Positions 1 through 44,701 of a stretch of 44,701 bases of DNA are shown here, piece by piece. This DNA is from Armatimonadota bacterium (GTDB lineage: Bacteria; Armatimonadota; JAAZEB01). The stretch's first letter is position 1. Every line of letters begins with the position of its first letter. A program made the position numbers and the translations under genes. A model generated the notes under the pieces. The model made no database searches. It saw nothing but the letters and a program-made list of their open reading frames with translations, and was not told the DNA's origin. Location: NCBI GenBank assembly GCA_012512505.1, contig JAAZEB010000142.1:1-44701 (forward strand), in the 5' to 3' direction.

Positions 1-543
1 GCCCGCAGCCCCTACACCTCCGCGGGGATGTACGCGTTCGACGAGCGCATTTTCGGGGCGATCGAGCGGATTCAGCCGGTGGCCAACGGCGAGTATTACC
101 TCCCCCACGCTATCCAGGTGCTGGTGGATGAGGGAATACCGGTCCACTACACGCTAGCAGACGGCTGGCGGGTGAACATCAATACGCCGCAAGACATGCT
201 CCAGGCGCTGCAGTACGTTCTGCTGGGCGACCTGCTGCGCGCGCACTCCGAGCGGCTGCTGGGGCCGCCCCCCTTCGGGGTGGGGATGGGCGACGGCGTA
301 CGCCTGCGCGGCGCGGTACGCTTCGGGCGCTACACCTACATCGGCAACTACTGCGACATCGGTCGCAATACCTGTATCAGCAACAGCATGCTGATGGACC
401 ACGTCACCATTGGTGAAGACTGTTTCATCTCCAACGCAATCCTTGGCGCCCACGCCGTGGTGCCTGCCGGCACCCGCACCGAGGGGGATGGGGTACCCGT
501 CGTGGTTCCGGACGGCGAGGTGCTGGTCGCCAACGCTGCGTGA
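1..543 (+). CDS. Sugar nucleotidyltransferase with left-handed beta-helix, 5'-truncated by window edge
   Basis: The reading frame is open from base 1, so the gene starts outside the window; 180 residues are visible. The first part (Y-A-F-D-E-R-I-F, then A-N-G-E-Y-Y-L-P-H-A) matches the end of a nucleotidyltransferase domain of the glucose-1-phosphate thymidylyltransferase / GlmU / mannose-1-phosphate guanylyltransferase group. The second part (about residues 95-165) has the I-G-x-x repeats of a hexapeptide left-handed beta-helix, as in bifunctional UDP-GlcNAc or archaeal-type enzymes. Such enzymes join a sugar 1-phosphate to NTP and feed glycosyltransferases, which fits the polysaccharide genes that follow. 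The sugar and nucleotide cannot be told without the N-terminal signature. It is convergent with the next gene, and a strong hairpin lies just after the stop. Confidence 0.8.
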   Translation, partial: ARSPYTSAGMYAFDERIFGAIERIQPVANGEYYLPHAIQVLVDEGIPVHYTLADGWRVNINTPQDMLQALQYVLLGDLLRAHSERLLGPPPFGVGMGDGVRLRGAVRFGRYTYIGNYCDIGRNTCISNSMLMDHVTIGEDCFISNAILGAHAVVPAGTRTEGDGVPVVVPDGEVLVANAA

Positions 544-558
544 ATCATTCAATAGATA

Positions 559-613
559 GTACGAGCAAAGAGGGAGGGCGCATCCCAGAAGCACCCTCCC
601 TCTTTGCTCGTAC
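559..613. terminator. Perfect 20-bp hairpin between convergent genes
   Basis: The left arm (559-578) and right arm (594-613) are exact reverse complements over 20 bases around a 15-base loop. It starts 15 bases after the nucleotidyltransferase stop, and the next gene converges from the other side with its stop at 809. There is no T-run after either arm, so a classical intrinsic terminator is not proven. A bidirectional terminator or transcript-end stabiliser is the simplest role. Confidence 0.6.
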
Positions 614-808
614 GGGTCACCTTGGCCGCGAGCCGGCAGGCGATTCCCTGTGAGACGGACCAACGCGGCGAGTGATCGCACCAGTACCGGACTCACAGGA
701 GCGGCTGCGCAGAGCCCGCCAGCGCCAGGGGTGTCATGGATCACGTCGACCGAGGCCAAGCAACCCCTGGTGTGCAGCCCAGGCCGCCTTGCCCTCACGG
801 CAGTCTCG

Positions 809-2464
809 TCAATGACCGGAAGATGGTGTTGTGCCAGCGGCGGTGGCAGAGCGCCGCAGAATCACCTCCCGCGGCGCCTGGGCATCCTGCCGCTCGAAGG
901 GACCGTAGCCGCCCCGGGAGACGACGGCCTGGCGCCACCAGCGGCCCATCTCCAGCGGCTCGATCCATTGGCCGTAGCGGGAGAAATAAAGCCAGGATAA
1001 CGAGCGCGTGTTCTGCACCAGCTTGTTGAACTCCTTCTCCTCCTGTGGAAGCCACACTGCCGGACGACCGACGTACCAGGCGATAAGCCAGGGGGCATCG
1101 GTCACCACCGCCTCCTGCTGCCCCATCTCCCGCGCCAGATGGACCGCGCCGGCGGTTGGCAGCACCGGTGGCACCGCACGAGTGCGTGCCCAGGCACTGA
1201 CGAGCGGCGCGGTCGTCAGCAACCAAACGGCAGCCAGGGGAACAAGGGGACGGGCCCAGGCAAGCCGGCCGGTCGCCTGGCGCTCGGCGAGTTCATCCAC
1301 CAGGCGGCAGGCGGCAGCGCTGGCGAAGAGGACCATCCCGGGCGTGAAGGCCAGCAGACGGTCGAACTGTTGCGAGGCAAGGCAGTGGAAGCCCGCTCCC
1401 AGCAGCATCATCGTCAGGAAGTAGCGCTGCACCCGGCCGGCGGCATCCCGTGGCGGACGCAGGCAGCCCGCCAGGAAGAGGGCCAGCACCACCATCCCTG
1501 GTACCGACGGCAGCGTCTCGCCCAGCTCGCCCAGCCCGCGTGCTACCTTACGTGCCGTTTGCAGGGGATGGTCTACCACGAACGCCAGCGGTCCATGGAT
1601 GTTGCCCGGCAAGCGGCGGAAGACCGACTGGCCGGGGTACTCGTCGGTGCGGACCAGCAGCTCATAGCGGTCGGGGGTCCAGAACGGATTGCCCACCACC
1701 CGCGCGTTCCGCGCCATCCACGGCGCCAGGCAGAGGGCGAGGGCTACCACGAAGATCAGCCCGGCTCGCCGGCCGGCTTGGTGCGACGGCGCGGCGGCCG
1801 CGTCAGCCTGCCGCGGGGCACGCACCCAAAAGAGGAGCGCCGGCACCACCACCATCCAGGTGAGGGCATGGTCGGTAAGGCAGGCCAGGCCGGCCAGGAC
1901 ACCAGCGGCGGCCGGCAGGCCCCACGTGGGGCGCCCCGGGTGCCCTCCCCCAGCGCGAATCAGGACCATGAGCAGCCCGGTGACAGTGGCGGCAGCCAGG
2001 AGATGCGGCAGGCCGGAGATGGAGAAGCGCAACAGCGGGGCGCTGGTTAGGAAGAGGAGCAGGGCAAAAAGGGCGGCACGGTGGGAGAAGAGGCGCCGGG
2101 CACAGGCGAAGGTGAGCCAAAGCGAAAGCAGCCAGAGCAGGCCCGTGGCAGCAGCGGCGAGGATCGGACGTGCCCCGCCGACGCGGAACCAAAGTGCCTC
2201 GTAGAACGTGAACAGCGGCGCCTGCAGCAAGACGGGATGGCCCTCCACGCGCGGCACCAGGCCCAGGGTCAGCGGCGTGATTGCGGAGGTGACGAAGCCG
2301 TCACCCTCGGCGAGGTGGCGGGCGGTCTGGGCGATGTCGAGCGCGTCCGGGTTAGAAAGGCCCAGGAACGCGGTACGCGCCCAACCCAGCCACACCGCCA
2401 GCGGCAGCAGGCCAAGCAGCAAGATGAGACCAAGGGACCGACGAAGGGCTCTCGGCTTTGGCAT
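809..2464 (-). CDS. GT39-like polytopic membrane glycosyltransferase
   Basis: A 551-residue protein with a basic N-terminus, a first membrane helix at about residues 10-30 and many hydrophobic segments to about residue 430, then a soluble C-terminal part. The loop after helix 1 contains N-P-D-A-L-D followed by A-R-H-L-A-E-G, the place of the acidic catalytic loop in GT39 / ArnT / PMT-type (GT-C) enzymes. These use polyprenyl-phosphate sugars to glycosylate proteins or lipids at the outer face of the inner membrane. The ATG at 2464 is preferred over upstream in-frame starts because AGAGGA lies about 8 bases before it and hydrophobic coding begins directly after. The substrate is unknown. It is the last gene on its strand before the convergent hairpin. 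Confidence 0.75.
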   Translation of the reverse strand: MPKPRALRRSLGLILLLGLLPLAVWLGWARTAFLGLSNPDALDIAQTARHLAEGDGFVTSAITPLTLGLVPRVEGHPVLLQAPLFTFYEALWFRVGGARPILAAAATGLLWLLSLWLTFACARRLFSHRAALFALLLFLTSAPLLRFSISGLPHLLAAATVTGLLMVLIRAGGGHPGRPTWGLPAAAGVLAGLACLTDHALTWMVVVPALLFWVRAPRQADAAAAPSHQAGRRAGLIFVVALALCLAPWMARNARVVGNPFWTPDRYELLVRTDEYPGQSVFRRLPGNIHGPLAFVVDHPLQTARKVARGLGELGETLPSVPGMVVLALFLAGCLRPPRDAAGRVQRYFLTMMLLGAGFHCLASQQFDRLLAFTPGMVLFASAAACRLVDELAERQATGRLAWARPLVPLAAVWLLTTAPLVSAWARTRAVPPVLPTAGAVHLAREMGQQEAVVTDAPWLIAWYVGRPAVWLPQEEKEFNKLVQNTRSLSWLYFSRYGQWIEPLEMGRWWRQAVVSRGGYGPFERQDAQAPREVILRRSATAAGTTPSSGH

Positions 2465-2533
2465 GGTCACGATCCTCTGGGGGCAGCGCCGGCGGTACCC
2501 GGCCCGGAGCCAAGCGCTCCCCTGACACGAACA

Positions 2534-2561
2534 GGGCGCAGGTTCCGGGGAACCTGCGCCC
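2534..2561. repeat. Perfect 13-bp palindromic hairpin
   Basis: Arms 2534-2546 and 2549-2561 are exact reverse complements with only two bases between them. It lies about 70 bases upstream of the GT39-like start and 60 bases after the stop of the SDR gene. It could be a terminator for the upstream SDR operon or a dispersed palindromic repeat. It resembles in design the short-loop palindromes at 31862-32116 but differs in sequence. Confidence 0.55.
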
Positions 2562-2621
2562 ACCCACCGGTCCAGCCACTGACGTAGGGCTCAAGCGACG
2601 CCCCTCGACGCGAGCATGGTC

Positions 2622-3668
2622 CTAACCCACGGCAGCGAGGGCAGCCTCCGGGTGGAGTCGCGGCGGCAGGACATCCTCCCCGACCGCGGGGGCCACGGGC
2701 GCCGGCAGGGTCAACTCGAAATGGCTGATGATGCGCCGCAGCGTCTGTTCGAATGGGATGCCTGGCGCGAAGCCGATCGTCTCGCGAAGACGGTCGGTGT
2801 TCGGCACGCGGCGGCGCATATCCTCGAAGCCGGCCTCATAGGCCTCTTCGTAAGGGATGTAGACGATGGGCGAACTACTCCTGGTAATGGCGATCACCTG
2901 GCGCGCCAACTCCTCGATGGAGATCTCGCGGCCGTTACCGATATTGAAGACACGGCCCTCCGCGCGCGGATTATCGGCCAGGGCTACGACACAGCGGACG
3001 GTATCCGCCACGTCGGTGAAGCAGCGCGTCTGCTTGCCGTCGCCGTAGATGGTGATCGGCTCGCCCAGCAGCGCCTGCTGAACGAAGCGCGGCACGACCA
3101 TGCCGTACTGGCCGGTCTGGCGCGGGCCCACCGTATTGAAGAAGCGGACGATGACCACGGGCAGTTTCCGCTCGCGGTGATAGGCGAGCGCCATGAACTC
3201 ATCGCAGGCCTTGGTGGTGGCGTAGAGCCAGCGGGTGATCGTGGTCGAGCCGATCACCCGGTCGGAGTCCTCGTGCAGCGGGCCGTGGCCGTTCTTGCCG
3301 TAGACCTCCGAGGTGCTGGCGAGGAGCACCTTCTTGCCGAAGCGGTCGGCCTGCTCCAGAACGACCTCGGTGCCGCGGAGGTTGTTCTGAATGGAGGCCA
3401 ATGGGTGGTCGATAATCCGCTTCACGCCGACGGCGGCGGCAAGGTGGAAGACTACGTCGCACCGGGACATCAGCGCGGCCACGGTCTCCGGGTCCAGCAC
3501 ATCGCCCACCACGAACCGGAAGCGCGGGTTGCCCTCCAGGTGGCGCACGTTCTCCCGCGTGCCGGTCGAAAGGTTGTCAAGGGCGGTGACAGTATCGCCC
3601 CGGGCGAGCAGTGCCTCGGCAAGGTGTGACCCGATGAATCCGGCTCCGCCGGTGATCAGACAGCGCAT
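2622..3668 (-). CDS. Extended SDR sugar-nucleotide epimerase/decarboxylase
   Basis: 348 residues. The Rossmann signature G-G-A-G-F-I-G-S is at residues 7-14, the S-T-S-E-V-Y-G catalytic serine region at about 118-124, and the Y-x-x-x-K pair at Y149/K153. The R-W-L-Y-A-T-T-K context and V-R-F-F-N-T-V-G-P-R-Q segment resemble UDP-glucuronate decarboxylase/epimerase-type proteins. An NAD-dependent change at C4 or C6 of a nucleotide sugar is expected; the exact substrate cannot be read. The ATG at 3668 follows a strong GGGAGGAG site. Its first base is also the last base of the upstream TGA (TGATG), so it is translationally coupled to the initiating phosphotransferase. The stop is TAG, showing TAG is an ordinary stop here. 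Confidence 0.85.
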   Translation of the reverse strand: MRCLITGGAGFIGSHLAEALLARGDTVTALDNLSTGTRENVRHLEGNPRFRFVVGDVLDPETVAALMSRCDVVFHLAAAVGVKRIIDHPLASIQNNLRGTEVVLEQADRFGKKVLLASTSEVYGKNGHGPLHEDSDRVIGSTTITRWLYATTKACDEFMALAYHRERKLPVVIVRFFNTVGPRQTGQYGMVVPRFVQQALLGEPITIYGDGKQTRCFTDVADTVRCVVALADNPRAEGRVFNIGNGREISIEELARQVIAITRSSSPIVYIPYEEAYEAGFEDMRRRVPNTDRLRETIGFAPGIPFEQTLRRIISHFELTLPAPVAPAVGEDVLPPRLHPEAALAAVG

Positions 3669-4729
3669 CAGTCTCCTCCCGTCGCGCCATCGAGCGCCTC
3701 GTGCCTCAGCACTACAGGCGCCACGATTGCCCGGCGACGCGTAAGTCGCAGCAACAAGTCTTCCCCATAGAAAAGAGCCAGCGTGCCCAGGAGAGTGGCC
3801 ATCGCCCCGCCGACCGCGTAACCCTGGGCCAGCAACCAGGCCGCAAGCCCCCACACCATCGCCAGACAACCGAGAACGAGATCGGCCTCGCGGGGAGAGA
3901 GCGACATCGCCAGCAGGCGATGCGGCAGGTGATCCTTGCCGGCGGAGCTGAGGAGATCCCGCAGGTTGCGAATGCCTCCCCGGTAGCGGCGCAGGTGGAC
4001 CAGCAGGAAATCGTAGGCAAGCGGCACCAGCACCAGGGTCTCCACCGGGAAACGGAACAGATCCGGCCGGCCGGCGGGCGCAGTGGCCAGGGAGAGGATA
4101 CCCAGCATCAGGCCCACGAAGGTGCTGCCGAGGTCGCCCATGAAGATGGTGGCCGGCGGGAAGTTGTGGCGCAGGAAGCCCAGCGCGCCGCCCGCCAGGG
4201 CCACCGCCAGGGCGGCGATGACCAATCTCCCCTGCCCTATCGCCAGCAGGAAGAACCAACCACAGGCAACGAGCGTGTAGGTGCCAGCGGCACCATCAAT
4301 ACAATCGAGGCAGTTGGTGGCATTGACCACGCCGATCAGCCAGACAACCGTGACCACGATTGCGACCAGCATGCCCATGCCGAGCGAAAAGCGCACCCCC
4401 GCCGCTGCCACGACACCGGCCACCAGGACTTGAAGCACTAGGCGATGGCGAGCGTGCAGATCGAGTCGGTCGTCCACTAGCCCGAGGATCAGCAGGAAGG
4501 TGCAGCAGGCAAGGAAGAGCTGCAGCAGCCGGTCGCTCCACGCCAGGGCAGCAATAGCGGTGAGGAAACCGCCGTAGATCGCCAGGCCACCCAGCAAGGG
4601 GGTCGGCTCGCGGTGCACTTTGCGGTCGTTGGGGCGGTCGAGAATATCCAGCCGCCACGAGAGCGCGCGCACGGCCGGCATCAGGGCCAGCGACACCGCG
4701 AAGCTCAATAGAAAAACCCACCCATGCAT
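3668..4729 (-). CDS. WecA/MraY-family polyprenyl-phosphate sugar-1-phosphate transferase
   Basis: 353 residues with about ten membrane helices. Family landmarks are in order: K-V-H-R-E-P-T-P-L-L-G-G at about residues 38-48, D86-D87-R-L-D (the aspartate-rich motif), N-A-T-N-C-L-D-C-I-D-G at about 136-146, F-M-G-D-L-G-S-T-F-V-G in the middle, and a histidine-containing D-H-L-P-H-R-L-L loop. These enzymes move a sugar phosphate from UDP-sugar to undecaprenyl phosphate, the committed step of polysaccharide repeat assembly. The ATG at 4729 is chosen because GCAGGAGC precedes it and the first helix begins at once; an in-frame start at 4792 is less likely. It overlaps the downstream SDR by one base, so the two probably form an operon. 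Confidence 0.9.
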   Translation of the reverse strand: MHGWVFLLSFAVSLALMPAVRALSWRLDILDRPNDRKVHREPTPLLGGLAIYGGFLTAIAALAWSDRLLQLFLACCTFLLILGLVDDRLDLHARHRLVLQVLVAGVVAAAGVRFSLGMGMLVAIVVTVVWLIGVVNATNCLDCIDGAAGTYTLVACGWFFLLAIGQGRLVIAALAVALAGGALGFLRHNFPPATIFMGDLGSTFVGLMLGILSLATAPAGRPDLFRFPVETLVLVPLAYDFLLVHLRRYRGGIRNLRDLLSSAGKDHLPHRLLAMSLSPREADLVLGCLAMVWGLAAWLLAQGYAVGGAMATLLGTLALFYGEDLLLRLTRRRAIVAPVVLRHEALDGATGGD

Positions 4730-4944
4730 GCTACCGTCTGCTCCTGCCCGGCTCAGGTCCGCACTCCAGTCGTTTGCGGGGACTGGGCGCACACGAGGTC
4801 CGCCCTTTCGGCGATCAGACGGACAGCATCCCTTGCGTGTGAATTTATCCGGTTTGGCAGCAGCCGTTCGTCACGGCCGTCCTGATCCGGCAGCAGAGGA
4901 TCGCCGCGGGGCAACCGGGCAGCGGGCCCACCGGCAGGGCGTCA
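4730..4944. other. Upstream region of the initiating transferase
   Basis: No gene was recognised on either strand. The stretch includes the octamer GTGAATTT at 4839-4846 (AAATTCAC on the minus strand), also found in both 84-base related elements at 18369 and 22666 and in the same orientation relative to the downstream minus-strand gene. It may hold the promoter of the phosphotransferase operon, but no convincing -35/-10 pair was found. Confidence 0.3.
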
Positions 4945-5076
4945 CTACGGAGCCATTACCTCGGCCTCGCCACGAGGCGCCTCGATAACACGCTTCACGA
5001 CCGAGCCGATGACCGCGGCCTCGTTGTAAGCTGGCAGCACCACCGAGACGCAACTCAGATCCGTCGACCGATGCAC
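4945..5076 (-). pseudogene. N-terminal remnant of a GT2 glycosyltransferase
   Basis: A 43-codon frame from a possible GTG at 5076 reads L-S-C-V-S-V-V-L-P-A-Y-N-E-A-A-V-I-G-S-V-V-K-R-V-I-E, the opening beta-strand and helix of a GT2 (GT-A fold) enzyme of the dolichyl-phosphate mannose synthase / polyprenyl glycosyltransferase type. It then meets a TAG at 4947-4945. The D-D-G-S, D-x-D and later catalytic parts are absent and nothing downstream in any frame restores them. The rest of the gene has been deleted. It sits just after the WbqC-family stop at 5149 and so marks an old gene of the same operon. Confidence 0.75.
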
Positions 5077-5148
5077 ACTCCTGCCGGCTGCCCGAGAACT
5101 TCGCCGAAGGCAGGAGGTTCCTGGATAGGCACTACTGGGATCGGTGTC

Positions 5149-5886
5149 TCAAGAGGCGTCTGAGCCCTCCGTCGCCGCTGTCGTACCCATTACTCTGCCG
5201 CCTGAATGGAGCAATGACAGGGATCGCGGACCCTCGTTCAGGAGTAGGTCGAGTGCTGCAAGGTCCGGCACGAAGCCGGCCTTGGGGTAGAGCTGGCGGT
5301 ACTCCGGGCACTGCCACTCCTGGAAGACCAGACGGATGCCGGCACGCTCCATCGCCGCCGCGTCGAGGTAGGCCTGCAGCGCGTAGGCGCCGGACAGATA
5401 GGTGTCGGCCCCCACCGCCCGGCACAGCGCGATCAGGCGCTCCGTTGCCTGGCCCGACACGCCCAACTCCGAGGCACGCACCACCGGCGTCTTGATCGCC
5501 AAGGCATCCAGCAAGTAGCGCAGAATCACTTCGCTCACGTCGGCGAGCCTCTCCCAGGGACGGCTATACACCTCCTGGAGAAACGCCTGGTGCTCGGAGT
5601 AGAAGGGCGCCTTCGCGTAACACATCTCCAGCGAGCGACAGTGCTTCTCCGCCCAGCGCGCCTGCGCCGTCGCGATACGCACCGCGTTGATTGGCTGCTG
5701 GTAGGCATCCTGCACCGGCACCGTCAGGCACAGCGGGCCCTGGGGGCCCTTGATCCTGTTGCGGTTCTGCCAGCCGTTCTTCTCGAACTGAATGTCATCC
5801 AGCAGGATGAAGACGTCAGAGGCCGCGATCTTGTGAAAATAACGCAGCCACGGCAGGTAATGGAGCTGGTGGGCCGAGGCAAGCAT
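5149..5886 (-). CDS. WbqC-family protein
   Basis: 245 residues. The N-terminus (S-A-H-Q-L-H-Y-L-P-W-L-R-Y-F-H-K-I) followed by D-V-F-I-L-L-D-D-I-Q-F-E-K-N-G-W-Q-N-R-N-R-I-K is the typical opening of the WbqC-like family, found in O-antigen and capsule loci. The later Y-L-S-G-A-Y-A-L-Q-A-Y-L segment also fits. The family is thought to modify sugars or sugar substituents, but no reaction can be assigned from sequence. The ATG at 5886 is chosen because family homology begins immediately; a GTG at 5937 would add 17 unrelated residues. The ribosome site is weak, which may mean low expression or coupling. The first 51 bases upstream hold no family sequence. Confidence 0.85.
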   Translation of the reverse strand: MLASAHQLHYLPWLRYFHKIAASDVFILLDDIQFEKNGWQNRNRIKGPQGPLCLTVPVQDAYQQPINAVRIATAQARWAEKHCRSLEMCYAKAPFYSEHQAFLQEVYSRPWERLADVSEVILRYLLDALAIKTPVVRASELGVSGQATERLIALCRAVGADTYLSGAYALQAYLDAAAMERAGIRLVFQEWQCPEYRQLYPKAGFVPDLAALDLLLNEGPRSLSLLHSGGRVMGTTAATEGSDAS

Positions 5887-6112
5887 GGTGAATTTCGGGT
5901 TCCGGACTTCGGGTCTAGTGAGTTTTGTGGGGGGCACACGGACAACTCAGCGGCTGAGGGTGGCGGTCGATAGGGGGCCCGGGTCACCGTTCTGGCGGAT
6001 CTGCCGGCCGTCGAGAGGCTTCGGAACCGCCTGGGAGCATCCCCGACGCCAACCGCACCCATACCACCGTTGTGCCAGCACACAAGCGTGGCGAGCCTGA
6101 TGGATGCGCCCC

Positions 6113-6820
6113 TCAGAAGATCCAGCGGTGGCAGTAGAATGCCTCGGCAGCTTCGAGGGAGACCTCCGCACCGCGGAGGCGGGCCAGGCGCTTGAGGTTC
6201 TCCAGGCTGCCGTGGTGTGGCGCCGGCCGAAGCTGCGACTTGTGGCAGGCGTGGGCCTTCAGCTTCGTCTCCAGGTGGGCGGAGATGTCTACATACACAT
6301 TCGGGTGAAATGGCTCCCAGTTCCAGGCGAGCTGGGGGGCATCGCAGGAGAGCACCCCCTTCACCACCGGACGCACCGAGGGCAGGCCCGGCCGGCAGGC
6401 AGTGAAGCCCGCCTTGAAGACCGCCTCATGGTCCTGGTTATACGAGATGGCCGGCAAGACCACGATGTCGGGGTGAATGCGGTCGATGGCCAGCGGGCTC
6501 TCGCGCTCGATCTCCGCCACCAGGTCGCGCCGGGGAATGGCATCCAGCCGCATGTGCGAGTGGGTGTCGGTATAGAGGATGCAGTAATCCTGCACGCCGA
6601 GCACCGTAAGCGACGCCGCGAGTTCCTCCTGCCGGGTGCTCCCTTTTACGTCGCGGTGTACCTCGTCGTAGTGCGTTAGGTCGCCCGCGGAAACGACCAT
6701 CACGAAAACGTGGCCGCCGAGGCTGACGGTCTTGGCGATCAAGCCACCACACCCGAACGTCTCGTCATCCGGATGGGGAGCAATCACGAGCAGTCGACTC
6801 TTGGCCAGAAGTGCGTCCAC
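6113..6820 (-). CDS. PIG-L/LmbE-family deacetylase
   Basis: 235 residues. The metal-binding A-P-H-P-D-D-E motif is at residues 14-20, followed by T-F-G-C-G-G, and a second ligand region N-Q-D-H-E-A-V-F-K-A-G is at about 128-138. Family members are zinc-dependent N-deacetylases that remove acetyl groups from GlcNAc-containing lipids or nucleotide-linked sugars. Here a probable role is deacetylating an amino sugar of the polysaccharide or its precursor. The start is GTG at 6820: GGAAAGG lies about 8 bases upstream and the nearest upstream ATG runs straight into a stop. It lies 18 bases after the broken GT4 gene and is probably co-transcribed with it. Confidence 0.88.
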   Translation of the reverse strand: MDALLAKSRLLVIAPHPDDETFGCGGLIAKTVSLGGHVFVMVVSAGDLTHYDEVHRDVKGSTRQEELAASLTVLGVQDYCILYTDTHSHMRLDAIPRRDLVAEIERESPLAIDRIHPDIVVLPAISYNQDHEAVFKAGFTACRPGLPSVRPVVKGVLSCDAPQLAWNWEPFHPNVYVDISAHLETKLKAHACHKSQLRPAPHHGSLENLKRLARLRGAEVSLEAAEAFYCHRWIF

Positions 6821-6838
6821 CAGTTACCTTTCCATGGG

Positions 6839-8041
6839 TCAGCGGGGCAGCCCCACCCGGGGGGGCTCAGGCTCCGGAGCCAGGGCAATCCCCTTCTCTT
6901 GCAGGACACGAGCATAGAGCGCCTCGATGCGGGCGACCATCGCCTCAACGCCGAAGCCAGGCACCGCTTTGCGGAAGCCGGCCTCGCCCAGGGCGCGGGC
7001 CGCCGCCCGGTTGCCCAAAAGCGCCGTGATTGCCTCCGCCATCTTCTCCGGCGCGCGCGGTTCTACCAGCAGACCGGTGATGCCGCTTTCGACCACGTCG
7101 GGGATGCCGCTGACGCGGGTAGCGACGACCGGCAGGCGGCAGATCATCGCCTCGACCAGCACGCGGCCCATCCCTTCATTGAGGGAGGCGAGGGCGAAGA
7201 GGTCCATCAGGCGCAGCAGGTCCGGCACATCGCGGCGGAGGCCGGCGAAGATCACCCGGTCGGCGATGCCCAGGTCGCGTGCTTGAGCCTAGAGTTCCGC
7301 GGCGCAAGGCCCATCGCCGACGAGGAGAAGGCGGGCCTCAGGGAACTGCCGCAGCACCTGGGCCATGGCAGCGAGCAGGTAGGTATGCCCCTTGATCGGC
7401 ACCAACCGGGCAACACAGCCGATGACCGGCGCCTCCGGTGGGATGCCGAAATCGGCCCGCGAAACGGCGCCGGGACCCGGCGGGCCAGCGTAGCGGTCGA
7501 AGTCCACGCCGCTGTGGATGACGGCGAAGCGCTCCTCGGGCGCGATGCGCAGCTCCACGTGCTCACGCTTCTCATTCTCGGTAAGGGCAATGATGCGGTC
7601 GGTGAAGAGGGCGCAGGTGCGCTCCAGGAGCCAGAAGAGGCGGGTCTTGGCCGGGCTGTAGTAGCTATGGAAGACGTGCCCGTGTGGCGTGTGGATAATC
7701 ACCGGCACGCCAGCCAGGCGCGCGGCGATGCGGCCTAGCACGCCCGACTTAGACATATGCGTATGCACCAGCGTGTAGCGCCCCTCCCGTAGGAGGTGGA
7801 TGAGTGTCTTCAGGGCGCGGACATCGCGGGCCGGGTCCGGTTCGCGCACCATATCCGGCACCAGGTGCATGCGAACGCCGAGTTCCTCGGCCCGGGAGAC
7901 GAGCTCGCCCTCAGCGCCCTCGGTAGGTCCGGTGATGAGAAGCACCTCATGGCCGGCGGCCTGCTGGGCGGCAGCGGTCAGGAGCGTGTTCTCCTGCGCT
8001 CCCCCCAAGACCATGCGAGTGATGATGTGCGCGATCCTCAT
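6839..8041 (-). pseudogene. GT4 glycosyltransferase interrupted by an in-frame TAG
   Basis: Reading from ATG 8041, the frame gives a full-length GT4 (GT-B) enzyme of about 400 residues, stopped once by TAG at 7291-7289 (codon 251). Before the stop lie the N-terminal G-G-A-Q-E-N-T acceptor-domain motif, the V-H-T-H-M-S-K-S-G segment and the C-domain G-C-V-A-R-L-V-P-I-K-G-H. After it the same frame continues as A-Q-A-R-D-L-G-I-A-D-R-V-I-F-A-G and keeps the N-E-G-M-G-R-V-L-V-E-A-M motif. One base change from GAG or CAG explains the stop. Because the rest is intact, the lesion is recent, or it is a sequencing error or read-through. The product would be a retaining glycosyltransferase of the polysaccharide pathway. 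Confidence 0.85.
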
Positions 8042-8153
8042 CAGGCCGGATTGCCGATCACTGGTTCATACCGCCGCGGCAGGCAGGGCGGCAGGCTGAT
8101 GGAGCGCCCTCGCGGGAATCCGCGGGGCCCCGGTGTCACTTGAGGGGCCGCGG

Positions 8154-8540
8154 TCACGAGTGCCTCTGCACTCCATCGGCGCTATGCCCTCCCCCGCTGC
8201 CGTCCTCGGCCGAGGCCCAGGCCGGCGCGCCTACCTCGCGTGGATCGGGCCCTGGCAAGCCGGCCGTGGCGTAGAAGAGCGCCTCCAGGCGAGGGATCAC
8301 GGCTTCCCAGCTATAGCGCTCTTCGACGAACTGGCGGCAGCGAGTGCGAAGCGCCTGGTTGCCGGCCACCTCAGGGATGCGCTCCAGGAGGCCCGTCGCA
8401 ATGTCGTCCGCTGACGGACTGCGGAACAGAAAGCGCGGATCCAGGTCGCGCAGGATCTCCTGCGTACCGCCGATGGGAGTACCCACCGCGGGGAAGCCTT
8501 GGATCGAGCGTTCAACCACCTTGGCGGCCGTGCGGTTCAC
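8154..8540 (-). pseudogene. C-terminal fragment of a second GT4 glycosyltransferase
   Basis: From about base 8531 the frame reads T-A-A-K-V-V-E-R-S-I-Q-G-F-P-A-V-G-T-P-I-G-G-T, then E-I-L-R-D-L-D-P-R-F-L-F, and ends with a C-terminal F-V-E-E-R-Y-S-W-E-A-V-I-P-R-L-E-A-L-F helix. This is the last part of a GT4 C-domain, including the donor-binding glutamate helix. The N-domain and the first half of the C-domain are missing. Upstream in the same frame there is only unrelated sequence, antisense or out of frame to the capK-like gene. That gene's stop (8512) lies inside the fragment. The boundary near 8531-8550 is therefore a recombination joint. No own start or ribosome site is visible. Confidence 0.75.
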
Positions 8541-9891
8541 CAGTGCCGATCTCCGAGACGAAGTAGCGTAGTTTCCCTGAGGGATCTTTGGGAAGATCAT
8601 TGAGCTGCTCGAATGAAACATTGGCTGTAGCGCCGATGTGACGGCGGAGCTCAGCAGCAAAGGATTGCTCAACCTCAGGCCGGTAGGAACTAGATGGTAC
8701 CACCTGAACACGGAAGTGGTCTAGGCTCTGCTGAATGACCCGATACTCCCTGATACCCCACCTATCGGCAATCCCTGTACCCATGGCGTACATGAACACA
8801 TGTGCCGGTATACTCTGCCCATCGCGGGTCTGCACCCAATCGGTGGTGCGTCCCACAACGGGGCTCATGGTGGGCAGCCCTCGGCCACACCGGCAGGGAT
8901 TTGGCTCCAGGGCACCAATATCTCCCAGCTCATAGCGGATGAAGGGCGTGGCTCTGTTCAGCAACCCCGTGACAAGAATAGTACCCGACTCCCCCGGCTG
9001 CACAGGCTGACCATCGCGGACCACCTCTACCAGCACATTCTCGACGGCGATATGAAGAGCCCCTTCCGGGCACTGGTAGGCGATTATACCGACCTCACAA
9101 CAGCCATACTCGTTGGCGACGGGCACGGCAAAGGCCTCATGGATAGCCTGCCGATGGTGTGCATAGAGCACTTCACTAGTAGTGGCCGCAACACGAAGGG
9201 AACGAACAGCATCCGAGAGCCCCTCACTGTTGACAAACTGGGCCAGACGCGCCACAGCGGATGCGTAGCCATATAGCACTGATGGCCGGAAGACACGGCA
9301 TAGCTGGATGAACCGGCGCATACCCATGCTGTCCATATCGAAGACAGAGAGCCTTAGACGGTTCAGGATCCTGTCCTTCACGCGTTCACGCAGTCGTGGG
9401 TAGAGCCGAAAAGGAACCCCCCACACCCTTGCCATCGGTTCGCCAGGTTGGATCCCGTACCACGATAGCCCTCTGAGTTGTGCCGCAAGAAAATGGCTCC
9501 GGGCAACCTTCTCCACCAAAAACGAGAGATGCTTTCCGGTTGAACCACTAGTATCCACAGGTACGGCGCCGCGTCGTAGCCGTGCAGGTCGGATCGAGTG
9601 GCCAGCCGCCTGAACATCTGCCTTGCGGAGGATCGGGATCCTCGAAATGTGCTGGGGTTCAGTAATGTCCGAGGGATGGATCCCGGCAGTATCGAGGGCA
9701 CGACGGTAGTACGGCACGTTGGTGTAAGCGTAGTGGAGAAGCGCCTGGAACCGCGTCCAGGATAGCTGTCGCAGTTCATGTTCGGGCAGCCATTGGGAGT
9801 ACTGCAGTTGGTCCAGGACGGAAAGGATACCCACTGGGTTGTTAAGGCGATCGCCCAGTCTGAATAGCAGTTGGCCCACTTCAGTACGCAT
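8512..9891 (-). CDS. CapK/PaaK-like adenylate-forming enzyme
   Basis: 459 residues. The AMP-binding P-loop T-S-G-S-T-G-K is at residues 114-120, with N-E-Y-G-C-C-E-V at about 265, a Y-E-L-G-D adenylation motif near 325 and a C-terminal D-P-S-G-K-L-R lysine motif. The order matches the phenylacetate-CoA ligase / CapK / coenzyme F390 synthetase family. In capsule loci such proteins probably activate an acyl or amino-acyl group for attachment to a sugar. The ATG at 9891 has AGGAG nine bases upstream. The last residues (G-E-P-H-G-R-Q-G-G) run into the GT4 fragment and look like a borrowed tail after a recombination joint. GC is visibly lower than in the flanks, suggesting transfer. Confidence 0.85.
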   Translation of the reverse strand: MRTEVGQLLFRLGDRLNNPVGILSVLDQLQYSQWLPEHELRQLSWTRFQALLHYAYTNVPYYRRALDTAGIHPSDITEPQHISRIPILRKADVQAAGHSIRPARLRRGAVPVDTSGSTGKHLSFLVEKVARSHFLAAQLRGLSWYGIQPGEPMARVWGVPFRLYPRLRERVKDRILNRLRLSVFDMDSMGMRRFIQLCRVFRPSVLYGYASAVARLAQFVNSEGLSDAVRSLRVAATTSEVLYAHHRQAIHEAFAVPVANEYGCCEVGIIAYQCPEGALHIAVENVLVEVVRDGQPVQPGESGTILVTGLLNRATPFIRYELGDIGALEPNPCRCGRGLPTMSPVVGRTTDWVQTRDGQSIPAHVFMYAMGTGIADRWGIREYRVIQQSLDHFRVQVVPSSSYRPEVEQSFAAELRRHIGATANVSFEQLNDLPKDPSGKLRYFVSEIGTGEPHGRQGG

Positions 9892-9900
9892 AAACTACTC

Positions 9901-11088
9901 CTATTCACCAAACGGGCCGCGCAGGAACGTCGCCAGAGCACTCGCTTTGCTGTTCCAGCCCATTTCGTCCAAGACCCACTGACGCCCCGCCTGTCCCAGG
10001 CGGTCTCGGAGCGCAGCATCGCTTAGGAGAGATGCCACGGCCTCGGTGAATTGCGAGGGCGGATCCTGGTCGACCAGCAAGCCAGTCTGCCCATGTAGGA
10101 CGGCCTCCACAGTTCCCCCAGACCGCGTGGCTACAACTGGCGTGCCACAGGCAGAGGCCTCAAGGAGTACCATTCCGAAGCCCTCGACCTGCCCATTCGG
10201 GCAATCCCGACTGGCGAGGGCGAACACATCCGCTGCATCATAGTAGGCTGGCAACTCCGCATCGGGCACGCCCCCCATGAAGCGCACGTGAGCGTCAAGG
10301 CCTAGGGAAGCCACTTGTTGCCTGAGCTTGACTTCTTCCGGGCCTCGGCCAACCACCAGATAGGTAATGCAGGGGTGCAAGCGCAGTAGATCAGGCAACG
10401 CTGCGATGACTCGCGCGTGCCCCTTAGTAGCTACTAGGCGAGCCACCGTGAGAATAACCATATGGCCATCAAGACCCAGGCGGGTACGCAGCGCACTGCC
10501 TCCGCAATGCGGGCGAAAGAAAGCATGATCTACGCCGGGGCTCACTATGGACTTAGGAACATGAGCATCCAGGAATGGCTCGGCAGCCTGGAGCGCAAAG
10601 CGGCTTACAGCGATTGCCCCCGCCGCTCCTGAGACAATACTGCGGAAGAGGCGCCGCATCGAGGGAATGGCCTCGTACTTCCGGACCTCGCCCCCGAACA
10701 AGAACAGCAGATAGGGGCATCCCTGCTTGTGTTTCAGGAGGCGCCCCACCAAGCCCGCTGACATTACCTGACCGCAGTGCAACATAGTCCCTGCCATGCT
10801 GCCCCCACAGCGGCGCAGGGCCCTCAGCATAGCGAACGGCCTCCACAGGCGGTCGAACGGGCGGTGGTAGAGTGCATCGTTCGCCCAGCGCTCGGAGAGG
10901 TTGAGGTGAGCCCTCACAACCGGAAGGGCATAGGCACGGTCCCATTCGATATCGCCAGCGTACGTGGGACCCACGATCAGGTGTTCTGGAAGCCGCATGT
11001 GCAGGTAGAGTTGGCCGAGGTAGTTGGATATGCCGCCTGGGCGAGGCGGCAGATCACTTGTGAGCAAAACAGAGCGTATTCGGGACAT
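9901..11088 (-). CDS. GT4 family glycosyltransferase
   Basis: 395 residues in two Rossmann-like domains. The N-domain opens with L-L-T-S-D-L-P-P-R-P-G-G-I-S-N-Y-L, typical of GT4. The C-domain has T-V-A-R-L-V-A-T-K-G-H and the donor site V-E-G-F-G-M-V-L-L-E-A-S-A-C-G-T-P-V-V-A at about residues 300-320. A retaining transferase that adds a hexose to the growing repeat on the cytoplasmic face is expected; donor and linkage are unknown. The ATG at 11088 is chosen because GGAGACGG precedes it; upstream in-frame ATGs at 11100 and 11112 lack a site. It is nine bases from the capK-like start, so the two are probably co-transcribed. GC is lower than average. Confidence 0.9.
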   Translation of the reverse strand: MSRIRSVLLTSDLPPRPGGISNYLGQLYLHMRLPEHLIVGPTYAGDIEWDRAYALPVVRAHLNLSERWANDALYHRPFDRLWRPFAMLRALRRCGGSMAGTMLHCGQVMSAGLVGRLLKHKQGCPYLLFLFGGEVRKYEAIPSMRRLFRSIVSGAAGAIAVSRFALQAAEPFLDAHVPKSIVSPGVDHAFFRPHCGGSALRTRLGLDGHMVILTVARLVATKGHARVIAALPDLLRLHPCITYLVVGRGPEEVKLRQQVASLGLDAHVRFMGGVPDAELPAYYDAADVFALASRDCPNGQVEGFGMVLLEASACGTPVVATRSGGTVEAVLHGQTGLLVDQDPPSQFTEAVASLLSDAALRDRLGQAGRQWVLDEMGWNSKASALATFLRGPFGE

Positions 11089-11301
11089 CACCGTCTCCAT
11101 GATAGATGACAATACATGTGTTCCACCTTGTACCGCGAACAGCGTTACGAGGCTAATGGCAGGAACGACAGGAAGAGGAACTCAGATTGTGTGCTAGTAG
11201 GCGGCACCGATTCGACATCAGCGGCTATCAGTAACCTGAGGGAAGCATGGCCCACAATTATTGTTCGCTCCTCACGCATATATCCCTCTGCCTACGCTCT
11301 T
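11089..11301. other. Gap upstream of the GT4 gene, lower GC
   Basis: No gene was recognised. A 43-codon minus-strand frame (start near 11279) has no family resemblance. The base composition is clearly lower in GC than the rest of the locus and it follows directly on the asparagine synthetase remnant. It is probably imported or decayed DNA. It must also contain the promoter of the GT4-capK pair unless they are read through from further upstream. Confidence 0.3.
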
Positions 11302-11427
11302 CTATGGTCGGGCTTCTCCGCCGAAACCAACAATGTCTGTACGTGGCACCTCATTTATACGCTGCAACAGGTCCGGGGCCACCGGACGGTCGGCTCGCTT
11401 ATTCAGTATGCCACAGATGCCACACAT
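11302..11427 (-). pseudogene. N-terminal remnant of an asparagine synthetase (AsnB-like)
   Basis: From ATG 11427 the frame reads M-C-G-I-C-G-I-L-N-K-R-A-D-R-P-V-A-P-D-L. M-C-G-I-C-G-I is the invariant start of class II glutamine amidotransferases, with the catalytic Cys2, and the following L-L-Q-R-I-N-E helix fits AsnB-type asparagine synthetases. Homology ends after about 27 codons; the frame then drifts and stops at TAG 11304-11302. The glutaminase core and the synthetase domain are missing. AsnB homologues occur in polysaccharide loci, where they make amide groups on uronic acids or modify proteins, so this is probably a lost member of the operon. Confidence 0.8.
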
Positions 11428-11517
11428 AGTTGGAGTACAGCTCGCAGACGCCGGCACGCTACCGCTGCCGGGCAGTGAACAGGACCGAGGGGCCGATACC
11501 GGGCGAAGGAACCTCAG

Positions 11518-12333
11518 TCATCGCACAGACCCCATCAGGTTACCGGAGACATAAGTGACTCGGTAAAGAAGCCCAATCCAGTGGCCGGACAACAGGCTTG
11601 ACACGAGGTCACCGGCGTTCCGCAACACGCGTCGGGAAAGGGGCCGGGCGGCCTCGAACTCGGCGACGTGGCCCTCGGGGTTGTAGAGCACCGTCTCGGG
11701 GAAGTGGCGGCGCGCGTAGGCCGAGGCGTGGCCATTGCGCCAGGCCATGCGCAGCAACGCCCGCAGGCTACCCGGCATCGGGTGGTAGTGCCAGGCCTCT
11801 GGCACCACGGCAATCCGGTAGCCGGCGGCGCGTACGCGGTGGCGCAGCTCTGGGTCCACCCCGCGCAGGATGCGGTCGTGGAAGCCACCCACTTCGTCGA
11901 GAACGGCCCGGCGCATGGCACAGCACTGCGTAGTCACCATATCGCTCTCCGTGAGCACCGACACCACCGGCGACTCACTGCGCGAGATCTGGCGGGCGCA
12001 GCGGCGCTGGAATGGCGTAGAGTCGGGCGGCAACTGTTGAGCGGTGCCCACCATGCCCAACGTTGGATCGGCCTGCAGGTGCGAGACAAGGCGCTCCAGC
12101 ACATCGGGCGAGCCCAGGCGCACGTCGTCATCCAGGAAGACCAGGATGTCGCCCACGGTGCGGGAGACGCCCACGTTGCGCGCGCGCCCGTTGGGAGCCA
12201 CCCCGCGCACTATCTCTACCTCGGTGGGCGGGAGTGTCTGGGTGCGGAGATCTTCCTGCAACCGCTCTAGGTTAGCGTCGCGTGAGGCATCACCCGACGG
12301 GATGACCACAGACACGCTTGGTCGTTCACTCAT
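11518..12333 (-). CDS. GT2 family glycosyltransferase
   Basis: 271 residues, one GT-A domain. The opening strand is V-S-V-V-I-P-S-G-D, unusual in lacking the common Y-N-R/Y-N-E. Then come N-G-R-A-R-N-V-G-V, the metal-binding L-V-F-L-D-D-D-V at about residues 64-71, and C-C-A-M-R-R-A-V-L-D-E-V-G-G-F-H-D with a following D-P-E-L-R-H-R acceptor segment. The C-terminus has a moderately hydrophobic helix that could touch the membrane. The ATG at 12333 has AAGGAG about nine bases upstream and overlaps the preceding gene's TGA (ATGA), so it is translationally coupled to the toroid-like protein. An inverting sugar transfer within the polysaccharide pathway is expected. Confidence 0.88.
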   Translation of the reverse strand: MSERPSVSVVIPSGDASRDANLERLQEDLRTQTLPPTEVEIVRGVAPNGRARNVGVSRTVGDILVFLDDDVRLGSPDVLERLVSHLQADPTLGMVGTAQQLPPDSTPFQRRCARQISRSESPVVSVLTESDMVTTQCCAMRRAVLDEVGGFHDRILRGVDPELRHRVRAAGYRIAVVPEAWHYHPMPGSLRALLRMAWRNGHASAYARRHFPETVLYNPEGHVAEFEAARPLSRRVLRNAGDLVSSLLSGHWIGLLYRVTYVSGNLMGSVR

Positions 12334-13898
12334 ACTCCGGGCTCCTTCTGCCGCAGGAGAGCTCTACCGGGCAGCGCGTCCAGGCACTCGGCGCCGGCGC
12401 GGATCTGTCCGGTGGCGCAGTCGAGCACCAGCCAGCGACGCAGGCGGACCCCCGGAAGTACGGCCGCACGGAAGACCGGCTGCGGGCGGCCGGCACGCCC
12501 GAGAAGCACCTGACGCAGGCCACGCTCCCAGCGCGGCACCGGGCGGTAGGCAACCAAGAGGCCCTCCCCCACCATCTCGAGGATGCCACCCTCTTGGCGA
12601 ACGCTGACACGCTCGCAGCAGCGCAGGGCATAGCGCTCGCCGCGCCACTCAACATAGGGAACCCACGGGTTGGCCCGAGGATCTACCAGTGCGCTCCGGT
12701 CCTCGCCACCCTTCCAGCAGTAAAGAGCGGGTTCCAGAAGCACCGCGCCATCTCGCTCGATCCAAAGCGGTTGCAGCGCGTAGTAGCGATGGTCGCAGAA
12801 GAAGGGGGTTCCCAGCGGCACCGACTGCCCCTCGGCCACAACCGCCGCGAAGAGGCCTCCCGCCCGGATGGTGAGGAGCGGCCCCACTCGCTGCACCCGT
12901 GGCACGGCTCCGCTGTCGGTCGGGTCGGGACCAGCCGGCACGGCATCGCCCGCAAGAAGGAGAAGCGCCGCCGCGTAGGCGTTGTAGTCCGGGTTGTTGA
13001 CGTAGACGTCCCAATCAGCCTTCTCGGCCTCGCCGTCGTTGAGGACGCAGGGGATATGCCCATCCGGGCGCTGGAAGCGCGTCAGACGCGCCTCCAGCAG
13101 GGTAGACGCGGCGGCGTAGCGCGTCTCTTGAAAGAGGGTTGCTCCCCGGCGCAGGGCTAGGAGCGCCGCGGCATATCCAAAGAGCGTGTTCCGCGAGCGA
13201 CCGTAAGGCACCAGCATCCCGGAGGGGGAAACCAGGTGGTAGAGCGCGTCCAGGCCATGCCGGAGTGCGTGCGCCATCGCGGAGCTGTCGCGCCCAGTCT
13301 CTGTCCATGCCAGCGCCAGCATGGCGCAGAATTTGGCGTGATAGGTGACCGGCGTCGCCTCACCGCCCGGCGAGTCGATAAAGAGGCCATCCGCTGTCTG
13401 CCACGAGAGCACCTTTTCCCAGAGGCGATCGGCCTCGCGCGTATCGCTCTTGCTCCCGGTAAGGTGTGCACGCAGCGAGTAGTTCAGCGCGCGCATCGCC
13501 ACCCAGTTGTTGGAGACCAGGCGCCGGCCCAAGTAGAGAGCAACTGGCTCATTGCCGGCGATCGTCATGCCTGCCTTGCGCTCCTCCAGGGCCAGAAGGA
13601 GCAGAGCCAACTGATCGAACTCGGAGCTGAGAGGCCGCTGCCGGGCGGCACGAGCGGAAAGGCGGCAGGCCTCGGCCCACGACGCCTCGCCGGTATGAAT
13701 GAAGGCAAGCCCAAACGCGAGCGCGGCCATGCCGCCGGCATAGGTGCCGCAGTCACCGTGTAACGGATCGCGGATGCGCCCATCCGGCTGCTGGTTGCTG
13801 CGCAGCCAGGAGGCGATGCCCAATGCGAGGTCGGCGACCGACCCTTGCGCATTCCCGCTCGTCGGGTACTCAGAGCGGTGGGGTGCTACCTGAGCCAT
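12330..13898 (-). CDS. Predicted alpha/alpha-toroid protein of polysaccharide locus
   Basis: 522 residues, no signal peptide or membrane segment. Residues 1-320 are helical hairpin repeats rich in W, H and small residues, with recurring Q-x-D-G-x-I/L-x-D/P turns (near residues 37, 168 and 288) and L-V-P-Y-G-R-S-R-N-T-L-F-G-Y. This resembles (alpha/alpha)6 toroids such as DUF2264-type and heparinase II/III-like proteins. Residues about 340-510 look like a beta-rich C-terminal sandwich, the usual partner in polysaccharide lyases and uronate-acting hydrolases. It is coupled by ATGA to the GT2 downstream. A cytoplasmic hydrolase, lyase or epimerase acting on an oligosaccharide intermediate is possible; I cannot name the reaction. 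The ribosome site before ATG 13898 is weak. Confidence 0.7.
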   Translation of the reverse strand: MAQVAPHRSEYPTSGNAQGSVADLALGIASWLRSNQQPDGRIRDPLHGDCGTYAGGMAALAFGLAFIHTGEASWAEACRLSARAARQRPLSSEFDQLALLLLALEERKAGMTIAGNEPVALYLGRRLVSNNWVAMRALNYSLRAHLTGSKSDTREADRLWEKVLSWQTADGLFIDSPGGEATPVTYHAKFCAMLALAWTETGRDSSAMAHALRHGLDALYHLVSPSGMLVPYGRSRNTLFGYAAALLALRRGATLFQETRYAAASTLLEARLTRFQRPDGHIPCVLNDGEAEKADWDVYVNNPDYNAYAAALLLLAGDAVPAGPDPTDSGAVPRVQRVGPLLTIRAGGLFAAVVAEGQSVPLGTPFFCDHRYYALQPLWIERDGAVLLEPALYCWKGGEDRSALVDPRANPWVPYVEWRGERYALRCCERVSVRQEGGILEMVGEGLLVAYRPVPRWERGLRQVLLGRAGRPQPVFRAAVLPGVRLRRWLVLDCATGQIRAGAECLDALPGRALLRQKEPGV

Positions 13899-13974
13899 CG
13901 GAGACTAAACCTACGCCCGGCTGCCAGGCAGGGCTCTACCACTGGCGTCCAGGCGGATAACGCCGGCTACCATC

Positions 13975-15159
13975 TCACGGACGCAACAGCCCGCAAGGTG
14001 GTGGCTTGACGTCCTGGCCGGCCACCTGGCGAGTGAGGTTCCAGACGAGGCCGGCGGAGCGCTCCCAGGTAAACGTGGCGGCCCACTCGCGGCCGGCCCG
14101 GCCAAGGCGCTGACGCAAGGCTGGGTCCGAGAGGAGCGCGGTCAGAGTATCGGCCAGCTCGTCGGAGCTATCTGGATCGATGAGGAAGCCGGTCTCACCA
14201 TGGCGGATGGCATCTACGGTACCACCCGAGCGTCCACCGACGACCGGCACGCCGCAGGCATTGGCCTCCAGAAAGACGATACCGAAGCCTTCCACATCGC
14301 CGGTTTCGGTCTGACGATTGGGATGCACGAAGACATCCGCGGCCTGGAACAGGGGCACGAGATCAGCATCCGACACCCGGCCAAGGAAACGGACGCTTGC
14401 CTCCACTCCCAACTCAGCGGCCAGACGGCGGAGCCGCGCCTCCTCGGGGCCAGTGCCAGCGATGAGGTACTGCACATCCGGGAAGCGGCGCCGGAGGCGA
14501 GGGAGCACTTCTAGAACACGGTCGTGTCCCTTCCGACGCATCAGACGAGCGACGGTGAGGAGCACCAGCCCATCGCCAAGCCCGAGGTGAGCACGGGCGG
14601 CGGCCGCATCACCCGGCACGAAGCGGTCGGCATCAACCCCCGGAGGGGTGAGGAGGGAAGGCCCGGTATAGCCGACCGCGTCACGCAGCAGCCCCTGGGT
14701 GAAGCGGCTATTAGCCGCGATGCCACTCGCGCCCTCCAGGACACGCTGCATCCAGCGGCGGGTACGTGGGCGGCGCGCGTAGGCGCTGAGCTCCTCACCG
14801 TAGACGTGGATGCAGTAGGGAATGCCGAAGCGGCGCTTGAGCCAGGGAGCGTAGAGGCCGGTTTCCAGGATCTGTCCACAGTGCAAGACGTCGGGGCGTT
14901 GCCGGGCGCACTCCCACAGCGTGCGGCCGAAGAGGCCCGCCCAGAGGAGCGGCATGCGCAGCTTCGGCACGTCTAGATAGGGCACACGCAGTATCCGGTA
15001 AGGCTCCTGCCGGTCGATGGCCGCGGATCCGGGGAAGCGGCGGGTGATGACGCGCACTGCCTCCAGGGGCCAGCGCCGGCAGTACTCAGTCCATACAACC
15101 GCCGTGCCCCCAGCATGCGGCGCAAACTTGTCGGTGACGGCGATGACAGAAGGTCTCAC
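13975..15159 (-). CDS. GT4 family glycosyltransferase
   Basis: 394 residues, two-domain GT-B. The N-domain reads V-T-D-K-F-A-P-H-A-G-G-T-A-V, then V-L-H-C-G-Q-I. The C-domain has L-T-V-A-R-L-M-R-R-K-G-H-D-R-V, I-A-G-T-G-P-E-E-A-R-L, and the donor motif V-E-G-F-G-I-V-F-L-E-A-N-A-C-G-V-P-V-V. It closely resembles the GT4 at 9901-11088 in layout, so the two may be ancient paralogues with different acceptors. The start is GTG at 15159 with GAGGG about eight bases before it. GC is normal for the locus, unlike the other GT4. The last 12 residues (proline-rich) are outside the conserved domain. Confidence 0.9.
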   Translation of the reverse strand: MRPSVIAVTDKFAPHAGGTAVVWTEYCRRWPLEAVRVITRRFPGSAAIDRQEPYRILRVPYLDVPKLRMPLLWAGLFGRTLWECARQRPDVLHCGQILETGLYAPWLKRRFGIPYCIHVYGEELSAYARRPRTRRWMQRVLEGASGIAANSRFTQGLLRDAVGYTGPSLLTPPGVDADRFVPGDAAAARAHLGLGDGLVLLTVARLMRRKGHDRVLEVLPRLRRRFPDVQYLIAGTGPEEARLRRLAAELGVEASVRFLGRVSDADLVPLFQAADVFVHPNRQTETGDVEGFGIVFLEANACGVPVVGGRSGGTVDAIRHGETGFLIDPDSSDELADTLTALLSDPALRQRLGRAGREWAATFTWERSAGLVWNLTRQVAGQDVKPPPCGLLRP

Positions 15160-15336
15160 GGGTTACCCTCAGATACTGGCAGTATGCGCTTGCCGCCCCC
15201 ATGTATGAGATCGCACGAAAGCGAAGAGCGCTGCAGGCCTCAAGGGGCTACGCTTCCACCTGACCACTTGGTGATTCCCCGGGGGAACATCAACACTCCC
15301 GTCTGAACGGTTACGAGATCAGATGGAACTGCCTGC

Positions 15337-16461
15337 TCAATCCACATCGAAAGTGCTCACCTTATCGATCGTATTGACTACTCCAACTGCTCTTTCTCTT
15401 CTGTACCCAAAGCACAGGCTCCACATGTGGGACAATGCCTCCTTATGCTGAAGGCCGATCAGCATTGCTGTCAGCCGGTGCGCGAGAGATCCGGGCGCAG
15501 GTTGTCGTGGATGCCTCAGCCGGTGATACTCGTGCATGCACATCGAGAAGAGAGATGGTTGAGACAGAGCGGCTCGCCGTGCAATCAAGTAGTAACGCTG
15601 TGCCAGACCATTCCGATAGCGGTCAAGATCACCACGTGCTTTCAATTCCTGCTCCAACAACCTGCACACACGAATGCGTGCATTAATACTACGCTCAGAG
15701 TTGTTGCTGGAGATAGAAGGTACTCTCTCTAGGTATACCCGCCAGTATGACCAACTGTCGGAGCAATGCACTAATGGCACATGGGAGATTAAAGCCCTCA
15801 AAAGATACTCGCCATCCTGATCGGATGCCAAGTCCTCTATCCACGGGCCCTGTTGGACACACACGTCTCTGCACCACAGAAAACAATGTACCGGTTGCCC
15901 CCTCATCGGTAACCACTCATTGAGATAGTCAGGTCCAGAGAAGACATAGCCCTGTGGAAAGAGCAAGTACTGTCGCCCTTGGGATGAAAATTTGCGCCAG
16001 GAGCCATACGCCAGAGAAGGGCGCTCCTGGCTTGAAAGCGCGCGAACTTGGATCTCGATCTTCTTAGGAGACAACAGGTCATCGGAGTCCAGGAACTGGA
16101 TGAACTCCCCACGGCTCTCAATCAGACCGAGGTTGCGTGCCACGGGCGCACCGCAATTCCCTTGGTGGAAACCGCGAACGGTAAAACCATCGGCGCTAGC
16201 GCAGCGCGTGCACCACCCACTCACCAATTCGCGGGTGCCATCAGTGGAACCATCGTCAATGACCAAGATCTCAATAGGGCGATAGGTCTGGTTCCAGACA
16301 CTCTCAATGGCCTCTGCCAGCAACTGAGAACGGTTATAGGTGGGGATAATCACGGACACCAACCCGGGCTTGCCGTCCCTGCACATCCACCGCCCGTGAC
16401 AAGTGTATGCTCGCCCAGCCGTCTCCATTTCGCTGGGTAACGAGAAATATGGGGCTTTCAT
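15337..16461 (-). CDS. GT2 family glycosyltransferase, low-GC gene
   Basis: 374 residues. A GT-A domain starts at about residue 34 with V-S-V-I-I-P-T-Y-N-R, followed by D-D-G-S-T-D-G-T, G-A-P-V-A-R-N-L-G-L and F-L-D-S-D-D. The C-terminal 150 residues are mostly helical. It should transfer one sugar from an NDP donor. GC is near 50% by eye, far below the flanking genes, and codons such as AGA, TTA and ATA are common, pointing to recent transfer. The 33 residues before the domain are atypical; M26 could be the true start, since the nearest good ribosome site (GAGGA) is about 14 bases from ATG 16461. It stands alone, with gaps of 177 and 191 bases. Confidence 0.85.
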   Translation of the reverse strand: MKAPYFSLPSEMETAGRAYTCHGRWMCRDGKPGLVSVIIPTYNRSQLLAEAIESVWNQTYRPIEILVIDDGSTDGTRELVSGWCTRCASADGFTVRGFHQGNCGAPVARNLGLIESRGEFIQFLDSDDLLSPKKIEIQVRALSSQERPSLAYGSWRKFSSQGRQYLLFPQGYVFSGPDYLNEWLPMRGQPVHCFLWCRDVCVQQGPWIEDLASDQDGEYLLRALISHVPLVHCSDSWSYWRVYLERVPSISSNNSERSINARIRVCRLLEQELKARGDLDRYRNGLAQRYYLIARRAALSQPSLFSMCMHEYHRLRHPRQPAPGSLAHRLTAMLIGLQHKEALSHMWSLCFGYRRERAVGVVNTIDKVSTFDVD

Positions 16462-16652
16462 CAGTCAGTAGGTTTCCTCAGACAGAGAGTTCAGGATGTG
16501 TGACTAGTGGCTCCTGCAGCAAATACAAGGGCGCTAGGGGCCAGGTGATACGCAGTTCGACCTATGCCAATGAGTTGTGGCTAATAAGCCAGGTAATGGT
16601 ATGACGAGCTATCACAGTAAAAAGGGCGAACCAGACGGCGCACATCCAAGCG

Positions 16653-18077
16653 CTAGAGCCGCCATGAACTCCTTTCGGGGTTGGGACGGCTCACCCAGGT
16701 GATGGCGGGTGCTGGCACGTGGCCCACGGCGGCACTAAGTCGGGCGGTGGCCATCGCCAGCCCCATCAAGAACCAGAACATCTCGCTAGTACGGATGGCG
16801 ACGAAGTTGGTGGCAGCCATCCCCTGCACCAACATGCCGATTAGCGCCGCCAGCACTCCCATGACCAGTACCCCGGCAAACGTGCCGCGTAGCTCACGGC
16901 TCGTCCGCGCCAGCAACAAGCCAACCCGCGCCAACAGCCACAGGAAAAGCGCGAAGCCGACCACGCCCACCTCTACCAGCACCAGCAGGTACTGGTTGTC
17001 CACGGAGAACGGGATGCTGCCCACCCCATTCCCCTGGATCGGGTGGCGCACAAACCACCCATTCCAGCGGTAACGCCAGGCGTAGTAGCGTGCGGTGAGC
17101 GAGTTGCCGCCCGGACTGTCCGTACGGGAGTTCTGAATCTTGATAACCGTGTCGCTGATCCGCGCCTGGAACTGCCGGGGCAGTACCGCTGGGCCGAGGA
17201 ACACCAGCACGACACCGACCAGCAGCAGGACCCGGAAGCCACGGGTGCCCAGCACGCCAAGCACCGCGGCCAACATCACGTAGCCCTCGCGCGAGTGCGT
17301 GTACAACACCGAGACCACCAGTGCCAGGGCAGCCGCTCCCAGTAACAGCCGCCAGCGGCCAGAGCGACTGGCCAGCGCCAACGCCACAGCCACCGCAACG
17401 CCCTGGTTCAGGTAGCCGGCGAAGATGTTGTAAGCCTCACCCAGTGGTCCGGTGGCTCGTAACTCCCCATCCCCACCAGTATGCCCCGTGGCGATTCCAT
17501 AGAGGCCGGTGACGGCCGCGGCGAGGACCACCGCCAGTGCCAGCCCGCGGGCATCGCGCGTCGAAGTCACGTTGTTGTAAACGAGGAAGAAGATTAGATA
17601 GTACTCCGCGTACTTCACCAGCCGGAAGAACGCTCCAACTGGCGACGGCACGGTGCCAAGTCCGATGCCCAGCACCGTGACCACCAGACTCCAAAGGAGG
17701 AGGGCGACCATCGGCGCGGTGAACGGCGTGGCAAACCCCGGACGCGGTTCGCCGGTGCGGCGCTGCAAGACCCAGGCAACGAGCAATACCGGGAAGAGGA
17801 GGTCCTCCAGGCGCAAGTCGGTGAGGGGTCCGATGCTCAACTCAGGCGAGAGGCCAGTAAGCAGCGCGAAGAGCCCCAGCCCGATGCGGATGTCATACAG
17901 CGTCAAGCCGACCGCCACCAAGCCAAGTAAAGCGCCCGCAAACAGCCGTCCCGGAGTGCCAAGCAAAACGGCACAAGCGGCCGCCAGGCCGACGATCGGC
18001 AGCAGCAGGATGAGAAGCGCGACCGGCGAGGCCTTAGGCGCGCTGTATGTGGGAGCCGGGGCCGAAGCACTCATCAT
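16653..18077 (-). CDS. O-antigen ligase/polymerase (Wzy-C family) membrane protein
   Basis: 474 residues with about ten to twelve membrane helices. The large outside loop contains Y-T-H-S-R-E-G-Y and, later, R-Y-Y-A-W-R-Y-R-W-N-G-W-F-V-R-H-P-I-Q-G-N-G-V-G-S, with an H-P-I-x-G-x-G signature of the Wzy/WaaL family. Then come D-N-Q-Y-L-L-V-L-V-E-V-G-V-V-G and A-T-N-F-V-A-I-R-T-S-E. These proteins join undecaprenyl-linked repeats into polymer, or attach polymer to an acceptor, at the outer face of the inner membrane. Start choice is uncertain (ATG 18077 or 18074, or GTG 18116); none has a strong ribosome site. An 84-base conserved element lies about 290 bases upstream. Confidence 0.85.
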   Translation of the reverse strand: MMSASAPAPTYSAPKASPVALLILLLPIVGLAAACAVLLGTPGRLFAGALLGLVAVGLTLYDIRIGLGLFALLTGLSPELSIGPLTDLRLEDLLFPVLLVAWVLQRRTGEPRPGFATPFTAPMVALLLWSLVVTVLGIGLGTVPSPVGAFFRLVKYAEYYLIFFLVYNNVTSTRDARGLALAVVLAAAVTGLYGIATGHTGGDGELRATGPLGEAYNIFAGYLNQGVAVAVALALASRSGRWRLLLGAAALALVVSVLYTHSREGYVMLAAVLGVLGTRGFRVLLLVGVVLVFLGPAVLPRQFQARISDTVIKIQNSRTDSPGGNSLTARYYAWRYRWNGWFVRHPIQGNGVGSIPFSVDNQYLLVLVEVGVVGFALFLWLLARVGLLLARTSRELRGTFAGVLVMGVLAALIGMLVQGMAATNFVAIRTSEMFWFLMGLAMATARLSAAVGHVPAPAITWVSRPNPERSSWRL

Positions 18078-18511
18078 CGGGGATCCGCTGTATCCAGGCC
18101 GCACCACTGAGGCCACGCCCTGGACAGCACTCGCGGCGGCTGGCGGTAGACACCACCGGCACGTACAGCGCTGCCCTCCCCTACCCTCCTGTTTGCTGGG
18201 TTCGGGGCATCCTCCACATGCTCGGCACCGGCCACCACCGGGTCATCATCACCCGCGCCATCTTCGCGGCCGGCAGTGCCCGCGCCCGTTCGCTGAGGGA
18301 GAAGGGCGACGGCACACGCTTCCCAGGAACGGACCAGCAGGCCGGACGCCGCGAACACGGCTATCGAACTGGCAGACATGCCCTTCTCAAATTGCAGACG
18401 TGCCAAACGCCTTTCGCGTGAATTTGCGAAGCCAAATCGCGTTTTCCTGTCCAGGCCAAGGACGTGGCAGGATGCCACCAGCGTGTGCAGGCTACCCCAC
18501 GACCAAGCGGC
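18078..18511. other. 434-base gap upstream of the polymerase/ligase
   Basis: No convincing gene. A minus-strand frame over 18074-18478 is open but has no family features. The gap contains the 84-base element at 18369-18452, shared with the wzc upstream region. The rest (18078-18368) would be a roughly 290-base leader of the polymerase/ligase gene if the element is its promoter. Nothing else was recognised. Confidence 0.4.
18369..18452 (-). promoter_or_regulatory. 84-base conserved element, copy 1
   Basis: This stretch aligns over its whole length with 22666-22749, with about two-thirds identity by eye and small compensating indels. On the plus strand, shared blocks include CATGCC, CTC.AATTG..GACGTG, TGTGAATTTGC or CGTGAATTTGC, and a CGT.TT.CTGT tail. 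Any open frames differ between the copies, so protein coding does not explain the conservation. It lies about 290 bases before the polymerase/ligase start, a spacing similar to copy 2 before the wzc-like gene. A shared promoter, operator or leader RNA is inferred. Confidence 0.5.
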
Positions 18512-19942
18512 TCAGCGCAGCAGCCAGTCCGCCGTGCTGCCGAGGATGCGGATCTGATAGAGTGTGCCGATCACGTCGCGCCAGTCGAAGCGACGGCCCT
18601 TCGCCGGAATGTAGAGGACGTCCCCCTGCCGGAAATCGAAGCGAATGGGCTCGCCAGCCTGCCCCTGGGCGGCAACGATCTTCAGCGGGATCGCCTCGCT
18701 CTTCCCATCCGTCTCGCGCACCACGCCCACCTTCGCCAGGTTGGCGTTCGGCAGTGGACCGCCCGCTGCCACCAGCACGTCCATGAGAGTGCCCTGCCGC
18801 TTGTATGTCACTGGCCCGGGCCTGCCCACCGCACCAAAGACGTAGACCTGGGTGCCCTCCGGGATGTAGAGCACGTCCCCGTTCTGGAGGGGCTGATCAT
18901 CTTTCATCTCCGCCCGGTTCAGCATCGCGTCCAGGTCGATTGGGATCTCTTTGCCCCCGCGCTTCAGCACCGCGCAACTCGCATCCGCCTTCGGTGTCGG
19001 CCCGCCGCCGAGGGTTACCGCGGTCAGAATCGTATCGCCGTCGCGGAAGTTGAAGAGGCCGGGCTTCTGGAACTGCCCCAGCAGCGTCACCTCATTGCGC
19101 GCCTCCGGCACGAAGATCAGGTCGCCGTCCTGCAGGGCGATGCTCCCCGACAGATCCCCCTTGTTGAGGATCGCGTCCAGGTCGAGCGGGGCCGAGAGAC
19201 CAGCGCGGGTGATCGTCGCCTTCCGCCCCGCCGCCGTCGGCGCTAGCCCGTTCGCAGCCACCATCGCGTCGCTCACTTTGGCCCCCGAAGGCAGGGGATG
19301 GGTGCCAGGCCGGTTCACCTGGCCCAGGATGGTGACCACGATGCCGTCTCCCATCCCACCGCGTCCCGGCACCACCAGCACATCATCGGGGTTCAGCGCC
19401 AGGTTCTGGCTCATGTCGCCTTCGCCCAGCATCTTCCGCAGATCCAGGGGAGTGCTCTTGCCGTCGCGGTTCAGGATGCTGTTGCGCGCCTCGGCGTTCT
19501 GCGTCACCCCGCCGGCCAGGCTCAGCAGGTCGATCACCCGCATCCCGTCAGTATAGGCGTAAGAACCTGGCTTGCTAACTTCTCCTAGAGCATGGACTCG
19601 CTTCTCCAGTGCCCGGGCAGAAGCTTTCAGAGTGACGGTGACGATCGGCTCCTTGATGTGGGTCTTGAGCTGCTCCGTCAACCGGTTGGCCGCCTCATCG
19701 GCCGTCAGCCCCTTCAGGATGACGGTGCCAATGAGCGGATACTGCACGCTGCCATCAGCGGCGACGACAAACTCCTTGACGTTGTCGGCTTCGTTCCACA
19801 GGCGCACCTCGATGGTGTCACCCGGCTCAATGCGGTGCTGTGGCCCCGGTGCCGCCTCGGTACCGGCAGCCGGCGCCCCAATGCTGCAGCAGACGATACC
19901 TGCCAACACCGCGAGCCACCTTGCTCGCCTCACGGCTCCCAT
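18512..19942 (-). CDS. Wza-like polysaccharide export protein with four SLBB domains
   Basis: 476 residues. A Sec signal peptide (about residues 1-26, ending A-P-A) is followed by a Poly_export domain (Y/H-R-I-E-P-G-D-T-I-E-V-R-L-W at about 36-50). Then come four SLBB-type repeats, each with an x-G-x-V-x-x-P-G core: A-L-G-E-V-S-K-P-G, I-L-G-Q-V-N-R-P-G, L-L-G-Q-F-Q-K-P-G and V-F-G-A-V-G-R-P-G, each ending in A-G-G or similar. Such proteins build the periplasmic and outer-membrane conduit for capsule or exopolysaccharide. No lipobox is clear, so it may be periplasmic or use its final helix. The ATG at 19942 has GGGAGG upstream. It lies 31 bases after the wzc-like stop and is probably co-transcribed. 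Confidence 0.9.
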   Translation of the reverse strand: MGAVRRARWLAVLAGIVCCSIGAPAAGTEAAPGPQHRIEPGDTIEVRLWNEADNVKEFVVAADGSVQYPLIGTVILKGLTADEAANRLTEQLKTHIKEPIVTVTLKASARALEKRVHALGEVSKPGSYAYTDGMRVIDLLSLAGGVTQNAEARNSILNRDGKSTPLDLRKMLGEGDMSQNLALNPDDVLVVPGRGGMGDGIVVTILGQVNRPGTHPLPSGAKVSDAMVAANGLAPTAAGRKATITRAGLSAPLDLDAILNKGDLSGSIALQDGDLIFVPEARNEVTLLGQFQKPGLFNFRDGDTILTAVTLGGGPTPKADASCAVLKRGGKEIPIDLDAMLNRAEMKDDQPLQNGDVLYIPEGTQVYVFGAVGRPGPVTYKRQGTLMDVLVAAGGPLPNANLAKVGVVRETDGKSEAIPLKIVAAQGQAGEPIRFDFRQGDVLYIPAKGRRFDWRDVIGTLYQIRILGSTADWLLR

Positions 19943-19973
19943 CGCCAGGACCTCCCGGAGTAGAACACACCGA

Positions 19974-22331
19974 TCACGACGCGTCCCGCTCCTCATCACC
20001 CGATGCCACCTGCGCGGCGGCCGTAGTGGTCTCCACCGCGGCCGGAACCGCCTTGGCGCCGTTGCCAGTCGCCTTGCGGTCGCTGTCGTAGTAGTGACCG
20101 TAGTCGGCGTAGTGGTAGTGCCGGTAGTAGTAGTCACCGCGCATCGGCTTCACCTTGTTCAGCACGGCCCCCGCCACGCGTCCGCGTGCCCGCTCGATCA
20201 GCTCACGCAGCTCCGTCAGTGCTTCAGAACTGGCCTTGCCTTGCTCGACCACAACCACCACCCCATCCATCTGGGGAGCGAGCACCTCGGCGTCGGTGAA
20301 CATTAGCGCGGGGGGCGTATCGAAAACGACCAGATCAACCCGGGCGGTCAGTTGTGAAACGAGCGCTTCCATCGCCGGTGACGAGAGCAACTCCGCGGGG
20401 TGGAGGGCCACCGCGCCGCTCGGTAGCAAAAGCAGGTTCGGAACACTCGTGGCACGGATGGCGCTGTCTAGCTGCGCCTCGCCCACCAGCAACTCTGTCA
20501 CTCCCGGCGATGCTTCCATGCCAAAGACCCGGTGCAGCGACGGCCGCCGCAGATCGGTATCCACTAGCAGCACTCGCCAGCCGAGTTGCGCGAAGACGAC
20601 CGCCAGGTTGGCACTGACGAGGCTCTTTCCCTCGTTCGCTCGCGTGCTGGTAATGGCCAGTGATCGGAGCGCCTCGCCGTGATAGGCGGACATCAAGTGG
20701 GAACGTACGCGGCGGAACCCCTCGGCGATCGCGCCTTTGGGAGCAGCCGCAGCCACCACGGCGCTTACCTCGCGCCGGCTGCCCTCGGGGATGAACCCCA
20801 GGGCCACCATCCCAGTGCGCTGGAGCAGCTCCTTCGGGTCGGAGACGCTGGTATCGGTACAGGCCATCAGAAAGACTACCGAAACCCCGAGCATCAACCC
20901 AATCATCGCCGCCATGGCCAGCGTTCGCTTCGGCGCCGGCCGGATCGGATAGGTGGGTCGCTGTGCCCAGTCAAGCCGGCGGGCGCAGCCCACCTCGCTC
21001 GCCTTCTGGATCTTCAGCTCCTGCAAGCGCTCCAGCAGCCCGACGTAGGTCTTCTCGGCGATCTCCCGCGCGTGCTGCAGGCGTGCCAGCCCCACAAAGG
21101 CGTCCGGGGAGTTCGGCGGCTTCTGCGCCAGCTTCTTGGCCGCCAACTGCGCCAGCATACTGGCCCGCACTCGCAGTGACTCGACGGCCGTCTGCTGGTC
21201 GCGGATTCGCGCCTGCAGCGCCTCGTACATCGGGTTCGGCTCGGTGCTCTCCACCAACTCCTGGGGCTTATCATACGCCGCTAACTGCGCTCGCAGTTCG
21301 GCCAGCTTTGCCTTCTGGTGCCGCACCAGGGGATGGGCGTCCTGGTACTGCGCCTGCAGCTTCGCCAACTCCACTTCTGCGTCGGTCACCGCCTGGCGCA
21401 TGCCGATCGCGAGCGGATCGTTCACCGGCTTGCGCACCACGCGCACCGGCGATTCCTTCTGCAGGCGGCGCTGTAGGCTCGCCAGTTCAGCGGCGGCCGC
21501 TTGCAGATCGGTCTGCGCGCGCTCTGCCTCCGTGCTGTAGTCTAGAATGGCACTCGGCCCGACCAGGGAGTCGAGGTTTGGATCCCGGATGTTATGGGAT
21601 GTCTTGAACTTGCGGGTGTCCGCCTCGATCCGCTCCATGTCGTGCTTGAGTGCCTCCATCTGCCGCAGGAGGAACTCCTCGCCTTTGGCCGCCTCCTCGC
21701 TGGCTGCCTCGCGCGACCGTTCCAGGTAGGCATCCACCACCGCGTCAGCGATCCGCTTGGCGCGGTCGGCGCTTTCATTTTCGATGCTGACTCGCAGAAT
21801 GTCCGGATTTTCCACGGTCACCGAGAGACTGCTGAGGATCTCGGGGGTGGTTACCTCACGCTCGTCTTCCGCCGGCGCAGCATCGCTCGCGCCTGCTGAG
21901 GACTGCCCTGTGCCCGCACTGCCTGCCGGGGGTGCGGTCCCCACGGCGCTCTCCTTGGACCGCCGCAGGATCTCACACGCCTTGGCTGCCGTGATCGAGG
22001 AGGAGATATTTTTCGCCTCGGTGCTCATCGCCCGCTGCATTTGCGGTTTGCCCGAGGACGAGAGAACCAGCACCTGTGCGGGCTGCAGTACCTGGACATA
22101 AGCCGTTGCCCGATAGACACGCGGTTGGGTGGAGACATAGACGGCGGCCGCCGAGACGGCCACAACGACGAAGAGCACCACCACCCAGCCACGCTTGCGC
22201 AGCATCCGAAGGTAGAAGCGTGGGTCGGCCGTAACCGGCGGGGGTGCTGCGGGCCCGACCGGCGGCAAGGGCAGGTAACCTGTGACCCGGCCGTGGCCAT
22301 TCCCGGAGCGTGGAACGTCACCGAGATCCAT
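19974..22331 (-). CDS. Wzc-like polysaccharide co-polymerase / BY-kinase
   Basis: 785 residues in one chain: N-terminal Wzz domain with a first membrane helix at about residues 48-68, long periplasmic coiled-coil (about 180-440), second helix near 475-495, and cytoplasmic kinase. The kinase has Walker A S-T-R-A-N-E-G-K-S near 562, Walker A' L-L-V-D-T-D-L-R-R-P near 590 and Walker B V-V-F-D-T-P-P. The tail has a tyrosine cluster D-Y-Y-Y-R-H-Y-H-Y-A-D-Y-G-H-Y-Y, the autophosphorylation site whose state controls chain length and export. The single-chain layout is the proteobacterial (diderm) type. The ATG at 22331 is preferred over 22394 because homology starts soon after. Its upstream gap contains copy 2 of the 84-base element. 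Confidence 0.92.
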   Translation of the reverse strand: MDLGDVPRSGNGHGRVTGYLPLPPVGPAAPPPVTADPRFYLRMLRKRGWVVVLFVVVAVSAAAVYVSTQPRVYRATAYVQVLQPAQVLVLSSSGKPQMQRAMSTEAKNISSSITAAKACEILRRSKESAVGTAPPAGSAGTGQSSAGASDAAPAEDEREVTTPEILSSLSVTVENPDILRVSIENESADRAKRIADAVVDAYLERSREAASEEAAKGEEFLLRQMEALKHDMERIEADTRKFKTSHNIRDPNLDSLVGPSAILDYSTEAERAQTDLQAAAAELASLQRRLQKESPVRVVRKPVNDPLAIGMRQAVTDAEVELAKLQAQYQDAHPLVRHQKAKLAELRAQLAAYDKPQELVESTEPNPMYEALQARIRDQQTAVESLRVRASMLAQLAAKKLAQKPPNSPDAFVGLARLQHAREIAEKTYVGLLERLQELKIQKASEVGCARRLDWAQRPTYPIRPAPKRTLAMAAMIGLMLGVSVVFLMACTDTSVSDPKELLQRTGMVALGFIPEGSRREVSAVVAAAAPKGAIAEGFRRVRSHLMSAYHGEALRSLAITSTRANEGKSLVSANLAVVFAQLGWRVLLVDTDLRRPSLHRVFGMEASPGVTELLVGEAQLDSAIRATSVPNLLLLPSGAVALHPAELLSSPAMEALVSQLTARVDLVVFDTPPALMFTDAEVLAPQMDGVVVVVEQGKASSEALTELRELIERARGRVAGAVLNKVKPMRGDYYYRHYHYADYGHYYDSDRKATGNGAKAVPAAVETTTAAAQVASGDEERDAS

Positions 22332-23032
22332 GGGTATCCGTCTCTTCCGAGGCAGCGGGTGATACCGGTGGCAGGGGCAACCCGGCGACACCAAAAACCA
22401 TCAGGAGGTGGACCCGGCGCGGGTAACCTTGCGGTGCTAACGACCGCGCTACGGCCCGGATGGGCGGCGCAGCGCCGCCATCCCCCGCGCGCCAGTGCGC
22501 TTCCGGGCACTCTCCACCTCAGGTGGCTCCGGTAACAACCGGGTCGTATGATTAGCGCTGTTCTCGTCGGCCGGGACCAGACCGGGCGACGTCCGCGGCA
22601 GATCGGTCTTTCCGACCCACTGCAGGACCGCCCGAGAACCCGGACGCCGTCGGGGCAGCTATCCTCTGCCGCGCATGCCTTCCTCGAATTGGGGACGTGG
22701 CGGCAGTGTTTTTGTGAATTTGCCGGAGCAATTCCCGTATTTCTGTACCGCCCCGGTTGAACTCACCAGCTTGTTCGGCAGCAACAGCAGCCTGCTTTAG
22801 GGTTCTTCCAGAAAGGTGCAGCGCAAGGCGGAGTGCCTGAGCGATCCGGGGCCTTTCTCCTGCGCTGCAGGCCAGTCGCACGGCCTTGCAGCCGTACCGC
22901 CACCCAATCATCACACACCGCACCCACGGCGGGTGAAGGAAGAGGCCGGCGCAGCGCCGAAGCCTCTCCCCTGACCATCACGGGCTTGGGGCCTGAGGGC
23001 TCGTCTGGCTCGTACGTCTGGAGGTACCAGTG
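22332..23032. other. 701-base divergent intergenic region
   Basis: Lies between the wzc-like gene (minus) and the YjbH-like gene (plus), so it must hold both promoters. Visible content: the 84-base element at 22666-22749, an imperfect GC-rich hairpin at 22459-22482 (one bulge), a hairpin made of arms near 22818 and 22857, and a two-part hairpin near 22945-22969. Open frames on either strand show no family features. The long minus-strand leader is suited to RNA-level control, but no known riboswitch was recognised. Confidence 0.4.
22666..22749 (-). promoter_or_regulatory. 84-base conserved element, copy 2
   Basis: This is the partner of the element at 18369-18452. It lies about 335 bases before the start of the wzc-like gene on the minus strand and about 285 bases before the YjbH-like gene on the plus strand. 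The minus-strand orientation is favoured because the other copy has only a minus-strand gene downstream. The most conserved core is AAATTCAC on the minus strand, flanked by CACGTC 14-15 bases later and CAATT.GAG after that. Confidence 0.5.
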
Positions 23033-23764
23033 ATGAGGGGTTTCTGCCAGCCTGCCCGGATCCTGGCGATGTGCACGCTGCTGCTGATGGCGGCACTGGG
23101 TCACGCTGGCGCCGCGCCCAACCTGTTTGGCGAAGAGGGGCTCATCCTGTCCCCCACGGCGGACGCAATGCCCAAGGGCGCCTACGCCTTCGGCATCAAC
23201 ACCGTCGATGAGACCTACCGCCGTTACAACACCGAGAACAACGGCACGGTCACCCACTACTACCACCACGCCCTCCTACCGTTCCTGGATATCACCCTCG
23301 CCCTGACCAACTTTGACAACCAGTTGCTCGGCCGCCACTTCGGGCCAGCGCGGCCGCTCGACTCGAGTAGCGGCGGCTGGAACATCGACAAGATGGCCAG
23401 CGCCCGGGCGCTACTCCTGCAGCAGGGGAAGGCCTGGTGCTCCCTGGCTGTCGGCTGGCGAGACTTCACCGGCACCTCTTACTTTACTGCCAAGTACGCC
23501 GTCCTCAGCCGTTCGCTTCCCCTGCGCCCGGGCACGGGGGTCGGGCTGACGTTGCATGCCGGCTATGGCACGGGCACGCTCAAGGGAGCGTTCGGGGGCG
23601 TCGAGTATCGCCCGGCTGAGTCGCTCGCCCTCCTGCTGGAGTCAGAGCGGGGGCGCATCCACCTGGGTGCTCGCTATCGCCTAACCCGACAGCTCGACCT
23701 GCAGCCGGCCTTCCTCGGGCTGCGTGGGCTGGGGGGTGGGGTCGCCTACCACAACACGTGGTAG
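23033..23764 (+). CDS. YjbH-like exopolysaccharide outer-membrane protein
   Basis: 243 residues. Signal peptide at about 1-27 (hydrophobic core L-L-L-M-A-A-L-G, ending A-G-A-A). The mature part starts with N-L-F-G-E-E-G-L-I-L-S-P-T-A-D-A-M-P-K-G, then F-L-D-I-T-L-A-L-T-N and V-G-W-R-D-F-T-G-T-S-Y-F-T-A-K-Y-A-V, followed by alternating beta strands such as G-T-L-K-G-A-F-G-G-V-E-Y. This pattern matches short YjbH-family proteins, outer-membrane barrels linked to exopolysaccharide export. It supports a diderm cell. The ATG at 23033 has GGAGG eight bases upstream. It is divergent from wzc and upstream of the capD-like gene, separated by about 150 bases. Confidence 0.75.
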   Translation: MRGFCQPARILAMCTLLLMAALGHAGAAPNLFGEEGLILSPTADAMPKGAYAFGINTVDETYRRYNTENNGTVTHYYHHALLPFLDITLALTNFDNQLLGRHFGPARPLDSSSGGWNIDKMASARALLLQQGKAWCSLAVGWRDFTGTSYFTAKYAVLSRSLPLRPGTGVGLTLHAGYGTGTLKGAFGGVEYRPAESLALLLESERGRIHLGARYRLTRQLDLQPAFLGLRGLGGGVAYHNTW

Positions 23765-23915
23765 CGCCGCGGCGTGACGAAACAGAAAGGGCAGCGGGCC
23801 GCCAGCCAGCATGGCGCCGAGCCAGCACCGCCGCTGAGACGTTTGGGCCAGCCTTCCGCTTCCGCACCCATCGCCGGGTCGGATGCGGTACACCTCCAGG
23901 ACGAGGAGAGGCTCC

Positions 23916-25829
23916 GTGACGACGCGTCTGTTCCTGAGGGTCCGCTACACGGTTCCTGTAGACGCACTCTGCATCTTGCTGGCGTTCGTCTTGAGTGTCG
24001 CCATTCGGTTTGAGCCGGCGGCGCTCTGGCCCGTGCTGCTCGCCCACCAGGGTCTCCTCTGGCTTTCGCTCGCGATCCGCCTGCCAACCTACGCCCTGTT
24101 TGGTCTCTACCACCGGCTTTGGGCCTACGCGAGCACGCGCGAACTGGTCTCTATTGTCGTGGCGAGCGCCGTGAGCTCGCTCACCCTGCTGCTGGCGCTA
24201 GGCTTACTGCTGCCGTGGCTGGGGGGTTACCCGGGCGAGTCACGAACGCTGCTGGCCCTCGATGGGATCCTGAACCTGGCGCTGCTGAGTAGCACCCGCC
24301 TGGCGCTGCGCCTGGCCCAGGAGCAGGCCGCCCGGCGTCACCGCAAACTGCCACCGATGTTCGTCTCCACCGGCGAAATGCGCCGGGTCCTCGTCGTTGG
24401 AGCCGGAGACGCGGGCGCGCGCATCATCCGGGAGATGCAACTGAACCCGGAAAGCGGCTTGCTGCCGGTTGCCGTCGTCGATGACGCCCGCGCCAAACAG
24501 CACATGCGCGTTCATGGCACGCCGGTAGTCGGCACCTGTGACGACCTGGCGACCGTCGTCGAGCGCTTCCGCATCCAGGAGGTGATCATCGCCATCCCCT
24601 CCGCGCCCGGCACCACCATCCAGGCGCTGCGGCGTGCCTGCGTCCAGGCTCGGGTTCCCTTCCGGGTGATCCCCAGCATCCATGAGATGCTGGACGGCCG
24701 CTCTCCCCTCCAACACCTGCGCGCGGTGAGTATCGAAGACCTCCTCCGGCGCGACCCGGTAGTCACCGACCTGGCGGGCGTGCGGGCGTACCTCGCCGGG
24801 AAGTGCATCCTCGTCACCGGCGCTGGCGGCTCCATCGGCAGCGAGCTTTGCCGCCAGATCGCCGGCCACTGCCCCTCTCGCCTGCTGCTCCTGGGCCACG
24901 GCGAGCACAGCATCTTCAACATCGAGCGCGAGCTACGCCGGCGTTTCCCGGAAATACCGGTGCAACCGATCATCGCCGATGTGCGCGACGAAGAGCGCGT
25001 GGAGGGTATCGTGGCCCGCTACCAGCCGGGCACCATCTTCCATGCCGCCGCCCACAAACACGTGCCGCTGATGGAGGCGAACGTCACCGAGGCGTTCACC
25101 AACAACGTCCTGGGCACCCAATGCGTCCTGCGCGCCGCCGAACGGCACGGGGTGGAGCGCTTCGTGCTGATCTCCTCCGACAAGGCGGTGAACCCGACGA
25201 GCGTCATGGGAGCCACGAAACGCGTGGCCGAGCTGCTGGTCTACGATGCGGCCCTTCGCACCGGCCGGCCGTTCGTCGCCGTACGTTTCGGGAATGTGCT
25301 GGGCAGCCGTGGCAGCGTCGTGCCGATCTTCCAGGAGCAGATTGCCGCGGGAGGGCCGGTGACGGTCACCCATCCCGACATGCGCCGCTACTTCATGACG
25401 ATCCCGGAGGCGGTCCAACTGGTGCTGCAGGCCGCGGCGCTGGGTCACGGCGGTGAGGTCTTCATGCTGGACATGGGCGAGCCGGTGCGGATTCTCGACC
25501 TGGCCACTTACCTCATCGAGCTGTCGGGGCTCTCGCCGAAGGAGGACATCGCAATCCAGTTCACCGGCCTGCGGCCCGGCGAGAAGCTCTACGAGGAGTT
25601 AGCGCTCGACAGCGAGCACTATCGCCCGACGGCCCACCAGAAGATCCTGGTCTGCCACAGCAATGCCAGGCCAGTAGCCACGGGGGATTACCTGGAGCGT
25701 GGGGTAGCCGCGGCGGCGCGCTTCGCCCGTGCCCTCGACAACGAGGCGGTGCTCGGCCAACTCCTCGACCTGGTGCCCGAGTTCCAAAGCGGGCAGCGCG
25801 CGCCCGCGCCACCCCCCGCGTCCTCTTAG
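23916..25829 (+). CDS. CapD/WbpM-type membrane nucleotide-sugar 4,6-dehydratase
   Basis: 637 residues. Four membrane helices (about 10-130) are followed by a CoA-binding-like Rossmann domain (V-L-V-V-G-A-G-D-A-G-A near 163) and an extended SDR domain with T-G-A-G-G-S-I-G-S-E near 302. The catalytic stretch S-S-D-K-A-V-N-P-T-S-V-M-G-A-T-K has Met instead of Tyr in the S-M-K triad, normal for the long WbpM/FlaA1 class. These enzymes turn UDP-GlcNAc into the 4-keto-6-deoxy sugar that leads to QuiNAc, FucNAc or diamino sugars, often the first sugar of the repeat. The GTG at 23916 with GAGGAG just upstream is preferred over ATG 23883. Its stop overlaps the convergent epimerase by four bases. Confidence 0.9.
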   Translation: MTTRLFLRVRYTVPVDALCILLAFVLSVAIRFEPAALWPVLLAHQGLLWLSLAIRLPTYALFGLYHRLWAYASTRELVSIVVASAVSSLTLLLALGLLLPWLGGYPGESRTLLALDGILNLALLSSTRLALRLAQEQAARRHRKLPPMFVSTGEMRRVLVVGAGDAGARIIREMQLNPESGLLPVAVVDDARAKQHMRVHGTPVVGTCDDLATVVERFRIQEVIIAIPSAPGTTIQALRRACVQARVPFRVIPSIHEMLDGRSPLQHLRAVSIEDLLRRDPVVTDLAGVRAYLAGKCILVTGAGGSIGSELCRQIAGHCPSRLLLLGHGEHSIFNIERELRRRFPEIPVQPIIADVRDEERVEGIVARYQPGTIFHAAAHKHVPLMEANVTEAFTNNVLGTQCVLRAAERHGVERFVLISSDKAVNPTSVMGATKRVAELLVYDAALRTGRPFVAVRFGNVLGSRGSVVPIFQEQIAAGGPVTVTHPDMRRYFMTIPEAVQLVLQAAALGHGGEVFMLDMGEPVRILDLATYLIELSGLSPKEDIAIQFTGLRPGEKLYEELALDSEHYRPTAHQKILVCHSNARPVATGDYLERGVAAAARFARALDNEAVLGQLLDLVPEFQSGQRAPAPPPASS

Positions 25830-26836
25830 CACTGGTAGTAACTGCGGTACCACTCTACGAACCGGGGGATACCGACCTCGATCGGCGTCTGCGGCCGGAA
25901 GCCGGTGTCGGCCATCAGGTCGGCCACGTCGGCATAGGTCTCCAGCACGTCGCCCGGCTGCATCGGCAACAGCTCCACCGCCGCCTTGCGGCCCAGCGCC
26001 TCCTCCAGGACGGCGATCACCCGCATCAGCTCCTCCGGCTGGTTGTTGCCGATGTTGTAGACGCGGTAGGGCGCCCGGCTCGTCGCCGGATCGGGCGCGT
26101 CGCCCGACCACGCGGCATTCCCCTGGGGCACGCGGTCCAACACCCGCACCACCCCCTCCACGATGTCGTCCACGTAGGTGAAGTCCCGGCGCATGTTCCC
26201 GTAGTTGAAGACCTGAATCGGCTTGCCGGCCAGGATCGAGCGGGTGAAGCTGAAGACCGCCATGTCCGGCCGGCCCCAGGGGCCGTAAACGGTGAAGAAA
26301 CGTAGTCCGGTGGTGGGAACAGCGAAGAGGTGGCTGTAGCAGTGCGCCATCAGCTCGTTCGCCTTCTTCGTGGCGGCATACAGGCTGAGGGGGTGATCCA
26401 CGTTGTGGTGCACGGAAAACGGCGTGGTGGTGTTGGCGCCGTAAACCGAACTGGAGGAAGCGTAGACCAGGTGCTCCACCTCCTGATGCCGGCACGCCTC
26501 CAGGAGGTTGGCGAAACCCACCAGGTTGCTGGCAATGTACACCTGAGGGTGGTGGATGGAGTAGCGCACCCCCGGCTGCGCCGCCAGGTTTACCACGCGC
26601 TGCGGCCGGTACTCGGCGAACGCCTGGTCCAGCCGCTCGCGATCCGCCAGATCGGCACGCACGAAGCGGAACCCCGGGGTCTGCTGTAGCCGGGCCAGCC
26701 GGGCTTCCTTCAGGCTAACCTCGTAGTAGTCGTTGAGGTTATCGAGGCCGAGCACCTCATCGCCCCGCGCTAACAAGCGCTGGCTAAGGTGAAACCCGAT
26801 GAAGCCCGCCGCGCCGGTCACCATGATTCTCGCCAT
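25826..26836 (-). CDS. UDP-glucuronate 4-epimerase-like SDR
   Basis: 336 residues. T-G-A-A-G-F-I-G-F-H at about 7-16, then the L-D-N-L-N-D-Y-Y-x-V-x-L-K motif characteristic of UDP-glucuronate 4-epimerases (LspL / Cap1J / GAE group), L-A-A-Q-P-G-V-R-Y-S, S-S-S-S-V-Y-G, Y-A-A-T-K-K with catalytic Tyr and Lys, and F-F-T-V-Y-G-P-W-G-R-P-D-M-A. The reaction is UDP-GlcA to UDP-GalA, so the polymer probably contains galacturonic acid. The ATG at 26836 has AGGAG ten bases upstream. It is convergent with capD, sharing overlapping stop codons (TAG and TAA), and divergent from the aminotransferase gene, 280 bases away. Confidence 0.9.
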   Translation of the reverse strand: MARIMVTGAAGFIGFHLSQRLLARGDEVLGLDNLNDYYEVSLKEARLARLQQTPGFRFVRADLADRERLDQAFAEYRPQRVVNLAAQPGVRYSIHHPQVYIASNLVGFANLLEACRHQEVEHLVYASSSSVYGANTTTPFSVHHNVDHPLSLYAATKKANELMAHCYSHLFAVPTTGLRFFTVYGPWGRPDMAVFSFTRSILAGKPIQVFNYGNMRRDFTYVDDIVEGVVRVLDRVPQGNAAWSGDAPDPATSRAPYRVYNIGNNQPEELMRVIAVLEEALGRKAAVELLPMQPGDVLETYADVADLMADTGFRPQTPIEVGIPRFVEWYRSYYQC

Positions 26837-27116
26837 ATCGCTGGCTCTCCTACCTCACCACTCCGCGTCAGTCGCCGCGGGCACGCCTGGCGCGCCTCCC
26901 TTGCGGCATCCGCGCGAGGCCCTGCCCTGTGTGGGGCCCCTCGGCCGCGGCTCGCCCCCGACTGACCGCATCGCCCACGCTCAAGTTCTGGCTGGTCGGT
27001 CGCTCTCCTGCCGCGGCTCTCCCACGGCACCGATGGTAGGCACCCCCTCGGCAGGGCTGGCCGCGGCGGTGGTGAATCCGAACAGCAGGGCGACCCAGGA
27101 AGGAGACACCCTGCCG

Positions 27117-28256
27117 ATGCTCACCCGTGAGTGCCGCCGCAGCCATTTCCCCTCGCTGGAGGGGATCACCTACCTCAACACTGCCGCCGAGGGGATCCCG
27201 CCCCTCGTCGTCGGGGAGGCGCTGGCCCGCTACTTCCAGGACCACCAACTCGGCATGGACGGGCGAGCGCGCCATTTCGCCGAGTGGGAGGCCGCCCGGG
27301 CCCTGGCCGGCGAGTTCTTCGGCCTCACCGGCGCCGAGGTTGGCATTTGCTCCTGCACCTCCGAGGCGTTCAACCTGGCGGCACTCGCGCTGCGCCTGCA
27401 GCCGGGCGATGAGGTGGTGATCAACGACCTCGACTTCCCGGCGGGCACCACGCCCTGGCTGCAGCCCTCTTGCCCGGCCACGGTGAAACTATGGCCCGCC
27501 CGCGACGGCGCCCTCCGCGTGGAGGACCTGATCCCCTTGCTGGGGCCGCGCACCCGCCTGGTAACCACCTCCCTGGTGAGCTTCTACAACGGCTTTCTGA
27601 TCCCGCTGCCAGCCGTGGTGGAGGCCGTGCGCCGCTACTCCCCTGCCCTGCTGGCGCTGGACGTGACGCAGGCGCTCGGGCGCATCCCCCTCCACCTGGA
27701 GGGCGTGGATCTGGTGGTGAGCAGCACCCACAAGTGGATCCTGGCCTGCCACGGCGGCGGCCTGGTGGGAGTACCGGCCGCGCGCGCCGCGGAGTGGACG
27801 GTGCCCGCCGGAGGCTGGTACCACCTGGAGGACCCGTTCGGGCCGGAGCGCTTCGCGCGCGCCGTCAGCCGGCCGGGCGCCGCCGGGTTTACCGTGGGGA
27901 TGCCGAACTTCCCCGCGGTCTACGCCATTCGCGCGGCGTTGGAGTACCTCCGCGGCGTGGGCGTCGCGGCGATCGAGCAGGCGGCGCGGCCGCTGGTGCG
28001 CGCCTGCCTGGATGGGCTGCGCCGCCTCCCGGTCGAGGTGATCACCCCCGCCGAGGAAGACGCGCTGGCGGGCATCCTCGCCTTCCGCCATCCGGAAGCG
28101 GAGCGGCTGCAGGCCCACCTGCGGGCGGCAAACGTTCACCTCATGGCGCAAGCCGGCCGGCTGCGCGTCTCCCTGCACGGCTACAACACCAGCGACGACG
28201 TGGAGGCGTTCCTCCGCCACCTGCACCAAGCGCTCGGCCAGGTCGGCCCCGGATAG
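27117..28256 (+). CDS. Class V aminotransferase (PLP-dependent, cysteine desulfurase/epimerase-like)
   Basis: 379 residues. Y-L-N-T-A-A-E-G-I-P-P near residue 20 is the class V opening, C-S-C-T-S-E-A-F-N-L binds the cofactor phosphate, A-L-D-V-T-Q-A-L-G holds the PLP-stacking aspartate region, and S-S-T-H-K-W has the Schiff-base lysine. The family includes cysteine desulfurases, isopenicillin-N epimerase-like proteins, phosphoserine and serine-glyoxylate aminotransferases; the sequence does not settle which. No cysteine sits in a clear desulfurase loop, so an aminotransferase, lyase or racemase is more likely. The ATG at 27117 has AAGGAG 11 bases upstream. It begins a plus-strand series with the URO-D and VanX-like genes. 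Confidence 0.82.
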   Translation: MLTRECRRSHFPSLEGITYLNTAAEGIPPLVVGEALARYFQDHQLGMDGRARHFAEWEAARALAGEFFGLTGAEVGICSCTSEAFNLAALALRLQPGDEVVINDLDFPAGTTPWLQPSCPATVKLWPARDGALRVEDLIPLLGPRTRLVTTSLVSFYNGFLIPLPAVVEAVRRYSPALLALDVTQALGRIPLHLEGVDLVVSSTHKWILACHGGGLVGVPAARAAEWTVPAGGWYHLEDPFGPERFARAVSRPGAAGFTVGMPNFPAVYAIRAALEYLRGVGVAAIEQAARPLVRACLDGLRRLPVEVITPAEEDALAGILAFRHPEAERLQAHLRAANVHLMAQAGRLRVSLHGYNTSDDVEAFLRHLHQALGQVGPG

Positions 28257-28501
28257 GAGCCTCAACCCCACCAAGAACTAACGGGGCACTTCGCGGCGCG
28301 GGGCACCCCGCCGGTGCGGCGGAACCGCGCCGCGACCGGGGGCATTCGCTCTGCTCCCGCCGGCAGGACGTTGCCAGGCCACCGGCCAACTGAACTGCGG
28401 CAGGCGCCCGAGAGACCCGGCCCGTCTGGCGGCAGCGCCGGGAAGTGGCGCGCAGCGGCGCCGGCCGGGGCATGGTGCCCCCCGAAAGGAGACCGCAGGC
28501 G

Positions 28502-29731
28502 ATGACTGTTCAAGACCGAAGCATCCTCCGCGAACTGGCTACCCAGGTGGCGGAGATCGCCGCCCTCCCCGTTCAGCAGGAAACCATCCGCCTCTGGAAG
28601 GCGCTGAACTCCCTCCGGCCGGTCCGGCCAATGGTCGCCATCGACCAGGTGTGCTGGAACGAGATGAACGTGGAGGATGAGCTGACGCTGCGCTGTGAGG
28701 ATCCGTTCTGCCGTGGTCTGGAGGGGCACCTCCGCCGCACTCTCTACTCGTGGCGTCACCTGCGCGCCGACATGGTGGTCGAGCCGGTGATCGACATCTA
28801 CAAGGCAATCGGCAACACCGGTTTCGGCCTCGGCGTCGAGGAGCAGTGCGTCGCCACCGATCCCACCAACGACGTGGTCAGCCATCATTACATCGACCAA
28901 CTGCGCACCGAGGCCGACCTGGAGAAGATCCGCGACCCGGTGATCACCTACGACGCGGCGGCCACCGCCGAGGCCGAGGAGAAGGCCCACGAGATCTTCG
29001 ATGGGATCCTGGAAGTGCGGGTGCAAGGCGCCTTCCCGGTCTACGCCCCCTTCGATATCATCTGCTGCTGGCGGGGCGCCGAGCCGCTGATCTACGACCT
29101 GGCCGACCGCCCGGAGTTCATCCACGCCATCCTCCGCCGCCTCACCGATGCGCAGCTCCGCATGTTGGACCAACTGGAGGCGCAAGGCCTGCTCGGCACG
29201 CACCAGTCCTGGATCCACTGCACCGGCGCCTTCACCGACGAGCTGCCTGAAAGCGACCCTGCCCACCCGCGCGCCACCAGCTTGTGGACCTTTGGCATGT
29301 CGCAGATCTTCTCCACCGTCTCCCCGGCGATGCACGAGGAGTTCGAGCGGCCCTACCTCACCCCCTGGTTCGAGCGCTTCGGCCTCGCCTACTATGGCTG
29401 CTGTGAGCCCCTCGACAAGAAGATCGCGATGATCCGCAAGCTCCCGAAAGTGCGCAAGATCTCGATGAGCCCCTGGGTGGACCAGGAAAACGGTGCCCGC
29501 CAGATCGGCGGCGACTTCGTCTTCTCGCGCAAACCGAGCCCCGCCTTCCTGGCCGTTGGCGAGTGGAACCCCGAGGCCGTGCGGCGTGACCTGCAGCAGA
29601 CGGTGGAGATCTGTGCCCGGTATGGCTGCCCGCTGGAGCTGATCTTGAAGGACATCAGCACCGTCCGTTACCAGCCCCAGCGCCTCTGGGAGTGGGCACG
29701 GGTGGCGATGGAAGTGGTCACGGCTGGATAG
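28502..29731 (+). CDS. URO-D-fold protein (uroporphyrinogen decarboxylase / methyltransferase family)
   Basis: 409 residues. The C-terminal half has the URO-D TIM-barrel pattern. The segment F-G-L-A-Y-Y-G-C-C-E-P-L-D-K-K sits where the MtaA/CmuA-type methyltransferases have a zinc-binding Cys/His cluster, and K-V-R-K-I-S-M-S-P-W and E-L-I-L-K-D-I-S-T follow. The N-terminal arginines of true heme-pathway HemE are not seen, so heme synthesis is unlikely. Members of this branch are common, and mostly uncharacterised, in environmental lineages rich in glycosidases. A cobalamin- or substrate-linked methyl transfer is possible. The ATG at 28502 has AAAGGAG 11 bases upstream. The 245-base gap before it shows no gene, so it may have its own promoter. 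Confidence 0.82.
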   Translation: MTVQDRSILRELATQVAEIAALPVQQETIRLWKALNSLRPVRPMVAIDQVCWNEMNVEDELTLRCEDPFCRGLEGHLRRTLYSWRHLRADMVVEPVIDIYKAIGNTGFGLGVEEQCVATDPTNDVVSHHYIDQLRTEADLEKIRDPVITYDAAATAEAEEKAHEIFDGILEVRVQGAFPVYAPFDIICCWRGAEPLIYDLADRPEFIHAILRRLTDAQLRMLDQLEAQGLLGTHQSWIHCTGAFTDELPESDPAHPRATSLWTFGMSQIFSTVSPAMHEEFERPYLTPWFERFGLAYYGCCEPLDKKIAMIRKLPKVRKISMSPWVDQENGARQIGGDFVFSRKPSPAFLAVGEWNPEAVRRDLQQTVEICARYGCPLELILKDISTVRYQPQRLWEWARVAMEVVTAG

Positions 29732-29755
29732 CCACTGGCCAAGGAGAAGCGCAAT

Positions 29756-30628
29756 ATGGAGAGTGAATCAGCATCGCGCGAGCGCCGGGCCTACTGGGCG
29801 GCGCAGATGGACGAAGCCTATGCCTTCATGCAGGCGGTGAGCGCCTACCCGGTGGAGGAGTGCGGCGAGCGAGTGGTCTCGCTGCCCGAAGCGGTGGCCG
29901 CCGCGGGGGAGGAGGTCGAGTTCTCCACCCGGCCGCACGTCCTCGGCCTGCCGCGGCTCTACCTGCTCCGGGAGGGGCTCGTCCCCGCCTTCCTGCGGGC
30001 GACGCGCGCGCTGAACGAGCGGGGCTGGGTGCTGCGGGTGGAGGATGCCTACCGAACGGTGACGATGCAGAAGCACCAGGCGCGCCAGCCGTACGCCCTC
30101 GACGCGGTGCTCGACAAAGTGCTGTGGGAGAACGAGGGGCAAACGCCCACGGTGGAACTGCTCTCCCGGCGGCTGGCAGCGCTGATCGCCGCGTCGCCCG
30201 CGGTGGGCACGCACCTGTCCGGCAGCGCGGTGGATGTCTCCGTCCTGCACCGGGACACGCGCGCGGAGGTGGACCGCGGCGCGCCTTACCTGGAGATGAG
30301 CGAGCGCACGCCGATGGCATCCCCCTTCGTCTCGCCCGAGGCCCAGCGGAACCGGGAGATGATCACGCAGTTGATGCGCGGCCACGGCTTCGTGACCTAC
30401 CCCTGGGAGTTCTGGCACTACAACGCGGGCGACGCCTACGCCCACTACCTGGAGCGCACCGGCCAGCCCGCTCGCTACGGCCCGGTGGAGGTCGACCCCC
30501 GCACCGGAGCGGTGACCCCGATCGAGCGGCCGCACGAGCCGCTTAACTCCCCCGCCGAGCTCGCGCTGCTGCTGGAACAGGCGCTGTCTCGACGCCAGGA
30601 GGCCCGGCCAGCCGTCGACGCGCGCTAG
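29756..30628 (+). CDS. VanX-like D-Ala-D-Ala dipeptidase (M15 family)
   Basis: 290 residues. The R-V-E-D-A-Y-R-T near residue 95 matches the substrate arginine region. G-T-H-L-S-G-S-A-V-D-V near 157-167 is the S/T-x-H-x-x-G-x-A-x-D zinc motif, and P-W-E-F-W-H-Y near 221 carries the catalytic glutamate and third zinc ligand. The enzyme should split D-Ala-D-Ala or a related dipeptide in the cytoplasm; no signal peptide is present. It could serve peptidoglycan recycling or use another small dipeptide, and resistance is unlikely because no VanA/VanH partners are nearby. ATG 29756 has AAGGAG upstream and lies 24 bases after the URO-D stop, so the two are co-transcribed. It ends in front of a hairpin. 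Confidence 0.87.
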   Translation: MESESASRERRAYWAAQMDEAYAFMQAVSAYPVEECGERVVSLPEAVAAAGEEVEFSTRPHVLGLPRLYLLREGLVPAFLRATRALNERGWVLRVEDAYRTVTMQKHQARQPYALDAVLDKVLWENEGQTPTVELLSRRLAALIAASPAVGTHLSGSAVDVSVLHRDTRAEVDRGAPYLEMSERTPMASPFVSPEAQRNREMITQLMRGHGFVTYPWEFWHYNAGDAYAHYLERTGQPARYGPVEVDPRTGAVTPIERPHEPLNSPAELALLLEQALSRRQEARPAVDAR

Positions 30629-30636
30629 AAACCGTA

Positions 30637-30670
30637 GGCCGCCGGGCGCATCGCCGTGCGTCCGGCGGCC
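30637..30670. terminator. Strong hairpin between convergent genes
   Basis: Arms 30637-30650 and 30657-30670 pair over 14 positions, all Watson-Crick except one G-T pair, around a six-base loop. It begins eight bases after the VanX-like stop, with the nitrilase-family gene converging (stop at 30707). It lacks a T-run. A bidirectional terminator is the likely role. Confidence 0.65.
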
Positions 30671-30706
30671 GGCACAGAGTCGGCGCGGTTCCTCGCCGAC
30701 CGCTCC

Positions 30707-31699
30707 TTAGCTCAAGTCGGGCGGGCCGCCGCGCGCTTTGTCCTGAAGGATGCGATCCGCCTCCGGCTTGGTGTCGCCCGGCTGCAGCTCCAGTTCGCGA
30801 ATCATCCGCGCAATCGGGGTTGCCGGATCGTTGGACCAGAAGATGCCTTCATCCTCCGCCTCGCTGTAGCGGAAGTCAACGCGGTCGCCATAGCGTTCCC
30901 GCAACGCCGCGCCGTTGCGCAGCGCCGGCTGCCACTGGAGGATGGCGAACTCCAGGTCAATCTCCGCGACCAGCACTCGCTCTTCCGGCCGGGTGATGGA
31001 GTAGAGCAGGTGCCCGGTGGGGTCGACCAGTGAGGCGTTGTTGCGCCAGGTGCTGGTCAGCACGTAGTAGCGGCCGCGCAGCGCCCGGCAGGCGGCCCGC
31101 ACCTTGCCGGGCGACTGGGTGGACCAGACCACCAGTTCTGCCCCCTTGCGGCGCAGCACCTCCCAGCCTTCGTCATACGCCATATCCCAGCAGATCTGCA
31201 CGCCCACCTTGCCGAAGTCACAGTCAAACACGGGGAAGTTGCGGCCAGGCACGCAGCCGCCCTCCAGGCTGCCATCTTCCATCACCACTAGGTGAACCTT
31301 GCGGTAGGTGCCAACCACCTCGCCCCGGCGCCCGAGCAGCACCGCGGCGTTGAAGGTCTCCTGGCGTCCGGTGTGCGGGTTGCGCTCCTTCAGCAGCAGC
31401 GGCACCAGGAGGTAGCAGCGGTGCTCGCGGGCCTTGGTGCCAAAGTAGCCGTGGATCTCCCCGGCGAAAGGGAAACCGCCCTCGGGTCCGAGCGGCAGCC
31501 CGCCGCTGACGGCCACCTCGGGGAGCGCCGCGAGGTCCAGGCCGCGGTCATAGCGCGCTCTGGCCTGCTGGGCCATCTCGTCCACCAGCGTGCCCAGTTC
31601 TTCCAGGCGGGCGCGCAGCCCGGGGTAGTCGCCCCACATCGCGTACATGCACGTACCCACCACCACCTTGCGCGGGCCGCCCTCACTCTCACTTCGCAT
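30707..31699 (-). CDS. Nitrilase-superfamily carbon-nitrogen hydrolase
   Basis: 330 residues. The catalytic triad is visible: Glu in L-P-E-V-A-V near residue 53, Lys in Y-R-K-V-H-L near 130, and Cys in G-V-Q-I-C-W-D near 163. N-A-A-V-L-L-G-R-R-G-E-V-V-G and N-N-A-S-L-V-D-P-T-G also fit the fold. These cytoplasmic enzymes hydrolyse amides, carbamoyl groups or nitriles; the substrate is unknown. The R-Y-Y-V-L-T-S-T-W-R-N-N region resembles N-carbamoyl amidohydrolase-like members. The ATG at 31699 has AAAGAGG upstream and is preferred over an earlier one (31726). It converges on the VanX-like gene, and its promoter must lie in the palindrome-rich gap upstream. Confidence 0.88.
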   Translation of the reverse strand: MRSESEGGPRKVVVGTCMYAMWGDYPGLRARLEELGTLVDEMAQQARARYDRGLDLAALPEVAVSGGLPLGPEGGFPFAGEIHGYFGTKAREHRCYLLVPLLLKERNPHTGRQETFNAAVLLGRRGEVVGTYRKVHLVVMEDGSLEGGCVPGRNFPVFDCDFGKVGVQICWDMAYDEGWEVLRRKGAELVVWSTQSPGKVRAACRALRGRYYVLTSTWRNNASLVDPTGHLLYSITRPEERVLVAEIDLEFAILQWQPALRNGAALRERYGDRVDFRYSEAEDEGIFWSNDPATPIARMIRELELQPGDTKPEADRILQDKARGGPPDLS

Positions 31700-32146
31700 C
31701 GTCGTTCGCCTCTTTCTCGGTCGCAAACCCGAGGAACAACCCCCTCATGGGAACAGGCCGCCCTGCCCCCTCCCGTAGGAGCCATCCATGCCCGGCAGGC
31801 GGGCACCCAAGAGGATGAAAATGGGGCTCTGTCGCCAATCCGGGAGGCAGGCAGCCGATCCGCACCCCGAAGGGGTGCCATCACCCAGCCCAGGGTGCCG
31901 CACCCTGGGATACCCCACGGGCGCATTTCGCCTAACCCTGAAAGGGTTGGACCGGGGAACCCCCGTTGTGAAACCCTTTCAGGGTTTCGGGGCTGGGCAC
32001 GGGCGGGTTTCCCCAGGGTTCGGAACCCTGGGCTATTCGGATCGCCGGCGTCCCGCCGGCTAACCCGGGCCATCGGCAGCCCTCGCGCCTCCTACGCCGG
32101 CCGGCGAGACGCCGGCGAGACGGCCTATCAGGGGCGGAGACTCCTC
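31700..32146. other. 447-base gap filled mainly by a palindrome array
   Basis: There is no credible gene. Open frames across the array on both strands translate into low-complexity strings such as G-F-R-T-L-G and N-P-E-R-V, which come from the palindromes themselves. The gap is upstream of the nitrilase-family gene and downstream of the phosphopantetheinyl transferase. Bases 31700-31861 must hold the nitrilase promoter; no clear motif was found. Confidence 0.6.
31862..32116. repeat. Array of eight perfect mini-hairpins with three-base loops
   Basis: Arms (left/right): 31862-31868/31872-31878, 31889-31897/31901-31909, 31934-31939/31943-31948, 31953-31957/31961-31965, 31971-31977/31981-31987, 32012-32020/32024-32032, 32044-32050/32054-32060 and 32100-32106/32110-32116. 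Stems are 5-9 bp with no mismatch, and every loop is exactly three bases. Sequences differ between units but several share CCCTGG or CCCT-type arms. Spacers range from 4 to 39 bases. It is not a CRISPR because the repeats are not identical. It is best described as a dispersed palindromic repeat cluster. Confidence 0.8.
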
Positions 32147-32932
32147 TTACGCCGGGCTATCGGCCGGCGCCCACTCGAAACAACGGAGGCGCAGGCCGTG
32201 CCCTTCAACCGCCAACGCGCCCACCCAGCCGTTCCCAGGCTCCAGGTGCATCAGCGACCAGCGGCACGCCTCTGCCGGATCCGGCCGCGTGCCGAGCAAG
32301 GCCGCCGGCTCGCCCGGCGCCAGCGAGACGTCGAAGCTGTCCAGCGGCAGCAAGAGGCCCCTGCCGGTCGCCTTGACGTAGGCCTCCTTACGCGTCCAGC
32401 AACGAAAGAAGCCGGCGCACCGCTCCGCTTCTGGCAGGCGCTCCAGCGCGGCCACCTCGCGCGGCGAGAAGAACCGTCGGGCGATCCCCTCGCGCATGAC
32501 CTCCGGGCGGATCCGCTCCACATCGATGCCAACCGCGCGGCCGCACGTCAGGGCATAGAGCGCCAGGCCACCCGAGTGAGACAGGTTGAACTGCAGGTCG
32601 CCCGCTGCTGGCTCCGCCAGCGCCGGCTTACCCCACGGGCCGTAGACGAAGCGCACCGCGCCTGGCGTGCTGCCCAGCGCGCGCGCCAGGATGTCGCGCA
32701 AGATCCCCCGGGCGGCGATGAAGCGGTTGCGGTCGTCCTCAAAGCGGAAGCGCGCCGCCCGCTCGCGTTCGTCGGGCTGGAGCGTCTCCAGAAGCGCGCC
32801 CACCCGCGGCACCGCCTGGTCCAGGGAGGCGCGCCAGACGTGTACCTCCGCCGCGCCAGGCAGCGCAGCGGCGGGCGCCGGCAGCCAAGCGGACCCCTCC
32901 ACGGCCCCGTTCGCCTCCAACACCCACGCCAT
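32147..32932 (-). CDS. Sfp-type 4'-phosphopantetheinyl transferase
   Basis: 261 residues. G-P-W-G-K-P near residue 98, F-N-L-S-H-S-G near 115, G-I-D-V-E-R near 134 and F-F-R-C-W-T-R-K-E-A-Y-V-K-A-T-G-R-G near 175-192 are the three signature regions of the Sfp/HetI/AcpT group. It loads the phosphopantetheine arm from CoA onto carrier proteins of fatty-acid, polyketide or non-ribosomal peptide systems; magnesium is bound by the aspartate and glutamates. No carrier protein or synthase is in the window, so it probably acts in trans. The ATG at 32932 is the only start giving the full N-terminal half; the ribosome site is a modest GGGG. It follows the SGNH hydrolase by 28 bases and may be in one transcript with it. 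Confidence 0.92.
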   Translation of the reverse strand: MAWVLEANGAVEGSAWLPAPAAALPGAAEVHVWRASLDQAVPRVGALLETLQPDERERAARFRFEDDRNRFIAARGILRDILARALGSTPGAVRFVYGPWGKPALAEPAAGDLQFNLSHSGGLALYALTCGRAVGIDVERIRPEVMREGIARRFFSPREVAALERLPEAERCAGFFRCWTRKEAYVKATGRGLLLPLDSFDVSLAPGEPAALLGTRPDPAEACRWSLMHLEPGNGWVGALAVEGHGLRLRCFEWAPADSPA

Positions 32933-32960
32933 CAGGGCACCCCTGCCGCAGACGACCCGT

Positions 32961-34022
32961 TCAGAAACGGACTGCCTTCAGCGCCTCGTAGTAAAGCCAG
33001 TGCCCAAAGTCATTCGGATGGTTGATATTGTTGCCCAAGAGGCTGGAGGCATCCTTGCGCGCCAACACCCTGGCCCACACCGAGTAGACATCCGCGTAGG
33101 CGCAGCGGGTCCGCTCCGCCGCGCGCTGGGTGGCGGCGGCGTACTGCTCCATGCGGTGGGAGCCGAACTTCCAGTCGGGGTGGGGCGGGAAGGCAGAGAA
33201 GAGGAGCACATCCGCGCCGGTGCGCTCGCGGATCGTCGTCACCATCGTGACCAGGTTCCCCTCGAACTGCGCCAGGGGCACACCGAAGCCCTCGATGTTG
33301 TGGTCATTCATGCCGAAGCCGACCAGCACCAGGTCAGGCTGGCGGGAAAGCACTTTCTCTTCCAGGCGGGCCAGGCCGTTCACGGTCGTATCGCCGCCGG
33401 TGGCGCCGTTCTCCACCGTGATCTGTGCCTTGGGGAAGCGCTGCCGCAGCAAGGCGCCGTAGCGGTGGAAGAACTGCAGCGCCTCGGTAGAGGCCTCACC
33501 GCCGGTGGTGATGCTGTCGCCGAAGGCGATGATCTTGAAGGCGCCCCCGGCATTCAGGCGCTCGCGGGTGCGGCGCAGCCGGTCGCCCTGGCGGCTCTCC
33601 TCGGCCAGCGGCCGGCCGCGGCGCGTCTCGTAGTCCACCCAGACGAAGTAGGCGTGGTTGCCGATGCCGGTGAACTGGCTGTGGTCGAACTCCTTTTGGC
33701 CGTAGAGGACGTTGCGGCTGAAGTCGGGAATGCGCGAGTTCGGCGTGCGGGCAATGGTGCCGCGCTCGTAGTCTACCGTGTAGTCGCGTCCCTCCTCGTA
33801 GCGGATGGTATCCTCGCGGCTGGCGTCGTAAGTGCTGCGCACTTGCACGCTGCCGCGCACCAGGTCCTCGAAGCACAGCGCCCCGGGATCCGTCCGGGCC
33901 AGCACCAGGCTGTCACCCACCACCTTCATCCTTCGCCCTCCACGTGCCGGCGCGCCTTTGTCCGCGGCCCAGGCCGTCGCCGACACCAACGCGCACCCCA
34001 CCAGCAACACTCGCCAGGTCAT
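32961..34022 (-). CDS. Secreted SGNH/GDSL-family hydrolase
   Basis: 353 residues. Signal peptide at about 1-20 (V-L-L-V-G-C-A-L-V-S-A-T-A-W-A). Residues 30-150 form a beta-rich domain of unknown type. The SGNH core follows: block I F-G-D-S-I-T near 167, block II glycine in G-A-T-G-G-D near 205, block III G-M-N-D near 238 and block V N-H-P-N-D near 334. Such enzymes are esterases, often carbohydrate deacetylases. Together with the neighbouring secreted glycosidase-like proteins it may remove acetyl groups from glycans outside the cytoplasm. The ATG at 34022 has GGAGGA eight bases upstream; a GTG six bases earlier would leave only two bases after the site. Confidence 0.88.
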   Translation of the reverse strand: MTWRVLLVGCALVSATAWAADKGAPARGGRRMKVVGDSLVLARTDPGALCFEDLVRGSVQVRSTYDASREDTIRYEEGRDYTVDYERGTIARTPNSRIPDFSRNVLYGQKEFDHSQFTGIGNHAYFVWVDYETRRGRPLAEESRQGDRLRRTRERLNAGGAFKIIAFGDSITTGGEASTEALQFFHRYGALLRQRFPKAQITVENGATGGDTTVNGLARLEEKVLSRQPDLVLVGFGMNDHNIEGFGVPLAQFEGNLVTMVTTIRERTGADVLLFSAFPPHPDWKFGSHRMEQYAAATQRAAERTRCAYADVYSVWARVLARKDASSLLGNNINHPNDFGHWLYYEALKAVRF

Positions 34023-34146
34023 CGGCACATCCTCCAGGCGGCGCCCCGGCTCGCCAGGCTCCGCGAAACGCCGTCACGATCTCTTTGCGCCGTGAAGGCC
34101 CGGGCCCACGGCATCCTCGCGGCCGGCAGGGCCGCCGATCACCGAC

Positions 34147-34184
34147 GCGGGGGAGGACCGGGTACCCCGTCGTGCCTCCCCCGC
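34147..34184 (-). terminator. 10-bp GC-rich hairpin after the DUF4091-type gene
   Basis: Arms 34147-34156 and 34175-34184 are exact reverse complements with an 18-base loop. It starts 25 bases after the stop of the large minus-strand gene ending at 34209. There is no T-run. It probably separates that transcript from the SGNH hydrolase gene. Confidence 0.5.
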
Positions 34185-34208
34185 GCTGTCCGATATGCCA
34201 GCCGCTCC

Positions 34209-37200
34209 TTACGGCAGCGGCAGCAGCGTGCTGCGCACGGCGGGCGCCAGCGATCGGCCCGTCCCATCAACCAGGGAGATGCGCACCGGGGCGGCGCCGT
34301 GCAGGCGCAGGCGCACGCTGGCGCTCGCGCCGGGGCGTGCCGGCAGTTCCAGCGTCACCGGGCGCTGGCTATCGCCCACCGCCACGCGCACTCGCGAGCG
34401 CGTGCCCTCCGCTCCGGCCACGCCCAAGCGCACCGGCAGCGTCAGCACCTCGCCGCTCGTTGCCAGGAACGCGCCATCCGCCAGGCCCACCGGCTCCGGC
34501 ACCTGCAGCGAGAGCGGCAGCTCCGCTAGCGCCTGGCCTTGAACCCACCAGGTCAGCGTCGGGTTGGCCTTTCCGGCCTGCCGCAGCTCCAGCGGCACCG
34601 CCACGCGCTTGGTGGCGCCGGCCGGGAGATCCACCCGCTGCGTCGCTCCGCCGCGAATCCCGACCACGGCCGTAGTCGGCGCGTCGGTGCGGTTGCGCAG
34701 CCCCACTTCCACCTTCTGGTTGCCCCAGCGGTTGGGCAGGCGCACCTCGGTCAGCGCTACCGGGCCTTCCTGCAGCAGGGCCACCCCGAAGCGCTCCGGC
34801 ACGTGGAAGCCTTGATCCGTCACCGACCAGGCAGCGTGCGGGCGGTTGGCGCCGCCGGCGAAGCGGCTGCGGCAGAAGTTGGCGGCCAACACCGGTGCGC
34901 GCGTCACCCCGGCCGTTGCCAGCTCCGCCCAGGGGATCGCCATCTCCACGCACCAGCGGTCGCTCTCCTTACGGACGCGTACTTGCACGGCGGGATCCCA
35001 GGAGGGGTCCTGGTTCTTCTCATCGTAGACGCAGGTGTTCGGGTTGACGATGAAGTGGGCATACTTCGTCCGGTCGGCGGACGCCACAAACAGCTCTATG
35101 CTGTCATCGATCCACACCATCGGGGTGTCGTGGCCCTCCTGCCGGGCCACCAGTTGGTCCATCCGCGGCTCGTGGCAGACAAACGAGACGTACAGCGCCT
35201 CGTCGTCGCAGAGGGCGCGCGCCTCGGTCGGGGCCGAGGCCGGCTCGCCATCGGGCACCGTGCGGAAGTCACCGGCCACCGCGCTGTCGCGCCAGCAGGC
35301 ATCGGTGCAGTCCCCGTCGATCAGCGGCGCCTGGGCGGTGCGGACAATTGGCAGCACCGGCAGGGGCGCCGCCTCAACGCCGGTAGGCTCCTCGGCACGC
35401 ACCACGAGGGTGATCGGCACGCTGCCCTTCCTCGAAACCCGGCGTCCGGCCAGCAGATCCTGCAGGTCCACGATCAAGCGGGCGACGGCATGGCGCACCT
35501 TGTGCAGGCGCGGCGTCTCGAAGGTGGGCGCGTTCATCAGGTTCGTCCAGGGGATCGCCTCCACCAGCGCGTCGAGATTGCGCTGCGCGGCTTCAGCCGC
35601 CTGGCGAACACTCTGCTGGTCGCTGCGGCGCGCTTGCTCGATGAGCTGCGTTGCCACGTGCAGGTAGGCGTAGTCGTCCACACCCTCGCGATGGGCTTCC
35701 CAGGCGATGGTGGGGATGGCGCCCTGGTAGGTGCTCCAGTCGTCCGCCTTGAGCAGGTGCGGGTAGGCGGTCGCCTGCTCCTTCGGCTCCGCCGGGTTCA
35801 CGGCCGAGCCATCGAAGTCGTTGAAGACATCCTGGTGCACCCGGCAGAAGGTCCACGCCACCGCGGCCTTGGCGCCGCTCTTCCAGAGGAAGAAGCCAGC
35901 GCCGTAGCGGTTCGCGAAGAGGGTACCCTCCTGCGGGAAGGGGTTGACGTAGCAGCCGGTGCCGTACCACCAGAACTCCGCCTTCCGGCGGGCCGAGCCT
36001 TCGCGCGCGATGCGGGCGCTGGCCGCGCTGCTGACCAGGCCGCTGATAAAGCAGGGAGCGGTGAGGTAATCGGCTGCCGCCCGCTCGAAGAAGCGAAGAT
36101 CGCCGGAGGTGGCATAGGTCAGGGCGCCACCGCGGCGCCAGCACTCGTACTCCTGCACGGCGTAGGTGTTATCGGCGCCTGGCTCGTCCACTCCGTAGAA
36201 GTGCCAGGCGGCCGGGGCATCGCGGGTGGCCTCCACGGCGGCGCGCGCCACGGCGGCGACGCCCTCCTTCAGCGCCTCCGGCCACACGTCCTTCTCCAGG
36301 TCGCACTTCAGGCCCAGGGCATCGCGCACGGCGGCGGGCATGCCACCAAAGCTGCAGACGTGGGGGCCGGGCAAGCCGGCTTCCTTGCACAGCGTCGCCA
36401 GCCGCAGGTACGCGCTCGCGTCAAAGCGCACCTTGCCGGAGCGGATCTCCGACAGATCCGCGCTGCCCAACGGCATCTCCACCAGACCGTTGAAGCCATG
36501 GCGGGCGAAGTCGCGCAGCTCCGCCAGTATCTGCGCGTCGCTCATCGTGCGCCAGCGCATCACGTCAGCATACAGCAGCCAGTAGCGATCCGTCGGGCGC
36601 TGCAGCCGGAAGGGCAGCACCTCGATCTGCAGCGGCAGCACCAACTGGCCCTCCTCGCTGCGGATCGTGACAGAGGCCCGGTAAGTGCCGGCCTGGGCGT
36701 TGTCGGGGCAGCGAAGGGTGATCCAGAAGGCGGTGTTCTCGCCGGCGCGCAGGTCAAACGGCCGCTCCTCGAGCACGCCGCGGCTCAGCGGCACCATCTT
36801 TTTCCCGTCGCGGCACGGCAGCAGCAGCTCCGGGGTGATGTAGTACTCGCGCGACCGCCAGCCGGTGCGCTGCGGCCAGAAGTGCATGTGGCGCACGTCG
36901 ACAGTCACCGGGGCCTTGCCAGGGTCCACCGTGACAGAAAGGCCACGCAGGTCGCGGAGGCCGTGGATGCCGAAGACGACCGGCTCCTCCTCGCCCTGCG
37001 CGAGGAAGGTCGAGAGCTGGCGCACGCGCTCCTCGGGGCGCGGCGGCACGTCGGGTCGGTAATCACCGGGGTCGGGCGTCACGTAGGCCATCATTCCGGC
37101 CGACCGCTCGGCGCGCGCCGGAGCCGGGGCCCGCCAGGTCACCGGGGGCCGTTCCCGTTCCTTGAACGGTTCCCCGGGGTCCACGGAATCGTAACGAACG

Positions 37201-37289
37201 CCTCCAATCGTCACCGGTCCGGTGCTCTCGGCGCTCCAGGCGCCGGGCACCGCCACCGTGAGGATTAGCAGGAAGCAAGCAAATCGCAT
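34209..37289 (-). CDS. Large secreted glycosidase-like protein (DUF4091-type plus CBM9-like domain)
   Basis: 1026 residues. Signal peptide at about 1-19. Residues 80-230 are a beta-sandwich. Residues 230-620 are a TIM-barrel-like region with H-F-Y-G-V-D-E-P-G near 370 (acid residue at a strand end) and W-E-A-H-R-E-G-V-D-D-Y-A-Y-L near 540, the DUF4091 signature. Residues about 660-870 match a CBM9-like fold: A-P-L-I-D-G-D-C-T-D-A-C-W, Y-V-S-F-V-C-H-E, W-I-D-D-S-I-E-L-F, then P-W-A-E-L. The remainder is Ig-like. An extracellular or periplasmic polysaccharide hydrolase is inferred; the sugar is unknown. ATG 37289 starts directly in the signal peptide. A 909-residue open frame on the opposite strand is a codon-bias shadow. 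Confidence 0.8.
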   Translation of the reverse strand: MRFACFLLILTVAVPGAWSAESTGPVTIGGVRYDSVDPGEPFKERERPPVTWRAPAPARAERSAGMMAYVTPDPGDYRPDVPPRPEERVRQLSTFLAQGEEEPVVFGIHGLRDLRGLSVTVDPGKAPVTVDVRHMHFWPQRTGWRSREYYITPELLLPCRDGKKMVPLSRGVLEERPFDLRAGENTAFWITLRCPDNAQAGTYRASVTIRSEEGQLVLPLQIEVLPFRLQRPTDRYWLLYADVMRWRTMSDAQILAELRDFARHGFNGLVEMPLGSADLSEIRSGKVRFDASAYLRLATLCKEAGLPGPHVCSFGGMPAAVRDALGLKCDLEKDVWPEALKEGVAAVARAAVEATRDAPAAWHFYGVDEPGADNTYAVQEYECWRRGGALTYATSGDLRFFERAAADYLTAPCFISGLVSSAASARIAREGSARRKAEFWWYGTGCYVNPFPQEGTLFANRYGAGFFLWKSGAKAAVAWTFCRVHQDVFNDFDGSAVNPAEPKEQATAYPHLLKADDWSTYQGAIPTIAWEAHREGVDDYAYLHVATQLIEQARRSDQQSVRQAAEAAQRNLDALVEAIPWTNLMNAPTFETPRLHKVRHAVARLIVDLQDLLAGRRVSRKGSVPITLVVRAEEPTGVEAAPLPVLPIVRTAQAPLIDGDCTDACWRDSAVAGDFRTVPDGEPASAPTEARALCDDEALYVSFVCHEPRMDQLVARQEGHDTPMVWIDDSIELFVASADRTKYAHFIVNPNTCVYDEKNQDPSWDPAVQVRVRKESDRWCVEMAIPWAELATAGVTRAPVLAANFCRSRFAGGANRPHAAWSVTDQGFHVPERFGVALLQEGPVALTEVRLPNRWGNQKVEVGLRNRTDAPTTAVVGIRGGATQRVDLPAGATKRVAVPLELRQAGKANPTLTWWVQGQALAELPLSLQVPEPVGLADGAFLATSGEVLTLPVRLGVAGAEGTRSRVRVAVGDSQRPVTLELPARPGASASVRLRLHGAAPVRISLVDGTGRSLAPAVRSTLLPLP

Positions 37290-37366
37290 AAGGGCGCTCC
37301 TCCATTCCTAACCGCTTCATTCGGCAGGCGGCGGCTGCCTCCTGCCGGCACTGGCCGAACGCGCCC

Positions 37367-39364
37367 TCAGCCCCCGAACGCCAGCATGTAGGAACGGGCG
37401 GCCTCCGGCGAGATGAACAGGCTCACCACGGTCCAAAGGATCCCGCCGATGGTGAAGTGGCCGATGATCAGGCCCAGGAAAAACGGCAGGCTGCGGCGGT
37501 ACAGCTTCAGGCCGCCCACCTTCAGGACGGTGAACTTCAACAGCCACGCCACGAAGAGCGGGAAGAAGGCGGTGGTGACGTCCCCGTGCGCGGTCGCCAC
37601 GATGAAGCCGAGCGGATGGAGGGGGAAGCCGGGGATGCGGGCGCGCAGCCAGGCGATCCCCAGCGCCGAGGCGAAGCCCGCGCCGTTGGCGCCCAGGCGT
37701 GACCAGTCGCGCGGGGGTGGCGCGGCAAGGCGGCTGGCCATCTGTTGATACTCCTGCTGCGCCACCATCCCCCGGTACTCCCCGGCGCCACTCACCGCCG
37801 CGTTGCTGCCGACATCGTGGAACGCCGTCAGGTGCGACCAGAACGACAGCGCCAGCCCCACGACGAAGATCGCCACCAGCGCCGTGCCGAGCGTCTTCCG
37901 GGGGATCCGCGCCTGATCGGCCAGCTTCAGGGCGTCCACCTGGTAGGCGGCCATCTGCTGGCCCAGGTGGTGGCGCGACAGCCACGCCAGGCTGGAGAAG
38001 ATCACCATCCCGCGCGCCCCGCCGAGGCCGGTCACCCCTGGCACCGAGAGCGCGTTCAGCAGCATCTCCTTCGGCAGGCCATAAGGAAAGAGCCACTCCA
38101 GCGGGAGACCCGTCTCCGCGCGCATCCGCGCGTACACCAGCACGAAGCAGCCGATTACCAGGAAGTAGGCGGCCGCCACCTCCAGCGCCAACCCGGCGGC
38201 CCACGCCCACCCAACCAACGTGGCGCTACAGACGGCCAGCCCCACCCAGGCCAGACGGGCCTCCCCGGCGCGCTGCCACGCCTCGCGCCACAGCGCCGCC
38301 AGGTGCCGCCGCGCCCCCCACAGCAGCAGGATCCCCACCGCCGGGTAGGCCCCGGCGCTCTGCTCTTGGAAGAAGGGGAAGCCCGGTTGGTCGTAGCCAG
38401 CCGCCGTGCCGGCCACCGCTACCAGCTTCTGGGCCAGGTAGAAGAACCACGCCGAGAAGCTGATATCGAGCGGCACGAAGTAGCCGAACCCGATCACCTC
38501 CAGCAAGTAGAAGAGCGCGATCGAGTTGAACGGCACCCAGGGGCGGGCGAAGCCGAGGCTGCCCAGCGAGTAAGCGTAGCCGGGCGCCGGGATCGTCGGC
38601 AGCAGGGCGTGCCCGATGTTGAGGAGGTTGAAGGCGGCCGCCACCCCGAAGCCGAGCCACATCACCGGGTGACGGAACAGCGAGCGGCGGTCGTCCGAGT
38701 AGCGGGCGCCGCCCTCGGTGGTCAGCGCCAGGGGCAGCGTCAGCAAGGGAAAGGAGAGGCGCTCGGCGTGCAGCCACTGGCGGCGCAGCAGCAGCATCAG
38801 GCACAGTGAGGCGCCGAAAAGGGCCAGGAAGATCGGCAGCCAGCGCAGCAGCACCGGCAGCCACGCCCCCCAGGGCACCGCCCCGTCGCGCGAGCCCTCC
38901 CAGTAGCTACGGATCGCCTCGGCATCGCGCGGCGCGTACCAGGCGGGCAGGTGCTCCACGTAGGGCGCCAGCGCCGGGTTCGACTGGCTGCCGTATTGCA
39001 GCGCCACCAGGTGCGGCAGAAACGGCCGCACCGCGAAGATCCCCGCCAGCCACACCCCGACGGTGAGCAGGGCATAGATCAGCAGCGCCTGCCGACCATC
39101 GGGGCAGAGGCGGGGCGCCTTGCGCCGCAGCAGCGGGCGCAGCGCCAGCACCAACAGCAGCCCGGCAAACGCCGGCATTGGCGGCACCCCACTGGAGATG
39201 AAGCGCCCCAGCGGCACCTCCAGGTGGCGTACCGCCACGTTCACCGCCACCAGCACGCTGGCGGCGATGGCGACGGTAACGCCCGCTGCCCGCCATGAGA
39301 AGCCCGCGGGAGCCGCAGCCGCGGGCGCCGGCGACTCCCTGGTTGCCTGGTAAAGCCTGCTCAT
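37367..39364 (-). CDS. DUF6785-type polytopic membrane protein
   Basis: 665 residues with about 12-14 membrane helices, starting near residue 25. The landmarks P-P-M-P-A-F-A-G-L-L-L, H-L-P-A-W-Y-A-P, P-L-D-I-S-F-S-A-W-F-F-Y, G-Y-D-Q-P-G-F-P-F-F-Q-E-Q-S-A-G-A-Y and R-A-E-T-G-L-P-L-E-W match the uncharacterised DUF6785/DUF6784 family. These are OPT-transporter-like proteins found in Armatimonadota, Planctomycetota and related glycan-degrading lineages. A transport role is inferred, perhaps uptake of products made by the two secreted neighbours. ATG 39364 is chosen because upstream residues are unlike the family. It lies 57 bases after the GH-like gene and 77 before the DUF4091-type gene, so the three probably form one operon. 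Confidence 0.8.
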   Translation of the reverse strand: MSRLYQATRESPAPAAAAPAGFSWRAAGVTVAIAASVLVAVNVAVRHLEVPLGRFISSGVPPMPAFAGLLLVLALRPLLRRKAPRLCPDGRQALLIYALLTVGVWLAGIFAVRPFLPHLVALQYGSQSNPALAPYVEHLPAWYAPRDAEAIRSYWEGSRDGAVPWGAWLPVLLRWLPIFLALFGASLCLMLLLRRQWLHAERLSFPLLTLPLALTTEGGARYSDDRRSLFRHPVMWLGFGVAAAFNLLNIGHALLPTIPAPGYAYSLGSLGFARPWVPFNSIALFYLLEVIGFGYFVPLDISFSAWFFYLAQKLVAVAGTAAGYDQPGFPFFQEQSAGAYPAVGILLLWGARRHLAALWREAWQRAGEARLAWVGLAVCSATLVGWAWAAGLALEVAAAYFLVIGCFVLVYARMRAETGLPLEWLFPYGLPKEMLLNALSVPGVTGLGGARGMVIFSSLAWLSRHHLGQQMAAYQVDALKLADQARIPRKTLGTALVAIFVVGLALSFWSHLTAFHDVGSNAAVSGAGEYRGMVAQQEYQQMASRLAAPPPRDWSRLGANGAGFASALGIAWLRARIPGFPLHPLGFIVATAHGDVTTAFFPLFVAWLLKFTVLKVGGLKLYRRSLPFFLGLIIGHFTIGGILWTVVSLFISPEAARSYMLAFGG

Positions 39365-39421
39365 CACCTCGCGGGGGGAACAGGCCGGATCGCGGGCCAC
39401 GGCCTCCGCCAGGCCGGCCGG

Positions 39422-41635
39422 CTACCGCACCTCGTAGACGTGAACGTCCAGTGGGGCGAAGTGGTCGCTGAGCCGGCCGTCGCGCACGGGCACCGTGCGC
39501 TCCTCAAACAGGACCGTCGCCCGGGCGCGGCCCCGGAGGAGCGACGACCTCAGGGTCAGGTCGCAGGGCTTCGGGTCGCGGTTTACGGCGATGATCACCG
39601 CGCGGTCAGGCAGTTTCCGCTCCCACAGGTGGATCTCCACCCCCTCGGCCGGCTTCTCGACCCACTGGCGCGCGGGTCGCTGCGCTTCCAGCACCGGCCG
39701 CAGCTCCTTGATCTGCCGCACCGTCTCCTTCAGCGCCGCCCAGGCTGTGGGCACCTTGGCCACCGTCAGGAAGGCATCACTCCCCTGCCCCCACCACCAC
39801 CAGCAGAGGCCGCTGCTGCCGTGAGCAATCGCCATGAAGGCGTTGGCGCGCAGCATCGCCGGCCCCGGCTCGAACTTCGCCGGGTCGGGGTTGCCACCTC
39901 TGTTGGGGCCCGGCTGCTTCTGGTCGTAGCAGTGGACAATCGACATCTGGGGCACGCGCGGCCCGATCAGCGCGCGGTGGCGGTCGTAGTTGGTCGCCAC
40001 GTGTGCGGTCGTGCCGTAGTCCATGCTCCAGTAAACGTCGTAGCTGTGGTGGTACTCCTTCACCAGGTGGGACTGCGCCACGGTGACGATCACCGGGTGG
40101 TTTGGATCCAACGCCTTGATTAGGCGGTAGAGGGCGCGGAGCTGATCCGGCGGCACATACTGGTGGCCCAGGTCTGGCTCGTCGAAGAGGTACCAGGCGA
40201 GGAGGGCCGGGTGCCGGCCGAGGGCGGCGACCCGCTCGGCGACAAACGCCTCGTCCCAGGCGCGCAGGCGGGCGCGGTCGAAGCCGATGAACGCCTGGAT
40301 GCCGTGCCGGTGCGCCTCATCGAGGTACTCCAAGGCACTCTCGTTGGAACCCGGGCCGTCCCAGTTGTAGGCGTGGACGAAGTCGTAGCCGGCCGCGGCC
40401 ATCTCGGCGATGTCTTCCTTCCGCACGCCGTACATGCCCAGCAGGAAGCGCGGCTTGCCGGCGTGGGCGATGCCGCCCTGGCGCAGCCACTCCTTCCGCA
40501 TCACGCCCGGCATCCGGTTGAGGAAGCTGGTGCAAGCCGCCTGGTTGCCAGCCGCGTCCGCCACTTCCACCACCAGCCGGTGCAGGCCCGGCTCCCAGTC
40601 GCGCTCGGGAACGTAGCGGACCGATGTGCGCCCCACTCGCGCCCCCGCGGTCACGTCGCGGCCGTCGAGGGTCAGCGTCACGCGCGTCACCCTCACGTTG
40701 TCGGCGAACTTCACCGTCACCGGCTGGCGGGGTTGGGCCAGGTAGGCGTGCGCCGGGGTCACCGTCGGCTCGGTGCAGTCCTGGGTCACCGGGGCGGTCT
40801 GGTCGAAGTACCACACCACCGAGTCGGCATCGTCGTCGGCGAGGCGCACGCGCCAGTACCAGCGCCCGGGCGCCAGGGGCCGGCGGGGAGAGGCCTCCGA
40901 GTGGGGCACGCGGGCAACCGTCACCGTCTTGCCGCGCGGGAAGTTCGGGTCGGGGGAAAGCTCCAGGTTGGCATCGGCGCGCTCGGCGTACTCCCACTGA
41001 AAGCGGGGGGTGTTGTCCGCCACCGTCGCCCCGAAGGGAGGCTGGCGCAGGATGACGTGGCGGCGCACCTCGGTGAGCTTCACGTCATCAAACCAGGCGG
41101 TGCCGGTGGCGCGCAGCGCGAGGAAGATCTGGGCAAAGCCGGCCCCCTTGGGCGCCCGAATCGTGCCGGTGGCCACCCGGCGCCAGTCGGTGTCGCCGTA
41201 GCTCCCATCGGCGTAGGCGCCGGCCGCCAGCCACTCGCCCTTCTTGTCGAGCCACTCCAGGATCACCGTGCCACCGGTGGAGAACCGCTCGCCCAGCTCT
41301 TTGGCAACCACGCCTTTCGTCTTGATCCAGGCCTCCGCCTGGTAAAGCTGCCCTTCCAGCACCGGCACCTGCTGCGTCAGGTAGACGCCGGTCATGTCCG
41401 TTTGCTCCGGTGGGATTGTCACCCGCACCGATTGCCGGCCGCTGTGCGGCGCCTCCGGGTCGGCCACCGCGCGCGGATTGGCCGACCAACCCTGCAGCGG
41501 GTTGGCCGCCTCGAAGCCGGCGTTGATCACCGGCAGGTCGCGCGTCTCGGTGGGCACCTGAACCGGCTCCTGGGCGCCGGCGCGGCACGCCAGAAGCACG
41601 AACAGCACGAGGGTCTTCACTACCTTGCCGCCCAT
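39422..41635 (-). CDS. Secreted multidomain TIM-barrel glycosidase-like protein
   Basis: 737 residues. Signal peptide at about 1-21 (K-T-L-V-L-F-V-L-L-A-C-R-A-G-A). Residues 30-190 form a CBM4/9-like domain (I-N-A-G-F-E, then T-A-W-F-D-D-V-K-L). Residues 200-380 hold two fibronectin/Ig-like modules. Residues 400-650 are a (beta/alpha)8-type region with L-L-G-M-Y-G-V, H-A-Y-N-W, W-Y-L-F-D-E-P-D-L (probable acid) and W-S-M-D-Y-G. A small beta domain ends the protein. It should bind and cut or sense a glycan outside the inner membrane; no known GH family could be fixed by eye. ATG 41635 has GGGAGGA just upstream; residues before it do not fit a signal peptide. It is divergent from the CAP-domain gene. 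Confidence 0.78.
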   Translation of the reverse strand: MGGKVVKTLVLFVLLACRAGAQEPVQVPTETRDLPVINAGFEAANPLQGWSANPRAVADPEAPHSGRQSVRVTIPPEQTDMTGVYLTQQVPVLEGQLYQAEAWIKTKGVVAKELGERFSTGGTVILEWLDKKGEWLAAGAYADGSYGDTDWRRVATGTIRAPKGAGFAQIFLALRATGTAWFDDVKLTEVRRHVILRQPPFGATVADNTPRFQWEYAERADANLELSPDPNFPRGKTVTVARVPHSEASPRRPLAPGRWYWRVRLADDDADSVVWYFDQTAPVTQDCTEPTVTPAHAYLAQPRQPVTVKFADNVRVTRVTLTLDGRDVTAGARVGRTSVRYVPERDWEPGLHRLVVEVADAAGNQAACTSFLNRMPGVMRKEWLRQGGIAHAGKPRFLLGMYGVRKEDIAEMAAAGYDFVHAYNWDGPGSNESALEYLDEAHRHGIQAFIGFDRARLRAWDEAFVAERVAALGRHPALLAWYLFDEPDLGHQYVPPDQLRALYRLIKALDPNHPVIVTVAQSHLVKEYHHSYDVYWSMDYGTTAHVATNYDRHRALIGPRVPQMSIVHCYDQKQPGPNRGGNPDPAKFEPGPAMLRANAFMAIAHGSSGLCWWWWGQGSDAFLTVAKVPTAWAALKETVRQIKELRPVLEAQRPARQWVEKPAEGVEIHLWERKLPDRAVIIAVNRDPKPCDLTLRSSLLRGRARATVLFEERTVPVRDGRLSDHFAPLDVHVYEVR

Positions 41636-41764
41636 GGTCTTCCTCCCTGGTGAGCCGCCAGGCACACCAGCCTCAGATTCCCCCTGGGCGGCGTATCTCC
41701 TTGCTCCGCTTCCCAGGCGAACCTACCACCACCCAGCGCCGTCCTAAAGAAGGAGGCCCTTAGC

Positions 41765-42286
41765 ATGAGAACCTTTCTCGCACACACGATCCTCGTGGGG
41801 CTGTTGGCCTGCACAGCGGTTTCCGGCGCCGATGCCGGGCCCTGGGGCACGACGCGGCGCAGCAGTCGGGTGACGCCCTCCCCGCGGCCGGCGCCGGCAC
41901 GCTCGTTCGCGGCTGAGAACCGGGCGTTGGCCCTGATCAACGCCCACCGCCGGGCGCACGGGCTGCGGTTGCTACGCGCCGACGACCGGCTGGCCGCCGT
42001 CGCCCGGGCCCACGCCTACGACATGGCGCGGCGGGGCTACTTCTCCCACGCCAACCGCCGCGGGCAGTCGCCGTTCGACCGCATGGCACGCGGGGGAATC
42101 CGCTATCGCGCGGCGGCAGAGAACCTTGCCGTTGCCAGCACGACCGACCAGGCGGTTGCCGCCTGGATGGACAGCCACGGGCACCGGGCGAACATCCTCG
42201 GCCGACGCTTCACCCACACCGGCATCGGGATGGCCCGCAGCACCAGCGGCCGGCTCTACATCGTGCAGCTCTTCGCCGACTACTGA
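41765..42286 (+). CDS. Secreted CAP-domain (YkwD/SCP-like) protein
   Basis: 173 residues. Signal peptide at about 1-22, a basic and proline-rich linker to 45, then one CAP domain: E-N-R-A-L-A-L-I-N-A-H-R-R-A-H-G-L near 50, A-R-A-H-A-Y-D-M-A-R-R-G-Y-F-S-H near 82, and G-H-R-A-N-I-L with T-H-T-G-I-G-M-A near 140-158. Histidines and glutamate of the CAP cavity (H in F-S-H, E in A-A-A-E-N-L, H in H-G-H-R) are kept. The bacterial role is unclear; cell-surface or metal-dependent functions are suggested for relatives. ATG 41765 has AAGGAGG about nine bases upstream. A terminator hairpin follows the stop. Confidence 0.88.
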   Translation: MRTFLAHTILVGLLACTAVSGADAGPWGTTRRSSRVTPSPRPAPARSFAAENRALALINAHRRAHGLRLLRADDRLAAVARAHAYDMARRGYFSHANRRGQSPFDRMARGGIRYRAAAENLAVASTTDQAVAAWMDSHGHRANILGRRFTHTGIGMARSTSGRLYIVQLFADY

Positions 42287-42315
42287 TACCATACTCCCGA
42301 CCAGCACGCGGCATA

Positions 42316-42346
42316 AAGGCACCAGGGGCCCAGCTCCTGGTGCCTT
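42316..42346. terminator. 11-bp terminator hairpin between convergent genes
   Basis: Arms 42316-42326 and 42336-42346 are exact reverse complements with a nine-base loop. It lies 30 bases after the CAP-domain stop and 30 bases before the stop of the converging SDR gene. The stem ends in A-A/T-T, giving weak A/T flanks on both sides, which suits a bidirectional intrinsic terminator. Confidence 0.7.
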
Positions 42347-42375
42347 CGCGCGTCTACCGGGCGCACGGCGGTAGC

Positions 42376-43434
42376 TCAGGCGCGCTCGCGTTGGGCGGCG
42401 TGGATCTCCTCCAGGGTGGCGCGCAGGTCACAGGTCAGGCGCCACTCCGGATAGTGGCTCTGGAACTTCGAGACATCACTGATCCACCAGCGGTGGTCGC
42501 CCACCCGGTTCGTCTCGGAGTAGCGCACCGACATCTGGTTGCCGGAGATCTCCTCGCACAGGCGGATCGCCTCCAGCACGGAGCAGTTGGCGAAGCGCGA
42601 GCCGCCGAGGTTGTACACCTCGCCCGGCCGGGGCGCCCGGCGGAAGGCGTCGAAGGCGCGCACCAGGTCGCGGCTATGGAGGTTATCGCGCACCTGCTTG
42701 CCGCCGTAGCCGAAGATGGTATACGTCTGACCTGTGATGGCGCAGTGCATCAGGTAGGCGAGGAAGCCGTGGAGCTGCGCCCCGGAGTGGTTCGGGCCGG
42801 TGAGGCAACCGCCCCGGAAGCAGACCGTGGGCATCCCAAAGTAGCGGCCGTACTCCTGCACCAGCACGTCGGCGGCCAGCTTCGAGGCGCCAAAGAGACT
42901 GTGCAGGCAGGTATCTACCGGCAGCGTCTCATCGATCCCGGCCTCGTAGCGGTGGCCGGCGGCGATCTCCCAGCGCGTCTCCTGCTCGCACAGCGGCAGG
43001 GCGTTCGGATGGTCGCCGTACACCTTGTTGGTCGACATGAAGAGGAACGGCGCCTCGGGGCAGTGTCGGCGCGCCGCTTCCAGGAGGACCAGCGTGGCGC
43101 GGGCATTCACGTCGAAGTCGGTGAGTGGCGCGCGGGCAGCCCAATCGTGCGAGGGCTGCGCCGCGGTGTGGACGATGAGAGTGATCGCCTTGCCGTAGCG
43201 GGCAAAGAGGGCCTCGATCGCGCTTTCGTCGCGGATATCGAGCGCGGCGTGGGAGTAGCCGGGCACCTCGCGCTCCAGGCGGGCGCGGCACCAGGCGGTC
43301 GAGGCGTCCGGCCCAAAGAAGAAGGCGCGCAGGTCGTTATCGATGCCCACCACCTCGAAACCGAGGCCGGCGAAGTAGCGGGCCGCCTCCGAGCCAACCA
43401 GGCCCGCCGCGCCCGTGACAATGGCAACAGACAT
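42376..43434 (-). CDS. SDR nucleotide-sugar epimerase, CDP-paratose-epimerase-like, Phe in place of catalytic Tyr
   Basis: 352 residues. [10 protein letters not shown] near 6-15 binds [32 protein letters not shown] and [13 protein letters not shown] are typical of a branch close to CDP-paratose 2-epimerase. The usual Y-x-x-x-K is F-G-A-S-K here, after C-L-H-S-L, so the catalytic tyrosine is missing although serine and lysine are kept. That exchange is seen in other members of this branch as far as I recall, so it may define a different mechanism. Start ATG 43434. It lies 57 bases after the second SDR and is probably in the same operon. Confidence 0.85.
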
Positions 43435-43491
43435 CCAAACCCCCAAACCAAAACAGTGGAGCGGTACCCCCGCGTCGCGCGGGCACCTCTC

Positions 43492-44562
43492 TCAGCCGCC
43501 GAACACCGGCCGTAGCAGGTCGTAATGCGCCACCATCCAGGCGTGCAGGTCGGCCAGAACCTGCTCCGGGGTGCGCGTGGGGCGCCAGCCGCAAAGCTGC
43601 TCCAGCCGCCGGCAATCCGACTGGTAGAGGCGCACGTCGGCGGGGCGGTTCTCCGGGCACGACCCCACCGCGATCCGCCGGCCGGTGATCTGCTGGCAGA
43701 GGCGCGTCGTCTCCTGCAGCGAGAGGCTGTTCGCCGTACCGCCGCCGACGTTCAGCGTCTGCCCCGCGAACCGCTCGGTCTCGGTCAACTGCCGGTCCAC
43801 CAGTTCGCAGAGGTCCTCCACGTGCAGCAGGTCGCGCACCTGCTTGCCGGTGCCGCCCCAACCAAGGTAGGCCAACGGCCGGTTGAAGACGTGGGCGGCC
43901 ATCCACAGGGCGAAGACGCCCTGGTCCACCTTGCCCATCTGCCAGGGGCCGGCAATCACCCCGCAGCGGTTGATCACGGCGCGCAGCCCATACGCCGTCG
44001 CGTACTCGCTAATCAGCAGCTCGCCGCACAGCTTGCTGGCGCCATAGAGAGACCGCGCCCCCTCCAGGGGGAACGTCTCGGCGACGCCGCACGCCGAGGC
44101 ACCGGGCAGCGGCTGCTCCGCCTCCAGGACGAACCGCGTCGGCTCCTCGCACACCCGCAGCGAGTTGAGCGCCGCCACCGGGTAGACGCGGCTGGTGGAG
44201 AGGAAGATCAGGTCGGCACCACGCGCGCGCGCCAGCTCCAGGCAGTGGATCAGTCCGCCGAGGTTAGCCTCGATGACGTAGCGCGGCGACTCGCCCCCGT
44301 GGCCGGCCAGCACCGACGGCTCCGCCGCGCACTCGATGATCGCGTCTACCGGGTCGGAAGGGAGGTCGTCGGCGGCGCGCACGTCCCCATGAACGAACGT
44401 CACCCCGGCGGCGCCCAGCCGCGGCAGGTTCAGTTCCGAGCCGCGTCGGCGCAGGTTGTCGAGGGCGGTAATGTGCCACTCGGGGTGCCACTCCTTCAGG
44501 CGCACCGCCAGGTTAGCGCCGATGAAGCCCGCGCCACCGGTGATGAGAACCGATCGTGTCAT
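43492..44562 (-). CDS. SDR nucleotide-sugar epimerase/dehydratase
   Basis: 356 residues. T-G-G-A-G-F-I-G-A-N near 8-17, A-L-D-N-L-R-R-R-G-S-E-L-N, C-A-A-E-P-S-V-L-A-G, S-T-S-R-V-Y-P, an intact S-L-Y-G-A-S-K catalytic pair, and G-W-G-G-T-G-K-Q-V-R-D-L-L-H-V-E-D. The L-R-R-R-G-S-E-L-N and G-K-Q-V-R-D segments again point to the CDP-paratose/tyvelose 2-epimerase group. Paired with the related gene downstream it may form a two-step or heteromeric sugar-nucleotide enzyme. The ATG at 44562 is chosen because homology begins there; upstream residues (to 44637) are unlike the family. The ribosome site is weak. The 139 bases before the window edge show no gene but end in a repeat also present at 32037-32057. 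Confidence 0.85.
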   Translation of the reverse strand: MTRSVLITGGAGFIGANLAVRLKEWHPEWHITALDNLRRRGSELNLPRLGAAGVTFVHGDVRAADDLPSDPVDAIIECAAEPSVLAGHGGESPRYVIEANLGGLIHCLELARARGADLIFLSTSRVYPVAALNSLRVCEEPTRFVLEAEQPLPGASACGVAETFPLEGARSLYGASKLCGELLISEYATAYGLRAVINRCGVIAGPWQMGKVDQGVFALWMAAHVFNRPLAYLGWGGTGKQVRDLLHVEDLCELVDRQLTETERFAGQTLNVGGGTANSLSLQETTRLCQQITGRRIAVGSCPENRPADVRLYQSDCRRLEQLCGWRPTRTPEQVLADLHAWMVAHYDLLRPVFGG

Positions 44563-44680
44563 CTCGTTCGCCACCACATTCCGAGGCAAGGAGCACGCCT
44601 CGTCACCCCCGGTTCCCCGACCCGCAAAATCGGGCACCCCAGGCCCAACACCCTCACCCCCTCCTACACCAAGACCGCGG

Positions 44681-44701
44681 TCGGATCGCCGGCGTCCCGC
44701 C
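44681..44701. repeat. Second copy of a palindrome-array segment, cut by window edge
   Basis: These last 21 bases are identical to 32037-32057, which lie inside the mini-hairpin array and cover most of the hairpin 32044-32060. The copy runs off the window, so the full size of this second array is unknown. It lies upstream of the SDR operon on the minus strand. Confidence 0.75.

Follow-up and report, generated by a model that had tools for sequence, protein, structure and literature searches.

The hairpin array at 31862-32034 of the window (the whole stretch of 44,701 nucleotides that was analysed, from the Armatimonadota genome G000) is very probably a non-autonomous derivative, i.e. a MITE or REPIN, of a single-stranded DNA transposon that encodes only a Y1 HUH transposase of about 150 amino acids, with the Rfam family RF01687 (Acido-Lenti-1) corresponding to the H2+H1 part of the transposon ends. 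Triple-hairpin ends are shared between the array and transposase-flanking sequences, RF01687 is associated with the transposase, and the edges of a mobile unit could be read in genome G122; these findings make a MITE, with two ends joined without the gene, the best reading of the array. The shared architecture, the association with one clade of transposases and the dispersal were observed directly, and one genome also showed the edge of a mobile unit lying 3 bp beyond H1. The parts of the element in the window, unstranded unless a strand is given, are the following.

31773-31861, + strand: repeat A, left portion; this larger, dispersed repeat houses the array and recurs elsewhere in the genome with and without it
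31862-31878: H1, GCACCCC-GAA-GGGGTGC, the outer hairpin at the left end of the transposon; H1+H2 align with RF01687 on the - strand (31863-31909) at 31.8 bits, below the gathering score of 37
31889-31909: H2, CCCAGGGTG-CCG-CACCCTGGG, homologous to H2 of transposase-flanking ends
31934-31948: H3, AACCCT-GAA-AGGGTT, the inner hairpin at the left end, matching the GCCCTTTCAGGGC-type H3 between H2 and the transposase gene
31949-31969: 21-nt centre joining both ends, including a 5-bp hairpin at 31953-31965
31970-31988: H3', GAAACCCT-TTC-AGGGTTTC, the inner hairpin at the right end, assigned from the inverted repeat, the stem count and the comparison with H3
32012-32032: H2', CCCAGGGTT-CGG-AACCCTGGG, followed by CTA
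32033-32041, + strand: junction where the right end of other copies (linker and H1', CACCCCTTCGGGGTG) is missing and the second repeat starts, from the alignment of L001 with L002-L008
32042-32118: piece of the second dispersed repeat, B, with hairpins at 32044-32060 (loop TCC) and 32100-32116 (loop AGA)

Full-form copies in the alignment run H1 CACCCCGAAGGGGTG, H2 CCCAGGGTGCCGCACCCTGGG, H3 AACCCTGAAAGGGTT, centre, H3', H2' and H1', and the window copy lost its H1' at about 32035, where the second repeat family starts. In its first six hairpins a 30-nt inverted repeat, 83% complementary, mirrors H1-H2-H3; since each hairpin is palindromic and their order is mirrored, the whole element from H1 to H1' is also a long inverted repeat. 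In sister copies both H1+H2 and H2'+H1' match RF01687, six reaching 37.1 bits, and the matches at the two ends of the array point in opposite orientations.

Between H2 and the transposase gene, a third stem of at least 5 bp was present at 19 of 29 ends, against 2.7 expected by shuffling. This third hairpin is mostly GCCC(T)TTCAGGGC and lies mostly 17-25 nt from H2; the H3' of the window (CCCTTTCAGGG), 23 nt from H2', is its counterpart. Spacing in the ends is about 12 nt from H1 to H2 and about 17-25 nt from H2 to H3, and H2 is nearly always followed on its 3' side by CT[AG] (YAG on the 5' side of the other strand), with an exact GTAG in some cases (L167). With the third hairpin placed between H2 and the gene, the autonomous element thus reads H1-H2-H3-tnpA-H3'-H2'-H1'. 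The window array has the same ordered ends, without the gene and with the last hairpin lost, and its centre, 21 nt long against 31 nt in L322, occupies the position of the transposase gene in the autonomous relatives.

Several RF01687 matches adjoin Y1_Tnp genes among Armatimonadota genomes, and around 90 Y1 loci perfect hairpins reach 8.4 per kb at 100-250 bp from the Y1 domain compared with 1.2 per kb at 700-1000 bp. Selection by hairpins was to be avoided, and loci were therefore picked by the transposase protein alone: 80 loci of public genomes were fetched by protein similarity to an alignment of six transposases (A1), and 40 of these, belonging to Verrucomicrobia, Planctomycetes, Acidobacteria, Lentisphaerae and others, were scanned with Rfam. 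RF01687 was found at most 200 bp from the transposase gene in 29 of the 40, mostly 40-60 bp away, and was not found within this distance at the remaining 11. The matches were mostly on the - strand upstream and on the + strand downstream, and their density was 6.0 per kb at 50-100 bp from the gene compared with 0.19 per kb at 800-1500 bp. As a control, 20 other Armatimonadota Y1 loci were scanned, and RF01687 was found at none of them.

Misframed proteins from some contig-edge loci (L143, L148, L151 and others) were left out of the analysis; for the same reason, the upstream and downstream labels given to L143 in the comparison of hairpins around Y1 genes, and the gene model of L185, are unreliable. 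In a tree of 75 rows, 32 of the 35 RF01687-flanked transposases fall in one clade, whose support of 87/82 is below the support mark, and the RF01687-flanking label changes 13 times, compared with 25 when shuffled. End sequences that drifted below the reach of the model would fit the clade members lacking an RF01687 signal. The motif Y---Q--HH is present in 33 of the 35 flanked proteins; furthermore, all eight transposases tested exceed the cut-off of NF033573 (IS200/IS605), and the score of NF047646 (RAYT) in eight tested is at most 23.7 against a cut-off of 80.

Evidence of mobility comes from other genomes. The closed genome G122 carries two 653-bp copies, 98.5% identical, between unlike flanks, and the shared unit starts with GCA-H1 and finishes with H1'-TGC, which places its edges 3 bp outside the outer hairpins; a target duplication was not seen at these two copies. 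The hairpin repeats flanking one G122 transposase occur 24 times in that genome and have matches in one of nine other genomes tested (G110), where the copies also adjoin a Y1 gene. In the same way, the hairpin repeats of G029 have 25 matches in their own genome compared with a few weak ones elsewhere. Gene-less six-hairpin elements of the same order were found in G001 (same family) and in G072 (another family). Outside H1, several of the G072 elements (L325, L328, L329, L330) have a flank of about 36 bp in common, GGGGGTATGCAGTTGACTCTCGCTACGGCATCGCTCA; the window genome is thus not the only one in which such elements are nested in a larger repeat. We consider it likely that a widespread Y1 HUH lineage close to IS200/IS605, with the "subclass 1.2" motif, has ends of three ordered mini-hairpins and gives rise to six-hairpin MITEs without the gene in Armatimonadota and probably in other phyla, Acido-Lenti-1 being a fragment of its ends and not an RNA.

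In G000 itself, about 31862-32035 is one copy of a 174-bp repeat, for which a whole-genome search returned 12 near-complete copies, 88-97% identical, together with partial ones. The repeated unit occurs mostly inside repeat A, which exists in three states: with the full array, with a single H1 (seven places, loop GAA or TTC), or with no hairpin. Both loops are seen among the single-H1 copies (L024-L030), which fits deletion between the direct repeats H1 and H1'; these copies are either losses or empty sites before insertion. Repeat A was also seen to resemble an imperfect palindrome around H1 (L024-L030, L031, L033, L034, L036, L038).

Since most array copies lie inside repeat A, the two may have spread jointly by another route. 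On this basis it can be argued that the array spread in G000 only as a passenger of A, through recombination or another transposase, and that its likeness to Y1 ends is an old, functionless relic. The A flanks common to most complete copies and the existence of A with a single H1 or none are in keeping with this, as is the failure to find a Y1 gene: a PF01797 (Y1_Tnp) match was not found in the 96.9% complete assembly of G000, and the clade transposase protein gave only a chance-level match there (E = 0.2), so that the cognate enzyme was not found in G000 but is present in relatives. The explanation is nonetheless rather unlikely, as G000 has another Acido-Lenti-1 array (L102, 47 bits) that is outside the A flank sequences, and the same six-hairpin element is present in G001 and G072. 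Moreover, it concerns the recent spread of the array and not its identity, and is compatible with the MITE explanation.

The G000 assembly consists of 396 contigs, and Y1 genes with such ends are often located at contig edges (L143, L150, L167, L187); the transposase may have been lost or may lie outside the assembly, both being possible. No Y1 gene having been found, the array copies in G000 are probably either relics or copies mobilised by an enzyme that has been lost or is missing from the assembly, and their putative identity as MITEs is based on homology of the ends. The first-pass annotation had proposed REP-like elements and a TnpA-REP (RAYT) gene as a lead, which is borne out by the relatives of the hairpins that bracket Y1 (TnpA) genes, but not by G000, where no such gene was found. 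It had also described the hairpins as non-identical units, a description that holds only in part: they are copies of one defined mobile element together with part of another repeat, and decayed copies of one insertion element, which it had named as the explanation opposed to its own, largely account for the window array.

The second repeat family, B, covers about 32037-32118 and is found in some 40 places in G000. Its copies (window 32042-32118; L040-L068) carry 7-bp GCCGGCG/CGCCGGC hairpins with a loop that is nearly always TCC/GGA or TCT/AGA, often adjoining CCGTAGGAG, and form a separate REP-like family. Intergenic mosaics of the same genome (L021, L027, L031, L033, L036, L038) also contain a third motif that is dispersed, GTAGCGGAGCGCCGCAGCGATGCGGC ... 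GCCCGATGGCTCGGGCACTCCGG, which has two hairpins.

Acido-Lenti-1 is filed as an sRNA gene in Rfam. In a report of 2010 it was called a probable RNA (PMC2864571), and a 2026 paper describes it as little understood, with gene regulation as a guess (PMC13298647). According to the latter, copies are located downstream of protease genes in Tannerella forsythia, for which regulation was suggested; under the transposon reading, they would be transposon ends or REP-like relics. RF01687 matches were found in 31 of 151 Armatimonadota genomes, some of which hold dozens. In the accessible literature naming Acido-Lenti-1, subscription papers and supplements being outside the search, a link to transposons was not found, and both the ends with three hairpins and the identification of Acido-Lenti-1 appear to be new, whereas REP/RAYT-like biology was already known.

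The family and the array could accordingly be a transcribed structured RNA (an sRNA, a terminator or an mRNA-decay barrier), the proximity of the transposase being incidental or regulatory. Besides the classification just cited, the very stable fold of the long form (z = -6.5) speaks for such an RNA, and REPs can act secondarily as RNA hairpins (PMC3733652). We nevertheless regard this as improbable. RF01687 occurs as inverted pairs, one copy at either end of the transposase gene and likewise of the array, so that within each pair one copy has the wrong orientation for a single RNA; the copies are dispersed and genome-specific, and a mobile unit ends by the outer hairpins. The model, filed as an sRNA in Rfam, matches the H2+H1 of each transposon end; here the family has the behaviour of the outer segment of such an end in a DNA transposon.

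The pattern of substitution bears on the same question. Structured RNAs are normally expected to have G-U pairs on their own strand. Over 13 stem pairs in 35 distinct ends (455 stem cells), 98.7% were paired, and the stem changes comprised 56 two-sided and no one-sided ones, hence no G-U intermediates; a cruder count over 48 ends gave 679 Watson-Crick pairs, one G-T and 10 A-C, which likewise argues against an RNA. Together, the lack of G-U pairs and the inverted pairs favour hairpins selected as a DNA palindrome rather than as RNA, as judged from sequence comparison. Selection on the fold, claimed initially from the window, is thereby supported across species; recognition of a triloop as such finds no support in the H2 loops, which are 3-4 nt in relatives.

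The array is situated between genes for a carbon-nitrogen hydrolase (30707-31726, - strand) and a 4'-phosphopantetheinyl transferase (32147-32932, - strand). Within 31862-32116 (255 bp), nine stems pair perfectly over 5 bp or more around a three-base loop, at 31862-31878, 31889-31909, 31934-31948, 31953-31965, 31969-31981, 31970-31988, 32012-32032, 32044-32060 and 32100-32116; eight are distinct, 31970-31988 overlapping 31969-31981. Dinucleotide shuffles of the array stretch (n=1000) gave a mean of 0.76 stems and a maximum of 5, which confirms the eight-hairpin array as real, and no other 255-bp stretch of the window has a higher stem density. Random clustering of palindromes in intergenic DNA of high G+C content, which the G+C content of 67% and the slight enrichment of three-base-loop stems over the whole window (93 vs 77 +/- 9) might suggest, is already refuted by these counts, by the genome-wide repetition and by the covariation across phyla.

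Two further properties ascribed to the array at first hold only in part. Perfect stems with a three-base loop are present, but the loop of a perfect odd palindrome may be taken as 1, 3, 5 or 7 bases long, and both 21-mer hairpins also pair as 10 bp plus 1 base; as odd palindromes allow several loop lengths, a loop of "exactly three" is partly a counting artefact. Nor do the eight hairpins form one series, as the first six belong to one repeat and the last two to a different repeat family. The early judgement that the array is not a CRISPR was correct, this reading being ruled out by the absence of repeat-spacer order. Mitochondrial-style double-hairpin elements offer an analogy only, and hammerhead and microRNA matches in Rfam were under the gathering scores and were taken as chance.

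As regards known systems, the elements share with REP/REPIN-RAYT the short, genome-specific intergenic palindromes, their inverted pairs and a link to a Y1 HUH gene of low copy number that has these palindromes on both sides; the YAG on the 5' side of the foot of H2 may correspond to the GT[AG]G guide of RAYT systems (PMC6006769, PMC3116915). They differ in having three hairpins per end instead of one, in a GTAG tag that is mostly inexact, and in proteins that fall under the NCBIfam RAYT cut-off but over that of IS200/IS605. With IS200/IS605 and their MITEs they have in common the Y1 transposase family (NF033573), subterminal hairpins and, in G122, no visible target duplication; however, IS200/IS605 have one subterminal hairpin per end, compared with three here, the outer one 3 bp from the unit edge. 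Likeness to TnpA_Y1 subclass 1.2 concerns the Y---Q--HH motif, the low copy number and closeness to IS200 (PMC6006769). Quentin et al. (2018) described that subclass as generally without typical IS200 terminal structures and mostly found in Cyanobacteria and Bacteroidetes (PMC6006769), whereas the present transposases, likened to it by motif, have triple-hairpin ends and occur in other phyla. Finally, Di Nocera et al. (2013) reported Y1 genes with double palindromic TIRs (TIRYT/TIRtrons), one group of them in Acidobacteria (PMC3733652). Palindromic inverted repeats flank Y1 genes in both cases, but most TIRYTs fall in subclass 2.1, with GGGGWSAS TIRs in many of them; in the accessible part of that account, no connection with Acido-Lenti-1 or with a third hairpin was found.

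By analogy with IS200/IS605 and RAYT/REP (PMC6006769, PMC3116915), the hairpins would fold on single-stranded DNA during replication and be bound in folded form by the Y1 transposase (TnpA). The enzyme may use a short guide beside the hairpin foot, for which the YAG next to H2 is the best candidate, and would cut near the outer hairpin, freeing the unit between both ends; a gene-less unit with intact ends could then be moved in trans. Recognising Acido-Lenti-1 as a transposon end would change the annotation of many genomes and provide a Y1 transposase group without described ends with a candidate substrate, and multi-hairpin ends could serve to probe how single-stranded DNA is read by HUH transposases.

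Other paired hairpins, e.g. CCCCCGATtaaaATCGGGGG + AATCCGCctgcGCGGATT, were observed at the Armatimonadota Y1 genes L207, L208, L216, L163 and L175. RF01687 was not found at L207, the one locus among them that was scanned, and these loci probably represent further families of the same kind.
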